Assembly: GCF_001975725.1 (NCBI RefSeq)
Contig: NZ_CP019434.1
Span: 1 to 64,000, forward strand
Reading direction: 5' to 3'
Origin: Acidihalobacter ferrooxydans
GTDB taxonomy: Bacteria > Pseudomonadota > Gammaproteobacteria > DSM-5130 > Acidihalobacteraceae
DNA length: 64,000 nt
In this document: positions 1 to 64,000 of the stretch, piece by piece
How positions within the stretch are numbered: position 1 is the first letter of the stretch
Layout of the letters: each line of letters opens with the position of its first letter
The notes under the pieces: model-generated
Databases searched by the model: none
The model's input: the letters and a program-made list of their open reading frames with translations, nothing else
Told to the model about the DNA's origin: nothing
Program-made: the position numbers and the translations under genes

Positions 1-1338
1 TTGAAAGGCAGTGCACTCTGGCAGGACTGCGTCTCACGGCTCCAAGGAGAGCTGTCGGAGCAGCAAATCAACACCTGGATACGCCCACTACAGGCGCAGG
101 CGCTCGAGGACGGGCGCGCATTATGCCTGCTAGCCCCAAATCGGTTTGTTCTGGATTGGGTTCGCGATCATTTTTTGCAGCGGATAAACGAACTCGCTAG
201 CGAGCTAGCGCCAACCGCCGGCATCCAAGTTCACCTTGAAGTAGGCACACAGAACCGCGCCAACAACGTCGATACCCAGCCGGTCGCGAAATCAGCATCA
301 GCCAACCGCCCAGAACCACGCCATAACATCAATCGCAGCTTCACATTCGCTAACTTCGTCGAAGGCAAATCGAATCAGCTGGCACGCGCAGCTTCGATGC
401 AGATTGCCGAAAACCCAGGGCGTGCATACAACCCATTGTTCATCTACGGCGGCGTTGGTCTTGGAAAGACCCATCTCATGTACGCAGTGGGCAATGGGAT
501 CCTACAGTCGAAACCGGATGCTCGAGTCGTCTATCTCCACTCAGAGCGGTTCGTCGCGGACATGATCAAGGCATTACAACACAATTCAATCGCTGATTTT
601 AAACGTTTTTATCGCTCCGTCGACGCGTTACTCATTGACGATATTCAGTTTTTCGCCAACAAGGAACGTTCTCAAGAAGAATTCTTCCACACCTTCAATG
701 CTCTGCTTGAAGGCGAGCACCAAATCATACTCTCATGTGATCGCTATCCAAAGGAAGTGAATGGGCTCGAAGATCGATTGAAATCACGCTTTGGCTGGGG
801 ATTGACCGTCGCCATCGAACCACCGGAACTGGAAACACGTGTGGCGATTCTGCAAAGCAAAGCGGAGGCCGCAGGCATTGCTTTAACCAGCGAGGTTGCA
901 TTTTTCGTCGCCAAGCGCATCCGCTCGAATGTTCGTGAACTGGAGGGCGCGTTACGCCGAATCATTGCCAGTGCACAATTCAGTGGCCGTGCGATTACGC
1001 TGGATTTTACCAAAGAAGCACTCCGCGATCTTCTTGCTCTGCAAGACAAGCTCGTTACGCTCGACAACATTCAAAAGACCGTTGCCCAGTACTACAAGAT
1101 CCGTGTCGCAGACCTGCTGTCGAGCCGCCGCAGCCGCTCGATTACCCGCCCCAGGCAGTTAGCCATGTTCTTGGCAAAAGAATTTACCAGCCATAGCTTG
1201 CCTGAAATCGGGGATGCGTTTGGTGGACGAGATCACACGACTGTTATGCATGCCTGCAAGAAAATCAAAGAGCTACGCGATTCCGATGCACGAATGGAAG
1301 AAGACTATACCAACCTGGTCAGACTGCTGACCAACTAA
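1..1338 (+). CDS. dnaA: Chromosomal replication initiator protein DnaA
   Basis: Initiator ATPase that binds DnaA boxes and melts the origin. The 445-residue product has the normal layout: an N-terminal helicase-loading domain, a linker at about 85-110, an AAA+ domain with Walker A GGVGLGKT at residues 150-157 and the LLIDDIQF Walker B region, and a C-terminal helix-turn-helix domain carrying the DnaA signature [11 protein letters not shown] near residue 408. The start codon is TTG on base 1 of the window, so its promoter and ribosome-binding site are not visible. It is followed by dnaN, recF and gyrB, the classic bacterial origin order. Base composition is more A+T-rich than the genes after 6.4 kb. 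Confidence 0.98.
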
Positions 1339-1370
1339 GAACTGATGAGTTGCGCAAAGTCCGTGTATCC

Positions 1371-1379
1371 TGTGGATAA
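1371..1379 (-). promoter_or_regulatory. DnaA box (perfect consensus)
   Basis: TGTGGATAA is the reverse complement of the DnaA box TTATCCACA. It lies 33 bases after dnaA and is oriented opposite to the second box at 1429. Confidence 0.8.
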
Positions 1380-1428
1380 CCTGTACTGAGCCCCTGAACA
1401 AATCGAAGACCCTTAATCAGTAAACACC

Positions 1429-1437
1429 TTATCCACA
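1429..1437 (+). promoter_or_regulatory. DnaA box (perfect consensus)
   Basis: TTATCCACA matches the consensus DnaA box exactly. With the inverted box at 1371-1379 it forms a pair facing each other between dnaA and dnaN. Confidence 0.8.
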
Positions 1438-1594
1438 AGCTTTGGACATTTAATAGCCAGCTGAAAGCAGGATAAATCAGGTGTAACTATTTGGAATAGA
1501 AGAAGAAATCATGATACCCACAAAAAATCGACTAGCCTATTATTATCATTCTTTAAATTCTTAATATAGTTATTACTACCAGAGGTCCCGTGCG

Positions 1595-2695
1595 ATGAAG
1601 TTTACAATTCAGCGAGAAGCGTTTCTTAAACCTTTACAGCAGTTAATCGGGGTTGTTGAAAGACGGCAAACGATGGCCGTCTTAGCGAACGTGTTATTAC
1701 AAATCAAAGAAAATGCACTTTGGCTTACCACAACCGATCTCGAAATTGAACTAGTGTCGCATTGTCTTCCTGAGCATATTGATAGTGATACACCGATCAC
1801 TGTTCCAGCGAGGAAGTTATTTGATATCTGTCGAAGTCTTCCGGAACACGCGCTCATCGAATTTTCAATGGACAATGAGCGCGCCCACATCCATGCTGGA
1901 CGCAGTCGGTTTAGTCTGACAACGCTACCCGCGGATGATTATCCGGCTTTAGACAACTTTGTAAGCCAGGCTGATTTCGCACTCCCTAAAGCCCAATTGA
2001 AAGGTCTGCTTAGCCACACGGCTTTTGCAATGGCGCAGCAAGATGTACGGTACTACCTTAATGGCTTACTACTGGAAGTTTCAGCCGATCAGATAACGTG
2101 CGTAGCTACGGACGGTCATCGTCTTGCTTTTGCCAAATTAGAAGCGGCGCTAGGTAGTGGAGAATATTCTGTCATCGTTCCACGCAAGGCTGTCACAGAA
2201 TTAGGCAGGTTGATTACAGATGGAGACGGCGATGTAAAAGTGCGTCTTGGAACCAATAGCATAGAACTCACGTTTGATGGAGTTCGCTTTACGTCCAAAC
2301 TAATCGATGGGCGTTTTCCAGACTATCAACGCGTTATTCCGTCAAGTAATGAGAAATCGATACAGATCAACCGAGATTTGCTCCGACAGGCCTTACAACG
2401 CGCATCAATTCTCTCAAATGAAAAATATCGCGGTGTTCGTGTTGGACTGCGTGAGAATTTTCTTTGCATTGAGGCCCACAATCCGGAACAGGAAGAAGCG
2501 CAGGTTGAGCTGGAAATAGAATACACGGGTGATGAACTGGATATTGGTTTCAATCTGACCTACATGCTGGACGTAATCAATACCGTCGCGGGTGATTCCC
2601 TACAATTACAGTTCCGGGATTCGTCAAGCAGTGTCCTGATCAAGGATCCATCAGAAGAAGCTGCCTTGTACGTGATTATGCCGATGCGTCTTTGA
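1595..2695 (+). CDS. dnaN: DNA polymerase III beta sliding clamp
   Basis: Ring-shaped processivity clamp that tethers DNA polymerase III to DNA and serves as a docking platform for other DNA enzymes. The 366-residue length equals the usual gammaproteobacterial clamp. The sequence runs through three clamp domains and ends VIMPMRL, the conserved C-terminus near the client-binding pocket. The ATG at 1595 follows an AGAGG ribosome-binding site. It is second in the dnaA-dnaN-recF-gyrB block and very A+T-rich relative to the rest of the window. Confidence 0.98.
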   Translation: MKFTIQREAFLKPLQQLIGVVERRQTMAVLANVLLQIKENALWLTTTDLEIELVSHCLPEHIDSDTPITVPARKLFDICRSLPEHALIEFSMDNERAHIHAGRSRFSLTTLPADDYPALDNFVSQADFALPKAQLKGLLSHTAFAMAQQDVRYYLNGLLLEVSADQITCVATDGHRLAFAKLEAALGSGEYSVIVPRKAVTELGRLITDGDGDVKVRLGTNSIELTFDGVRFTSKLIDGRFPDYQRVIPSSNEKSIQINRDLLRQALQRASILSNEKYRGVRVGLRENFLCIEAHNPEQEEAQVELEIEYTGDELDIGFNLTYMLDVINTVAGDSLQLQFRDSSSSVLIKDPSEEAALYVIMPMRL

Positions 2696-2748
2696 CGCAG
2701 TGTGACGGACTATCGACAACCTTACGCTAGATAGTCACAGTCATTGCC

Positions 2749-3828
2749 ATGCTGCGTGAACTTGCTGCCGAAAATATACGCAATCTTCACGCCTTCTCAG
2801 TCGCTCCTGATGAGCGAATGAATCTGATCGTTGGAGAAAATGCATCTGGGAAAACGAGTTTTCTGGAAGCTGTTTATATCCTTTCACGAGCGCGCTCTTT
2901 TCGGACTTCACGTCTCAATGAGGTAATTAACACTGCAGCCAACAGTGCCTGGGTCAGTGGCAAGCTGTATGAACAAGAATCCGGAAAATCCACGCGTCTT
3001 GGACTCGCGCGAACTCATGGACACACTCGCTTCCATATCAACGGTCAAGCCATTCGTAATGCGGCCACAGCTGCTCAACATTTACCCGTCAAGGTTATCC
3101 ATCCTGAGTCTCATCGATTGCTGACGGGCGGCCCAGGTTTTCGCCGTGCTTTTATAGATTGGGGCTGTTTTTATCAGGATGAAAACTTTTATCCGACATG
3201 GGTTCGATTTCAAAAATTATTAAATCAAAGAAATGCCGCGTTGAAACAGCGCGCTGATTCCCGAGTAATGAATGGTATTGAGCGCGAATTCTGTGAAAGT
3301 GCTGAGCGACTTAGCAGAATTCGATCTAAGTACATCGAAGTATTACGCCACGGTTTCGCCAGCCTATCTACATTATGGCCTGTCGATGCTGAGTGGGAAC
3401 TTGATTACCGGCGTGGCTGGTCATCTGAACGTGATCTGCGAGAGCTTCTTCTAGCTGAGCGCGAATACGCTAGGCGGCAAGGTTATACGCTTGTAGGTCC
3501 ACAAAGAGCTGATCTGGTAATCAAGACCAATGGCGAGAGAATTGTTTCAAGATTCTCCCGGGGGCAAATCAAGCGCGCTACGGTCGCTTTCGAGCTCGCT
3601 CAAATAGAAATTTTTGAACAAGGTACAGGCCGTAGACCCGTGTTATTGGTCGACGACATGCCATCTGAACTTGACGCCAATGCACGAGAGCTACTGATGC
3701 ACATATTTTCTTCAGCCTCAAGGCAATGTTTCATCACTGCATCGACAAGCAACGAACTGCGCATGAGTGATGATGCTGAGCACTGTGTGTTTCACGTGGA
3801 ACATGGTCGAATACGCAAAATGTTATAA
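2749..3828 (+). CDS. recF: DNA replication and repair protein RecF
   Basis: SMC/ABC-like ATPase that helps load RecA at single-strand gaps through the RecFOR pathway. The 359-residue product shows Walker A GENASGKT at residues 29-36, an ABC-type signature around FSRGQIKRA, and Walker B LLVDDMPSELD. Length matches the family (about 357 in E. coli). It starts 53 bases after dnaN and is followed 26 bases later by gyrB, so co-transcription is likely. Confidence 0.97.
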   Translation: MLRELAAENIRNLHAFSVAPDERMNLIVGENASGKTSFLEAVYILSRARSFRTSRLNEVINTAANSAWVSGKLYEQESGKSTRLGLARTHGHTRFHINGQAIRNAATAAQHLPVKVIHPESHRLLTGGPGFRRAFIDWGCFYQDENFYPTWVRFQKLLNQRNAALKQRADSRVMNGIEREFCESAERLSRIRSKYIEVLRHGFASLSTLWPVDAEWELDYRRGWSSERDLRELLLAEREYARRQGYTLVGPQRADLVIKTNGERIVSRFSRGQIKRATVAFELAQIEIFEQGTGRRPVLLVDDMPSELDANARELLMHIFSSASRQCFITASTSNELRMSDDAEHCVFHVEHGRIRKML

Positions 3829-3836
3829 TTTGTTGA

Positions 3837-6257
<2,421 letters not shown>

Positions 6258-6275
6258 AATAAGCGTGGGCCATTG

Positions 6276-6430
6276 AACTCAGATAATTCGTTAGTAAAGG
6301 GATATTTATAGATCTTTGAATCAAAAAGATTTTCCTGAAAATAACGTAACGATGTCGTCCGATTAGAAAATTGCATCTAGATTCAATTCACTGCGCAATT
6401 ATCACGATCGGATGATCGAGTATTTGGGTT
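6276..6430 (+). repeat. Family A MITE-like intergenic repeat, copy 1
   Basis: About 155 bp between gyrB and lemA that aligns by eye with 19537-19712 and 60289-60452. Shared blocks are the left end (AACTCAGATAATCG), GATCTTTGAATC, and ACTGCGCAATTATCAC, and it ends in GGGTT. This copy is the most A+T-rich, like the genes on its left. It carries no open reading frame of its own. Confidence 0.65.
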
Positions 6431-6467
6431 GAAGTCAGACAGCGCGACCGTATCCAAAGGAGGGGAC

Positions 6468-7040
6468 ATGAGTATATTTTCTCTGGTGATCATAGCGCTT
6501 GTGATCGCGGCGGTGCTGTACCTCGTAGTGATTTACAATCAGCTGATCCAGCTCAAACACGGCGTGTCAAAAGCCTGGGCTAATGTCGATGTGCTGCTGC
6601 GACAACGTCATGACGAACTGCCTAAGCTCGTCGAGGTTTGCCGCCAGTACATGAATTACGAGCAGGAAACGCTCAAACGCGTCATGGAGGCTCGCGCCCA
6701 AGTGGCGGGAGCGCAGGCAGGCGCGGACGTAGAGGCATTGGGACAGGCTGAAGGAAGCCTGCGCCTCGGTTTGGGCAATTTGTTTGCTGTAGCCGAAAAC
6801 TACCCGGATCTGAAAGCAGATCAGAACTTTCAGTATCTGCAGCAGCGCATCAGCGGTCTCGAAAACTCCATTGCGGATCGTCGAGAATTCTACAACGAGA
6901 GCGTAAACAACAATAATGTGCGCATCGAACAGTTTCCGGATGTGATGATTGCTAGCGCATTTAACTTCAAACCTAGTAAATTGCTGGAATTCAGTGAAGA
7001 AGAAGTTCGCGATGTCAGTCTGAAGGAGTTGTTTCGCTGA
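6468..7040 (+). CDS. lemA: LemA family protein
   Basis: LemA-family membrane protein of unknown biochemical role; 190 residues. One N-terminal membrane helix (about residues 3-23) is followed by a long helical domain with the family-typical YNQLIQLK and AWANVDVLLRQRHDELPKLV blocks. I place the start at ATG 6468 because AAAGGAGGGG lies just upstream; an in-frame TTG at 6429 would fall inside a family A repeat. The next gene, seven bases on, encodes a GIDE-type protein. LemA and GIDE proteins are commonly paired, which suggests a joint envelope function. Confidence 0.93.
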   Translation: MSIFSLVIIALVIAAVLYLVVIYNQLIQLKHGVSKAWANVDVLLRQRHDELPKLVEVCRQYMNYEQETLKRVMEARAQVAGAQAGADVEALGQAEGSLRLGLGNLFAVAENYPDLKADQNFQYLQQRISGLENSIADRREFYNESVNNNNVRIEQFPDVMIASAFNFKPSKLLEFSEEEVRDVSLKELFR

Positions 7041-7046
7041 TTTCGT

Positions 7047-7973
7047 GTGATCGAGGCAGTGATTTTGCCCTTTTTGGATCCTGAGTACTGGCGCGGTTTG
7101 CCTGTTTCGACATTCTGGATATGGTGCCTGGGTGCTACGGTTGCGGGTTTTGGCGGTTTGTATCTGTTTCTTCGTAGCCTGATCCGCGCACGCACGATAG
7201 AGGATGTGCCGACTTCGCGGATTCGCTCGGCTAGCCAAGGCTACAATGAACTGATCGGAACGGGGCGCAATATGCCGGGGCCGCAGATCGTATCGCCGCT
7301 GAGCGGTCAGCCCTGCCTGTGGTATCGCTATCAAATCGACGAGAGAACGTCTTACGGTAACTCCGGCGAACGGGGGTGGAAAACCATCGAACGTTCGACA
7401 AGTCATGGGTTGTTTATCATCGAAGACGGCACCGGCGAATGCATCGTCGATCCTGAAGGTGCGCAGGTGATTCCGCATTTTGACCGACGTTGGTACGGCG
7501 ACAGTATGAGTGCCCGTAATGGCGGTTGGACGTTTACCGCGCAGTATCGATTTCGTGAGCAACGCATCGAAAAGGGCTATCCGCTGTATGTCATCGGCGA
7601 TTTTCGAACCTTGGGCAGTCCGTCTTGTGATATGCAAGACAATATTGCAGATGTGCTGCGGGAACTGAAAAAAGATCCGCAGCGCATGCACGCCTTCGAC
7701 CGTAATCGTGATGGCAGCGTCGATCAGAACGAATGGGAACTGGCGCGCCGCTGGGCAGAGCGCGAGTCGAGGCGGCGTGCCTTGAAAGAATCGCCCACAG
7801 AGGCGAGAAACGTTTTGTCACGAGGCGATGGGCAGCGCGCCTATATTCTTTCTGGTAAATCTGAGTCCGAATTGGTTGCCCGATATCGCGCGCAAGGTTT
7901 GGCTGGCCTGACTATGTTGCTGGGGGGGATTCCCACGGCGGTTTGGATGCTGCTTGCACGCTTCGCGGCATGA
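7047..7973 (+). CDS. GIDE-domain (E3-ligase-like) membrane protein with an EF-hand loop
   Basis: 308 residues starting with GTG. A membrane helix lies at about 22-44 and a second at about 288-304. Between them is a GIDE-type domain (PLSGQPCLWYRYQID... region), named after the mammalian mitochondrial E3 ligase MULAN/GIDE; no RING finger is visible, so ubiquitin ligase activity should not be assumed. Residues 218-229 read DRNRDGSVDQNE, which fits the canonical EF-hand calcium loop at positions 1, 3, 5, 6, 9 and 12. It directly follows lemA. The end of the frame overlaps an upstream extension of prlC, but the preferred prlC start lies beyond it. Confidence 0.8.
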   Translation: MIEAVILPFLDPEYWRGLPVSTFWIWCLGATVAGFGGLYLFLRSLIRARTIEDVPTSRIRSASQGYNELIGTGRNMPGPQIVSPLSGQPCLWYRYQIDERTSYGNSGERGWKTIERSTSHGLFIIEDGTGECIVDPEGAQVIPHFDRRWYGDSMSARNGGWTFTAQYRFREQRIEKGYPLYVIGDFRTLGSPSCDMQDNIADVLRELKKDPQRMHAFDRNRDGSVDQNEWELARRWAERESRRRALKESPTEARNVLSRGDGQRAYILSGKSESELVARYRAQGLAGLTMLLGGIPTAVWMLLARFAA

Positions 7974-8010
7974 TACGCTTAAGGGCTTGTTCTTACCGGA
8001 TTCAGTTACA

Positions 8011-10056
8011 ATGTCCAGCAATCCCCTGCTCGTTTCCACAGATCATCCTCTCTTTGCGCAGATCGAGCCGGAACATGTTTTACCGGCGGTGGAATCGGCG
8101 CTTGCCGCCAATCGCCGGGCAATCGATGAACTGCTGAAAGATGCGATTCCGCGTACTTGGGAGCGTTTTGTCGAGCCGCTGACCGCACTCGATGAAAAAC
8201 TCGATCGGGTCTGGACGCCCGTGCGCCATCTGAACGCCGTCGCCAATAGTAAGGAACTGCGCGCGGCGTACAATGCCTGCTTGCCCAAATTGTCGGCGTA
8301 CCACACCGAACTCGGGCATAACGTGCGTTTGTATGAAGCCTGGAAATCGCTGGCCGAAGGTCCGCAATTCAGGGCGCTGAACACCGCGCAGCGCAAGGTC
8401 GTTCTGGATACGTTGCGTGACTTTCGCCTCAGCGGTGTGGCCTTGCCGCCGGAGCAGAAAAAGCGCTTTGCCGAAATTCAGGAAGCGCTTTCCAAACTGC
8501 AGTCGACATTTGAGGAAAACCTGCTCGATGCGACGCACGCATGGCATCTAGATTTCGATGACGAGAAAGCGCTGGAGGGGCTTCCGCCCAGCGGCTTGGC
8601 GCTGGCCAGGCAGGCTGCGGAAGAAGCGGGCAAACCGGGTGCTTATCGCATCACGCTGGATTTCCCGTCTTACTATGGGGTGATGTGTCATTGTCGAGAT
8701 CAAGCGTTGCGTGAAAAGGTCTATACCGCATACGTCACGCGGGCTTCGGATCAGGGGCCGCAAGCCGGCCAGTGGGACAATAGCGCTGTCATGCATGATA
8801 TTTTGCGCTTGCGACTCGAGGCTGCACAGTTGTTGGGTTACGCGAATTTCGCGCAGGAGTCGCTAGCGACAAAAATGGCTGATTCACCTGAGCAGGTTAT
8901 TGATTTTTTGAGTGATCTTGCGAATAAAGGCAAGCTGGCGGCAGAACGCGATCTGAGCGATCTGCGCACGTTTGCCGCACAGGAACTTGGCCTGGACGAA
9001 TTACACGCCTGGGATATGGCGTATACCAGCGAACGCCTGAGCGAGCACCGTTTCGCCCTGGAGCAGGAGGCGCTAAAGCCCTATTTTCCAGTCGACAGTG
9101 TGTTGCAGGGGCTCTTCACGCTGACCGAGAAACTGTTCGATGTACGCATAGCGCAGGGGCCTGAAGTCGAAACCTGGCACAAGGATATCCGGTTCTACGA
9201 AATCCGTGATCCGGACGGTACGTTACGTGCGCAGTTCTATCTCGATCTCTATGCACGCCAGCACAAGCGCGGTGGCGCGTGGATGGACGAATGCGTTTCC
9301 CGTCATCACTATGCGGATACGATGCGGTACCCGATCGCCTTCCTTACCTGCAATTCAACACCACCGCTCGGAGAGCAGCCGGCGCTGTTCACGCACGACG
9401 AGGTGATTACGCTGTTCCATGAATTCGGTCACGGTCTGCATCACATGCTCACACGCATCGATTATCCGGCTGTCTCCGGCATCAATGGCGTCGAATGGGA
9501 TGCAGTCGAGTTACCAAGCCAGTTCATGGAAAACTGGTGCTGGACCCGCGAAGCACTGGATCTGTTCGCGCGCCATTATGAAACAGGAGAAACCCTGCCA
9601 GAGGCCATGCTAGAAGCGTTACTGGCCAGCCGTGATTTTCAGGCAGGCATGCAGATGCTGCGGCAGATCGAGTTCTCCCTGTTCGATATGCGTTTGCATC
9701 AGGAATACGACCCTGCGCTGCCGACCGACATTCAGGCCTTGTTGAATGACGTGCGCGACACTGTCGCCGTGGTCAAACCACCGGCATTCAACCGCTTCCA
9801 GCACAGTTTTACGCATATCTTTGGGGGTGGCTACGCGGCCGGATACTACAGCTACAAGTGGGCGGAAGTGCTATCCGCCGACGCGTTTGCACGCTTTGAG
9901 GAGGACGGTCTTTTCAATCCCGCCACCGGCCACGCCTTCCTGCACAGCATTCTGGAGCGCGGCGGTTCGCAGCCAGCGGCCGAATTGTTTCGCGAATTCC
10001 GTGGACGCGAACCCTCGGTCGACGCACTGCTTCGTCACCACGGCATCGCCGCATGA
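8011..10056 (+). CDS. prlC: Oligopeptidase A (M3 zinc metallopeptidase)
   Basis: Cytosolic zinc endopeptidase that degrades short peptides, including cleaved signal peptides. The zinc site HEFGH is at residues 470-474 and the third ligand region lies further on, as in M3 thermolysin-like oligopeptidases. I chose ATG 8011 ([15 protein letters not shown]); it gives 681 residues against 680 in E. coli PrlC, whereas the longer frame would overlap the preceding gene. The stop overlaps the xthA start as ATGA, implying translational coupling. Confidence 0.95.
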
Positions 10057-10820
10057 AAATCGCGTCCTGGAACGTCAATTCGCTCAAGGTGCGCCTGCCG
10101 CACGTGCTTGACTGGTTGCGGATGCAGCAGCCTGACGTGCTGGCACTCCAGGAGACCAAGCTTACCGACGATAAGTTTCCGCAGGCCGAGATCGAGGCGC
10201 TGGGTTATCACGTCGCCTACTCTGGCCAGAAGACGTACAACGGCGTGGCGCTGATATCGCGTGAGCCGATGATAGACATTGTCACCGACGTGCCAGGCCT
10301 TGACGACCCGCAGCGGCGCATTCTGGGCGCGACGGTGGGCGACGTGCGCGTGCTGAACCTGTACGTGGTCAACGGGCAAGAAGTTGGCTCCGAGAAATAC
10401 GTCTACAAACTCGACTGGCTGGACAAGGTCACGGCGTACGTGGCAAACGATCTGAGGCGCCATGAGAACTACATCGTGCTTGGGGATTTCAATATCGCGC
10501 CGGAAGATACCGATGTGCACGATCCAGATCTGTGGCGCAACAGAATTCTATGTTCCGTGCCGGAGCGCGAAGCCTTGCAGCGATTGCTCTCACTCGGCTT
10601 CAAGGATAGTTTCCGGCTGTTCGAGCAAGCGCCGGGCAGTTTTTCCTGGTGGGATTACCGCGCCGCGGGTTTCCGTCGGAACATCGGGCTGCGGATTGAT
10701 CTCGTGCTGGCCAGCGATGCGCTGGCCAGCCACTGCACCTCCTCGAAGGTCGACGTGGAACCGCGCAAGCTGGAGCGTCCGTCCGACCATGCACCCGCTG
10801 TTGCAGAGTTTGTGCTATGA
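10053..10820 (+). CDS. xthA: Exodeoxyribonuclease III (AP endonuclease)
   Basis: 3'-5' exonuclease and apurinic/apyrimidinic endonuclease of base excision repair. The 255-residue protein has the N-terminal [15 protein letters not shown], the catalytic glutamate in LQETKL (residue about 34), LGDFNIAP, and the C-terminal PSDHAP with the catalytic Asp-His pair. Length is slightly below E. coli XthA (268). Both ends overlap neighbours by four bases (ATGA with prlC and with ubiD), so the three genes form a coupled chain. Confidence 0.95.
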
Positions 10821-12283
10821 AATACAAGGATCTGCGCGACTTTATCCGCCTGCTCGAAGCGCGCGGAGAACTCAAGCGCATCAGCGTCGAGATCGATCCA
10901 CATCTGGAAATGACCGAAATCTGTGACCGCACCTTACGCGCCGGCGGCCCGGCTCTGCTGTTCGAAAATCCCAAGGGCCACAGCGTCCCGGTGCTCGGCA
11001 ACCTGTTCGGCACGCCGCAGCGCGTCGCCCTGGGCATGGGTGAGGAATCCGTCGAGGCCCTGCGGGAGGTCGGGAAGCTGCTTGCCTTCCTCAAGGAACC
11101 CGAGCCACCACGCGGCATGAAGGATGCCTGGAAAAGCCTGCCGGTGTTCAAAAAAGTGCTCGACATGGCGCCGAAGACCGTGCGCAGCGCGCCGTGCCAG
11201 GACGTTGTACTCGAAGGCGACGACGTCGACCTCGACCGCTATCCGGTACAGACCTGCTGGCCGGGCGACGCCGGACCGCTCATCACCTGGGGGCTGGTGA
11301 TCACCCGCGGGCCGCATAAGGAGCGGCAGAACATGGGAATCTACCGCCAGCAGGTGATCGGTCGCAACAAGCTCATCATGCGCTGGCTGTCGCACCGCGG
11401 TGGCGCGCTGGATTTTCGTGACTGGCAGACCGCGCACCCGGGCGAGCCGTTTCCGGTCGCTGTCGCCCTGGGAGCCGATCCGGCCACGATACTCGGCGCG
11501 GTGACGCCGGTGCCGGATGCGCTGTCCGAGCATTCCTTCGCCGGTTTGCTGCGCGGCTCGCGCACGGAACTGGTCAAGGCCATTGGTTCCGACCTGTTGG
11601 TGCCGGCCTCGGCGGAAATCGTTCTTGAAGGGCATCTGATGCCCGGCGAGATGGCCGATGAAGGCCCGTTCGGCGACCACACCGGCTACTACAACGAAAT
11701 CGACCGTTTCCCGGTGTTTACTATCGATCGCATCACCCAACGCCGCGAGCCGATCTATCACAGCACCTACACGGGGCGACCGCCCGATGAGCCGGCGGTA
11801 CTGGGCGTCGCGCTGAACGAAGTCTTCGTGCCGCTGTTACAGAAGCAATTCCCGGAAATCGTTGATTTTTACCTGCCGCCGGAAGGCTGTTCCTATCGTC
11901 TCGCAGTCGTCAGCATGCGCAAGCAGTACGCAGGCCATGCCAAGCGAGTCATGATGGGCGTGTGGAGCTTCCTGCGCCAATTCATGTACACCAAGTTTGT
12001 CATCGTGGTCGACGACGATGTGAACACGCGTTCTTGGGACGACGTGATCTGGGCGATCACCACGCGCATGGACCCCGTGCGCGATACGGTGATGATCGAG
12101 AACACCCCGATCGATTATCTCGACTTCGCTTCGCCGGTTTCCGGACTGGGTTCCAAGATGGGTCTTGACGCGACCAACAAATGGTCCGGCGAGACCACGC
12201 GCGAATGGGGGCGGCCGATCATGATGGATGCGGATGTGAAAAAGCGCGTCGATGCGTTATGGGAGAAACTGGGTATCGGTTGA
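10817..12283 (+). CDS. ubiD: 4-hydroxy-3-polyprenylbenzoate decarboxylase UbiD
   Basis: Prenylated-FMN-dependent decarboxylase of ubiquinone biosynthesis. The 488-residue protein matches E. coli UbiD in length (497) and shows the family blocks [43 protein letters not shown] and the C-terminal [10 protein letters not shown]. It begins at the ATGA overlap with xthA and is the last gene of this chain. A ferredoxin-reductase-type oxidoreductase often accompanies ubiD in related bacteria; such a gene is found at 14036. Confidence 0.96.
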
Positions 12284-12416
12284 AAAAATGTTGCGCCGTA
12301 TCCGGGCGAGCTTTATCGCATTCTAAGGGAGATACAGTGTGCCTGTTTGTGTCTGCAGATGTGCCCGGTTTGATGTGTGTCAATCGAGCATATGAGCCGA
12401 TGTGGCATGAAAGATT

Positions 12417-12471
12417 CGCCCGCTTGTCGGAAAAGAAGACCGTTTGTCGGAAAATAACCCTATTTTAGACC
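12417..12471 (+). promoter_or_regulatory. Promoter-proximal direct repeat upstream of the riboswitch
   Basis: TTGTCGGAAAA occurs at 12426 and again at 12444, an 18-bp spacing, just before the riboswitch. The second copy is followed by the A+T-rich TAACCCTATTTTAGA. This could be a promoter region with a repeated regulator site. The rest of the 312-bp gap after ubiD shows no gene. Confidence 0.35.
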
Positions 12472-12492
12472 TGTGAACGACTATGCTGTCGC

Positions 12493-12582
12493 GGTAGGTT
12501 ATGAAGGGCAAAGTCGGTGAAAGCCGATGACGCAAAGCCACGGGTCTAAGGCTCTGACGAGCTAGGGCAGCCGGTTTCTACC
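12493..12582 (+). promoter_or_regulatory. Cyclic-di-GMP class I (GEMM) riboswitch
   Basis: The basal stem pairs GGTAG (12493-12497) with CTACC (12578-12582). Inside lie the hallmark blocks of the GEMM-I aptamer: GGGCAAAG, GAAAGCCGATGACGCAAAG, CCACGGGTCTAAGG, then GCTAGGGCAGCCGG. The helix arrangement and the conserved GACGCAAAGCCACGGG core fit c-di-GMP riboswitches closely. The aptamer ends only 13 bases before the ATG of a small secreted protein, leaving almost no expression platform, so control probably acts on ribosome access or through the final stem itself. The ligand is assigned from sequence resemblance. Confidence 0.88.
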
Positions 12583-12595
12583 CCAGGGTTCGATC

Positions 12596-12925
12596 ATGAA
12601 ACACGCCATCAGCATACTGATAATCACGCTCACCTTGACAGCCGTACCTATGATCGCCAGCGCGGCTCCCCTGGTCAGCAGCAAAAATCCCATCGAAACG
12701 GCACTGACCTGGAGCATCGTGAATCTTGCCCCGCCACAGGCACGTGCCAGTCTTCTGACGCATGCCAGGAACTGGTTCAAGTCGGTCAATAATCAACCTG
12801 TTTCCAGTATGGGTTTTTACCTCGGACAGGCAGAGGCGCCACCGCGTTCGGTTGTTGGCTGGGATTACCGGCAGAATCTCGTAGCAAATGTTCGCTATGG
12901 AATCTATCTGATCAACCGGTTTTGA
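12596..12925 (+). CDS. Small secreted protein under a c-di-GMP riboswitch
   Basis: 109 residues, family not recognised. The N-terminus (KHAISILIITLTLTAV...ASA) is a good Sec signal peptide, with likely cleavage near residue 24 (ASA/AP), leaving a mature protein of about 85 residues. There are no cysteines and no other membrane segment. The ATG is 13 bases after the riboswitch. C-di-GMP control plus export suggests a surface, matrix or adhesion role, which is inference. An alternative is that only the regulator matters and this is a short periplasmic accessory protein. Confidence 0.75.
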   Translation: MKHAISILIITLTLTAVPMIASAAPLVSSKNPIETALTWSIVNLAPPQARASLLTHARNWFKSVNNQPVSSMGFYLGQAEAPPRSVVGWDYRQNLVANVRYGIYLINRF

Positions 12926-12948
12926 TCGGTAACGAACCTCAAAGCAAG

Positions 12949-13003
12949 GGCCGACGTATCAGTGATTACGTCTGACTGAGGTAATAACCCTTGTAGAGTT
13001 CAG
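12949..13003 (-). repeat. Family A repeat, partial core copy
   Basis: The stretch around CGTATCAGTGATTACG, then TCTGACTGAGG and CCCTTGTAGA, matches the reverse complement of the core of copies at 15106 and 29119. The ends typical of the family are not recognisable here, so this is a decayed fragment between the secreted protein gene and the SDR gene. Confidence 0.5.
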
Positions 13004-13110
13004 GGAAAGTCCAATAGCGCTTCCGGGACTGCCAAGGACCCAACAGGATTTTGTGGTTATCCGCTGGAAATCACTGTCCGCGCAACGATCCGTTCAACCC
13101 GGATATTCCA

Positions 13111-13971
13111 CTAGGAAACGGGTTGTAAAGCCTCGTTGATGTTTGGGTGAATCAGTTGCGGGGCAAGATCCTGGCGCAAGCGGGTTGTATCCAGGCGGCG
13201 TGACTCACGTAGAAAGCGGGCCTGGCCGGGCGTTGCGACGCGCAACGCTTCGACGCGAGAGACGAGCGGTAACGGACAGATGCCGCAGTGTCGTGCGACA
13301 GCCTGCAGAAACGCGGTGCTGCTGGTGGGTGTGCCGTCCGCCACGTTATACAGCGCTCGCGGTGATGGATGATCTAGCGCCGCGATACAGATGCGCGTCA
13401 AATCGTCGATATGTATCCGGTTGCTCCAGCCAGCTTCTTCTTCGCGTACGGCTGGGCGTGCGTTGCGCAGGCGCGCGAGTGGCAGTCGTCCCGGTCCGTA
13501 GATGCCTGCAATGCGCAGCACGACATGCGAAACCCCCTGCTCAGCAGACCATGAGCGGAGGCGGTTTTCGGCGTCGATGCGCCGTGCGGCAGTTGCGCTA
13601 TGCGCGCTCACCGGCGTGTCTTCGTTGACCCAGGCGCCCTTGCGATCACCGTAAACCGCGCTGCTGCTGGCGTAGACAAAACGTGTGGGTAAGTGTTGCG
13701 TCAACGCGTCGAGATAATTCTGAAGGCGAAGGTCTGTGTCCTGGGTCGGGTTTGGCGGCACGAGATAGAGAACACGGTAGGGTTGATCCGGCAAGGGGGC
13801 GGTACAGGGCTTGTCCAGATCGACTGGATATGCAGTGTAACCCCGCGCCTGCAGCGCTGTGGCGGAATCGCAATGACCGGTCAGCGCAAGGATCGGCCGC
13901 TCGGTCTGCTGCAATGTAGCGGCGACATGTCGTCCCAGATAGCCGCAGCCGACAATCAGCGTAGTTTCCAT
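13111..13971 (-). CDS. NAD(P)-binding SDR/epimerase-family protein (YeeZ-like)
   Basis: 286 residues from the ATG at 13971. The N-terminus TLIVGCGYLGRHVA is a Rossmann nucleotide-binding loop (GxxGxxG). YASSSAVYGD contains the serine/tyrosine region, but the usual YxxxK catalytic pair of extended SDRs is not clearly seen, as in the YeeZ group. The C-terminus is epimerase-like (IHIDDL, YNVADG). The substrate is unknown. An upstream in-frame extension would run into the promoter of the divergent oxidoreductase at 14036, so the shorter start is preferred. Confidence 0.8.
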   Translation of the reverse strand: METTLIVGCGYLGRHVAATLQQTERPILALTGHCDSATALQARGYTAYPVDLDKPCTAPLPDQPYRVLYLVPPNPTQDTDLRLQNYLDALTQHLPTRFVYASSSAVYGDRKGAWVNEDTPVSAHSATAARRIDAENRLRSWSAEQGVSHVVLRIAGIYGPGRLPLARLRNARPAVREEEAGWSNRIHIDDLTRICIAALDHPSPRALYNVADGTPTSSTAFLQAVARHCGICPLPLVSRVEALRVATPGQARFLRESRRLDTTRLRQDLAPQLIHPNINEALQPVS

Positions 13972-14035
13972 AAGGTTTGAGCGCTCGGGTAAATCGGCGA
14001 GAATAAACCCTTTTGAACCCGAGCGAGGCAGCACA

Positions 14036-15058
14036 ATGAGTTTTACCGTGACGATATTGCCTAGCGGCCATCAAATGGAAGTCGAGGACGACGAAAGTGT
14101 GCTCGATGCGGCTTTGCGCCAGGGCTACGCGCTCCCCTACGGCTGCCGCAACGGTGGTTGCGGCAGTTGCATGGGTAAGTTGATCACGGGGGAGGTCGAT
14201 TATGGGCCGATGCGTCCGCGTGCGCTGAGCGAAGAAGACGAAGCCGCGGGCAAGGCCTTGTTTTGTCAGGCCTACGCCATGACCGATCTGGAGATCGAAG
14301 TTCCTGAAATCGGGGCGGTGAAGGACATCGTGGTGAAAACCCTGCCGGCGCGGGTCGTCGAGATGAATCGACTCAATCACGATGTCATGGAGCTGCGGCT
14401 CAAACTTCCTGCGATCGAGCGTCTGCAGTTTCTGGCCGGCCAGTACATTGATATTTTGCTTCGCGACGGGCGGCGGCGGAGTTTTTCACTGGCCAATCCG
14501 CCGCACCGGGATGAAACACTGGAACTGCATGTGCGTCATGTGCCGGGCGGCAGTTTTACTACGCAGGTGTTCGAGACCATGAAACCCAAGGCACTGGTGC
14601 GCATCGAAGGTCCGCTCGGAACCTTCTTCCTGCGCGAGGATTCTGACCGTCCGATTCTCATGATGGCCGGCGGCACCGGCTTCGCACCGCTGCAGGGCAT
14701 GTTGGAACACGTGTTCGCGCAGGCAATCGACCGGCCGATCCATCTCTATTGGGGCACGCGCAGCCGCGAGGATCTTTATCGCGATGAGCAGGTTCGCGCC
14801 TGGTGTGCCGAGCATACGCAACTGCGCTACACACCGGTGCTTTCAGAGGCCCTTGACGACACGACGTGGGAGGGCGAACGCGGTTGGGTGCATGAAACGC
14901 TGTTGCGCGACTATCCCGATTTGAGCGCGCACGACGTGTATATGAGTGGGCCACCGCCGATGATCGCGGCTGCCAGGCCGCTCTTTCTGGCTCATGGATT
15001 GCCGGAAACGCAGTTGTTTTTTGACAGCTTTGAATTCGCAGAGGATGCAGTCGAGTAG
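14036..15058 (+). CDS. 2Fe-2S/FAD/NAD(P)H oxidoreductase (CDP-6-deoxy-glucoseen reductase-like)
   Basis: 340 residues in three modules: an N-terminal plant-type ferredoxin with cluster ligands C37, C42, C45 and C77 (CRNGGCGSC...C), a ferredoxin-reductase FAD domain with RRSFSLANPP, and a C-terminal NAD(P) domain with MMAGGTGFAPLQ and YMSGPPPM. Such proteins pass electrons from NAD(P)H through flavin and iron-sulfur to an acceptor. The family name comes from a sugar-deoxygenation enzyme, but near ubiD a role in ubiquinone hydroxylation or general electron supply is as likely. A GAGGCAG ribosome-binding site precedes the ATG. Confidence 0.87.
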   Translation: MSFTVTILPSGHQMEVEDDESVLDAALRQGYALPYGCRNGGCGSCMGKLITGEVDYGPMRPRALSEEDEAAGKALFCQAYAMTDLEIEVPEIGAVKDIVVKTLPARVVEMNRLNHDVMELRLKLPAIERLQFLAGQYIDILLRDGRRRSFSLANPPHRDETLELHVRHVPGGSFTTQVFETMKPKALVRIEGPLGTFFLREDSDRPILMMAGGTGFAPLQGMLEHVFAQAIDRPIHLYWGTRSREDLYRDEQVRAWCAEHTQLRYTPVLSEALDDTTWEGERGWVHETLLRDYPDLSAHDVYMSGPPPMIAAARPLFLAHGLPETQLFFDSFEFAEDAVE

Positions 15059-15105
15059 CGGCGCAGGTGCATTGCACATGCCACGAAGGTTCAACTGCTG
15101 CTGTT

Positions 15106-15279
15106 AGCCCGGATGATTCACAACGACCGCCGATCTCGCGGGGCTGTTGACTCCACCAGGGCTATATCCTCGGTCGACCGTAACCACTCATACGCCGCTT
15201 CTTCGGCGCCCCTTCTGAAAGCAATATCCGGCGAGATAGTTGTTAGCGATATCAGCACTCGTTATGAAACATCCGAGTT
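15106..15279 (-). repeat. Family A MITE-like repeat, copy 2
   Basis: About 174 bp bounded by imperfect inverted ends: AGCCCGGATGATTCA on the left and TGAAACATCCGAGTT on the right. It aligns with 29119-29280 through GCCGATCTCGCGG, GTCGACCGT and ATGAAACATCCG. Compared with copies at 6276, 19537 and 60289 it is inverted. It lies between the convergent oxidoreductase and hemY genes and holds no gene. Confidence 0.75.
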
Positions 15280-15299
15280 GGCTGTATTCCAATCCGGTT

Positions 15300-16586
15300 T
15301 CAGGCCGTATAGGCGTCTTCCGCATCGTTCAGTCGCATGTTTGGAATGCGTGCCACTGCTGCCGTGCTGCGGCTGAGGATCGGTCCTTCCAGACGATCGG
15401 TATGGCCTTCGAGGGACAGGCGCAGGCCCTCGCGGTAGGCGTGGGTGGCCGCCTCGGTTTCCTCCAGTCTCATCAGTAGCTCGCCCAGTTCGAAGTAGGC
15501 GGATACGCCAGGGGCTTCTGCCAGGCTGGCTTCGTAGTAACTGCGCGCTTTGCCCCAGAGCTGCGCGGCTGCACTCAGGCGGGCCAGACTCAGCAAAAGC
15601 GTGCCATTGTGAGGGCGTGCACTCAGCCAGGCCTCGGCTGTCTTGAGTTGCTGCGCCGGGTCGGAACTGCGGATATCGCCATAGCAGGCTGCCAGCGTTT
15701 CGTCCCATTGTCCGTTGAGTGTTCGTGCCAGCAGACGTTCCGCCTGCATCGGTTCGCCCAGCGCGGCGAGTTCGCGCGCGTAGAGTCCGAGCAGTTCGGG
15801 GCGTTTGCGGCTCTTGCGCGGGAGAGCTTCCCAAGCCTGTTTCAATGCACTCAGATCGTGGCGCTCGCGCGCGTGCTCGAAGAGGCCGCGCACGATGCGG
15901 TTTTCCAGCTCGTTGACGCGTTCCGGGCTGATTCGCGTACTGCGCCTGAGGCGGGGCAGCAGACGTTCGAGTTCGCCCCAGTCCTTGAGTTCGAGATACA
16001 GCTTGCCGAGCAGGCGCACTACGTAGGCATGATCCGGGGCTATTTCGCGCAAATGGCGCAACGTGGCCAGGGCCTGTTCGGTTTGTCCGCGGTCGAGCTG
16101 CAGTTGCGCTTGCGATAATTCGACGGCGATTTCCGCCTTGGGGTCGCTTTCGATGGCTTTGCGCAGGTAGAGATCGCGGCGGTCATAGTCCTGCATGCGA
16201 TGTGCTGCGTGGGCCGCAGCCAGGTAGTTCAGCAGCGGCGTGTCGCTATGCGGTGCGCTGCGGAGCAACAGGCGCTCGGCCTGGTTCCAGCGGCCCTCGG
16301 CGAATTCGAGCAAGCCCTTGATCAACTGGCGCCGTGCCCGTTCGGCGCGTGAGCGATGCAGTCGGCGGGCGATGTCGGCCGGTGCGATCCAGGTACGGAT
16401 GACGATGCGCAGCAATGCGTAGAGCACAATGAAGGCGGCGCCAAGGAGCACGACGAACAGTACCAGCGAAAGCTCGACTGACCAGTGACCCCAGGCCAGC
16501 AGCACGTAGCCGGGTTCGTGCAGCGCCCATTGCACCGCGGCGCCGGTGAGGATCATCGCAAGCAGGGCGATCAGGAGCAGTTTCAT
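15300..16586 (-). CDS. hemY: Heme biosynthesis-associated TPR protein HemY
   Basis: Inner-membrane TPR protein of the proteobacterial HemY type, distinct from the protoporphyrinogen oxidase of the same name. The 428 residues start with two membrane helices (about 2-20 and 38-62) followed by helical tetratricopeptide-like repeats to the end. It is last in hemC-hemD-hemX-hemY, the usual gammaproteobacterial order. The start overlaps the hemX stop (ATGA). A direct role in heme synthesis is presumed from context; its biochemistry is unsettled. A family A repeat follows its stop codon. Confidence 0.9.
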   Translation of the reverse strand: MKLLLIALLAMILTGAAVQWALHEPGYVLLAWGHWSVELSLVLFVVLLGAAFIVLYALLRIVIRTWIAPADIARRLHRSRAERARRQLIKGLLEFAEGRWNQAERLLLRSAPHSDTPLLNYLAAAHAAHRMQDYDRRDLYLRKAIESDPKAEIAVELSQAQLQLDRGQTEQALATLRHLREIAPDHAYVVRLLGKLYLELKDWGELERLLPRLRRSTRISPERVNELENRIVRGLFEHARERHDLSALKQAWEALPRKSRKRPELLGLYARELAALGEPMQAERLLARTLNGQWDETLAACYGDIRSSDPAQQLKTAEAWLSARPHNGTLLLSLARLSAAAQLWGKARSYYEASLAEAPGVSAYFELGELLMRLEETEAATHAYREGLRLSLEGHTDRLEGPILSRSTAAVARIPNMRLNDAEDAYTA

Positions 16587-17713
16587 GCGCCGCTGCCTGC
16601 GGCTGCCGTGCCGCGTGTCAGTTTCTGCAACAGAGTCAATGATCGGCCAATGTCGGGCGGTGTCGGTGCGATATCGTGCTTGAGCAGGGCTTGCAACTGC
16701 TGCTTGAGCCGGGTGGCGGTGTGCGGCGCGTAATGGTCCTTCAGCCAGCTGAGCGCGGCCTTGAGTTCGTCGTGATACTCGGTGTTGTTGCCGCGCATGA
16801 CGGCGAGGCGTGCCGCTTCAAGGCGCAGCCGCAGTACCTGGTTCATGTACAGCAAGGCTTCGGCGTCTGGCATGCCCTGGATCGGCTGGTTGTAGTGGCG
16901 GACGACGATGTGGCTGGAGATGGCGGACCAGACGGTTTCAAGCAGGCCGCGCCAGCCGCCCTGCGCGGGAGAGTGGGCGGAGCTGACCGGTGTGCCGCCG
17001 AGTGTAGGCCGGGGTGGTGCGAGTCCATCGAGGTGGTTCGCCAGTTGCGCCAGTTCGAGCATGATGCCGACGCGATCGGGCTGCTTGAAGTCCTGTAGCG
17101 TGACGATTTCGTGGGCCAGCGCCTGGCGGACCGGCAGCAGGTTCGGGTCGGCCAGCACGGCGAGCTGCCGGTTGGCGGCCTGCAGCGCGGCGATACTGCC
17201 GGCATAGTCGCCCATCAGGTCGAGCCGGTAGCGGGCGATGCGCATCAGGTATTCGACTTCCGCCACGCGCCAGCCGCGCGGGTCGCGCTGCGCCAGTGTG
17301 CGGATTCTTTCGATGGCTTTGTTGAGAGTGTCGATAGTGCGAGTCTGGGTCTGCACCTGTTGCTGCAGGGCAGAGACCTCGCTGCGCAAGGTCGCGACGG
17401 CTTGCTGTGAGACCCGGTTTCTGAGTTGCGCCTGCGCCGCCGCGATTTGCGTCTGCAGCGTGCTGGCGTCTTGAGTTTGCGCAAGTTGCTGGGCGTGCAG
17501 TTGCCGCCAGGCCCAGTACCCGGCGCCGAGGCCGCCGAGAGTGATCAGAATGGCGATCAGGCTGAGGAAAATCGCGGCCAGCGTCGCGCCCGAACGGCGG
17601 GGTTTTTGCGTGGCGTCGGCCGGCCCTTGCGGCGCATCCTTCCGTGCCGGGGTTTCGATCCGGCGCGGCGGCGTATCCGGGCGGGCCGGACGGCTGTCTT
17701 CGGTTTCACTCAT
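16583..17713 (-). CDS. hemX: HemX, uroporphyrinogen-III C-methyltransferase-like membrane protein
   Basis: 376 residues. A charged proline-rich cytoplasmic head (1-40) precedes one membrane helix (about 43-68), a coiled-coil stretch (about 75-135), then the HemX domain with RDPRGWRVAEVEYLMRIA. Older annotations call it a methyltransferase, but no methyltransferase motif is visible. It overlaps hemD by a few bases upstream and hemY by four downstream. A scaffolding or regulatory role in tetrapyrrole synthesis is inferred from the operon. Confidence 0.9.
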   Translation of the reverse strand: MSETEDSRPARPDTPPRRIETPARKDAPQGPADATQKPRRSGATLAAIFLSLIAILITLGGLGAGYWAWRQLHAQQLAQTQDASTLQTQIAAAQAQLRNRVSQQAVATLRSEVSALQQQVQTQTRTIDTLNKAIERIRTLAQRDPRGWRVAEVEYLMRIARYRLDLMGDYAGSIAALQAANRQLAVLADPNLLPVRQALAHEIVTLQDFKQPDRVGIMLELAQLANHLDGLAPPRPTLGGTPVSSAHSPAQGGWRGLLETVWSAISSHIVVRHYNQPIQGMPDAEALLYMNQVLRLRLEAARLAVMRGNNTEYHDELKAALSWLKDHYAPHTATRLKQQLQALLKHDIAPTPPDIGRSLTLLQKLTRGTAAAGSGA

Positions 17714-18524
17714 GCACGGTTTTCCGTTTATTGGCCCAGTTCAGCAGGGCATCGAACATCGCTTCGTCGCTCGGGTCGTCGGCGCAGATCGGCGCGGTGT
17801 GTCCCAGTTCGCGGGCGGCTGCGGCGATGCGGTCGCTGCCGACGATCAGCGGCGTCTTGCGCAGCCACATCTGACCGAGCTTGCCGACCATGTCGAACAG
17901 ATTGCGCAGTCCCTCGGTGCTGGTCACGAGCACGACGCCGACCTCCCCTCGCGACCAATGGTAAAACAAAGTGCCGGTATCGGTGTTTGGTTTGCCGCGG
18001 CGGTAGGCGTTGGCATAGACGACTTGCGCGCCACGTTCGCGCAGTGTATCGCCTAGCATCTCGCGACCGCCGTCGCCGCGGAATATCACCACACGCCGAT
18101 CGGTCATGTCGGCCAATGCCGGTTCCGCGAGCAGTGCCTCGCTGTCGAAGCGCCGGCCCGGGCGCAGGTCGACGCTCAGCCCGTAACGCTCGATTTCCTT
18201 GGCCGACTTGGCGCCGATGGCGGCAATGCGCAGACCCGCCGGCCAGCCGCCACGGGCACTGACCAGGTTCATGGCCTTGTTGACGGCGTTCGGGCTGATG
18301 AACACGGCAAGATCGAATTCGGTGAGCCGATCGATCACGTCGAGCAGCCGCTGACTGTCAGTTGGATCGAGAATTTCCAGTACAGGAAAGCGCAGTGCGA
18401 GGCCGCCGGCGGCGGTGATCCGCGCGGTGAGCGCTTCGACCTGATGTTCCGGCCGGGTAATGACGACACCGATACCGGCGAGCGGTGAGGCGGTCTCTGG
18501 CTGGCGTTCGCTGGTTTCAGGCAT
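17706..18524 (-). CDS. hemD: Uroporphyrinogen-III synthase
   Basis: Cyclises hydroxymethylbilane to uroporphyrinogen III with inversion of ring D. 272 residues from the ATG at 18524; the open frame extends farther upstream but would run deep into hemC. Family blocks are visible: VVITRPEHQ near the N-terminus, FISPNAV in the middle, FRGDGGREML and VLVTSTEGLRNL towards the C-terminus. HemD sequences diverge strongly, so context (hemC upstream, hemX downstream) is part of the evidence. Confidence 0.93.
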   Translation of the reverse strand: MPETSERQPETASPLAGIGVVITRPEHQVEALTARITAAGGLALRFPVLEILDPTDSQRLLDVIDRLTEFDLAVFISPNAVNKAMNLVSARGGWPAGLRIAAIGAKSAKEIERYGLSVDLRPGRRFDSEALLAEPALADMTDRRVVIFRGDGGREMLGDTLRERGAQVVYANAYRRGKPNTDTGTLFYHWSRGEVGVVLVTSTEGLRNLFDMVGKLGQMWLRKTPLIVGSDRIAAAARELGHTAPICADDPSDEAMFDALLNWANKRKTVHE

Positions 18525-18547
18525 GAGCGTGGGGCGTTCCGGTCGTG

Positions 18548-19495
18548 TCAGGTGGCGCTGGCTGCGGGGGTGTCGATGCCGAGGCTTTTGAGAACCGCGC
18601 CGGCGCCTTGTGCGAGCAGGTGTTCGGCCAGTTCGACGCCGAGTGCCTCGGCGGCCTGTGGCGGTGCGCTGGCCTCGGCGCGGTGGACTTCGCTGGCGTC
18701 GGGCAGGCCCACCATCGCACGCAGATAGACCATGCCGTCGCGTAGCTCGGCGTAGCCGGCAATAGGCACCTGGCAGCCGCCATTGAGGCGGGCGTTGAGG
18801 GCGCGTTCGGCACTGACGCACAGGCGCGTGTCGGCGTGTTCCAGCGGGGCGAGCAGCGCGTGCACGCGGGCATCGTCCAGGCGTGTCTCGATGCCGAGCG
18901 CGCCCTGGCCGATGGCGGGCAGCGATTCCTCAGGCGTGAGGAGATGGCTGATGCGATGCTCCAGTTGCAGTCGCTGGAGTCCGGCTGCGGCCAGCACGAT
19001 GGCGTCGAACGCGCCGGCATCGAGCTTGGCAAGGCGGGTGTTGACGTTGCCGCGGAGCGATTCGACCCGCAGCTGCGGGCAGCGCGAACGGATCTGCATC
19101 TGCCGGCGCAGGCTGGAGCTGCCGACGATGGCCTGCGCCGGCAGGTCGGCGGGGGTGGCGTAGGTGTTGGAGACGAAGGCGTCGCGTGGATCCTCGCGCT
19201 CCATGATGACGGCGAGGCCGAGACCGTCCGGGAAGGCGATCGGTACGTCTTTCATCGAGTGGACGGCAATATCCGCTTCGCCGCGCAGTATGGCCTGTTC
19301 GAGTTCCTTTACGAACAGGCCCTTGCCACCGATCTTGGCCAGCGGGCTGTCGAGTAGTTGGTCGCCACGCGTGCTCAGGCCGACCAGTTCGATGGCCAGC
19401 TCGGGATACAGTGCCCGCAGGCGGCGGGCCACTTCTTCAGCCTGCCAGAGAGCGAGCGGACTTTTGCGCGTGGCGATGCGGAGGCGATCGGTCAT
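18548..19495 (-). CDS. hemC: Porphobilinogen deaminase (hydroxymethylbilane synthase)
   Basis: Condenses four porphobilinogens into hydroxymethylbilane on a dipyrromethane cofactor. 315 residues from ATG 19495 ([18 protein letters not shown]), matching E. coli HemC at 313. Motifs: [25 protein letters not shown], and the cofactor-binding cysteine in [10 protein letters not shown]. It begins the hemCDXY operon. Upstream lie a family A and a family B repeat, so its promoter must be within or next to them. Confidence 0.97.
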
Positions 19496-19536
19496 TGCAG
19501 GGTGGCTGCCGGTTGCGAAAACGATGCGCCAGTATA

Positions 19537-19712
19537 AACCCAGATAATCGATTAGAAGAGGCGCCCTTGCATGATCTTTGAATCCACTTGAAAATCCTCT
19601 TCGTTCGGGCATGATGCACAAAGCCGCTCACGGAAGAATAGTCTCAGTGAACCCCAGGCTCTGCGCAATTATCGCCTCGCCTGTTGGATTGTCCGGGATC
19701 AAAGATTCGGGG
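19537..19712 (+). repeat. Family A MITE-like repeat, copy 3
   Basis: About 176 bp upstream of hemC. Left end AACCCAGATAATCG; shared blocks are ATTAGAAGAGGCGC, GATCTTTGAATCCA and CTCTGCGCAATTATCGCC; the right end is GGGATCAAAGATTCGGGG. It has the same orientation as copies 1 and 5. A family B element starts immediately after it. Confidence 0.75.
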
Positions 19713-19790
19713 AGGCTGGACGCGGCGATGCGATGGTGGGCCCATTGCCCACTCGCTTCGCGACGAACCTCCAGGTCCGACAGGCTCCTA
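19713..19790 (-). repeat. Family B palindromic-ended repeat, left-truncated copy
   Basis: GGCTGGACGCGGCGATGCGATGG, then GGGCCCATT, CCACTCGCTTCGCGACGAACCTCCAGGTCCGACAGGCTCCTA. It matches the right part of the copy at 38648 and the reverse complement of 61204-61306. Read on the minus strand it opens with TAGGAGCCTGTCGGAC, and that TAG is the stop codon of trmL. Confidence 0.75.
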
Positions 19791-20252
19791 GCAGCCGCCG
19801 GCGAAGTCGTGCTGGCGCCAGGCCTCGAACACCGTGACGGCCACCGCGTTCGACAAGTTCAGGCTGCGGTTGTCGGGCCGCATCGGCAGACGCAGCCAGT
19901 GTTGCGCCGGATAGGCATCGAGCACGCTTTGCGGCAGTCCGCGCGTTTCCGGGCCGAACAGAAAGGTGTCGCCGGCGCGGTACTGCGGCGCGCTGTGTCG
20001 GGTGTAGCCGCGAGTGCTGAGCGCGAACACGCGAGCGGGCTTCACCTGGGCGGTAAACTCGGCCAAACTTTCATATACCTGCATCTTGGCCCACTCGTGG
20101 TAGTCCAGCCCGGCGCGGCGCATGCGGCGGTCGTCGAGCGCGAAGCCCAGTGGTTTGATAAGGTGCAGCCGGCAGCCGGTATTGGCGCACAGACGGATCA
20201 CATTGCCCGTGTTCGGCGGAATTTCGGGCTCGTAGAGGACGACGTTGAACAT
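19788..20252 (-). CDS. trmL: tRNA (cytidine/uridine-34-2'-O)-methyltransferase TrmL
   Basis: SPOUT-family methyltransferase that 2'-O-methylates the wobble base of certain leucine tRNAs. 154 residues (E. coli 157) with MFNVVLYEPEIPPNTGNVIRL, LHLIKPLGF, FLFGPETRGLP and the knot-forming C-terminal RLPMRPDNRSLNLSNAV. The start is firm because the N-terminus is strongly conserved. Its ATG shares the palindrome CATG with the ATG of the divergent pyrD. Its stop codon TAG is contributed by a family B repeat. Confidence 0.95.
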   Translation of the reverse strand: MFNVVLYEPEIPPNTGNVIRLCANTGCRLHLIKPLGFALDDRRMRRAGLDYHEWAKMQVYESLAEFTAQVKPARVFALSTRGYTRHSAPQYRAGDTFLFGPETRGLPQSVLDAYPAQHWLRLPMRPDNRSLNLSNAVAVTVFEAWRQHDFAGGC

Positions 20253-21216
20253 GAATGAAAGCGGTGGCGATCAGCGCCTGACGGTGGATTTCTGCGGCAT
20301 GCATTTCGCGACGCCGCTGGTGTTGCTGTCGGGCTGCGTCGGGTTCGGCGAAGAATACACGCGGGTTGCGGGGTATTCCAATCGCGAGGTCGGCGCGATC
20401 TGTCTGAAAGGCACCACCCTTGAGCCGCGCCTCGGCAATCCCGCGCACCGCGTCTACGAAACCCCGGCCGGCATGCTCAACGCCATCGGCCTGCAGAACC
20501 CCGGCGCGCACAAGGTGGCCGATTCGATCCTGCCCGAGCTGGATTTTTCCGAAACGCGCTACATCGCCAACGTGTCCGGCTCGACGGTGGAGGAGTATAT
20601 CGAAGTCACGCGGATTTTCGACGACTCGCCCATCGATGCCATCGAGATCAACATCTCCTGCCCGAATGTCAAGGAAGGCGGCGTCGCCTTCGGCAATGAT
20701 CCCCACATGTCAGCGCGGGTGGTCGAAGCCTGTCGCGCGGTAACGGCCAAGCCGATCATCACCAAACTCTCACCCAATCAGACCGACATCGCCGAGAACG
20801 CACGGCGCTGCATCGAGGCCGGCACCGATGGCTTTGCCGTCATCAACACCCTGATGGGCATGGCCATCGACATCGAGCGGCGGGTGCCGCATATCGGTAA
20901 CAACCAGGGCGGTTTATCGGGTCCGGCGATCAAGCCGATCGCCGTGCTCAAGACGCATCAGGTCTATCAGGTCGCCAAAGCGCACGGCGTGCCGATCATC
21001 GGTCAGGGCGGCGTCGCTTCGGCCGAGGACGCCCTGGAGTTCCTGATTGCCGGCGCGGCGGCGGTGGGCGTGGGCACGGCCCTGTTTTACGACCCGTTGA
21101 TTCTGGCCAGGATCAACGCAGGGCTGCGCGCCTACCTCGACCGCCATGACTTGGATCACATCGGTCAGGTGACCGGCAGTCTCGCGCTGCATGGGTCGGT
21201 CAGCGCCTGTGGTTAG
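20251..21216 (+). CDS. pyrD: Dihydroorotate dehydrogenase, class 1B-like catalytic subunit
   Basis: FMN enzyme oxidising dihydroorotate to orotate in pyrimidine synthesis. 321 residues from ATG 20251. The catalytic cysteine of class 1 enzymes is seen in NISCPNVKEGG, where class 2 enzymes have serine. ASG-type N-terminal block LLSGCVGFGEEY and the FMN phosphate site IIGQGGVASAEDA are present. No PyrK electron-transfer partner lies nearby. Gammaproteobacteria usually carry the membrane class 2 enzyme, so acquisition or a different role (such as dihydropyrimidine oxidation) is possible. Confidence 0.85.
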   Translation: MNESGGDQRLTVDFCGMHFATPLVLLSGCVGFGEEYTRVAGYSNREVGAICLKGTTLEPRLGNPAHRVYETPAGMLNAIGLQNPGAHKVADSILPELDFSETRYIANVSGSTVEEYIEVTRIFDDSPIDAIEINISCPNVKEGGVAFGNDPHMSARVVEACRAVTAKPIITKLSPNQTDIAENARRCIEAGTDGFAVINTLMGMAIDIERRVPHIGNNQGGLSGPAIKPIAVLKTHQVYQVAKAHGVPIIGQGGVASAEDALEFLIAGAAAVGVGTALFYDPLILARINAGLRAYLDRHDLDHIGQVTGSLALHGSVSACG

Positions 21217-21292
21217 GCGAGGGATTTGACGGGCTCGAAGCCCTCCCTTCCCGGCGTATTTTTTCGATCGGCCGACGACTGATCCGCCGTGC

Positions 21293-21523
21293 TCAAGCGT
21301 CTTCGGCCCAAAGCGATAACTGCAAGGATGCGCTCAGCGTGTGTACCTCCAGATTGCGGCTCGGATCGGCGCGTTCGATAACGAGGTAATCGCCGTCGGC
21401 CATGGAGATCAGCGGATGGTGCCAGACGCCGGGTGCAAGGTTGATTCCGCGTCCGCCGTCGATGACATAGGCGCGCACGTCTTCGGGCGCGGGGATGTCG
21501 CGCGCGGCGGCGCGTAGTCAATC
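21293..21523 (-). pseudogene. allA: Ureidoglycolate lyase remnant (3' part of allA)
   Basis: The readable part is about 76 codons ending at 21293. It contains PAPEDVRAYV, GRGINLAPGVWHHPLI, DGDYLVIERADPSRN and a short tail, which is the C-terminal half of AllA, the enzyme splitting ureidoglycolate to glyoxylate and urea. An in-frame TGA sits at about 21521-21523, and the N-terminal half of the family (around 90 residues) is absent. The remnant trails the ribose-type cassette in the same direction. It is read as a 5'-truncated pseudogene; a short functional peptide cannot be excluded. Confidence 0.75.
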
Positions 21524-21589
21524 GTGCGGCTTGCAAGCAGTACGCTGGTTGAGGGTTGTTGCACGCCGATCGGTCGTCGAGACTTTCGT

Positions 21590-22027
21590 TCAACTCGGCA
21601 GGATCACGCCTTTCTTGAGGATGATACAGCCGTACGGACGCTGTTCACCGGTTGCGACGATGGCATAGGCTTCCCGCGAGCGGCTATAGAACGCTTGGCG
21701 TTCGATGCCGCCGAGCGTGAATCGACCGGTCCCCTCGTGGAGATCGATAAGCGCCTGGCATTCTTGTTGGATATCGGGTATCTGCGCGGGTGTGCCGACC
21801 ACTTCCATGCGCAGTGCCGGCTGGTCTGCGAAACCGTCCAGCGGCATTAGTTGCAGGCATGCGTCCACTATTTCTGGCAGGTTTGCGCCATAGAGGCATA
21901 CTAGGCGCTGCGCCAAGGAGGCGGCTGGATAGTTGGCGTCGACGAGCACGATCTCATCGCCATGCCCCATCGATGCCAGCGCGTGGAGCAGGTCAGGCGT
22001 GTGCAGACGTGACAGGTTCTTGAGCAT
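21590..22027 (-). CDS. fucU: RbsD/FucU-family sugar mutarotase
   Basis: Interconverts anomers of fucose or ribose so that the imported sugar can be phosphorylated. 145 residues with LHALASMGHGDEIVLVDANYPA, the conserved histidine and aspartate-rich opening, and YAIVATGEQRPYGCIILKKGV at the C-terminus. It resembles FucU more than RbsD in length and ending. It is the last intact gene of the cassette rbsR-rbsK-rbsB-ATPase-rbsC-fucU, 56 bases after rbsC. Confidence 0.9.
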   Translation of the reverse strand: MLKNLSRLHTPDLLHALASMGHGDEIVLVDANYPAASLAQRLVCLYGANLPEIVDACLQLMPLDGFADQPALRMEVVGTPAQIPDIQQECQALIDLHEGTGRFTLGGIERQAFYSRSREAYAIVATGEQRPYGCIILKKGVILPS

Positions 22028-22083
22028 CGGAATGACTCCTGATGTGATTTACCGACGTATGTTGCGATTGCCGGACCTGCTCG

Positions 22084-23073
22084 CTAAACGGCGTGGTCGC
22101 GACGTTTGAGGTAGTCGAGCATCACGGCGAGCAGGATGACGAAGCCTTGCACCAGCTGGGTGTAGTACGGCGGCACGTTCAGTAGCACCAGGGCGTCGAG
22201 AATGGTCGCGATCAGCAGCGCGCCCATCACTGCGCCCCACACTGTGCCACGTCCGCCGAACAGGCTGACGCCGCCGATCACGACGGCGGCGATCGCGGTC
22301 AGCTCGTCGCCGCGGCCGGCGTTCGGATCGGCACTGCCCAGTTGCGCAGCGAAGACAATCCCGGCGATACCACTGCACAGGCCGCTGAAAGCATAGGCCG
22401 CAGTGCGCAGCTGGCGCACTGCGATGCCGGAACGGTAGGCGGCGATGCGGTTGCCGCCAACGGCGTAGATATGCTGTCCTGATGCAGTCTTGGCAAGCCA
22501 GAACCAGGCACCAACGATCACGCATACGGCGATCCAGACCTGCGCCGGCACACCCAGCAGTCGGGCCTGGCCTAGGGCATTGAAACCGTCTGCGTTGATG
22601 CTGATCGGATTGCCCTGGGTGATGATAAGGGTCAGGCTGCTGAAAATCGATAAACCCGCGAGTGTGGCAATGAAGTCGGTTACCCGCAGATAGTTGACCA
22701 CGGCGCCCTGCAGTGCACCGACGCCGCTGGTCGCGATCAACGCCCCAAGCAGGGCGAGCGGCCAGGGCAGGCCGAGACGGGCCATTAGCGTAGCCGCGAC
22801 GGCGCCGGAAAGTCCCGCCATCGCACCGACCGACAGGTCGATGCCCGCCACCAGAACGACAACCAGTTCGCCGATAGCCAGGAGCACGTACGGCGCGCTT
22901 TGCACGAGAATGCTGAACAGATTGGCCGTGGTCAGGAAATACGGCGTCGTCAGCGACAGGCCGACGACCAGCACGATGAAGCCGATCAGAACGCCGTTGT
23001 TGATAACGACGTGCTTGACGCGTTGCAAACCAACGAGCTTATCGACATCCGACGTTTTTGTGTGTATTCCCAT
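22084..23073 (-). CDS. rbsC: Ribose-type ABC transporter permease
   Basis: Inner-membrane permease of a CUT2-class sugar importer. 329 residues from the ATG at 23073. About eight to ten hydrophobic segments are visible, with the family block VVVLVAGIDLSVGAMAGLSG and, near the end, TAIAAVVIGGVSLFGGRGTVWG. The stop of the ATPase gene overlaps this start as TAATG. The substrate is probably a pentose or nucleoside; ribose is assumed because of the neighbouring ribokinase. Confidence 0.9.
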   Translation of the reverse strand: MGIHTKTSDVDKLVGLQRVKHVVINNGVLIGFIVLVVGLSLTTPYFLTTANLFSILVQSAPYVLLAIGELVVVLVAGIDLSVGAMAGLSGAVAATLMARLGLPWPLALLGALIATSGVGALQGAVVNYLRVTDFIATLAGLSIFSSLTLIITQGNPISINADGFNALGQARLLGVPAQVWIAVCVIVGAWFWLAKTASGQHIYAVGGNRIAAYRSGIAVRQLRTAAYAFSGLCSGIAGIVFAAQLGSADPNAGRGDELTAIAAVVIGGVSLFGGRGTVWGAVMGALLIATILDALVLLNVPPYYTQLVQGFVILLAVMLDYLKRRDHAV

Positions 23074-23864
23074 TATGCTTGCTGTCTCCCGAACAACATC
23101 GAACGTACTACTGCATCCTCGCCGAGCCCGGTAGGGGTGCCTTCCAGGGCCTTTGCGCCACGCGTCAGCACGACAATGCGATCTGCCACACGCCATACAT
23201 CGGCCATGGTGTGCGTGATCAGGATTACCGCCACGCCGTGCTCGGCCAGTCGGGCGATCAACTGCAGAATCGCTTCGTGTTCGCCGACGCCGACGGCGGC
23301 GGTCGGCTCATCCATGATGACCAGCTTGGCGTGCCAGTACACGGCTCGGGCGACCGCGACGGCCTGGCGCTGTCCGCCGGAAAGCTCCCCGACCGGCTGA
23401 TTCAGATCGGGGATGTGGATGTCGAGCTGCTCCAGTGCCTGCGTCGCTTCCTCGCGCATGCGTGCGCGATCGAGCATGGGCAACCCCAGGCGATGCTGGC
23501 GGAGTTCGCGACCGAGAAAGATGTTGGCGCCGACGTTGAGATTCTCTGCGAGGGCGAGGTCCTGGTATATCGTCTCGATACCGATTTCGCGCGCGTGGCG
23601 CGGATCGAACTGGCGCACCGCCTTGCCATCGAAGAGCATGCTTCCGCCGCTCGGTGGATGTGCGCCGGAGACTATTTTGATCAGCGTCGATTTGCCGGCG
23701 CCGTTGTCACCGAGCAAGGCGACGACTTCGCCTGCCCGCACGTCGAGGTCGACGTTCCTCAGCGCCTCGACGGCGCCGAAGCGCTTGGTGATGCCAGACA
23801 GCACCAGCAAGGGCTTTGCGGTGTTAGACACCGCAAAGCCCAGCCGTTCCAATCGCTTGTTCAT
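23073..23864 (-). CDS. Single-domain ABC ATPase of the sugar importer (FrcA-like)
   Basis: 263 residues with one nucleotide-binding domain: Walker [11 protein letters not shown]-loop, signature [12 protein letters not shown], Walker [13 protein letters not shown], and the switch histidine in LITHTM. E. coli RbsA fuses two such domains in about 500 residues; this is a half-size protein as in FrcA of the fructose importer FrcBCA, and presumably works as a homodimer. It lies between the periplasmic protein gene and rbsC with overlapping or near-overlapping ends. Confidence 0.9.
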
Positions 23865-23867
23865 CCA

Positions 23868-24785
23868 TCAGGCGCCCGGAGCCTTATCCATCATTAGAGG
23901 TACGGGTACGAACAATACGCCGTCCTGCAGATAGTGCTGGCCTGCTTCGATTGCCATGGCAACCATTTTCCCGGGCTGCTGGGCTACGCTCAGCGCGATT
24001 TTGCCTTCCTTGATCAACTTCTGCTGATAGGGGCTGTTACTGCCGACGATGACGATGAATGGCTTGTGCTGTGTGGAGGCGCTATCGATAGCCTTCATTG
24101 CACCGATGCCCATCTGTCCGTTTTCCGCATAAACGGCGTCGAGATTCGGATGAGCGATTAACACGTTGCGCATCACATTCAGGCCGTCTTCCCGGCTAAA
24201 GTTGGCAGTTTGACGGGCCACGATATGAATTCCCGGATGCTTTTTCAGCGCTGTTTCGCAACCGGCAGAGCGTTCGTTCGTGGCTGACGCACCCGGTATT
24301 CCAAGCAGCATGGCGATCTGGCCCTTTCCATGCAGGCGCTGACTGATGTAGTTGCAGGCCTGCTCGCCAGCCTGCACGTTGTCTGAGGCGAAGAACCCGA
24401 TTGCTTTCCCGGCGTCCGTCTTGCGGTCGACGAAGATCACCGGCACGCCGGCGCGGTTGGCTTCTTTCACCGCTGGACTCATCGCCGTCGCGTTGGTCGG
24501 GTTGATCAGCAGCAGGTTGACCTTGCGCGCGATCGCGGTGCGTACCTGGTTGGACTGCGTGGTCGAACTGTTATTGCCATCCAGCACCAGCAGTTTGACG
24601 CCGAGCCGTTTGGCTTCGGCCTGCGCACTGTTTTTCATGGTGACGAAATACGGGTTGTTCAGGGTCGAGAGCAGCAGCGCGAAGGTGTATTGCTGTGTCG
24701 CGGATGCGGCTATCGGTACCGCTGCAAATAGACCTGCCGCTGCGACCAGCAGACTGCGCAGGAACTTCTGTTTTAGCGTCTTCAT
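23868..24785 (-). CDS. rbsB: Sugar-binding periplasmic protein (RbsB type)
   Basis: 305 residues. The start KTLKQKFLRSLLVAAAGLF...ASA is a Sec signal peptide with likely cleavage near residue 29. The mature part has the type I periplasmic-binding fold blocks FALLLSTLNNPYFVTMKNSAQAEA-like, LLINPTNATAM, VIFVDRKT and AVYAENGQMGIGAM, typical of ribose-binding proteins. It delivers the sugar to the RbsC permease. A 54-bp gap separates it from rbsK, enough for an internal promoter or processing site. Confidence 0.92.
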   Translation of the reverse strand: MKTLKQKFLRSLLVAAAGLFAAVPIAASATQQYTFALLLSTLNNPYFVTMKNSAQAEAKRLGVKLLVLDGNNSSTTQSNQVRTAIARKVNLLLINPTNATAMSPAVKEANRAGVPVIFVDRKTDAGKAIGFFASDNVQAGEQACNYISQRLHGKGQIAMLLGIPGASATNERSAGCETALKKHPGIHIVARQTANFSREDGLNVMRNVLIAHPNLDAVYAENGQMGIGAMKAIDSASTQHKPFIVIVGSNSPYQQKLIKEGKIALSVAQQPGKMVAMAIEAGQHYLQDGVLFVPVPLMMDKAPGA

Positions 24786-24839
24786 GGTTACTCCTCCATT
24801 GATCGGGGCCTTCGGGCCCTGGTTGTTGGCCGTGTCGTT

Positions 24840-25733
24840 TCACAATGAAGCAAAACGTCGCAGCTCTTGTAGTGTCGGCAGTGAGGGTTGTGCGCCCGCG
24901 CGCGTGGCGGTAAGCGCGCCGGCCGCATTGGCCAACTCAATGGCGCGCGCCAGCGGCTGGCTGGCGCCCAATGCCCAGGTTAGCGCACCAACATAGGCAT
25001 CGCCGCAGGCGGTGGTATCAACGACATCGACCGCGAGTGCCGCGACTTGCCCGTGGCCGGATGGTCCGACCCAGACGGAACCTTTCTCGCCGAGGGTGAT
25101 GATTACGGTCGAGTGCCGCGTGCGCAGTCGACCGGCAAGTTGCAGGGCTTCGTCCGCGGTTTGCGGTGGGTCGACACCGAGCAGCACGCCGGTCTCGGTT
25201 TCGTTGACTACCAGGTAATCGAGCGCTTCGGAGAGCGCGGCAGGCAGCGCCATGGCGGGCGCCGCGTTGAGCACCACGCGGCCGCCGCCATGGCGGACCC
25301 GCTCGGCGGCGGTGGTGACCGAGTCCAGAGGAATTTCAAACTGCATCAGCAGCCAGTCGGTGCGCTCCAAATGTTCAGGCAGGCGCGCTGGCGTCAATTG
25401 TGCGTTTGCGCCTGGAGCAACCACGATGCGGTTCTGTCCGCCGCGTTCGACGGTAATGAAGGCCGCTCCGGTGGGGGTGTCGAGGCGCAGCAACTGGTCG
25501 AGCAGAAGCGGCTCGTGTTGCAGTGAAGCATAGAGTGCGTCGCCATAGGCGTCGTGCCCCAGACAGCCGATCATTTCGACCGGCGCGCCAAGGCGCGCCG
25601 CAGCGACCGCCTGATTCGCGCCCTTGCCGCCTGGGTGAAGTTGGTAATCTGAGCCGAGCACGGTTTCGCCGGCGCTGGGCGCCCGCTTGACGCTCACGGT
25701 TACGTCCATGTTGATACTGCCGATGACTTTCAT
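24840..25733 (-). CDS. rbsK: Ribokinase
   Basis: PfkB-family kinase phosphorylating D-ribose at O5. 297 residues with N-terminal GSINMDVTV, LHPGGKGANQAVAAARLG, and the C-terminal PfkB signature DTTACGDAYVGAL with the catalytic aspartate. Its ATG overlaps the stop of the regulator gene (ATGA), so regulator and kinase are translationally coupled. Together with the importer and mutarotase it makes a complete ribose (or nucleoside-derived ribose) uptake and activation route. Confidence 0.93.
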   Translation of the reverse strand: MKVIGSINMDVTVSVKRAPSAGETVLGSDYQLHPGGKGANQAVAAARLGAPVEMIGCLGHDAYGDALYASLQHEPLLLDQLLRLDTPTGAAFITVERGGQNRIVVAPGANAQLTPARLPEHLERTDWLLMQFEIPLDSVTTAAERVRHGGGRVVLNAAPAMALPAALSEALDYLVVNETETGVLLGVDPPQTADEALQLAGRLRTRHSTVIITLGEKGSVWVGPSGHGQVAALAVDVVDTTACGDAYVGALTWALGASQPLARAIELANAAGALTATRAGAQPSLPTLQELRRFASL

Positions 25734-26713
25734 GTCAAGGGTTCCTCTTGTGCCAGACGCCGTGTCGTGCCGCGTGCCACGTACTCCACGGGGAGTATCA
25801 AGTGCGTCGGTTCGCTGGTCTCGGTGTCGAGGCGGCGGCGGAGTAACTCGACGGCCCGACGGCCAATCGCGCGGACAGGTTGGCGCACCGTGCTGAGTGG
25901 CGGATCGACCAGTGTGGCCCAGGGAATGTCGTCAAATCCGATCAGCGAAATGTCTGCGGGGACGCGGCGGCCGTTGGCCTTGAGTACGCGCATCGCACCG
26001 ATCGCCACTGCGTCATTCGCGGCCACGACCAGCGTGGCATCGGTATGGAGCAGTTGCCTGACTGCCGCTTCGGGCAGTTCGCTGGAGTACGGCACTTCGA
26101 TGATCCACGCCGGTTGTCTGTCGCCCAGTTCGGCACAAAGCGCCTCGCGGCGCTGTCGCCCGCTGACTGAGCCGGCCGGTCCGGCGAGCAGGCCAATACG
26201 GTGATGCCCAAGTTCACGGACTTTGCGCGCGAGCAAACGCCCGCCATCACGATGATCGGCGCTGACGCTGTCGAACTCCGTGAGTTCGGGCCCGATGCGG
26301 TCGATGAGCACAGTAGGCCGATGGGGTTTGATGTCAGGTTGACGCGTTTCCGGAACCCAGACGATGCCGTCGACGCGTTGTTGAATTGCCGAAAGTGCCC
26401 GAACTTCGCTGTCGTTGCCGGTTACGCTGAGCATCAGGCCATAGCCGAGATCGCGCGCTGTTTCGGCTACCGTCTGGGCCAGCGCGGGAAAGAACGGATT
26501 GGCCAGGTCGGGTAACAGCAGACCCAACATGCGATGCCGCCCGGTACGAAGTGCCCGTGCCGATGCACTCGGGCGGTAGCCCAATGCGGTGACCTTGGCC
26601 TCGACCTTGGCGCGCGTTTTCGCAGAGACTGGTTTCGTATTATTGATAACGTAGGATACCGTTGCCGTGGAAACACCGGCCGCTTTGGCTACGTCTTCGA
26701 GCGTTGCGTACAT
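25730..26713 (-). CDS. rbsR: LacI-family transcriptional repressor (RbsR-like)
   Basis: 327 residues. The N-terminal helix-turn-helix TLEDVAKAAGVSTATVSYVINN is a textbook LacI DNA-binding head, followed by the hinge and a periplasmic-binding-type sensor domain. It is first in the sugar cassette. A perfect palindrome of LacI-operator type lies 15 bases upstream of its start, pointing to autorepression of the whole operon. The ligand is presumably ribose or a related sugar. Confidence 0.9.
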   Translation of the reverse strand: MYATLEDVAKAAGVSTATVSYVINNTKPVSAKTRAKVEAKVTALGYRPSASARALRTGRHRMLGLLLPDLANPFFPALAQTVAETARDLGYGLMLSVTGNDSEVRALSAIQQRVDGIVWVPETRQPDIKPHRPTVLIDRIGPELTEFDSVSADHRDGGRLLARKVRELGHHRIGLLAGPAGSVSGRQRREALCAELGDRQPAWIIEVPYSSELPEAAVRQLLHTDATLVVAANDAVAIGAMRVLKANGRRVPADISLIGFDDIPWATLVDPPLSTVRQPVRAIGRRAVELLRRRLDTETSEPTHLILPVEYVARGTTRRLAQEEPLT

Positions 26714-26727
26714 GGTGCGGCATGAAA

Positions 26728-26741
26728 GTTAATCGATTAAC
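26728..26741. promoter_or_regulatory. Palindromic operator, probable LacI/RbsR site
   Basis: GTTAATCGATTAAC is a perfect 14-bp palindrome with a central CG, the form bound by LacI-family repressors. It lies between the repressor start (26713) and the decayed nucleobase transporter gene on the other strand, so it may once have controlled both directions. Confidence 0.75.
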
Positions 26742-26826
26742 CATCGAGCTTAGCCGCAGTTCCCGGGAATGCAAGCGCGGGTGTGTTTCGTGAGATTCGG
26801 TCGGTTCAAAGCACGGGCCGAAGGCC

Positions 26827-27072
26827 TATGCGACCAGGCAGCACTATTGTTGGCCGGAGTCACGGTACTGGACCATGCACAACATTTTTGCCTTCTGGAT
26901 GGCAGATGTGCATAGCGTCGGCGGGTATGTGTTCGCCAACCTGCTTGGCCGCCCCGGCCAACAGGCGGGTGTGCCCTATGCCTTAAGTACCCGGTTGTCC
27001 TTCGGTGAGTGCGCGGCTGGCCAGGAGCCAATCGGTCTTTTAATCCTGATATTCCTTTGGGTGAGGCGATGA
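26827..27072 (+). pseudogene. NCS1 nucleobase:cation symporter remnant
   Basis: One frame reads ...PESRYWTMHNIFAFWMADVHSVGGYVFA, then jumps to NLLGRPGQQAGVPYALSTRLSFG before degenerating. Both pieces resemble the N-terminal part of NCS1 transporters (uracil, allantoin, cytosine permeases): the WMxxVHSVGGY motif of helix 1, and the loop before helix 3 with GRPGQ...GVP...RxSFG. The intervening helix is deleted and the rest of the roughly 450-residue protein is gone. It is transcribed away from rbsR. No other gene is seen from 26714 to 27287. Confidence 0.65.
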
Positions 27073-27192
27073 TTGCGTAGTGTTGGATTCATAGGGGTAT
27101 TTCTTCAGCGAATGGCAGCGTTGCGCTATGCCCGAACGAAGAAACAATCTGTGGATTAAAAAGATCAAGCAAGGATGTCTTTTCTAGACATG

Positions 27193-28832
27193 ATGTTTTG
27201 ACCTGCCCAACCTCAACGCACGTGGGTTATGTTGGGGTGGGTTGGGAAATCACTCCCGCCACAGAGCCACATTGAGGAGGACAGGTCATGAAAGAGGATA
27301 GCGCAAACCAGACTTCGGCACCGATCGTGACGGAGCGATATGCCGCCTACGTCGGACTGGACGTTCACAAGGACACGATTGCGGTGGCGGTCGCCCTGCC
27401 AGGGCGCGATGAACCCCTGTACCGGGGAGAGATCGCCCATGAGCCGAAGAAGGTGAGCCGATGGCTGGATCGCCTGAGCGCCGAGTTCGAGGGCGCCTTG
27501 TTGCAGTTTTGCTATGAGGCCGGCCCGTGTGGTTACGGATTGTATCGGCGGCTGGTCGCGGCGGGGCATGACTGTCAGGTGGTGGCGCCTTCGCTGATTC
27601 CGAAGAAGGCGGGCGAGCGGGTCAAGACCGACCGCCGTGATGCGCTGAAGCTGGCGCGGCTGTTACGGGCTGGCGAACTGACGCCGGTGTGGGTGCCGGA
27701 AGCCGAGCAGGAAGCGATGCGGGATCTGACGCGGGCGCGGGACGACATGAAGGGTCAGGAGCGCAAGGCACGCCAGCAGCTCAACGGATTTTTGTTGCGC
27801 CACGGGCATCACTGGCCCACGGGCAAGACACGCTGGACGGCGACCCACTTCAACTGGATGGCATCGATCCGCTTCGATCAACCCTGGCTGCAGGTGGTGC
27901 TGCAGGAGTACATCGACGCGGTCAAGGCCGCCTCTCGACGCGTGGCCGATCTTACCGCCCAATTGATGCAGGCCCTGCCGAACTGGTCATTGGCCCCGGT
28001 GGTGGATGCGCTGGTGGCCTTGCGCGGCATCGACACACTGGCCGCCATCGTGCTGTTGGCGGAGCTTGGCGATATCAGCCGCTTCGAGTCACCCAAACAG
28101 CTCATGGCCTACCTGGGGCGGGTGCCGAGTGAACACAGCAGCGGCGGCCGACGACGCCAGGGCGCGATCACCCTGACCGGCAATGCCCATGCGCGCCGCA
28201 TGCTGGTGGAGTGTGCCTGGAGCTATCGGTTCCCGGCGCGTCAGACGATGCACCTCAAACGCAAGGCCAAAGCGGCCCCGGAACAGGCCAAGGCGATCGC
28301 CTGGCGGGCACAGAAAAGACTCTGTGGCCGCTACCGCACCCTGACCCAGGCGGGCAAGAACGTCAAACGGGTGTGCGTGGCGATCGCCCGTGAGCTGGCC
28401 GGCTTCATCTGGGACATCGTGCGCCAGGAGATGCCCCGCCTCGGGGCCGGGAACGGCATGGTGGCACGATGAGCATGTGGCGCACGCCACACGCATTACC
28501 GTAGAGGAGGCACGACAGGCGCCTTGACTCAGGGTCTGCCCGGCCGGTGTGGAGAATCCTTGTTTGGGTTATACCGGCATCGGCCATGACGGGACGATCT
28601 CACACGAGCCTCCCGGCCGATGATCCCTGACGCTAGAGAAAGGCCAGCTCCGCGACGCAGTGAAGTCAGGTGGTCACCAATCCACGTATATCAGCATGAT
28701 CCACCGTCGCAATCTGCCGTACAGGCCCTGAGCCAAGGCGCTTGACATGACAGTGGGAGCAGACGAAATGAACAGGCAAACACCATGAGGCAACGTCAGT
28801 AGTGATGCCCACCGCTTGACAGGTCAAAACAT
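27193..28832 (+). mobile_element. IS110-family (IS1111-type) insertion sequence
   Basis: A transposase gene (27288-28472) sits between inverted 13-bp ends: ATGTTTTGACCTG at 27193-27205 and its reverse complement CAGGTCAAAACAT at 28820-28832. Subterminal inverted repeats of this sort mark the IS1111 group of the IS110 family. The right non-coding end is repeated once more to 29115, so the outer right boundary could be either copy. The noncoding DNA after the transposase is where IS1111-group elements are expected to encode their guide (bridge) RNA. Confidence 0.8.
27288..28472 (+). CDS. IS110-family transposase (DEDD recombinase)
   Basis: 394 residues. The N-terminal RuvC-like domain shows the DEDD residues D25 (GLDVHK), E77 (CYEAGPCGYGLYR), D115 and D118 (KTDRRDALKLARL). 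The C-terminal transposase domain (LRGIDTLAAIVLLAELGDISRF, SSGGRRRQGAITLTGNAHARR) carries the conserved serine region used for strand cleavage. Full length for the family and undamaged, so probably active. AGGAGGACAGGTC provides the ribosome-binding site. Confidence 0.96.
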   Translation: MKEDSANQTSAPIVTERYAAYVGLDVHKDTIAVAVALPGRDEPLYRGEIAHEPKKVSRWLDRLSAEFEGALLQFCYEAGPCGYGLYRRLVAAGHDCQVVAPSLIPKKAGERVKTDRRDALKLARLLRAGELTPVWVPEAEQEAMRDLTRARDDMKGQERKARQQLNGFLLRHGHHWPTGKTRWTATHFNWMASIRFDQPWLQVVLQEYIDAVKAASRRVADLTAQLMQALPNWSLAPVVDALVALRGIDTLAAIVLLAELGDISRFESPKQLMAYLGRVPSEHSSGGRRRQGAITLTGNAHARRMLVECAWSYRFPARQTMHLKRKAKAAPEQAKAIAWRAQKRLCGRYRTLTQAGKNVKRVCVAIARELAGFIWDIVRQEMPRLGAGNGMVAR

Positions 28833-28836
28833 ATCA
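28554..28836 (+). ncRNA. Candidate bridge-RNA region of the IS1111-type element
   Basis: IS110-family recombinases use a structured RNA encoded in a noncoding end of the element; in the IS1111 group it is placed downstream of the transposase. This 283-bp block is the only noncoding segment of suitable length and contains a strong stem-loop at 28578-28622 plus further complementary stretches. Strand and ends are inferred. The second unit (28837-29119) would carry an identical candidate. Confidence 0.4.
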
Positions 28837-29119
28837 GAATCCTTGTTTGGGTTATACCGGCATCGGCCATGACGGGACGATCTCACACGAGCCTCCCGGC
28901 CGATGATCCCTGACGCTAGAGAAAGGCCAGCTCCGCGACGCAGTGAAGTCAGGTGGTCACCAATCCACGTATATCAGCATGATCCACCGTCGCAATCTGC
29001 CGTACAGGCCCTGAGCCAAGGCGCTTGACATGACAGTGGGAGCAGACGAAATGAACAGGCAAACACCATGAGGCAACGTCAGTAGTGATGCCCACCGCTT
29101 GACAGGTCAAAACATATCA
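28554..29119. repeat. Perfect 283-bp tandem direct repeat, two units (IS right end)
   Basis: 28554-28836 and 28837-29119 read the same: each starts GAATCCTTGTTTGGG and ends CAGGTCAAAACATATCA. The unit is the noncoding right end of the insertion sequence including its terminal inverted repeat. Inside each unit CATCGGCC (28578) pairs with GGCCGATG (28615-28622) around a loop, as expected of a structured RNA. No reading frame of note. Confidence 0.9.
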
Positions 29120-29280
29120 ACCCGCATGTTTCAAATTTCTGCCGATCTCGCGGGTCACTTGATTCTACAAGGGATATTTCATCAGTCGACCGTCATCACT
29201 GATACGCGGCTCCTTCGGGAATTTCCTTGTGAAAACAAGATCCGACGTGACGCCGGCATTCGTGATGAAACATCCGGGTT
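29119..29280 (-). repeat. Family A MITE-like repeat, copy 4
   Basis: 162 bp with near-perfect 15-bp inverted ends: AACCCGCATGTTTCA at 29119-29133 and TGAAACATCCGGGTT at 29266-29280 (14 of 15 pair). It has the same orientation as the copy at 15106. The duplicated right end of the insertion sequence stops exactly where this repeat begins. No gene is evident from 29281 to 29435. Confidence 0.85.
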
Positions 29281-29435
29281 GATGGAAATCTGCGTTCAAT
29301 GCCGGTTTTCGAGTCGGATGACCTCTGGACATATACGGGCGTATGTCGCCCTGCGCGATTCGGTGGTTTCCTGTGATACTCTGCCTCACGGTATGGGGCC
29401 ACACGAACGGCGGTCTCCAGCAGTGGAACTCTTGC

Positions 29436-29810
29436 ATGTTCTGGTTGCTCAAATTGCATGTCGCGAGCGCGTTGCTGTCGATTAGCGGTTTCGCGCTGCG
29501 TGGTATCTGGATGCTGCGCGGCTCCTCGCTGTTGCAGGCGCGTGCGACCAGGGTGCTGCCACACATCGTCGATACGTTTTTGCTGGCGAGCGGCGTCGGG
29601 CTGGTTTTCACTTTGCATCTGTATCCCACGCAGCAACCGTGGCTGGCTGCCAAGCTGGTCGGGCTGGTGTTTTACATCGTGCTCGGCATGATCGCGCTCA
29701 AGCGCGGCCGCACGCGCGGCATTCGCGCGGGGGCCTGGGTTGCCGCGATCGCGGTGTTTTTCTATATCCTGGCCGTGGCGGCGACCAAGCAGGTTGTGCC
29801 GCTCAGCTAA
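29436..29810 (+). CDS. SirB2-like small membrane protein
   Basis: 124 residues from ATG 29436 (MFWLLKLHVASALLS); an upstream in-frame ATG at 29343 would add a poorly hydrophobic tail. Four membrane helices are visible, and the pattern LKLHVASALLSISGFALRG...LPHIVDTFLLASGVGL...LAAKLVGLVFYIVLG fits the SirB2 family, which was named from a Salmonella gene and has no established biochemical role. It is 22 bases ahead of a hemerythrin gene in the same direction. Confidence 0.85.
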   Translation: MFWLLKLHVASALLSISGFALRGIWMLRGSSLLQARATRVLPHIVDTFLLASGVGLVFTLHLYPTQQPWLAAKLVGLVFYIVLGMIALKRGRTRGIRAGAWVAAIAVFFYILAVAATKQVVPLS

Positions 29811-29832
29811 ATTCGCAAACCGGGAACACATC

Positions 29833-30534
29833 ATGTCTGAAATACTCAACCTCGCCGATCGCGGCGGACTGACCGAACACAGCTATGTGCTGTCAAAGGT
29901 GCGCGAACTTCAGCGCGGTGAGGAGGTGACACTGTTGGCGCAGGACGATCCTCGCATGCTGATGGATGCGGTGACATTGGAACTGCGTAACGCGATATTC
30001 TGGGACATCGTGGATGCCGGCCCACCGCTGTGGCGAGTGCGCATCCGCCACCGTCAGGATGTAGAGGCTGTCGATCTGGTCGATCTGCTGACCCGCGATC
30101 ACGAGCGCATCGACCACCTGTTCGCCACCGCGCTGCATCACACCAATGCCGGGAATATGGCGGCGGCGATGCCGTCGTTCGTCGAATATGCACAGCGTCT
30201 GCGCGATCACGTTGAAGCGGAAAACGAGATTGTGGTGCCGGTGCTGGAGTTACCGCGGTCGCCGAAAGGCGACGATCCCACCTCGCTCATGATCCGCGAG
30301 CATGATGAAATCGTCGAACATACGGTGATGATCGAAGAAATGGTGGCCGAGGGTGTCGATGATCCCGGTATGCTCGCGCCTTTCTTCGCGATCATTTCCG
30401 GCCAGCTCGCCAAACACGAGTGGCGCGAGGAGAACAATCTGTTCCCGCACTGGATGCAGATACTCAAGCATGACCCGAGCATTGCGCAAGACCTGTTTCC
30501 CAGGGTGCGCGGGCTGGTCAGATTTTTCGATTGA
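29833..30534 (+). CDS. DUF2249 plus hemerythrin HHE-domain protein
   Basis: 233 residues. The N-terminal about 75 residues are DUF2249-like (LDNRGL-type opening, LWRVRIRHR end). The C-terminal domain is a hemerythrin four-helix bundle with likely di-iron ligands H90, H126, E130, H157, H195 and E199. Such proteins bind oxygen or nitric oxide, or repair iron-sulfur damage under nitrosative stress (known for relatives such as YtfE). A truncated hemoglobin gene converges on it 36 bases away, which supports an NO/O2 theme. Confidence 0.88.
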   Translation: MSEILNLADRGGLTEHSYVLSKVRELQRGEEVTLLAQDDPRMLMDAVTLELRNAIFWDIVDAGPPLWRVRIRHRQDVEAVDLVDLLTRDHERIDHLFATALHHTNAGNMAAAMPSFVEYAQRLRDHVEAENEIVVPVLELPRSPKGDDPTSLMIREHDEIVEHTVMIEEMVAEGVDDPGMLAPFFAIISGQLAKHEWREENNLFPHWMQILKHDPSIAQDLFPRVRGLVRFFD

Positions 30535-30570
30535 ACAGACGCGCGCCGCATCATGCAGGCGAGGTAAGCC

Positions 30571-30987
30571 TCACTCAGCCTGATTGCGCATGTGGTCGGC
30601 CAGGCCGTCGATAGCCGCGCGGATGGCCGCGTGCAGCTCGGGATCCATGTCCTGTTCTTCCAGCGCCTGATGCATGCACATCAGCCACTGGTCCCGCTCG
30701 CGCGTGCTGATCGCGAAGGGTAGATGGCGCCTGCGCAGCATGGGGTGGCCGTATTCCGCGACGTAAAGTTGCGGCCCGCCGAGCCAGCCGGAGAGAAATT
30801 TGAACAGTTTTTCCTCCGAACCACTCAGGTCCTTGGGATGAATTCTGCGCGTTTCCCAGACCTCCGGCATTTCGTCCATGAGTTCGTAGAAACGTTTGAC
30901 CAGTTGGCGTACGGCCGGCGCGCCGCCGATCCGTTCGTAGGGCGTGGCCTGGGGGGCGGCTGCCGGGGATGCATTGTGCGAAGACAT
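30571..30987 (-). CDS. Group II truncated hemoglobin
   Basis: 138 residues; a 2-on-2 globin. Proximal heme histidine H88 (RRRHLPF), group II tryptophan W101 at position G8 (RDQWLMCM), and the N-terminal YERIGG block. Group II globins bind O2 and NO and have been linked to NO detoxification or low-oxygen metabolism. It is transcribed towards the hemerythrin gene and away from bipA. The first 15 residues look like a disordered leader. Confidence 0.93.
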
Positions 30988-31112
30988 ATCAGTGTTTCCT
31001 TATGTATCGGTTCGTGCACGATGCGTGGCAAGCCCTGCGCTGTCAAGCCGGACATGCGCTGGCGCTGCAATCCATATACAATCACGCGCCTTTCCCGGAC
31101 CCCGTACCCGTC

Positions 31113-32936
31113 ATGACTGCCACCGCACATATCCGCAACATTGCCATCATCGCCCACGTCGACCACGGTAAGACCACGCTGGTCGACAAACTCTTGCAGC
31201 AATCCGGCACTTTCGACACTCGCGCCGAAGTGGTCGAGCGCGTGATGGACTCCAATGCGCTGGAAAAGGAACGCGGCATCACCATTCTGGCCAAGAACAC
31301 GGCCATCGAGTGGAACGATTATCACATCAACATCGTCGACACACCTGGGCACGCCGACTTCGGCGGCGAGGTTGAGCGCGTGATGTCGATGGTGGATTCG
31401 GTGCTGCTGCTGGTGGATGCCGTGGACGGTCCGATGCCGCAGACGCGATTCGTGACACAAAAAGCATTGGATCAGGGGTTGCGGCCGATCGTGGTGGTGA
31501 ACAAGATCGATCGTCCCGGAGCGCGGCCGGATTGGGTGGTGGATCAGACCTTCGATCTGTTTGACCGCCTCGGTGCGACCGATGAACAACTTGATTTCCC
31601 GATACTCTACGCCTCGGCGCTGAACGGTTACGCCGGGCTCGAAGCGGACGTGCGCGAGGGTGATATGCGCCCTCTGTTTCAGGCCGTGATCGACCATGTC
31701 TCGCCGCCGGATGTCGATCTCGACGGCCCGTTCCAGCTGCAGGTCAGCTCGCTGGATTACAACAGCTACGTCGGCGTCATCGGCATCGGCCGCATCAAAC
31801 GCGGCAGGGTCAAGACCAACACGCCGGTAGCGATCATCGCCAGCGACGGCAAGCGCCGCCAGGGCCGCATGCTGCAGGTGCTCGGCTTTCATGGCCTGGA
31901 GCGGGTCGAAGTGCCCGAGGCGTCGGCCGGCGATATCGTTGCCTTTACCGGCATCGATCCACTGAATATTTCCGACACGCTGTGCGATCCGTCCGCGGTC
32001 GAGGCGTTGCCGCCGTTGTCCGTCGACGAGCCGACCGTGAGCATGACCTTCCAGGTCAACACATCGCCGTTCGCCGGCAAGGATGGAAAGTACGTCACCA
32101 GCCGCCAGATCCGCGAACGTCTGGAACGCGAGCTGGTACACAATGTTGCCCTGCGCGTGGAGGAGACAGACGATCCGGACAGGTTCAAGGTCTCGGGACG
32201 CGGCGAATTGCACCTGTCGGTGCTGATCGAGAACATGCGCCGCGAGGGGTACGAACTGGGCGTCTCGCGACCCGAAGTCATCGTGCGCGAAGTCGACGGC
32301 GAGAAGCAGGAGCCGTTCGAACAACTCACGGTCGACGTCGAAGAAGAACATCAGGGCAGTGTCATGCAGAAGCTTGGCGAGCGCGGCGGCGACCTGAAGA
32401 ACATGGTGCCGGACGGCAAGGGACGCGTTCGTTTGGACTACATCATGCCGGCGCGCGGGCTGATCGGCTTTCGCACCGAATTTCTGACCGCGACACAGGG
32501 TACCGGTCTGATCTACAGCGTGTTCGATCACTACGGGGCGGTCAAACGCGGCGAGTTCGGCCAGCGTCAGAACGGTGTGCTGATCGCCAACGGCGCGGGC
32601 AAGGCGCTGGCCTACGCGCTGTTCAACCTGCAGGAGCGCGGGCGCCTGTTCATCGGGCATGGCGAGGAGGTGTACGAAGGCATGGTGATCGGCATTCACT
32701 CGCGCGACAACGATCTCGTGGTGAATCCACTCAAGGCCAAGCAGCTCACCAATATCCGTGCGGCCGGCACGGACGAGAATCTTCTGTTGAGCCCGGCGAT
32801 CCGCATGACACTTGAACAGGCGCTGGAGTTCATTGATGATGACGAACTGGTCGAGGTGACGCCGCATCACATCCGCCTGCGCAAAAAACTACTGTTGGAA
32901 CACGAGCGCAAGCGGGCGGGACGGGCCAGCGCGTAA
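31113..32936 (+). CDS. bipA: Ribosome-associated GTPase TypA/BipA
   Basis: Translational GTPase with a role in 50S assembly and stress adaptation. From ATG 31113 the protein is 607 residues, the same length as E. coli BipA. G1 is [10 protein letters not shown]3 [16 protein letters not shown]4 NKID; the C-terminal half has [20 protein letters not shown] and the family-specific [16 protein letters not shown]. The long antisense open frame opposite it is a codon-bias shadow. Confidence 0.96.
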
Positions 32937-32991
32937 ATACGCTGGACGCGCTGTCTCCCGCAGCGATCCTCTGACCGGATGGCGAAGCCGT

Positions 32992-33019
32992 GACTCGCAC
33001 ATCCCGTGCGAGCCTTTTG
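32992..33019 (+). terminator. Rho-independent terminator after bipA
   Basis: CTCGCAC (32994-33000), loop ATCCC, GTGCGAG (33006-33012), then CCTTTTG. It lies in the 95-bp gap before the response-regulator gene, whose ribosome-binding site GGGGAGA starts directly after it. Confidence 0.6.
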
Positions 33020-33031
33020 GGGAGATAGGCG

Positions 33032-34234
33032 ATGAACCAGCAGCCGAAAACGCGGGAAGACTCTGACGACGACGATTACGCACTGGAAAAACCGCGCTTG
33101 TTGATCGTCGACGACTCGCCGACGATGTGTCGTGCAATGAGCCGTCTGCTGGCCGATGATTTCCGCGTTGTCGAAGCCAACGACGGTGAAGCGGCCTGGG
33201 ACATCATCAGCAGCGATACGACCATCCAGACCGTTTTCACCGATCTGATGATGCCGGAAATGAACGGTTTCCAACTGCTGCGGCTGATTCGGGAATCCGT
33301 CCACCCACGCATCAACCAACTGCCTGTCGTCATCGTGACCGGCCATGGGGACGATGAGCGCATGCGCCGCCAGGCAATGCGGCTCGGGGCGACGGATTTC
33401 ATCACCAAGCCGTTCGACTCCCTGCAATTGCGCGCGCGCGCGCGTTCGGCAGCGCATCTGGATCAAACCACGCGCAAGCTCCAGCAGGCCACCAAAGCAC
33501 TGGAGCTGGAGTCGACGATCGATCCGTTGACGGGCCTCGCCAACCGCCATTATCTGATGAAACACGGGCCGGAGATGCTGTCGTACGCGATTCGCCACGC
33601 GACGCCGATTTCCCTGCTGCGCATCAGCGTGGATCAGTACGATGCGCTCGAACGCAGCAAAGGCGCCGCGCTGGCCGAGAAAGTGCTGAACAACATTGCC
33701 CGGTTGATTTCATCCAGTGTGCGGCCGGAAGACACGACGGCCCGCATCGGGCGGGCGGAATTTGCCGTATTGATGCTCGGCACGTTGCCGGGGGCGGCCA
33801 GACAGGCCGGTTTGCGCATCCATCAACTGATGCGCAAGACGGGGTATCGGACCGGCTCTGCCCACTTTCACATGACGGTCAGCGAAGGGCTGGTCTCGCC
33901 GGCACTGACCGCAACGCTCAGGTTCGACGAAGTCCTCAAGGTGGCGGAATCGCGTCTGGGCAAAGCCATGCGCGAAGGCGGCGACAAGATCGTATTCGCC
34001 GCGGCCGAAGGCAAAACCGCCAAGTCCGCACCGCCGGCCGATGCGCTGACCCTGGACGAGGCGCTGGTTTTGTTGCGCGCGGGGCAACTGGACAAGTTGC
34101 GACCGCAGGTGCGGCGCCTGTTGGCCCGTGTGTTCCCGTTACTGGTTTATGGCAATCGTGAAATGGGGCTCGAATTCGAACCCTGTCTGCGCACGCTGCG
34201 CGACCATCTCAAGGCGCCGGCACGCAAGAGCTGA
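33032..34234 (+). CDS. Response regulator with degenerate GGDEF domain
   Basis: 400 residues. An acidic N-terminal tail precedes a receiver domain (about 22-140) with phosphoacceptor D71 (FTDLMMPEMNG) and KPF at about 126. A diguanylate-cyclase-like domain follows (DPLTGLANRHYL at 164-175), but the active-site loop is IGRAEF (239-244) instead of GGDEF and the substrate-binding aspartate block reads VDQYDALERSKG. Enzyme activity is therefore unlikely; it may act as a phosphorylation-controlled protein partner. The last 80 residues form an unassigned helical tail. It converges on lspA with a 12-bp gap. Confidence 0.85.
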   Translation: MNQQPKTREDSDDDDYALEKPRLLIVDDSPTMCRAMSRLLADDFRVVEANDGEAAWDIISSDTTIQTVFTDLMMPEMNGFQLLRLIRESVHPRINQLPVVIVTGHGDDERMRRQAMRLGATDFITKPFDSLQLRARARSAAHLDQTTRKLQQATKALELESTIDPLTGLANRHYLMKHGPEMLSYAIRHATPISLLRISVDQYDALERSKGAALAEKVLNNIARLISSSVRPEDTTARIGRAEFAVLMLGTLPGAARQAGLRIHQLMRKTGYRTGSAHFHMTVSEGLVSPALTATLRFDEVLKVAESRLGKAMREGGDKIVFAAAEGKTAKSAPPADALTLDEALVLLRAGQLDKLRPQVRRLLARVFPLLVYGNREMGLEFEPCLRTLRDHLKAPARKS

Positions 34235-34246
34235 GGCAGCAGGAAT

Positions 34247-34747
34247 TCATTTTTTTGTTTTTTTCCGGGCATCCTGCGGGCTGGCAATCAGCGTGCGGAA
34301 AATCAGGATGGCTGCGCCGAGCGTGATGGCCGAGTCGGCGAGATTGAACGTCGGCCAGGCCCATTGGCGATAGTAGATCTGAATGAAATCGATCACGTGA
34401 CCGCGCAGGATACGATCCAGCGCATTGCTTAATGCGCCGCCGAGAATCAGTGCCAGCGCCGCCGCCGTCCAGCGTTCATGCGCTTGCAGACGCATCAGCC
34501 AGCCGATCAAAATGCCGCTCACGGCCAGCGCCAAACCCACGAATAACCACCGCTGGCAGCCGCCCGCCTGATTCAGAAAGCTGAAAGCCGCGCCGGTGTT
34601 GAAAACCAGGGTGAGGTTGAAACCTGGAAACACCGGCTGCGGTATCGCGTACGGAAGGAACCTGAGTGCCGCCCATTTCGCGGACTGGTCCAGGACGATG
34701 ACCGCGACCGACAGCCAGAGCCAGCGCAGCATGCCATAGCGTTTCAT
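34247..34747 (-). CDS. lspA: Lipoprotein signal peptidase
   Basis: Membrane aspartyl protease that cleaves prolipoprotein signal peptides. 166 residues from ATG 34747, with four membrane helices, the LDQSAKW opening, VFNTGAAFSFL, and the two catalytic aspartates in GGALSNALDR and FNLADSAI. The open frame extends far upstream in the same phase, but that part is a shadow of ileS. It is the third gene of ribF-ileS-lspA, 11 bases after ileS. The tail ends in a lysine-rich KKTKK. Confidence 0.95.
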   Translation of the reverse strand: MKRYGMLRWLWLSVAVIVLDQSAKWAALRFLPYAIPQPVFPGFNLTLVFNTGAAFSFLNQAGGCQRWLFVGLALAVSGILIGWLMRLQAHERWTAAALALILGGALSNALDRILRGHVIDFIQIYYRQWAWPTFNLADSAITLGAAILIFRTLIASPQDARKKTKK

Positions 34748-34758
34748 CCCGAACGCAC

Positions 34759-37575
34759 TCAAGCGAAGCGCCGGGTTTCGCCGGCGCCCGCGACATTCTC
34801 GACGCAACGGCCACACAATTGCGGGTGATCCGCGTTCTGGCCGATGTCGGCGCGGTGATGCCAGCAGCGCGGACATTTCCCATACGGGCTGCGCCGTACC
34901 ACGGTGTGCAGGGTCTCGCCACTGGCCAGCGTGTGCGCGACGGCATCGGCCGGTGGCGCGTCGGTGTACACCGTGGCATCGGAGGTGATGAGCACGAAGC
35001 GCAGTTCGTCGCCCAGCCGCGTAAGCGCGTCGGCCGTGCGCGGCCCGCAGTACAGATCGACCTCGGCGTCCAGGTTGGCGCCGATTACGCCGTCGCGGCG
35101 CAGGGCTTCGAGATCCTTGTTCACGGCCTGGCGCACGTCGATCACGGTAGCCCAGAAGGCGTCGTCGAGGGTGCCGTTCGCACTGAGGCCGGCCGGAAAA
35201 CCGTACCACTCGGCCATCAGCACGGAGGCCTCGCGCGCGCCGGGCAGGTGGTCCCAGATGTCCTCGGCGGTGAAGCTCAGGATCGGCGCCAGCCAGCGCG
35301 GCAGCGCCTCGGCCAGGTGGTAGAGCGCGGTCTGCGCGGAACGGCGCGCCAGACTGTCGGCCTGGGTGGTGTACTGGCGGTCCTTGATGATGTCGAGGTA
35401 GAAGCCGCCCAGATCCACGGCGCAGAAGTTGTGCACTTTCTGGTAGATTACGTGGAATTCGTAGCGCCGGTAGGCTTCGCGCAGCTCTTCCTGCAATTGC
35501 GCGGCATGGCGCACGATCCAGGCATCGAGCGGCAGAAGTGCGGTGGCCGCGACGAGGTTCTGCGCGGGGTCGAAGCCGGCGAGGTTGGCGAGCAGAAAGC
35601 GCGCGGTGTTGCGGATGCGCCGATAGGCGTCGGCCATGCGCTTGAGAATCTCGTCGGAGACGGCCATTTCGCGCCGATAGTCGCAGGAGGCGACCCACAG
35701 ACGGATGATGTCGGCGCCGAGCTGGTCGATAACCTTTTGCGGGGCGATGACATTGCCCAGCGACTTGGACATCTTGCGGCCCTTCTCGTCCACGGTGAAG
35801 CCGTGGGTGAGCACGCCACGATAGGGCGCCACGCCGCGCATGCCGACGGAGGCGAGCAGCGAGGACTGGAACCAGCCGCGGTGCTGGTCCGAGCCTTCCA
35901 GGTACAGATCGGCCGGGAAGCCCAGTTCGGGGCGGCGGTCGAGCACGCTGAAGTGGGTGGTGCCGGAGTCGAACCACACGTCGAGGATGTCGGTGACCTT
36001 TTCGTAGTCATCCGCCTCGGCGCCGAGCACCTCGGCCGGGTCGAGGTCGAACCAGGCGTCCACGCCGCGCTGCTCGACATGCTCGGCCACCGCTTCGACC
36101 AGGCGCGGTGTATCCGGGTGCAGAGCGCCGGTCTCGCGGTGTACGAACAGTGCCAGCGGCACGCCCCAGTTACGCTGGCGCGAGATGCACCAGTCGGGCC
36201 GCTTGGCAACCATGTCGTACAGGCGTTCGCGGCCCCACTCAGGGGTGAACTGGATCGCGCCCAGTGCGTCGAGCGCGGTCGCGCGCAGGCCGAGCTTGTC
36301 CATGCTGATGAACCACTGTGGCGTGGCGCGAAAGATCAGCGGGGTCTTGTGGCGCCAGCAGTGCGGGTAGCTGTGGCGCAGTTTTTCGGCGTGCAGCAGG
36401 GTGCCGTGTTCGCGCAGCACCTCGATGACGTGATCGTTGGCTGCGAACACGCTCTCGCCGGCAAAGTATTCAGTGCCGGGACGAAAGCGGCCGTCCGGGC
36501 CGACCGGGTGGTCGACGCTCAGGCCGTAGTGCTGGCCGATCACGTAATCTTCCTGGCCGTGGCCGGGCGCGGTGTGCACGGCGCCGGTGCCGGCGTCGAG
36601 CGTGACGTGCTCGCCGAGGATCAGCGGCACGTCGCGATCGAGGAAGGGGTGGCGTACGCGCTGCTGCTCCAGCGCCGCGCCCTTGCATCGCGCGAGAATG
36701 TGGTATTCCCCGATGCCCCAGCGTGCCAGCGCGGGTTCGACGAGTTCGGCGGCCAGCAGCAGACGCTCGGCGCCGGCCTGGACGACGGCATAGTCGTACT
36801 CGGCGTGCAGCGCGACGGCTTCGTTGGCCGGCAGCGTCCACGGTGTGGTCGTCCAGATGACCACCGACAGCGGGCCGGTGCCGGTATCCTCGACCGAGCA
36901 GCATGCCAGCAGCGCGTCGGCGTTCACGGCAGTGAAGCGTACGTCGATGGCCGGCGAGGTCTTGTCTTCGTACTCGACCTCGGCTTCGGCCAGTGCCGAG
37001 CCGCAGTCCACGCACCAGTGCACCGGCTTGTAGCCCTTGACCAGATGGCCGCGTTCGACGATGCGCCCCAGCGCGCGGATGATGTCGGCCTCGTTGTGAA
37101 AGTTCATGGTCAGATAGGGATCGTCCCAGTCGCCGACGATGCCCAGGCGCTTGAAGCTGCGCCGTTGTCCGTCGACCTGGCCGGCGGCGTATTCGCGGCA
37201 GGCGCGGCGGAAGGCGGCGGGCTCGATGCCCTCGCCCACTTTGCCGACGGTCTGTTCGACCTTGTGCTCGATGGGCAGGCCGTGGCAGTCCCAGCCTGGC
37301 ACGTAGGGCGCATCCAGCCCGTCGAGGCTGCGGCTCTTGACGATGATGTCTTTGATGACCTTGTTGACGACATGACCGATATGGATGTCGCCGTTCGCGT
37401 AGGGCGGGCCATCGTGCAGGATGAAGCGTTCGCGGCCGGCGCGGGTCTCGCGCAAGCGGTGGTAAAGATCCATGTCGGCCCAGCGTGCGAGCATTTCCGG
37501 CTCGCGCCTGGGCAGATTGCCGCGCATCGGAAAGTCGGTTTCGGGCAGGTTGAGCGTGTGTTTGTAGTCGGTCAC
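34759..37575 (-). CDS. ileS: Isoleucyl-tRNA synthetase
   Basis: Class Ia synthetase charging tRNA-Ile, with editing activity. 938 residues, same as E. coli. The HIGH motif is in [12 protein letters not shown], the KMSKS loop in [10 protein letters not shown], the CP1 editing domain lies between, and the C-terminal zinc finger has CPRC and CGRC pairs. The start is GTG at 37575. It lies between ribF and lspA in the conserved order of gammaproteobacteria. Confidence 0.97.
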
Positions 37576-37608
37576 GGGTGCGGTGCGTCGGTTGAGTGTG
37601 TGATGGGT

Positions 37609-38556
37609 TCAGGCTTGTCCGGAGAGTATTGCTTCGGCGAGGTCGGCGTCCTCGCGGATTTGTTGTTGCAGTGCGGCAAAGGATTCAAAGCGGCGTTCGT
37701 CGCGAATCTTCCGGCGCAGTGCGACGCGCAGGTGGCGGCCGTAGAGATCGCCGGTAAAGTCGAAGAGGTGTACCTCCAGCAATGGAGTGACACCACCGAC
37801 GGTCGGGCGTTTGCCCACATTGGCGACGCCGCGCGCCAGCAGCCCGTCGGCCGAGCGGACATCGACAGCGCGAACTTCGACAGCAAATACGCCGCTAATG
37901 GCGGGCGCACCCCGGTGCAACGCGAGGTTGGCGGTCGGGAAGCCGATCGTGCGGCCGCGCTGATCACCGTGGCGCACCCGGCCGCTGATGGTGAAAGGGC
38001 GGCCGAGCAGATGCTCGGCGCCCGCGAGATCGCCGGTGGCCAATGCTTGGCGGATACGCGTGCTGCTGACGCGCGCGTCGCCGAGTGTGTAGGTGTCCTG
38101 GCGCAGTACGTCGAAGCCAAGCCGCTGTCCGGCATGGACGAGCGTGTCGAAGTCGCCGGCGCGATCCTGGCCGTAGCGGAAATCGTCGCCGACGATGACC
38201 GACTTCACGCCAAGCCGGTCGACCAGCAGGCGTTGGACGAAGTCGTCCGCCGTCTGGCCCGACAGGCGCAGGTCGAAGCGCAGAATCAACACGCGATCGA
38301 CGCCGAGCGCGGCGAATTGGCACAACCGTTCGCGTAGTGGCGTCAACCGCGCGGGGGCCTGCGGCCCCATGAAGTATTCGTGGGGCAATGGCTCGAAGGT
38401 GATCAGCGTGGACGGCAGCCCACGTCGGGCGGCTTCCTCGCGCAGCTGCCCGACGACCGCCTGGTGTCCACGATGGACGCCATCGAAATTGCCGATGGTC
38501 GCCACGCAGCCGTGATGGCGTGGGCGCAGATTGTGTTCGCCGCGGATCAGTTCCAT
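37609..38556 (-). CDS. ribF: Bifunctional riboflavin kinase / FAD synthetase
   Basis: Phosphorylates riboflavin to FMN and adenylylates FMN to FAD. 315 residues from ATG 38556 (MELIRGEHNL), close to E. coli RibF (313). The N-terminal nucleotidyltransferase has ATIGNFDGVHRGHQ and VGDDFRYGQDRAGD; the C-terminal kinase has GRVRHGDQRGRTIGFPTANL. It heads the ribF-ileS-lspA operon. The promoter must lie between 38557 and the family B repeat that begins at 38648. Confidence 0.96.
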   Translation of the reverse strand: MELIRGEHNLRPRHHGCVATIGNFDGVHRGHQAVVGQLREEAARRGLPSTLITFEPLPHEYFMGPQAPARLTPLRERLCQFAALGVDRVLILRFDLRLSGQTADDFVQRLLVDRLGVKSVIVGDDFRYGQDRAGDFDTLVHAGQRLGFDVLRQDTYTLGDARVSSTRIRQALATGDLAGAEHLLGRPFTISGRVRHGDQRGRTIGFPTANLALHRGAPAISGVFAVEVRAVDVRSADGLLARGVANVGKRPTVGGVTPLLEVHLFDFTGDLYGRHLRVALRRKIRDERRFESFAALQQQIREDADLAEAILSGQA

Positions 38557-38647
38557 GGGCGCAGGCTCATCCCCCAAGCGTAGGCAAAGAGCCTGATTAT
38601 ACGCAGCTTCGCGCCCGTTTAGGCAGCGCCAGGCCAACCGGATGCGC

Positions 38648-38819
38648 AAGCCTAGGAGCCTGTCGGACTTGGAAAGAATCGGCTGCGGCGATGGGATAAT
38701 GGGCCCATTTCCCCGCTCTTTTTCGTCGAATAGAACCACTATTGTCCTCAAAAGAGCGAAAAACTGGCCTCCATTCCCCACTCGCCTCGCTTCGATCCTC
38801 CAAGTCCGACAGGCTCCTA
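38648..38819. repeat. Family B palindromic-ended repeat with internal insertion
   Basis: The outer ends are inverted repeats: CTAGGAGCCTGTCGGACTTGGA on the left side and its mirror TCCAAGTCCGACAGGCTCCTAG on the right. Inside, GGCTGCGGCGATGGGATAATGGGCCCATT and CCACTCGCCTCGCTTCGATCC match the other copies. An extra segment of about 65 bp, itself bounded by CGCTCTTTTT and AAAAGAGCG, sits in the middle only in this copy. The right end supplies the TAG stop of the gene at 38817. Confidence 0.8.
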
Positions 38820-40010
38820 GCGTGTGGTGACGATGCGGTCGTAATCGTCGCCGGCCGCAATGGCATGAGTCTGTTCGACCTGCCAATACCCCTCGGGGCT
38901 GTTGAACACGCTGAAGTAGAAGTTTTCGTCCAGACCGGGGCGTTCGCGGATGTCGATTTTCCAGAACAGGTGGGCCAGCCCGCGGACCGCGCCAAGCGCG
39001 AGGAATGACAGTTGCTTTTCGTCGGCCTGCGGATAGAGGCGACGGTAACCGACGCCCTCGTAGGAATTGTAGATACGGATCACCAGCTCATGGCCGGGCA
39101 CAAGTTTTTCCACGCGCCACGTGCCCCAGCCGAGCACGTTGATCACAGCCACCATACCATGCACCCAGTCTTCGACCGAGTTGCACATGGGTTGCACGAG
39201 GCCATACCACTCGGGACTTTCCATGATGCCGCCAAACGTGTTGAAGGCGCAGACGTGGCCGCACTGGACGAAGGCTTCGCGAGCCATCTCCCGTGGCACG
39301 CCGGCGGCGACCATGCGTGAGTAGGTTTCGTAGCTGATCCGGTTGTAATAGTCAGCGTAGTGATTGGCCAGGACTACGCCAAAGGCGGGAATCAGCCCGT
39401 CGCCCTGTGCGGCAGCGGGTTTGCCGTACAGCGGCAGGGTGGCAACGGTGGAGACGATCTTGTCTTCGTCCACCGGGGAGACGGCAACGTCGCAGCCGTC
39501 AAACTCGAAGCGCGGCGGCGGGGTGCTCAGCGCGGGGTCGCCGATGAAGGGTTCAGCCGGTTCCGGCAGCGCCGCGCCGACTTCGAAGGTGTCTATTTCG
39601 GCACCTTCGTGGCGGCAGGCGGTCTCGGTCACATTGCGCCGCGCCAGGCCCTGCAGGAAGCCGGCGTTGAAGTAGCAGCCTTTCTCGGGGCGACCGTGGG
39701 CGTAGGTGGACTGGGCGTAGTGCGAATTCGGGGTTGTGATGAGCTGGGGGCCGGTCTGCTTGAAGGTGCCGAAGCCGCAATAAGTGAATTCGGCGAGCAG
39801 CTCGCGATTGCCATTGCCGCGACGGCGCAGCCAGGCGGTCAGGTCGGCAGCGGCAGTCTTGAGCAGTGTGCGCGGGTCGAAGCCTTCTTCCACGCCTTCA
39901 CCGAGCAGAACAGACATTTGCAAATGCGCGTTGTAATGATTGCAGTGATAGACATGGCTGAGGCCATTGATGAAGGTCAGTCCGTGGCGATATTCGGGAG
40001 AAGGTGTCAT
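38817..40010 (-). CDS. Unknown protein with two V4R-like modules
   Basis: 397 residues from ATG 40010 (a GTG at 40025 is also possible). Not confidently recognised. The sequence looks like two diverged halves that each recall the 4-vinyl-reductase (V4R) small-molecule-binding fold: one around NSHYAQSTYAHGRPEKGCYF with later cysteines, the other around ETYSRMVAAGVP...QCGHVCAFNTFGG. Histidine and cysteine are frequent (HVYHCNHYNAH; QCGHVC). It ends a three-gene unit with the genes at 40022 and 40944, almost without gaps. Its stop codon comes from a family B repeat. Confidence 0.7.
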   Translation of the reverse strand: MTPSPEYRHGLTFINGLSHVYHCNHYNAHLQMSVLLGEGVEEGFDPRTLLKTAAADLTAWLRRRGNGNRELLAEFTYCGFGTFKQTGPQLITTPNSHYAQSTYAHGRPEKGCYFNAGFLQGLARRNVTETACRHEGAEIDTFEVGAALPEPAEPFIGDPALSTPPPRFEFDGCDVAVSPVDEDKIVSTVATLPLYGKPAAAQGDGLIPAFGVVLANHYADYYNRISYETYSRMVAAGVPREMAREAFVQCGHVCAFNTFGGIMESPEWYGLVQPMCNSVEDWVHGMVAVINVLGWGTWRVEKLVPGHELVIRIYNSYEGVGYRRLYPQADEKQLSFLALGAVRGLAHLFWKIDIRERPGLDENFYFSVFNSPEGYWQVEQTHAIAAGDDYDRIVTTR

Positions 40011-40021
40011 GGGTCGGCTGC

Positions 40022-40954
40022 TCACATGCGGGCTTCGTCGATGAAGTCTTCCAGGTTGTCGAAGATGACCTGGAACTCTTTGCGGATGATTTCGGCCAGG
40101 GCGTCCAATTGTTCCTGGCTGAGGGCGATCTGGTCTTGATCGAGATCGCCTTTGAATTCAAGTTCCAGGGCAATGCGATCCTGGCACCGCCGTTTCATTT
40201 CGCTGGGCGAAATCGGGCGGTGCCCCATGCGCGCGCGCTGTTGACTGACTGCCAGCATCAGATTCAGCGGGTCGATCGTTAAACGTCGACGCCCGAGCAG
40301 GCGCGAGAACCAGCCACCGCGTTTCTGGCGCTGCGCTGGCGCGGCGGCTTGTTGTTGCTGAGTTTCTCGCGCGTCGTCGCACAGACTCGCCAGCCCGCCT
40401 TTTACGCTGACATCGAACTGCGTGGCGAGGATGCTGTCGAGGGCTGTCAGGTCTTCTGCGTCGAGGAACAGGTGGGTTGCGCCGAAGTCGAGCGCGCGCT
40501 TGCGCATGATGGTGAAGCGCAGGCCTGTGCGCACGGCGATGACCGCAGGTTCGATCAGCGGCTGATTCTTTGCGCGGCGCTGACCGTTGATCTCGGCGTA
40601 GAGTTTTACCAGAGGTAACGCGTACTGGCCCTGGGTCGCACCGGCGGGCTCGATGGCGTCGGCGGCCGGAGCGGCTTCCGGGTCCATGGCTGCGACGGCG
40701 AACGGGGTCAGCTCCGGCGCGGTATTGAACAGCTCGCGCATGGTGTTGCAAAGCACCTGGGCTTCGGCTTCGACCAGATCGGCTTCGCCCTTGACATGAT
40801 CCAGTGGGCGTTGGCGCTGAATGGCCAGACGGATGTTGGCGCGCACGGCCATGACGGCGGGCTCCACAGGGGGCAACCCCTCGGCCTGCCGCTTGCGATT
40901 CACTTCGGCGAAGAAATCTGCAAGGTCAATATGGTAAACACGGTCATCGCTCAT
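40022..40954 (-). CDS. Unknown protein with three tandem diverged modules
   Basis: 310 residues from ATG 40954. No family recognised. Three stretches, about residues 9-77, 113-181 and 229-297, share one pattern: a hydrophobic start, (A/S)E(V/I)N.(K/Q)R...G.P.(I/V)(E/S)P..(M/I)..R, then R.LD, and a closing helix ending I...F.V. The second and third are separated by a Gln/Ala-rich linker and KRGGWFSRLLGRRR. The protein is thus an internal triplication of a roughly 70-residue helical unit. It overlaps the small gene upstream and abuts the one downstream. Confidence 0.7.
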   Translation of the reverse strand: MSDDRVYHIDLADFFAEVNRKRQAEGLPPVEPAVMAVRANIRLAIQRQRPLDHVKGEADLVEAEAQVLCNTMRELFNTAPELTPFAVAAMDPEAAPAADAIEPAGATQGQYALPLVKLYAEINGQRRAKNQPLIEPAVIAVRTGLRFTIMRKRALDFGATHLFLDAEDLTALDSILATQFDVSVKGGLASLCDDARETQQQQAAAPAQRQKRGGWFSRLLGRRRLTIDPLNLMLAVSQQRARMGHRPISPSEMKRRCQDRIALELEFKGDLDQDQIALSQEQLDALAEIIRKEFQVIFDNLEDFIDEARM

Positions 40955-41270
40955 GGTCGGAAGTTCCAGCAAGTGCCCGGTGCAGGGCTTCAAGGAGGTG
41001 ATTCTTGATGTGTTCTTCTCGTGAGCCCTCAATGTTTTTATAGCAGTTGAGCTTCAATTCGGGAAATCCCCGTGGCGGAATGACAGCGAATCCCCAGTCG
41101 CCGCGGATAGTCATGACGCCGGTTGCATCCGGGGCTGCGCCGTCAGGCGCGACAGCCTCGTTGACAAATTGGGCCCAGCGTTGTGCGGACAACGGGGGCA
41201 GCGTCAGCAGCCAGACGCGGTAGTCCACGCAGGCGCGATGTCTGCGCCAGCCGATCTGATTATCGGACAT
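40944..41270 (-). CDS. Small unknown protein, first of a three-gene unit
   Basis: 108 residues from ATG 41270. No family recognised; no signal peptide or membrane segment. Features seen: DYRVWLLTLPPLSAQRWAQFVNEAV near the start and GDWGFAVIPPRGFPELKLNCYKNIEG in the centre. Its end overlaps the start of the next gene by 11 bases, so the three genes are translated together. A terminator at 41408-41434 separates the unit from the sulfur operon, so it needs its own promoter between 41271 and about 41407. Confidence 0.65.
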   Translation of the reverse strand: MSDNQIGWRRHRACVDYRVWLLTLPPLSAQRWAQFVNEAVAPDGAAPDATGVMTIRGDWGFAVIPPRGFPELKLNCYKNIEGSREEHIKNHLLEALHRALAGTSDHER

Positions 41271-41407
41271 ATCGGTGGTGCCGCAGCCTCTGTCCATGCG
41301 GCGAGTTTAACCCAGGTTGCGCTGTGGATGACTATGCATCAACGCGTCTCTCGCGCATGCAAAGCCTCTCCTGTGCATCCAGTCCGGCCTTGTCTTTTTT
41401 CGCAGCG

Positions 41408-41434
41408 ATAAAAAACGGGCACATCCCTGTGCCC
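41408..41434 (-). terminator. Rho-independent terminator of the sulfur operon
   Basis: Read on the minus strand: GGGCAC, loop AGGGAT, GTGCCC, then G and TTTTTT. It lies 24 bases after the DUF1641 gene and before the three-gene unknown unit, marking two transcription units. Confidence 0.8.
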
Positions 41435-41457
41435 AATCATGCCGGAGAAAGCGTACT

Positions 41458-42246
41458 TCAGCGTTTTAGATGGCTGGCCATGCTGACCATGAAGCGCATC
41501 GCATCCTGGGTTTGAGGATCGCGGGCAAGTTTGAGCATCGGCCCCAGTCCGCCGACGGATGGCGCGGCTTCTTTGGCTTCGGTGCGCGCGATGCATACCG
41601 CTTCCAGGAATGCAGTGAACGCCTCCTGTACGTCGGGCCGCTCAAGAATTTGCAGCATGCCCATGAAACCGTCCGAGCGCGTGACCCGGTCGAACAGCGA
41701 CAATCCCTCGCTTGCCAGATGTGCCCGGCGCCCGATCATGTCGTCGGTGAGCGCATCCTCGGCCGAACCGATCAGGCGGGCCAGGTGAGTGATGCGTTCC
41801 AGATCGCCGTTGTCGACCATCTGGGCGATCGCGGGAAGCGCCTTGACGACGCCGCTGCGGTTGACCCGGTCGAGCATGTCGAGGCCACCGCCGGCGATGC
41901 CGGCGAGGCGCCCGACCATGTCGTCGGTGAGCGCATCCTCGGCCGAGCCGATCAGGCGGGCCAGGTGAGTGATGCGTTCCAGGTCGCCGTTGTCGACCAT
42001 CTGGGCGATCGCGGGAAGCGCCTTGACGACGCCGCTGCGGTTGACCCGGTCGAGCATGTCGATGCCGCCACCGGCGATGCCGGCGAGGCGCCCGATCATG
42101 TCGTCGGTGAGCGCGTCCTGTGCCGAGCCGATCATCCGGGCGAGGTGGACGAGGCTGTCCAGATCACCGTTGTCGGTCAGTTCGGCAACCAGGGCTTCTG
42201 CCCTGGCGCGCGTGGTGCTTTGTATTGTGGTTGCGGTTGCTGACAT
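41458..42246 (-). CDS. DUF1641-type protein with 60-residue tandem repeats
   Basis: 262 residues. Residues 26-85, 86-145 and 146 to about 188 are successive copies of one 60-residue unit (NGDLERITHLARLIGSAEDAL...VVKALPAIAQMVD). The C-terminal third is the DUF1641-like part (MGMLQILERPDVQEAFTAFLEAV). DUF1641 proteins often accompany FAD-dependent SQR-type oxidoreductases; here that gene is 11 bases upstream. Function unknown; it may be an accessory or membrane-association subunit. Copy number of the repeat could differ between strains. Confidence 0.8.
   Translation of the reverse strand: MSATATTIQSTTRARAEALVAELTDNGDLDSLVHLARMIGSAQDALTDDMIGRLAGIAGGGIDMLDRVNRSGVVKALPAIAQMVDNGDLERITHLARLIGSAEDALTDDMVGRLAGIAGGGLDMLDRVNRSGVVKALPAIAQMVDNGDLERITHLARLIGSAEDALTDDMIGRRAHLASEGLSLFDRVTRSDGFMGMLQILERPDVQEAFTAFLEAVCIARTEAKEAAPSVGGLGPMLKLARDPQTQDAMRFMVSMASHLKR
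41683..42171 (-). repeat. 180-bp in-frame tandem repeat within the DUF1641 gene
   Basis: Units 41992-42171 and 41812-41991, and the partial unit 41683-41811, have a period of exactly 180 bp. Blocks of well over 100 bp differ by only a few bases between units, for example the GTCGTCGGTGAGCGC block at 41740, 41920 and 42100. Confidence 0.9.
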
Positions 42247-42257
42247 GGCGGACCTCC

Positions 42258-43391
42258 TCAGAGCAGGCCGCGCGCGGACGCCCAGTACAATTGGTTGTAG
42301 GCCATCTTGAACCAGTGCACCGCCTTGTTCGGGGCCTTGGGCGCGGGCGGCTGGTTATAGTTGAACATGGCGTAAGTGGCGCGATCCTTGCCGGCCTCGA
42401 TGAAGCAGAACACCTTGCCGTCGTAGTCGCGCACCGGTTCGCCCAGCTTGATCACCGCGGCGAGATTCTCGGCCAGCGCCTCGGCCTCGAAGTGCGCGGT
42501 CGAACCGGCCTTGGAGATCGGCAGGTTGGTGGTGTCGCCAAGCACGTAGGCGTTGTCGTGGCCTTCCATCTTCAGGCTGTGGCGGTCGGTTGGAATCCAG
42601 CCGTTCTGGCCCAGCCCGTTCTTTTCGATCACTTCCATACCCTTGTGCGGGGGGACGGCGACCAGCAGATCGAAGGGTTTCTGTGTTCCTTCCTCGCTGT
42701 GGATTACATGGTTGGCGCCGTCGACCTCTTTCATGTTGAACAGGGTTTCGGTGTGGATGCCCATGCGTTCGAATTCGCCCTGCGCCCATTCGCCCACCGG
42801 GGCCAGCGAGTGCAGGCGGCCGATCGGATAGGTGTACTGGAACTTGACCTTGTCCAGAATGCCGCGATCCTTGAAGTAGTCGTGCAGCACGAAGGTCACT
42901 TCCAGCGGGATCATCGGGCACTTGTGGGGCACGCCGACGGCAATGGTCACGGTGCCGCCGTTGAAACCCTTGAGCTGGCGCCACATATCGAGGGCGGCGG
43001 TTTCGGTGTAGCAGTTGACCGAGTTCTCGGCCAGGCCGGGGATCGACTCCGGCATCGCCCGCGAACCGGTGGCGATGACGATTATGTCGTAATCATAGAC
43101 CTTGCCGCTCTTGGTCTTGACATGGTTCTTGGGCAGGTGGAATTCCTCGACCGGATCGACATGGAATTCAATTTCCGGCTCCAGCAGCGTGGCCTGCTCG
43201 CGGTACAGTTCGTCCGGCGCCATGCGGCCAACGCAGACATACAGCAGGCCCGGCTGGTACATATGCTGTTCGGAAGCCGAGAGCATGGTGATGTGGGCTT
43301 TGCCCATTTTGAGTTCGTGTTTGAGACGGCGGGCCAGGTTGTTGGCCAGGATCGTGCCGCCCATGCCGCCGCCTACGATCAGTATCTTCAT
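42258..43391 (-). CDS. FAD-dependent oxidoreductase, sulfide:quinone oxidoreductase-like
   Basis: 377 residues from ATG 43391. The N-terminal FAD loop is ILIVGGGMGGTILANNLA; YDIIVIATGSRA and NAYVLGDTTNLPISKAGSTAHF complete the flavin-binding pattern. Cysteines at 127, 158 (HKCPMIPLE) and 329 sit roughly where SQR enzymes keep their redox cysteines, so oxidation of sulfide or a sulfane carrier with electron transfer to quinone is plausible. Neighbours TusA and DsrE support a sulfur role. Other SQR-like enzymes act on unknown substrates, so the reaction remains open. Confidence 0.82.
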   Translation of the reverse strand: MKILIVGGGMGGTILANNLARRLKHELKMGKAHITMLSASEQHMYQPGLLYVCVGRMAPDELYREQATLLEPEIEFHVDPVEEFHLPKNHVKTKSGKVYDYDIIVIATGSRAMPESIPGLAENSVNCYTETAALDMWRQLKGFNGGTVTIAVGVPHKCPMIPLEVTFVLHDYFKDRGILDKVKFQYTYPIGRLHSLAPVGEWAQGEFERMGIHTETLFNMKEVDGANHVIHSEEGTQKPFDLLVAVPPHKGMEVIEKNGLGQNGWIPTDRHSLKMEGHDNAYVLGDTTNLPISKAGSTAHFEAEALAENLAAVIKLGEPVRDYDGKVFCFIEAGKDRATYAMFNYNQPPAPKAPNKAVHWFKMAYNQLYWASARGLL

Positions 43392-43472
43392 GGTGATGTC
43401 TCCTCGTTCATGATGGTGTGTCATGCAGCGCCGGCCTGCGTGGACCGGCTTGGTTATATATGCCTGTCGTGT

Positions 43473-43703
43473 TTACTTTGTTTTGCGTACGACAACGTGC
43501 CAGACGCCGGCAGCCTCTGAGGTGCCGACGACTTCGTGGCCGACTTTGTTGACCCATTCGGGAATGTCGTTGGCCGAGCCTTCATCGGTGGACAGGACTT
43601 CGAGTTCGTCACCGATTTCCGCCTGCTTGATTCCGGCGATCAGTTCCATCAGGGGGCCGGGGCAGAACGTGCCGCGGGCGTCGATGGTGCGTTTCTCCGA
43701 CAT
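43473..43703 (-). CDS. tusA: TusA-family sulfur carrier protein
   Basis: 76 residues. The sulfur-carrying cysteine is C14 in the CPGP motif (TFCPGPLMEL), within the compact two-layer TusA fold. TusA proteins pass sulfane sulfur as a persulfide; in sulfur oxidisers they connect with DsrE-type partners. Here the gene lies directly after dsrE and before the SQR-like gene, a context pointing to dissimilatory sulfur transfer and away from the tRNA-modification role of E. coli TusA. Confidence 0.92.
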   Translation of the reverse strand: MSEKRTIDARGTFCPGPLMELIAGIKQAEIGDELEVLSTDEGSANDIPEWVNKVGHEVVGTSEAAGVWHVVVRKTK

Positions 43704-43750
43704 AGCGTGCTCTCCTTAACGTGTGGGTGGGGTGAATGTTGCGGTGCTGG

Positions 43751-44140
43751 TCAGAAGGTCCAGGTCTGGGCGCCGTCCGCCTCGCTGAGAAACTTGGTCA
43801 ACCCGAGTGGCTCGCCGAGGAATCCCAGCAGGTCGTCCTTGCCGATGCCCATCACGTCCATGGCCATTGAGCAGGGATGCACCTTGGCGTCGCCGAGTTC
43901 CACGGCCTGCTCGAACAGTTGCAGGAACGGCGGCGCTTTCTTTTCCGCCATCAATCGCCCCAGCTCGCCTTCGTTTTCGGCTGCGCCAGCGCTGCTGCGG
44001 ACGAAAGGCGGCAGACCATTCATGGACAGAAAAACCAGTACTTCGGCGCCGCTGACCGCTCCGACCGACGCCAGCATGGCCGCCATCTGAAGCTTTTCGC
44101 GCGAACCCGAGGTGACAATGACGCAAATTTTTTCACTCAT
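43751..44140 (-). CDS. DsrE-family sulfur-transfer protein
   Basis: 129 residues from ATG 44140, preceded by AGGAGG. The opening [28 protein letters not shown] and [11 protein letters not shown], with the single likely active cysteine, fit the DsrE/DsrF-like family. It is the first gene of dsrE-tusA-FAD oxidoreductase-DUF1641. DsrE-type proteins accept sulfur from and donate it to TusA. A near-consensus sigma54 promoter lies about 40-55 bases upstream. Confidence 0.87.
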
Positions 44141-44179
44141 GGTGGTAGTCGTCCTCCTGATGTATGGCAAGAATCACTA

Positions 44180-44195
44180 TCCATTAAACGTGCCA
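44180..44195 (-). promoter_or_regulatory. Candidate sigma54 (-24/-12) promoter for the sulfur operon
   Basis: On the minus strand TGGCACG (perfect -24 element), four bases, then ATGGA in place of TTGCA at -12. GG and the downstream GG are spaced by 10 bases where GG-N10-GC is expected. The imperfect -12 box lowers confidence, but the divergent gene encodes a sigma54 activator. Confidence 0.45.
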
Positions 44196-44221
44196 GTGCA
44201 TGCATAAAGCCGTCTTGTGTC

Positions 44222-44255
44222 TCCTGACGTGCTGCGCTAAGGTTTTTCCTGACGC
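44222..44255. promoter_or_regulatory. Repeated TCCTGACG, possible activator binding sites
   Basis: TCCTGACG occurs at 44222-44229 and 44248-44255, 26 bp apart, between the divergent dsrE and sigma54-activator genes. The position fits upstream enhancer sites for the activator. Confidence 0.35.
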
Positions 44256-44282
44256 TATGGCATATATATAGGACATTTAGTC

Positions 44283-45659
44283 ATGACAGATTTGTCGCTT
44301 ATCGAGGATTCTCCCGTACAACCCCCAGCGCCGGAGCGCCGTCCCGATATGATGCAGTCGTTGATTGATGTGCATGACAACCCCTTCGTACTGATTGATG
44401 ACCAATATCGCGTGGTCGCAGCCAATCTCGCCTATCGCCGGGCCTATGGGCTCGACAGCGCATCGTCGGTCATCGGTCGTCATTGCTACGAGCTTTCCCA
44501 TCATCTGGAGAGCCCATGTCACCTGCACGGCGAGGATTGCCCGCACCGGCAAGTCTTCGCCTCGGGCGAGGCGCATGAGGTGCTGCACACGCATTACGAT
44601 GCGCGCGGTGAGGCCGAGCAGGTACGCATTCGCGGGCATGCGATTCAGGGGATCAATGGCGAACTGCTGTTGGGCGAAGCCATCCATCGTTTGGCCGGTC
44701 CGGAAGAAAAGGGGCAGTGCGATGGGCGCCGGATGATCGGATTCTCGCCGGCCTACCTGAAGATGATCGATCAACTGGGCAAGTCCGCCGCGACCGATGC
44801 CGGTGTGTTGTTGCAGGGCGAAAGCGGAGTCGGCAAGGAACTGGCCGCGCACTTCGTGCATGACCGCAGTCCGCGGGCGACGGGCGCGTTTGTCGCGGTC
44901 GATTGCACCACGTTGACGGAAACGCTGTTTGAAACCGAGCTCTTCGGCCACGAGCGCGGCGCGTTTACGGGCTGCGTAGGGCGGCGCGTCGGGCTGTTCG
45001 AAATGGCCGATCAGGGCACCTTGTTTCTCGACGAAGTCGGCGAGCTGCCGCTTGGGTTGCAGGCCAAGTTGCTGCGCGTGCTCGAAAGCGGCGAATTTCG
45101 ACGCGTCGGCGGGCGCGTGACATTGCATGCGGATGTGCGTGTGGTCGCGGCCACCAACAGGAATTTGCGGCAAATGGTCGCCGATGGCGAATTTCGTCAG
45201 GATCTGTATTATCGGCTCGCCTGCATCATGGTCGAACTGCCCGCCTTGCGCGAGCGCCGCGCGGACATCCCGGCGCTGGCGGATGCCTTGCTCAACCGCC
45301 TGTGTCGGGACGGCGGGCGGGCCTGTTACATGACGCGTGAAGCGATCGACTGCCTGTTGCGCTATGACTTTCCAGGCAACATTCGTGAGTTGAAAAACGT
45401 GTTGCAACGTGCGGTCGCGTTGTCGGGCGATGGCGTCATCGGCGCTAACCAACTCGGGCTCTGCCCGACAACACAGCTTCGTGCGGCCCCGAATGATCAG
45501 GGGGCGACCAACGACACGCCGCCGCTGCGGGAGCTGGAAGCCAATTACATTGCCGATTTACTGGCGCGTCACGGGGGGCATCGCAGGCGCGTGGCCGACG
45601 TCATGGGTATCAGCGAACGCACACTTTACCGCAAGCTCAAGCGTTACGGTCTGGGCTGA
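44283..45659 (+). CDS. Sigma54-dependent activator with cysteine-rich PAS domain
   Basis: 458 residues: a PAS sensor (about 25-130), AAA+ domain (about 150-380), and a Fis-type helix-turn-helix at the end ([25 protein letters not shown]). Walker A GESGVGKE is at 179-186, Walker [10 protein letters not shown]. The sigma54-contact loop reads GAFTGC (226-231), not the usual GAFTGA. The PAS domain has C68, C79 and C86 amid several histidines ([20 protein letters not shown]), suggesting metal, heme or thiol sensing. Divergent from the sulfur operon, which it probably controls. Confidence 0.9.
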
Positions 45660-45673
45660 GGCGCGCTTCAGCG

Positions 45674-47227
45674 TCAGGCGTGCATGAGATGCCGGGGACG
45701 CACGCCCATGGCCGCCAGTAACAACACGTAGGCGCCACCGCCCAGAAAAATCAGTTCCGCCAGATGCAGGGCGCGCAGCCTTGCGGGCCAGGCGGCCCAA
45801 TCGTGTACCGGCGGCGAAAATGCAAGCAATACAACGACCATGCCGATGCTGGCCACGGCCGCGCGCAGGAGCAATGCACCCCAGCGCGGATGGGGATAAG
45901 CGCCATTGCGGCGCAGCCGACGGTACAGCATGACTGCGTTCAGGTAGGCAGCCAGGGAGGTGGACAGGGCCAGGCCGGCATGCGGGCCTGGCAGCTTCAG
46001 CAGATACCACGGCAGCACGATCACGACAGTCAAGCCCATGTTCACCACCATCGCAATAATGCCGACCCGTACCGGTGTACGGGTGTCCTGCCGGGCGTAA
46101 AATCCGGGCGCCAAAACCTTGAGCAGCATGAATGCCGGCAGGCCGACGGCGAACGCGGCCAGACTCAGCGCCGACATTCTTGCGTCGAAGGCGCTGAAGG
46201 CGTGGTATTCGATCAGCGCGGTGAGGATCGGGCCGGCCAGCACCATCAGCCCCAGCGCCGAGGGCAGCGCGACCACTCCGGCGACACGGATCGCCCAGTC
46301 CAGGGTGTCGGCATACTCGCGGGCTGCGCCGAGAGCGCTGTGCTGCGAGAGTTTCGGCAGGATAACGGTACCCAGAGCGATGCCGAACAGAGCCAGAGGC
46401 ATTTCCACGAAACGATCCGAATAGTACAGCCAGGAGATGCTGCCGGCAGGCAGAAACGAAGCGACGAGCGTATCGAACAGCAGATTGACCTGAACGACCG
46501 ACGAACCGAACAACGCGGGCAGCATGAGGTGCATGATGCGGCGTACACCTTCGCTTTTTCCGCCCCAACGCGGCATTGGCAGCAGACCCATGCGGTGCAT
46601 GAAGGGGATTTGGAAGGCGAGCTGTACGACACCGGCGATCAGTACGCCGACCGCCAGCGCGACTACGGGTTCGGGCATGTGTGGTGCCAGCCAGAGGGTC
46701 ACGCCGATCAGGGAGAGATTCAGGAAGACCGGCGTGAACGCAGGCACCGCGAAACGGCCGAAGCTGTTCAGCACGCCGCCGGCCAGCGCCGTCAGGGAAA
46801 TGAACAACAGATACGGGAACGTCAGCCGCAGCATTTGCGTTGCCAGGGCATAACGATGCGGATCGTCAGTAAAACCCGGCGCGAAAATCACGATGAGCAA
46901 CGGCGCGCCGATAACGCCCACCGCGGTAACGATCGCGAGCACGCCGAACAGTGTGCCGGCCGTACGCGCGAGCAGTTCGCGCAGTTGCTGCGGATCCTGA
47001 CGCTCCTTGTACTCCATGAATATCGGTACGAAGGCTTGCGAGAAGGCGCCTTCGGCAAATAGCCGGCGCAGGAAATTCGGAATGCGGAAGGCGACGAAAA
47101 ATGCGTCGGTCGCGCCGTCGGCACCAAAATGGATCGCGATCACGACATCGCGCAGATAGCCGAAAATGCGCGAGACCAGAGTCATCGCGCTGACAACGGC
47201 GGTGGATCGGAACAATTTGTGACTCAG
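45674..47227 (-). CDS. murJ: Lipid II flippase MurJ
   Basis: Flips lipid II across the inner membrane for peptidoglycan synthesis. About 14 membrane helices are visible, with the family opening KLFRSTAVVSAMTLVSRIFGYLRDVVIA and FVPIFMEYKE. The family start lies near SHKLFRS, where the codon is CTG (47227) preceded by GAGGAA. That gives 517 residues (E. coli 511). Longer starts exist upstream up to 47416 but add an untypical N-terminus. It is divergent from rpsT, as in many proteobacteria. Confidence 0.93.
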   Translation of the reverse strand: MSHKLFRSTAVVSAMTLVSRIFGYLRDVVIAIHFGADGATDAFFVAFRIPNFLRRLFAEGAFSQAFVPIFMEYKERQDPQQLRELLARTAGTLFGVLAIVTAVGVIGAPLLIVIFAPGFTDDPHRYALATQMLRLTFPYLLFISLTALAGGVLNSFGRFAVPAFTPVFLNLSLIGVTLWLAPHMPEPVVALAVGVLIAGVVQLAFQIPFMHRMGLLPMPRWGGKSEGVRRIMHLMLPALFGSSVVQVNLLFDTLVASFLPAGSISWLYYSDRFVEMPLALFGIALGTVILPKLSQHSALGAAREYADTLDWAIRVAGVVALPSALGLMVLAGPILTALIEYHAFSAFDARMSALSLAAFAVGLPAFMLLKVLAPGFYARQDTRTPVRVGIIAMVVNMGLTVVIVLPWYLLKLPGPHAGLALSTSLAAYLNAVMLYRRLRRNGAYPHPRWGALLLRAAVASIGMVVVLLAFSPPVHDWAAWPARLRALHLAELIFLGGGAYVLLLAAMGVRPRHLMHA

Positions 47228-47466
47228 GGGTGTTTCCTCGGTGCGACAGTCGTGGCGTCGTGCAACTTCAGCATGCGTGAAACCGAGCGCAACGATAGGC
47301 AGGCCGGCGACGGCGCGCAAGCGCTGCGCGATGCAGATCGGCTGCTTCGGGGCGAAAAATTTGGCATGTACTACGCCGGGGGCGGACCAGGTCGTTGACA
47401 TGGGCGCGCCATACACGCAAAATGGCCAGTCTTTCGATTAATCAAAATTTGTTCAGGAGTCCTGCC

Positions 47467-47730
47467 TTGGCCAATATCGCTTCTGCCAAGAAACGCGCCC
47501 GTCAGGCGGTGGTTCGCCGCGAGCACAACATGATGCTCAGCTCGCGCATGCGCACCATGATGAAGAAGGTCATCAAGGCCATCCAGTCCGGCGACAAAAA
47601 CGCCGCTGTCGAGGCATATCGCTCGGCCATGCCAATCGTCGACAGTTCGGTCAATAAGGGCCTGATTCATCGCAACAAGGCTGCCCGGCATAAGAGCCGG
47701 CTGAACGCGCGCATTCGCGCAATGCAGTAA
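47467..47730 (+). CDS. rpsT: 30S ribosomal protein bS20
   Basis: Primary 16S rRNA-binding ribosomal protein. From TTG 47467 the product is 87 residues ([20 protein letters not shown]...), identical in length to E. coli bS20. AGGAGT precedes the TTG. E. coli rpsT is also known to start with UUG, which matters for its autoregulation, so the rare start may be conserved for that reason. The lysine/arginine-rich helical composition is typical. Confidence 0.96.
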
Positions 47731-47784
47731 GAGTCGCCGTCGCGCCCGGTCACGGCGCGTCGCTGATGAATGGCTGATCATGTT

Positions 47785-47813
47785 AAAGGCTCGTGCCATG
47801 GCGCGGGCCTTTT
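47785..47813 (+). terminator. Rho-independent terminator after rpsT
   Basis: AAAGGCTCGTGCC pairs with GGCGCGGGCCTTT (two G-U pairs), followed by TTTTC. Confidence 0.75.
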
Positions 47814-47815
47814 TC

Positions 47816-48114
47816 GTTGCGTGTTTGATTTTTTGCCGGTTAGATACAAGGTTCGAAGGTCTGTTGGTTGATAGGTGCTCAGTCCTGCATCGAAGGTGGC
47901 TTGTCCGTCGAACTGCCGTTAGTTAGCAGGCTGTTGTTGTTGCTCAGGCACGCTAGATAAAATCAGTTTATTCAATGATCTTGCGATTGTGCCTCTGCTG
48001 ATGGGTTGGCTGGATTAAAGCTATCCGAGCAAGCCACCGGCAAGGCATCCGCCGTCTTCGCATGAGTCGAATTTCAACAGCATTGCTAAGGTGCTTCCAG
48101 ACTGAATCTTGCTG
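47816..48114. other. Intergenic region between rpsT and proB, nothing recognised
   Basis: About 300 bp between the rpsT terminator and the end of the convergent proB. I see no open frame, repeat family member or RNA motif. Composition is slightly more A+T-rich than the flanking genes. Confidence 0.6.
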
Positions 48115-50314
<2,200 letters not shown>

Positions 50315-50473
50315 TCAAGCTGCGGCTGCACAGCGTCCTGGGTGGTTTTTGACATGCAAAAGCCCCGGAAGGCCAGGAGTTGCCATCCGCAACATGATAA
50401 CCCTTGCTCAGTTCCTGTGAATCTCGCCCGTATGATCCGGTGATTTCCGATCATACGCCACTGCTCAAATACA

Positions 50474-50506
50474 AGAAGGCCCCACCGGGCAGGCGGGGCC
50501 TTCTGT
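50474..50506 (-). terminator. Terminator between rpmA and obgE
   Basis: Minus-strand AGAAGGCCCCGCC pairs with GGTGGGGCCTTCT (one mismatch) and is followed by TGTATTT. It lies 21 bases after rpmA; the stem is long but the T-tract is weak, so partial termination is likely. Confidence 0.65.
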
Positions 50507-50526
50507 CAGATCGTTGCCAGGCCGAT

Positions 50527-50784
50527 TCAGACCGGCAGAACGTTCACATATTTGCGATTGTTCGGGCCTTTGGTCGTGAAATCGACATTGCCATCGATCT
50601 TGGCAAACAGCGTGTGATCGCGGCCCAGACCAACGTTCAGTCCGGGATGGAACTGAGTGCCGCGCTGGCGCACGATAATGCTACCGGCGCTAACATTTTC
50701 GCCTCCGAAGCGCTTTACGCCGAGGCGTTTCGATTCCGAGTCGCGGCCATTGCGTGTGCTGCCGCCTGCCTTTTTATGTGCCAT
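50527..50784 (-). CDS. rpmA: 50S ribosomal protein bL27
   Basis: Ribosomal protein whose N-terminus reaches the peptidyl-transferase centre. 85 residues as in E. coli, with [23 protein letters not shown] and [13 protein letters not shown]. It follows rplU by 24 bases. A long hairpin terminator lies just downstream. Confidence 0.97.
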
Positions 50785-50808
50785 TTTCGTCTACCTCTGA
50801 AGTGAGCT

Positions 50809-51120
50809 TCAGCTCTGGATGGAGCCGATCTGGACTTCGGTATAGTCCTGGCGATGGCCCATCTGCTTGCGATGGTGCTTGCGGCGACGCATCTTGATGA
50901 TCTCGATTTTTTTGCCACGACCGTGCGCACGCACCGTGGCGGACACCTTGCCGCCCTCGATGTATGGCGCACCGACGGCAACGTCGGAACCTGTGCCGAC
51001 CAGCAGAACTTTGTCGAATTCGATTTCGCTGCCGGTTTCGGCGGGGAGCCGTTCGATCTTGATGATGTCGCCTTCGGCGACCCGATATTGCTTGCCGCCT
51101 GTGGCGATGACCGCGTACAT
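50809..51120 (-). CDS. rplU: 50S ribosomal protein bL21
   Basis: Large-subunit protein binding 23S rRNA. 103 residues, the E. coli length; [17 protein letters not shown] at the start and [14 protein letters not shown] near the end are diagnostic. It is the first gene of rplU-rpmA and is divergent from ispB, the usual gammaproteobacterial arrangement, with both promoters in the gap 51121-51329. Confidence 0.97.
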
Positions 51121-51329
51121 TGCTGTCTTCTCCGGAATGAGAGAGGGGAAAAAGAGGCGGGATTCTAGCCCGCATCTCGCCTGCGGTCAACGGTAGAAAT
51201 GCGGCGCCGCTCGACTTCGCTTGACACTCCGAAGGCGCCTACCTAGCATTCGACGGGCGCGGCCGTGCGGTATATCTAGAATAACCGTGCCCCAACGTGA
51301 CCATCTACCAGGACGGGCCAGACCACCTC

Positions 51330-52298
51330 ATGGAGCTCAGTGAAATCCGCCTGCTCGTCGCCGACGAAATGCAGGCCGTTAACGATCATATTTTGGCGCG
51401 CCTGCGATCCGAGGTTGTGCTCATCAATCAACTGGGGTCCTACATCGTCAGTGGGGGCGGCAAGCGTCTGCGCCCGCTGATGGCTCTGCTCAGTGCTAAG
51501 GCCTGTGGCTATCGCGGCGATGGCCACATCGGGTTGGCCGCTATTGTCGAGTTGATCCACACGGCTACGCTGCTGCATGACGACGTGGTTGACGATTCCA
51601 AGCTGCGGCGTAACCGCGAAACGGCCAATGCCATCTGGGGCAATGAGGCGGCGGTGCTGGTCGGTGACTTTCTCTACACGCGTGCGTTCGAAATGATGGT
51701 CGATCTGGACAGCATGCACATCATGCAGATTCTCGCCAGCGCAACAAACACCATTGCCGAGGGTGAGGTTTTGCAGCTGCTCAACTGCAATGATCCCGAC
51801 ACCTCCGAGCAGCGATATATGGACGTGATCCATTCGAAGACTGCAAAATTGTTTGAGGCAGCGACGCAGATCGGTGCGGTGCTCGCCGGCAGGCCGGCGG
51901 ACCAGGAGGCGGCGCTGGGTGCATATGGTATGCATGCCGGAACAGCGTTCCAATTGATCGACGACGTACTCGATTACCGTGCTTCGGCCGATGTCATGGG
52001 CAAGAATGTTGGGGATGACTTGGCCGAAGGCAAGCCGACACTGCCCTTGATTTACGCAATGCGTCAGGGTTGTAAGCGAGACCAGCAGGTGATCCGCGAG
52101 GCGATTGAGCAGGGTGGGCTGGAGCGTATCGAAGAGGTCTTGGCCGCCATTGAATCGACGGGGGCGCTTGCGTACACTGAGACGGTTGCCCGCGCCGAGG
52201 CGGAAAAAGCGTGCAGATGTCTTGCCGTTTTGCCCGAATCCCCGTATAAGGACGCCCTCGCGTCATTGACCCTGGTTGCGGTCGAACGCGAAGCATGA
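51330..52298 (+). CDS. ispB: Octaprenyl diphosphate synthase
   Basis: Makes the polyprenyl side chain of ubiquinone. 322 residues from ATG 51330 (E. coli 323); a GTG at 51297 is an alternative. The two aspartate-rich motifs are DDVVDDSKLRR and DDVLDY, with GGKRLRP near the N-terminus and GDDLAEGKPTLP after the second. Chain length (C40 or other) cannot be read with certainty. A tRNA-Pro gene follows 14 bases after the stop. Confidence 0.94.
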   Translation: MELSEIRLLVADEMQAVNDHILARLRSEVVLINQLGSYIVSGGGKRLRPLMALLSAKACGYRGDGHIGLAAIVELIHTATLLHDDVVDDSKLRRNRETANAIWGNEAAVLVGDFLYTRAFEMMVDLDSMHIMQILASATNTIAEGEVLQLLNCNDPDTSEQRYMDVIHSKTAKLFEAATQIGAVLAGRPADQEAALGAYGMHAGTAFQLIDDVLDYRASADVMGKNVGDDLAEGKPTLPLIYAMRQGCKRDQQVIREAIEQGGLERIEEVLAAIESTGALAYTETVARAEAEKACRCLAVLPESPYKDALASLTLVAVEREA

Positions 52299-52312
52299 GT
52301 TTTTGCAGTTCA

Positions 52313-52389
52313 CGGAGTGTAGCTCAGCTTGGTAGAGCACTGCCTTCGGGAGGCAGGGGTCGAAGGTTCGAATCCTTTCACTCCGACCA
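52313..52389 (+). tRNA. tRNA-Pro (anticodon CGG)
   Basis: 77 nt ending in an encoded CCA. Acceptor CGGAGTG pairs with CACTCCG; the C1 start is typical of proline tRNA. The anticodon stem CTGCC/GGCAG closes the loop TTCGGGA, giving anticodon CGG. The T arm has the standard GGTTCGAATCC. It reads codon CCG. Confidence 0.97.
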
Positions 52390-52767
52390 AAAAATATCCG
52401 AACAATTACTATTATTTAGGTAAAACACTGTTCTGAATATAGATACTCTCTAGTTCTGTGCGGATCATCGCCATATTGATACCCGCGCTGTCCATGCGCG
52501 AGCGTGCGGCCTGATCAAGCGCGGCTTGGCGGGGAGTTGCCGACCTGTAAGACGCCCTTCATTTTGATGTCCATACCTATTCTTTGTTCGGCAGCAGCGC
52601 AGTTATACAGTTTGCTGAGGTGCTTGTTTACATTGAGTAAAACTAAGCCGAGTAAAGTAAATCAGGGCGCAGCCACTGTTGGGCCTGACGAAGACCGATA
52701 TCTGCGGCGACATCGCCATGCACCCAGCCTGACCATTGCGTACAAAACCGACCGAAATCCGAACCCC
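52390..52767. other. Intergenic region between tRNA-Pro and engB, no gene recognised
   Basis: 378 bp. The first 60 bases after the tRNA are A+T-rich. On the minus strand about 40 codons look coding-like (...RMDSAGINMAMIRTELESIY...) but lack a plausible full reading frame. The stretch before engB presumably holds its promoter. Confidence 0.5.
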
Positions 52768-53400
52768 ATGCATGGCCTATATCAGAACACCCGTTTCATT
52801 GCCGGCGCGACGAACCTCAAGGGTATGCCGTCCGACGTGGGTCGGGAGGTTGCCTTCGCGGGTCGCTCAAACGCAGGTAAGTCCAGCGCGCTCAATCGCA
52901 TCTGCCATCAAAAAAGCCTCGCCCGGACCAGCAAAACGCCTGGTCGTACGCAGCAGATCAATTTTTTCCAGGTAACCGAGGATCGATACCTTGTTGACCT
53001 GCCCGGCTATGGCTATGCCCGAGTTCCCGGCGGATTGCAGCGTGAATGGGGCGAATTTATCGGCCGTTACCTGGAATGCCGGCGTAGCCTGGCAGGGTTG
53101 ATCATCCTCATGGATATCCGTCGCCCGCTCACTACGTTGGATGAGCAATTGCTTCAAGTGTGTGTCGCGGCCGATATTCCGGCGCACATTTTGCTTACCA
53201 AGGCCGACAAACTCAGTCGTAACGCTGCGATGAACACGCTGCGCGAGGTCAAAACGCGTCTGGCGAATCACGCCTATGGGAGCACCACCGCGCAGTGCTT
53301 CTCCGCCTTGCGTGGCGAGGGATTAGAGGATGCACAGGCTCGGCTCGACGCCTGGCTTTTCCCGGAGAATGCGGCCAGTTCGAGGGTTCCGCTGCCCTGA
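52768..53400 (+). CDS. engB: Ribosome biogenesis GTP-binding protein EngB/YsxC
   Basis: Essential GTPase of 50S assembly. From ATG 52768 (MHGLYQNTRFIAGA) it is 210 residues, as in E. coli YihA. G1 AGRSNAGKSS, G3 DLPGYGYARV, G4 TKADK. The open frame continues upstream but without family resemblance. Confidence 0.95.
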   Translation: MHGLYQNTRFIAGATNLKGMPSDVGREVAFAGRSNAGKSSALNRICHQKSLARTSKTPGRTQQINFFQVTEDRYLVDLPGYGYARVPGGLQREWGEFIGRYLECRRSLAGLIILMDIRRPLTTLDEQLLQVCVAADIPAHILLTKADKLSRNAAMNTLREVKTRLANHAYGSTTAQCFSALRGEGLEDAQARLDAWLFPENAASSRVPLP

Positions 53401-53596
53401 AGTGCCGCGCCCAGATATGTCCTTATTCGCTTCGGTCGCTTGATACGCCTAGTATATGTGGGCAGGCAGATCGCGCCGAACGACACCCGACGCCGAATTC
53501 GCGCAGTCGCGTTTTGGCGGCAAGCGCATGGCGGCGATTGACACATACTACAATTCCTAAGTACGAGCAACAGACCGGCCGCGGAGAAAGCACCGC

Positions 53597-54749
53597 ATGC
53601 GAACACCCCGACAGAAGTTACAACAGCGGTTCAGCCGCACGCCTTTTCTGGTCAGCAAAACCGCAGCTGGCGGGCGGGCAGACACGGAACCGGACACTGC
53701 GTTGGTCATCATTCTCGACGACCAACGCGTAGGCCGGGCCGTGTTGAGTGAGATCATCCGTGGTCTCGACCCCACGATCCGCATCGAAGCGAGCGGCGAT
53801 CCGCAGGAAGCCCTGTCGTTGGCTTCGCACACGCCGCCTGATCTTATCGTGACGGATTACAAAATGCCCGAGATGGATGGCCTGGAGTTCACCCGGCGCT
53901 TGCGCAACCTCAACAACTGCGAAGAAACGCCGCTGCTGATGGTCAGTATCGTCGATGATCGGGAACTGCTTTATCGTGCGCTCGAAGCCGGGGCATCGGA
54001 CTTCCTCTACCGCCCGATCGACCGCCACGAATGCATGGCGCGGGCGCGCAACCTCATGGCGCTCGGGCGACAGCAGCGCCTGGCGCGTCAGCGGGCGCGC
54101 TGGCTGGAAGAGCGCGTCGCTGAAGAAACCCGCGCATTGCTGGAGCGTGAGCGCGATCTGATCGCGCGCCTGGCTCGAATCGCAGAATGTCGCATGGGGT
54201 TGGACAACACGCACTACTGGCGTGTGGCCCGATACGCCCGTCTCATCGCCGAAGCGCTTGGCTTGCCGGCCAGCGAATGCGCGCAGATCGAACTGGCCGC
54301 GCAATTGCATGACATCGGGATGGCGGCGCTACCGGACAGGTTGGTTGCGCATGCCCGATCACTGTCCGGCGACGATGCCGAGCTCCTGTACGCGCATACC
54401 GATATCGGCTACGACCTGTTGCAAAATACGCCATCCCCGTTGTTGCGCCTTGCCGCGCAGATTGCGCGCTATCATCACGCGCACTGGGATGGGTCCGGTC
54501 ATCCGCCGGGGCTGGCGGGCGAGGATATCCCGCACGCCGCGCGCATCGTGGCGGTTGCTGATTACTATGATGCGTTGATCCGTGGGCCGCAGCATCAGGG
54601 GGGGCAGTGAGGAAGACGCGTTGCGCGAATTGATCAATGCCTCAGGCTCCATTCTCGAGCCGGCTTGCGTGCAGGCCTTTGTCGATCAGTTCGATGAAGT
54701 GCTGTGCGTGCAGCCGCCCGTAGACGATACGCCTGCGTTACCTAATTGA
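53597..54749 (+). pseudogene. rpfG: RpfG-like receiver plus HD-GYP protein, frameshifted at a G7 tract
   Basis: The first frame gives 337 residues to 54610: a receiver domain with phosphoacceptor D87 (IVTDYKMPEMDG) and an HD-GYP domain with H238-D239. After seven Gs at 54598-54604 the domain's last part continues in another frame (SEEDALRELINASGSILEPACVQAFVDQF...) to the stop at 54749, 26 bases before rpfC. One G fewer restores a single protein of about 383 residues. Signature residues are also altered: HDIGM for HDIGK, HHA for HHE, GHP for GYP. In Xanthomonas RpfG is the c-di-GMP phosphodiesterase partner of RpfC. Could be mutation, phase variation, slippage or a sequence error. Confidence 0.75.
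54598..54604 (+). repeat. G7 homopolymer at the rpfG frameshift
   Basis: Seven consecutive G residues lie exactly where the HD-GYP reading frame changes. Six would keep the frame open to 54749. Confidence 0.85.
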
Positions 54750-54775
54750 CCCCTCGGCCAAGCCAGAGCGGAATC

Positions 54776-57241
54776 ATGCAAGTCGTACTCCAACGCTTAG
54801 CATCACGTTGGACGCAGTGGCTGGCTAAGCGCCCGGACACTGAGCATGAACAGGCGATTTGGCGCATCGTCGTTGGCGGGGTTGCCGGCCTGTATTTCTG
54901 GTCGCCTTTTTTCGCGTTTCAAGCACCTGACCGGATGGCCCTCGATTTCATTCGAAACGGCATCCTCATTTTTATTTCCAGCGCGCTTGTTTTGCTGATT
55001 CATGTCGCGCTGCGAGAGGGGCCGAATCCGGCCCGTCGTTACATCGGCATGACGCTTGATCTCGCCACCACGAGCATTGGTATGGCGGTCGGTGGCGCGG
55101 GTGCATTTCCGCTGTTGGCCGTGTATCTGTGGGTCATTGTCGGCAATGGTTTTCGCTACGGTCGTTCTTACCTGTTTTTCGCCACTGTCATCGCGCTTGC
55201 CGGTTACACCACAGCCTCATTCTACAACCATACCTGGACGACAAATTTTGCTCTGTTTTCAAGCACGGTTGTGGTGCTTCTGGTCATTCCTTTTTACAGC
55301 TCATCACTGATCGCCAAGCTCCATCGAGCTGTGCAGCAGGCCCGCCAGGCAAGCGAGGCCAAGTCTCGCTTCATCTCCAACATGAGCCACGAATTGCGAA
55401 CGCCATTGAACGGCGTGATCGGTTCGGCCGATCTCATAGGTCAGACCCGTCTCGATCCAGAACAACGCGAACTGCTCAGTCTGCTTACCGGGTCGGCACA
55501 TTCGCTCCTAGGCCTGATCGAAGAAGTTCTCGATATATCCAAGATTGAGGCCGGCCACCTGACGATAAAACAGGCTCCATTCGACTTGTACCAGTTGTTG
55601 CACGACACCGCGCGGTTGCTCACCGTGCCGGCACAGGCCAAGGGGCTACGCCTCGATCTGATGATTGACCCGGCAATTCCGCCTCGAATGATTGGTGACG
55701 CACAACACTTCCGCCAGGCGCTCACCAATCTGCTCAGCAATTCGGTGAAATTTACAGAATGTGGCGGAATCACCCTTACTATTGATCTGCTTGAAATTAA
55801 TGGCGAACAAATACGCCTGCGTTGCACCGTCGCTGATACCGGTATCGGTATCAGCGAAACGGACCTCCCACTCGTTTTCGAGCGTTTTCGCCAAGCCGAC
55901 GAAGGCTCAACGAGGAAATTCGGCGGTACTGGCTTGGGTACGGCGATCACCAAAAACCTGATTGAATTGATGGGCGGACAGATTCACGTCGAGAGTCGGG
56001 TGGGGCATGGCAGCCGGTTTTGGTTCGAGTTGCCGCTGCAGTGCGATCAACAACATAAGGAGCCACCTGCCGTTGCACTGGATACGGTGTGGCTGATGAC
56101 TGGACCTGAAGAAGCCAAACTTTTGTACCCGCTGCTCTCCGAGCACGTACCTTCGGTGAAGCAAGTCAGTGGACCGATTCCATCGCACATACAGGGACAG
56201 CGCATTGCCCTGATCGCGGATCTTGCGCTCATTTCCCAGCAGGCGCCGGACACCGAATTGCCAGTGATCGGCCTCAGTGCGTCCGGCAAGCACACAGAGC
56301 CTTATCATCCGCCTGGGCTAATGACCATGCTGCCAAGTATCTGGTCGCCACAGATGCTGCTCAATGCGCTGCAGATTGTCGCGACACCCTATACGCGGAT
56401 GCCTGCGCTCCACGCCACCGATGCGGACCAGACGATGACGGCTGGTGTGGCGCTCAATGTGCTCGTCGCGGAAGACAATGCCGTCAATCGGCGCTTAGTG
56501 GAGCGCATTTTATTAAATGCCGGGCATACTGTAACTCTGGTTGAAGACGGCGAATCAGCGCTGGATTTGATTGGCGAAGACCCGCAACGATTTGAAGCGG
56601 TCATCCTTGATATGCACATGCCCAAGCGAAGCGGTATGGAGGTCGCCAAAGCACTCCGATTCACGCATTCGGACATCCGTACACCGCTGATCATGCTCTC
56701 TGCGGATGCCACTACCTCGACCATCGAAAACAGCCGCAGGGCTGGTTTTGATGCATATTTGACGAAGCCGATCGACGCGGCACGATTGCTCAAGTTGCTG
56801 CAAGAACTGCATAACAACCGCCCGCAACCGAATGATGCCCTGGCCAAAACCCGTATCGAACAGGCGCCGCCGCTGCTCAATCCGAATGTGCTCCGCAATC
56901 TCGAACTGCTCGGTAGTGATCAGCACTTCGTCGTACGTCTAGTGCAGGACTACGTTGAAGATGCCCGGCCGCAGCTTGCGCGCATGCGTACGGCGTATCA
57001 CGCACAGGATTTTTCTGCCTGGCGCAACGCTGCCCATGCGCTTCGTGGTTCTTCAGCGGAACTTGGGTGTGATCGTCTCGTCATGCTGTGCGGCAATGCT
57101 GAGCGGTTGAAAAATTACGAAATCGGCGCACCGCAGACGCATCGATTGCTCGAACAGATCGACCGCGCCTTCCGCTTGACCCACGCCGAACTGTTGCAGT
57201 TCATCAATGGGCATTTGATCGTGCATCCGGCAAAAAAATAG
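54776..57241 (+). CDS. rpfC: RpfC-like hybrid sensor histidine kinase of the DSF system
   Basis: 821 residues from ATG 54776. Five membrane helices (about 30-175) form the input domain, followed by the kinase core with H205 (NMSHELRTPLNG), N box NLLSNSVKF, DTGIGIS and FGGTGLG, a receiver domain with its aspartate in VILDMHMPKRSG, and a C-terminal HPt domain (AAHALRGSSAELG). This order and length match RpfC of Xanthomonas (phosphohistidine 198). It lies directly after the rpfG-like gene and converges on rpfF. It probably senses a cis-2-unsaturated fatty acid signal. Confidence 0.9.
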   Translation: MQVVLQRLASRWTQWLAKRPDTEHEQAIWRIVVGGVAGLYFWSPFFAFQAPDRMALDFIRNGILIFISSALVLLIHVALREGPNPARRYIGMTLDLATTSIGMAVGGAGAFPLLAVYLWVIVGNGFRYGRSYLFFATVIALAGYTTASFYNHTWTTNFALFSSTVVVLLVIPFYSSSLIAKLHRAVQQARQASEAKSRFISNMSHELRTPLNGVIGSADLIGQTRLDPEQRELLSLLTGSAHSLLGLIEEVLDISKIEAGHLTIKQAPFDLYQLLHDTARLLTVPAQAKGLRLDLMIDPAIPPRMIGDAQHFRQALTNLLSNSVKFTECGGITLTIDLLEINGEQIRLRCTVADTGIGISETDLPLVFERFRQADEGSTRKFGGTGLGTAITKNLIELMGGQIHVESRVGHGSRFWFELPLQCDQQHKEPPAVALDTVWLMTGPEEAKLLYPLLSEHVPSVKQVSGPIPSHIQGQRIALIADLALISQQAPDTELPVIGLSASGKHTEPYHPPGLMTMLPSIWSPQMLLNALQIVATPYTRMPALHATDADQTMTAGVALNVLVAEDNAVNRRLVERILLNAGHTVTLVEDGESALDLIGEDPQRFEAVILDMHMPKRSGMEVAKALRFTHSDIRTPLIMLSADATTSTIENSRRAGFDAYLTKPIDAARLLKLLQELHNNRPQPNDALAKTRIEQAPPLLNPNVLRNLELLGSDQHFVVRLVQDYVEDARPQLARMRTAYHAQDFSAWRNAAHALRGSSAELGCDRLVMLCGNAERLKNYEIGAPQTHRLLEQIDRAFRLTHAELLQFINGHLIVHPAKK

Positions 57242-57280
57242 GCAACCCCGCGCCTTTGGCGACTCGGGGTTGCCCATTAT
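57231..57280. terminator. Bidirectional terminator between rpfC and rpfF
   Basis: Perfect 10-bp stem GGCAACCCCG (57241-57250) and CGGGGTTGCC (57265-57274). On the minus strand the stem is followed by a T-rich run (complement of CAAAAAAATA), a strong terminator for rpfF; on the plus strand the tail is weaker. Confidence 0.8.
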
Positions 57281-57282
57281 GC

Positions 57283-58146
57283 TCAGGCCATCTCCACGGC
57301 CGACGCACGCTTGCTCTGGCGCTTCACCAGACGTTCCATCATTCGTAAATCGCGTGTTGTCAGGCGGAGTGCGGCGTCGACCCATACCTCTGTGATGCCA
57401 TGCAATTCAGCATAGGATACCGGGCTACACAGGCGTTTGGCCTGGCGCAGCGCGCGGACGCCGTTTGCGTGATGGGCCTCGGCTTCGAGGAACGTATACA
57501 CCGCATGTTCACCCTCTCCCGTCTCGGCTAGCACATCGACCACGCCCATTTCATGCAGTTCTTCGGCCGAAAATACTTGTCCGGACAATATCAGTCGCTC
57601 GGCAGCTTTAAGCCCGATGCGCCGTGACAACAGCGTGAGCGCCCCCATGCCGGGAAATAAATTGAACAGAATCTCCGGCATACCCATACGTGCATGTCGT
57701 TCGGCAATCAGCACATCACCCGCCAATGCGGCTTCAAAACCGCCGCCCAGCGCATCGCCTTGGACGAGTGCGATGCCGGTAACGGATCGGCCGAAACCGG
57801 TCGTTGGTGCATAGACCATATCGATACAAGCCGTCGCGTAGCGTAGCAAGCCGGCGCGGTCGCCCGCATCGATCAGTTGACGGAATAAATTGAGATCGCC
57901 ACCGAGGTTGAACACATCGGGGACAGAGGAAGCCAGCACCAGATAACTGACTTCGCCCAAGGCTCCGCTACTCAATGCGGAAAACTCTCCGGCAAGCTCA
58001 TCGAGCAAATCAGGCGTAAAACAAGGTCTCGGTTCGGCATGCATATAACACCATTCGACACCGCCGTAACGGGAATCGAAATAGCGACTCAAAACAGAAT
58101 TTTTGCTGGTGTTGGAAAATGGCGATTGACGGCGAATGTTGTCCAT
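57283..58146 (-). CDS. rpfF: DSF synthase RpfF (crotonase family)
   Basis: Makes diffusible signal factor, a cis-2-unsaturated fatty acid, from acyl-ACP by dehydration and thioester cleavage. 287 residues (Xanthomonas RpfF 289). The oxyanion-hole region VFNLGGDLNLF, and the two catalytic glutamates E138 (GDALGGGFEAAL) and E158 (MGMPEILFNLFPGMG) match E141 and E161 of the Xanthomonas enzyme. The C-terminal ITEVWVDAALRL and MERLVKRQSKR are also RpfF-like. It converges on rpfC. Confidence 0.93.
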   Translation of the reverse strand: MDNIRRQSPFSNTSKNSVLSRYFDSRYGGVEWCYMHAEPRPCFTPDLLDELAGEFSALSSGALGEVSYLVLASSVPDVFNLGGDLNLFRQLIDAGDRAGLLRYATACIDMVYAPTTGFGRSVTGIALVQGDALGGGFEAALAGDVLIAERHARMGMPEILFNLFPGMGALTLLSRRIGLKAAERLILSGQVFSAEELHEMGVVDVLAETGEGEHAVYTFLEAEAHHANGVRALRQAKRLCSPVSYAELHGITEVWVDAALRLTTRDLRMMERLVKRQSKRASAVEMA

Positions 58147-58376
58147 GTGGGTATCCTCATCGAAAATAAACGTTAGAAGGCAGCTCAGACCACAACTTGT
58201 TGAGGTCTATGACCAGCTTATGCCTAAACGATCGACGAGTTGAGCAAAAACGCATTGGCCGTCATCAGCACAGCCAATGCGTGCATTACACCGATTCTGT
58301 TCGGGGGGGTGCTAACAGGCGCCGCAAAAAGCGCAAGCAGCCGCATCGACGGCTGTGAATGCGGCGAGCTTTATGC

Positions 58377-59327
58377 TCAGATCCAGTGCTTGTGCAGCGT
58401 GTGTTCGTGCTCGATATGAGCGCGCAGGATGGTCTTGAAGAAATTCGGATCTTTGATGTGTCCGATCTCGGCCGGGCGGGGGAAATGCTTGTCGCGCAGA
58501 CGTGAGAGCCAAAAGCGCAGCGCGGCTGCGCGCAGCATCACGGGCCATGCGCCCCGCTCGATCGGCTTGAACGGCCGCACTGCGTGGTAGGCTTCGAGCA
58601 ACGCCCTGGTCCGCTCCGGATCGAGTATCCCCTGCGTGTCAGTGCACCAGTCGTTGGCCGTGACCGCCACGTCGTAGAGCAGGGTGTCGTTGCAGGCGTA
58701 ATAAAAATCGATGATGCCGGACAGGGCGTCATCGACCCACAGCACGTTGTCGCGGAACAGATCGGCGTGAATGACGCCGCGCGGCAGGTCCGAGAACCGA
58801 TAGAGTCCCTGGAAACGCAATTCTTCCCTGAGCAGTTTGGCATCGTCCTTGTCCAGCTGCGGCAGCAGACGATCGGCCATCTCGCGCCACCAGCGCGGAC
58901 CGCGGTCGTTGTCGCGATGGCCGGGGAAATCCGCGGCGGCCTCATGCAACTGACCCAGCGCTGTGCCGAGCGTGGCGCAGGCTTGCGCGTCGGGTTCCAG
59001 ATTGCTTTCGCCGCTGAGCCGCTGCACCAAGGCCGCAGGGCGCCCGTTCAAGGTTTTAAGCATGACGCCGGCCTGATCCGCAATCGGGTGCGCGCACGGC
59101 ACCGAGTGTTCGTTCAACCAGGCCATGAGGTCGATGAAATAAGGCATCGATTCGGCTTCATGCTGTTCGAACAAGGTCAGCACGTAACGGCCTTGCGTGG
59201 TGCTGACGAAAAAATTGGTGTTCTCGATGCCGGAGCCGATGCCAACAAATTCGGTCACTTCGCCGAGCGCATAGTCGGCCAGGAAGACTTGCAGTTCGGT
59301 CTCGCTTACAGGGGTAAAAACAGACAT
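58377..59327 (-). CDS. thrB: Homoserine kinase, ThrB type II (phosphotransferase fold)
   Basis: Phosphorylates homoserine on the threonine pathway. 316 residues of the aminoglycoside-phosphotransferase-like type, unlike the GHMP-type ThrB of E. coli. Motifs: YVLTLFEQ with the lysine-equivalent region, the catalytic loop GVIHADLFRDNVLW and the metal-binding IIDFYYAC. The opening SVFTPVSETELQVFLADYALG is typical. No gene is seen in the 230 bp between it and rpfF. Confidence 0.93.
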   Translation of the reverse strand: MSVFTPVSETELQVFLADYALGEVTEFVGIGSGIENTNFFVSTTQGRYVLTLFEQHEAESMPYFIDLMAWLNEHSVPCAHPIADQAGVMLKTLNGRPAALVQRLSGESNLEPDAQACATLGTALGQLHEAAADFPGHRDNDRGPRWWREMADRLLPQLDKDDAKLLREELRFQGLYRFSDLPRGVIHADLFRDNVLWVDDALSGIIDFYYACNDTLLYDVAVTANDWCTDTQGILDPERTRALLEAYHAVRPFKPIERGAWPVMLRAAALRFWLSRLRDKHFPRPAEIGHIKDPNFFKTILRAHIEHEHTLHKHWI

Positions 59328-59354
59328 GTGGCCTCGATAATGATTCTTGGATGT

Positions 59355-60080
59355 TTACAAATCCAGCTGTTTCGCGCGTTCTTCATGTGAAGGCTCAAAG
59401 CCGCGCGCTTCGTAGTGGTCAAAAATCGCGGTGACCACTTCTTCCGCCGTGTCGACCACCTGCATCAGTTGCAGGTCATCGGCGTCGATCGTGCCCTGCG
59501 CCACCAGCACGTCGCGAAACCAGTCCAGCAGTCCGGTCCAGAAGGGGCGGTGTACCAGCACGATGGGGATGCGCCGCGTCTTGCCGGTCTGCACCAGGGT
59601 CAGTATTTCGGCCAGTTCGTCCAGTGTGCCGAAGCCGCCGGGCAGCACGACGTAGGCCGAGGCATATTTCACGAACATGACCTTGCGCGAGAAAAAATGC
59701 CTGAAACCGAGCGAAATGTCCTGGTACTCATTGGCGTTCTGTTCGTGCGGCAGCTGAATGTTGAGCCCGATGGACAGCGATTTTCCCTGATACGCGCCTT
59801 TGTTGGCCGCCTCCATGATGCCCGGCCCGCCGCCGCTGACCACCGCGAAACCGGCATTGGAAAGCTGCAGCGCAACCTCTTCGGCCAGTTTGTAGAGCGG
59901 GTTCTCCGGCGCGATACGCGCCGATCCGAACAGGCTGACCGATGGTTTGATCCTCGCCAGGCGCTCGAAGCCTTCGACGAACTCGGCCATGATCTGGAAA
60001 ATTTTCCAGCTCTCGCGCGTCAGCACGGTATCGTCGGTGGGGATCAGCCCGGGGTGGTGGCTGCGTTCTTGTGGATTCAT
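59355..60080 (-). CDS. LOG-family (lysine-decarboxylase-like) nucleotide hydrolase
   Basis: 241 residues with the LOG motifs VSGGGPGIMEAANKGA and PGGFGTLDELAEILTLVQTGK. LOG proteins release nucleobases from nucleoside 5'-monophosphates (cytokinin activation in plants; nucleotide hydrolysis, PpnN-like, in bacteria). Lysine decarboxylase labels for this family are historical. It lies 27 bases after thrB in gene order terms (upstream of it in transcription), so co-transcription with thrB is likely. Confidence 0.9.
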   Translation of the reverse strand: MNPQERSHHPGLIPTDDTVLTRESWKIFQIMAEFVEGFERLARIKPSVSLFGSARIAPENPLYKLAEEVALQLSNAGFAVVSGGGPGIMEAANKGAYQGKSLSIGLNIQLPHEQNANEYQDISLGFRHFFSRKVMFVKYASAYVVLPGGFGTLDELAEILTLVQTGKTRRIPIVLVHRPFWTGLLDWFRDVLVAQGTIDADDLQLMQVVDTAEEVVTAIFDHYEARGFEPSHEERAKQLDL

Positions 60081-60288
60081 GATGATTCATGCCGGTGACA
60101 AGGGCGTCATTATTACCACAAACGCGCATATCCCGATAAGCCGTGCGGCTTGAGCGTTTCGCGCCGGGCCACGTTTGACGCACGAAATGATTCCGAAGCG
60201 GTCGCATGCGCTAACATCCGGTTCGTGAAATACTGGTCGGACGAGCGCAAGCCAAGGGACGATCCGGGCGGGATGCGGGGTGCTATTG

Positions 60289-60452
60289 AACCCGGATGAT
60301 CCATTAGAAGGGGCGCTCTTGCTTGAGCTCTGAAGCCACAGATTGCTTCTTCGCCCGGCGGGCATCGCGCAACGATGTCGCTCGTTGAAGAAAATTTTCT
60401 GTGAATCCAAATCTCTGCGCAAATATCACCTTGCCGGATGAAAGATCCGGGT
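60289..60452 (+). repeat. Family A MITE-like repeat, copy 5
   Basis: 164 bp between the LOG gene and the racemase. Left end AACCCGGATGATCC, right end GATCCGGGT. Shared blocks: ATTAGAAGGGGCGC, GAATCCAAATCTCTGCGCAAATATCACC. Same orientation as copies at 6276 and 19537. The right end sits 20 bases before the racemase start codon, so it may hold its promoter. The rest of the 391-bp gap shows no gene. Confidence 0.75.
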
Positions 60453-60471
60453 GAACGAATGAGGAGACCGG

Positions 60472-61203
60472 ATGCAAGAATTGACGGCAACACGCCCTCT
60501 GCGGCAGAAAACCATCGGCATCCTCGGCGGCATGAGCAATCAGGCCACCGGCGAATACTACCGTCTGCTCAATGCCCGCCTGAACGAACGTCTGGGGGGT
60601 TGGGACAACGGTGAAATCGTTATCGTCTCGGTCAACTTCGGCAACATTGAACACTTTGTGCGCCAAGGCCAGTGGGACGCGGCGCGCGTCTATTTGGAAG
60701 AAAAGGTCGACCGCCTGGAGCACGCCGGCGCCGACATGATCGCCTGTGTCTCCAATACGATGCACCGTGTCGTCGAGCCGATCATGGCCGGCCGCGCGAC
60801 CCCGTTCATTCATATCGTCGATCCGACCGGCGAGGCCATCCGCGCGGCCGGACTGAACGCCGTCGGCCTGCTCGGCACACTGCCGACGATGCGTTCGGAG
60901 GAACTGCGCGAGCGCTTCGCCAGGCATTTCGGGGTCGATACACTCGTGCCGGATGACGCTGACCAACAGATCATCGACCGCATCATCTTCGACGAACTGG
61001 TACGCCGGGACCTCCGCGAGGACTCGAAGCGGGAATACCTGCGCATCGTCGATAGACTGCGCGCACGCGGCGCGCAGGGCGTCATTCTCGGCTGCACGGA
61101 AATTTTCCTGCTGCTCGGCCCGGACGATCTGCCCGGGTTTCCCGTGTTCGATACCACGAGGCTGCACGTGGACGCTATTGCGGCGGGAGCGTTGACCGGC
61201 TAA
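60472..61203 (+). CDS. Aspartate/glutamate racemase family protein
   Basis: 243 residues. The two catalytic cysteines lie in ACVSNTMH (about residue 92) and GCTEIFLL (about 204), with N-terminal IGILGGMSNQATGEYY, typical of the cofactor-independent aspartate racemases (YgeA-like). Substrate is probably aspartate but other amino acids are possible. GAGGAGACC precedes the ATG. A family B repeat begins at its stop codon. Confidence 0.92.
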   Translation: MQELTATRPLRQKTIGILGGMSNQATGEYYRLLNARLNERLGGWDNGEIVIVSVNFGNIEHFVRQGQWDAARVYLEEKVDRLEHAGADMIACVSNTMHRVVEPIMAGRATPFIHIVDPTGEAIRAAGLNAVGLLGTLPTMRSEELRERFARHFGVDTLVPDDADQQIIDRIIFDELVRRDLREDSKREYLRIVDRLRARGAQGVILGCTEIFLLLGPDDLPGFPVFDTTRLHVDAIAAGALTG

Positions 61204-61306
61204 TCAGGCTCTGTCGGACCTGGAGGATCGAAGCGAGGCGAGTGTGGAGTGGACCTAATATCCCATCGCCGCAGCCTATTCTTTCCAGGTCCGACAGCGT
61301 CTGGAC
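61204..61306 (-). repeat. Family B palindromic-ended repeat
   Basis: About 100 bp with inverted ends CTGTCGGACCTGGA and TCCAGGTCCGACAG. Its reverse complement aligns with 38648-38819 without the 65-bp insertion. It directly follows the racemase stop codon, the third family B copy next to a 3' gene end. Confidence 0.8.
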
Positions 61307-61441
61307 TGTTGGTATCGCTCAGGCGAGTGCGAGGGAAGGAAAAACCGGGGCGAAAAGGTGCAGTTTACAGCGCGTAGAATGAGCACATGAGCCCGATTTT
61401 GACGTTCAGTCACGCTGCTTGAGTAGACAATCACAGCCGTG

Positions 61442-62554
61442 CTAACCGCGCCGCTCGCGCGTCTGATAGTCGGCGCCCTGCATTTCCACCAGGCGCGAAA
61501 CGGTGCGCGCGAATTCGCTGCGCAGCCGGGTGCCGGCATACAGCGCCTCGACGGGCACTTGCGCGCTGAGTGCGAGCTTGATGTTGCGGTCGTAGAATTC
61601 GTCGATCAGATGTACGAATCGCTTGGCCGGCGCGTCCTGCGCGGCGCTCATGCGCGGTACGTCCGACAGCAGCGCGGTGGGGTAGCGATTCGCCAGTTCG
61701 ATGTAGTCAATGGGCGCGCGCGGGCCGGCGCATAGCGCCGCGAAATCGAACCAGATGACGCCTTCGGCCTGCCAGCGCACAGGAATTTCGCGGCCATTCA
61801 GTGCCACGCAACCGCCTTTGATCATCGCGCCGCGCGCGTGCGCGACGAACAGTTCGCTCAGGTGCGCATCGGCTGCCGCTCCCGGTGGCGTCAGATACAG
61901 CGGCATCTGCGGTTGGGCGCGCAGTCGCCAGTCTTGCGTCGCATCCAGCTTCCAGACCGTGCAGTGGCGCTCCAGCAGGGCGATCGCCGGGAGAAAGCGT
62001 GCGCGCTGCAAACCCTCGTGGTATAGCGCCTGCGGCGGGGTGTTCGAGGTCGTCACCAGCGCGATGCCGCGCGCGAACAGCGCGTCGAGCAGGCCGGCGA
62101 GAATCATCGCGTCGCCGATGTCCTGCACCAGAAACTCGTCCAGGCACAGCACCCGCGCCTGCGCGGCGATGGCATCCGCTACCCGCGGCAGCGGATCGGG
62201 CTGTGGGCCGAGTTCGCGCATGCGGGCATGCACGTCGCGCATGAAGTGATGAAAATGCAGGCGCAGCGCGACGCCTGTCGGCAGGGCGGCGGCGAACAGA
62301 TCGAGCAGCAACGTTTTGCCGCGGCCGACGCCACCCCAGAGATAGACGCCGCGAGGCGCCACCCGAGGCTGGGGGCGCCAGAGTCGGCGCCATGTGCGCT
62401 GCGGGTGCGGCGGCGCTTCCAGCAACTGCGCGAATGTGCGATCCAGTTCGCGCAGCGCGGCCTGTTGCGCCGGATCGGCCTGCCAGCGCCCTTGCGCCAC
62501 GCCGGCCGCATAGCGTGCGCTGGGGGTCAGCGCCGGGCTGCTGTCGTCAGCCAC
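61442..62554 (-). CDS. zapE: AFG1-like cell-division ATPase ZapE
   Basis: 370 residues from GTG 62554. Walker A GGVGRGKT, preceded by PRGVYLWGG; FHHFMRDVHARM, Walker B VLCLDEFLVQDIGDAM and TSNTPP are the AFG1/ZapE family blocks. ZapE modulates the Z ring in E. coli and relatives assist mitochondrial proteostasis. It overlaps the end of nfi by eight bases. High GC. Confidence 0.94.
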   Translation of the reverse strand: MADDSSPALTPSARYAAGVAQGRWQADPAQQAALRELDRTFAQLLEAPPHPQRTWRRLWRPQPRVAPRGVYLWGGVGRGKTLLLDLFAAALPTGVALRLHFHHFMRDVHARMRELGPQPDPLPRVADAIAAQARVLCLDEFLVQDIGDAMILAGLLDALFARGIALVTTSNTPPQALYHEGLQRARFLPAIALLERHCTVWKLDATQDWRLRAQPQMPLYLTPPGAAADAHLSELFVAHARGAMIKGGCVALNGREIPVRWQAEGVIWFDFAALCAGPRAPIDYIELANRYPTALLSDVPRMSAAQDAPAKRFVHLIDEFYDRNIKLALSAQVPVEALYAGTRLRSEFARTVSRLVEMQGADYQTRERRG

Positions 62555-63278
62555 GGCGATGATGTCCGCGCCGCCGTGCGTGGGCGGGCGCCGAGGCCAG
62601 ACTGTCGGCCTGCCGCGTCGTTTCCGGCAGACGGTAGCGGGTGACCGCGCGCATCACTTGCTCGACCGCCGTTTCCAGGGCCACGCGATGGCCGCTGGAC
62701 ACGTAGATCGGCTTCACGCCGAGCCGCGTGCGCAGTACCGCACCGATACGCTCCTCGCCGTCGTGCAGGGGCACCCAAGCTCCGCGCCGGTCGGGTACGT
62801 CGGCATGTGTGCCGATCAGCCGCGACTTCGCCACGCCGACGCTGGGTCGGTCGAGCAGTACGCCCAGATGCGCGGCGATGCCCAGCCGGCGCGGATGCGC
62901 GATGCCCTGGCCGTCGCACAGCAGCAGGTCGGGCGTCATCCGCAGTTGTGCCAGGGCATCGAGCACCGCGGGGATTTCCCGAAACGAGAGCAGCCCGGGG
63001 ACATAGGGGAACTGCGTGGCCCGCCGGGCCAGCACGCGCTCCAGCGGCTGGAGCGTTGTGCTATCGAGCACGACTACCGCTGCGCGCGTCACCGTGCCAC
63101 CGTCCTCGAAGCCGACGTCGACTCCAGCCAGGGTGCGGATGGGGCCGTCGAAGCGATCGACTGTTTCGACGCGTACACGCAGGCGTTCCTGAATCGCCCG
63201 CGCCTCGGCCGGCGCGACGTTCCAGGCGTGTTGGAGCGTCGGGTCGATGGTCAATGGCTGTGCGTGCGGGGGATTCAC
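62547..63278 (-). CDS. nfi: Endonuclease V
   Basis: Nicks DNA near deoxyinosine and other deaminated bases. 243 residues from GTG 63278. AGVDVGFEDGG carries the first catalytic aspartate; YVPGLLSFREIPA, LLLCDGQGIAHPRRLGIAAHLG, GVAKSRLIG and YVSSGHRVAL complete the family pattern. The arginine-rich tail (HARRRGHHRRG) exceeds the usual length and overlaps zapE. Confidence 0.94.
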   Translation of the reverse strand: MNPPHAQPLTIDPTLQHAWNVAPAEARAIQERLRVRVETVDRFDGPIRTLAGVDVGFEDGGTVTRAAVVVLDSTTLQPLERVLARRATQFPYVPGLLSFREIPAVLDALAQLRMTPDLLLCDGQGIAHPRRLGIAAHLGVLLDRPSVGVAKSRLIGTHADVPDRRGAWVPLHDGEERIGAVLRTRLGVKPIYVSSGHRVALETAVEQVMRAVTRYRLPETTRQADSLASAPAHARRRGHHRRG

Positions 63279-63299
63279 CGGGGCGTGGCGCGTGTGCGG

Positions 63300-63935
63300 C
63301 TATGGCGGCAGATGATACGCGACTTTGCCATCGGTCACCTTGATATAACCGCGTTGTTCGAGCGCATTCACCCGTGTGGCCAACTGCGCGTCGGAGAGGG
63401 TTTCAGCGAGCAGCGAGCGGATGGTGTTGGACAGGGTATTGACCTTGCGCGGTCGGGATTGGCCGCGCCCGGCAAGATTCTTGACGATGGCCTGGAGGGT
63501 GTCTTCGTGCGAAGTCGCGGTGGGTAGACGCAGACCCGGAATTTCCGCCAGGTCGCGCTCGCGTTGCACGCGAATCTTTCGCCCCTTGAGGTGTTTGATG
63601 AGTGGATCGAAGCCGGTATCGCGGGAGATGATGTGGAAATAGGCATCCGGTTCGCGGGCCACGAGTTCGCCGATGTAATACGCAATGTGAAAGTCGAGGG
63701 CGTTTTTGCCCGCGCTGGCGATCTTCACGTAGCGCGCGGCGTCGCCGAGCGTCTGCATGGCGGCAGCCAGATCGAACGGAATTTTTGCCTGATTGGCGCC
63801 GACGAATACGACGACCTTGAAGGCTGGTCGTTTGAGCGCTTCCAGATTGCCCGGTTGCACGTTTTCGAAATCGATCAGAACATAGTTCGTTGCGGCCACC
63901 GGATCACCTTGTTTGATCAGAAGCGTGTCTTGCAC
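63300..63935 (-). CDS. NYN/PIN-type nuclease-like protein
   Basis: 211 residues from GTG 63935 (another GTG at 63899 is possible). The N-terminal YVLIDFENVQPG, KNALDFHIAYYIGEL and IISRDTGFDPLIKHL give the acidic residues of a PIN/NYN ribonuclease-like fold. The C-terminal part (SNTIRSLLAETLSDAQLATRVNALEQRGYIKVTDGKVAYHLP) looks like a small winged-helix. An RNA-processing role is plausible; substrate unknown. It lies 21 bases before nfi. Confidence 0.82.
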   Translation of the reverse strand: MQDTLLIKQGDPVAATNYVLIDFENVQPGNLEALKRPAFKVVVFVGANQAKIPFDLAAAMQTLGDAARYVKIASAGKNALDFHIAYYIGELVAREPDAYFHIISRDTGFDPLIKHLKGRKIRVQRERDLAEIPGLRLPTATSHEDTLQAIVKNLAGRGQSRPRKVNTLSNTIRSLLAETLSDAQLATRVNALEQRGYIKVTDGKVAYHLPP

Positions 63936-63940
63936 CCGCG

Positions 63941-64000
63941 CTAGACCTGAGCATACCGCTCCGCGCCGCCGAGCCAGCGCCGGATCAGCGCTTCGGCAGC
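63941..64000 (-). CDS. C-terminal end of an unidentified gene, cut by the window edge
   Basis: Nineteen codons and a TAG stop read in from the right edge (AAEALIRRWLGGAERYAQV). Too short to identify. It is placed five bases upstream of the NYN/PIN gene start on the same strand, so co-transcription is likely if real. Confidence 0.4.
   Translation of the reverse strand, partial: AAEALIRRWLGGAERYAQV

Follow-up and report, generated by a model that had tools for sequence, protein, structure and literature searches.

We analysed a window of 64,000 bases at the start (positions 1-64000) of a single contig of 3,448,835 bases. The organism, Acidihalobacter ferrooxidans DSM 14175 (V8), is a halotolerant acidophile that oxidises iron and sulfur (PMC5477407). 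Three genes, rpfG, rpfC and rpfF, are present between engB and thrB (Table 1), as the original prediction had placed them. Judged from the sequence, the identification of a real RpfF/RpfC/RpfG-type DSF locus is sound, because RpfF has the glutamate pair and falls in the RpfF clade, and RpfC has the near-invariant residues and the DSF-binding motif. The strong hairpin between the convergent rpfC and rpfF is a probable rpfF terminator. A further terminator-like hairpin with a T run was seen at 58250-58282 (- strand), 3' of thrB, between thrB and rpfF. No Rfam element was found in the cluster, the sole nearby match being a tRNA at 52313-52386, and the matches of a promoter scan were not above chance level.

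Table 1. Coordinates of the rpf cluster and its features in the window
Feature	Position	Strand	Basis or remark
rpf-cluster segment, between engB and thrB	53401..58376	.	cluster missing at the site in four family relatives
rpfG-like gene, REC + HD-GYP domain	53597..54610	+	early stop as assembled
rpfG codon 200, Met vs Asp in relatives	54194..54196	+	PmGH D183, needed for hydrolysis
rpfG codon 242, Met vs Lys in relatives	54320..54322	+	HDxGK; PmGH K225, needed for hydrolysis
rpfG HHAHWDGSGHP: HHE E to A (codon 295), GYP Y to H (codon 302)	54479..54502	+	
G7 run where the rpfG frame is lost	54598..54604	+	
Remaining HD-GYP C-terminus, +1 frame (SEEDALRELINASGSILEPACVQAFVDQFDEVL...)	54606..54749	+	GC by codon position is coding-like
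rpfC-like gene, hybrid kinase with 5 hydrophobic segments, then HisKA, HATPase_c, REC, HPt	54776..57241	+	
RPDTEHEQ, DSF-binding motif of RpfC	54830..54853	+	vs Xcc RADSEHAQ (R15, D17, S18, E19, Q22)
Strong hairpin between rpfC and rpfF	57241..57274	.	z -4.0; T run on rpfF side
rpfF-like DSF synthase, crotonase superfamily	57283..58146	-	
RpfF E158 codon (= Xcc RpfF E161)	57673..57675	-	alignment
RpfF E138 codon (= Xcc RpfF E141)	57733..57735	-	alignment

In Xanthomonas, rpfGHC adjoins rpfF and is convergent with it (PMC4504480). The same order, an rpfG-rpfC operon convergent with rpfF, was found here. Among 80 named loci, which were chosen by similarity to the query so that prevalence figures taken from them are biased, 29 combined an HD-GYP rpfG with rpfF and rpfC in convergent orientation. 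Thus, this layout is the usual one, and the earlier description of the locus as differently arranged from that of Xanthomonas does not hold. Another 14 convergent loci had a REC protein without an HD-GYP match, which was REC-GGDEF-EAL in the 4 that were examined. REC-GGDEF-EAL replaces REC-HD-GYP beside rpfC at L065:11572-13698, L071:11419-13653, L080:8915-11299 and L105:7406-9565; the hosts are Alphaproteobacteria (Gluconacetobacter, Pseudovibrio and a Beijerinckiaceae MAG) and one Ectothiorhodospiraceae MAG. At L048, L050, L083 (Zetaproteobacteria), L068 and L085, rpfF and rpfC are convergent and no rpfG-like gene adjoins rpfC, with the contig continuing.

RpfF has a Pfam ECH_1 match, and in the PDB it matched the RpfF of X. 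campestris (3m6m) at E = 4e-60, with an identity of about 39%. Among solved structures, the RpfF proteins matched at E near 1e-60 and the next crotonase at 1e-17. The crotonase was expected to carry both RpfF glutamates; E138 and E158 are indeed there, and both are invariant across 14 aligned RpfF-type proteins. We defined a near-invariant column as one in which no more than one sequence deviates, and RpfF was changed at 0 of 24 such columns (93 rows). A tree of 99 rows, including three ordinary crotonases as outgroup, placed the query inside the RpfF clade and away from the ordinary crotonases, with all RpfF-type rows apart from the outgroup, whose branches were long. The query belonged to a 36-row group (SH-aLRT 96) that includes Thiobacillus, Thioalkalivibrio, Acidithiobacillus ferrivorans, Leptospirillum and Zetaproteobacteria. 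The NCBIfam RpfF equivalog NF053515 gave 241.6 bits, below its 550-bit cut-off, which is a naming threshold and not a biological defining feature; the broader PRK08788 family was passed with a score of 363 (cut-off 177).

The original prediction of a five-helix hybrid kinase with receiver and HPt domains in RpfC order agrees with both the Pfam order (HisKA, HATPase_c, Response_reg, Hpt) and the five hydrophobic stretches at the N-terminus (residues 40-59, 64-93, 106-136, 141-159 and 163-193), which were assigned as transmembrane segments by hydropathy only. The start is more plausibly the ATG at 54776 than the TTG at 54746. In Xcc, RpfC needs R15, D17, S18, E19 and Q22 for DSF sensing, and the S18T variant is functional (PMC5391125); the query has R, D, T, E and Q at these positions. 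RpfC was changed at 0 of 58 near-invariant columns (55 rows), and its own branch is long (1.29). The top PDB match of its REC-HPt part was the Xcc RpfC REC domain, and no PDB homologue was found for the input domain. RpfC-input-like extra proteins, which recall Xanthomonas rpfH, adjoin rpfC in two other loci (L072, 11701-13448; L104, 11644-13753).

The gene adjoining the kinase has Pfam Response_reg and HD_5/HD matches, as had been predicted for a receiver/HD-GYP gene, and its REC domain with the phospho-acceptor Asp is joined to HD-GYP. However, RpfG was changed at 13 of 70 near-invariant columns (33 rows), and every other RpfG was changed at 3 or fewer. Four of these changes (R331P, Y333H, K334Q and W337Q) lie at or just 5' of a frameshift, and 9 are left without them. 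At D183M, K225M, E295A and Y302H, the canonical residue was found in 31-32 of 32 relatives. D183, K225, HHE and GYP, all expected of an active HD-GYP phosphodiesterase, are replaced by M, M, HHA and GHP. Ala mutation of D183 or K225 abolishes hydrolysis in PmGH, whereas Y285A does not (PMC4159591). In PmGH numbering, the query keeps H189, H221, D222, H250, H276, H277, D305 and D308. Seven of the eight metal ligands are therefore kept (H189, H221, D222, H250, H276, H277 and D305); the eighth, E185, is L, but this position is variable, with Gly in Xcc RpfG (PMC4159591). Single residues predict HD-GYP activity imperfectly: VCA0681 is active without the D308 of PmGH (PMC4212101).

RpfG is also the longest branch of the RpfG tree (3.2 vs a median of 0.37). 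Its AlphaFold model retains the REC domain and a helical HD core (pLDDT 86), and a fold search with this model returned REC and HD-GYP only (PA4781, PmGH). HDLGK, HHE and GYP are all present in the second HD-GYP protein of this genome (C1:2699664). Elsewhere, L094:6568-7662 is a second RpfG that has lost part of the signature residues (HDIGR; P in place of the metal ligand H189, Y in place of D308), and it also has a long branch.

The early stop of rpfG is owing to the frame at the G7 run, and recognisable HD-GYP sequence resumes in the +1 frame. The part lost as assembled includes the RPYK residues, which are guanine contacts in PmGH. This frameshift could stem from an error of assembly; the genome was sequenced with 13x Illumina plus PacBio (PMC5477407). 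However, an indel error cannot produce substitutions, so the residue changes of RpfG would be left unexplained by it. Programmed frameshifting at G7 was considered and rejected, because the downstream frame is +1 and out of reach of a -1 slip. Other G7 runs of the window are at 58303-58309, in the rpfF-thrB intergenic region, and at 7922-7928. Because the catalytic residues and the C-terminus of RpfG are lost, the claim of a complete DSF locus can be kept only in part: a DSF locus is supported by phylogeny, domain order and the catalytic and DSF-binding residues, but its completeness is doubtful.

We compared the engB-thrB site with that of four family relatives (G001-G004). The two genes are end to end in all of them, a few bp apart in the same-genus G001 and overlapping by ~20 bp in G002-G004. 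Neither an RpfF-level match nor the RpfC input (sensor) domain was found in these four genomes. Because engB and thrB are adjacent and the cluster is missing there, a single gain in the A. ferrooxidans lineage is the simplest history, from which we infer gain rather than loss; alternatively, the pattern may be explained by precise loss in two lineages. The tetranucleotide composition of the insert is ordinary, with no foreign signature. Therefore, the gain would be old or at least not recent, or else the history would be one of loss elsewhere. No 9-mer was common to the two intergenic flanks, and the weak repeats that were seen lie inside the segment.

The system had been expected to be uncommon in a sulfur oxidiser outside the Xanthomonadales. 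Of 75 relatives sampled, however, 12 had an RpfF-level match, mostly as a single genome in each family of the class, and clusters are published for other genera, so that the expectation is not supported. Clusters have been listed for Thiobacillus, Leptospirillum, Methylophaga, Methylobacillus and Acidithiobacillus (PMC4504480, PMC9040811). Taken together, the clusters published and those found here cover Thiobacillus, Acidithiobacillus, Leptospirillum, Methylophaga and Zetaproteobacteria; in a sulfur oxidiser, rpf genes are therefore not unusual. The DSF system itself is known, and rpf clusters of acidophiles and sulfur oxidisers are already published (PMC9040811, PMC4504480, PMC8357829). For Acidihalobacter, no mention of DSF or Rpf was found in the literature searched, most subscription journals being outside its reach.

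The locus resembles rpfF/rpfGHC of Xanthomonas campestris (PMC4504480, PMC5391125) in having rpfG-rpfC convergent with rpfF, a synthase with both Glu residues, an RpfC that has the RxD(S/T)EHxQ sensing segment and in which HisKA, HATPase, REC and HPt follow five TM segments, and an RpfG of REC and HD-GYP. It differs in lacking rpfH and an adjacent rpfB, in the limited identity of RpfF given above, and in an RpfG without D183, K225, the HHE Glu and the GYP Tyr that is shortened as assembled. The nearest RpfF relatives, from Thiobacillus, Thioalkalivibrio, Acidithiobacillus ferrivorans and Zetaproteobacteria (L034, L038, L040, L041, L061, L064), have the same convergent layout, but unlike the query their RpfGs keep the HD-GYP signature. 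Leptospirillum, likewise an acidophilic mineral oxidiser, has the same three proteins as rpfFCG, and DSF-family compounds have been detected in its cultures (PMC8357829); its cluster is unidirectional, whereas the query rpfF is convergent. The crotonase-type synthase is shared with the RpfF-RpfR systems of Burkholderia and Cronobacter, but the query sensor is RpfC and not the PAS-GGDEF-EAL protein RpfR.

Taken from sequence comparison, the explanation that we consider probable is that a genuine Xanthomonas-type DSF cassette was gained between engB and thrB and that its c-di-GMP hydrolysis arm has been lost or strongly reduced. RpfF would convert acyl-ACP to a cis-2-unsaturated fatty acid. The membrane kinase RpfC would bind this signal via its short N-terminal RPDTEHEQ segment and pass phosphate through HisKA, REC and HPt. 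As in Xanthomonas, the REC domain of RpfC may in addition hold RpfF in check. The final step, in which phosphorylated RpfG would hydrolyse c-di-GMP, has probably been lost or strongly reduced.

Two other readings are finer versions of this explanation, and for this reason our confidences in them overlap with that in it. In the first, rpfG is a decaying pseudogene and selection remains on the RpfF-RpfC pair only. The number of changed conserved positions, the longest branch and the frameshift would fit such decay, as would the loci with rpfF-rpfC and no adjoining rpfG (several, e.g. L048, L050 and L083). However, apart from the frameshift the frame runs open for 337 codons, GC by codon position is normal and the metal ligands are kept. 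We regard decay as possible and would not favour it. In the second, which we likewise regard as possible without favouring it, RpfG is a pseudo-phosphodiesterase that is still phosphorylated by RpfC and works through the binding of c-di-GMP, metal or partner proteins rather than through hydrolysis. The pattern of change appears selective, with metal ligands and REC Asp kept and the catalytic pair lost, the REC domain and helical HD core are modelled at high confidence, and non-catalytic protein contacts are known for RpfG (PMC4159591); against this, the losses also include the GYP Tyr, to which a part in GGDEF contacts is ascribed, and, as assembled, the C-terminal claw. It is somewhat unlikely, and offered as speculation, that DSF is made, sensed and read out without c-di-GMP hydrolysis through a phosphorylatable, metal-binding pseudo-enzyme, possibly with on/off switching of the C-terminus at G7.

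A fully working canonical DSF system, in which the G7 frameshift is a sequencing error, the substitutions are tolerated and RpfG degrades c-di-GMP, seems improbable to us. In its favour, RpfG retains the REC Asp and every other metal ligand, the +1 frame downstream is still an HD-GYP C-terminus, and Illumina depth is low (PMC5477407). However, Met stands at both D183 and K225, and Ala at either position inactivates PmGH; all 32 relatives have the HHE E and the GYP Y, whereas the query has neither; and these substitutions cannot arise from indel error. That RpfF is an ordinary enoyl-CoA hydratase beside a kinase unrelated to DSF is hardly credible, since only the missed NCBIfam equivalog cut-off speaks for it and the tree, the best PDB matches, the invariant residues and the convergent rpfC with its DSF-sensing motif speak against it.

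The finding would extend DSF signalling to halotolerant biomining acidophiles. In Leptospirillum leaching cultures, biofilm dispersal and competitor suppression by DSF have been reported (PMC9040811). With RpfF and RpfC so well kept and the RpfG next to them degenerate, the locus also raises a testable question, whether an RpfC circuit can run without the phosphodiesterase activity of RpfG. The genome has 26 GGDEF matches, two HD-GYP matches and several AMP-binding ligases. Given this GGDEF and HD-GYP complement, a c-di-GMP network exists for other readouts, and the AMP-binding ligases could serve as RpfB.
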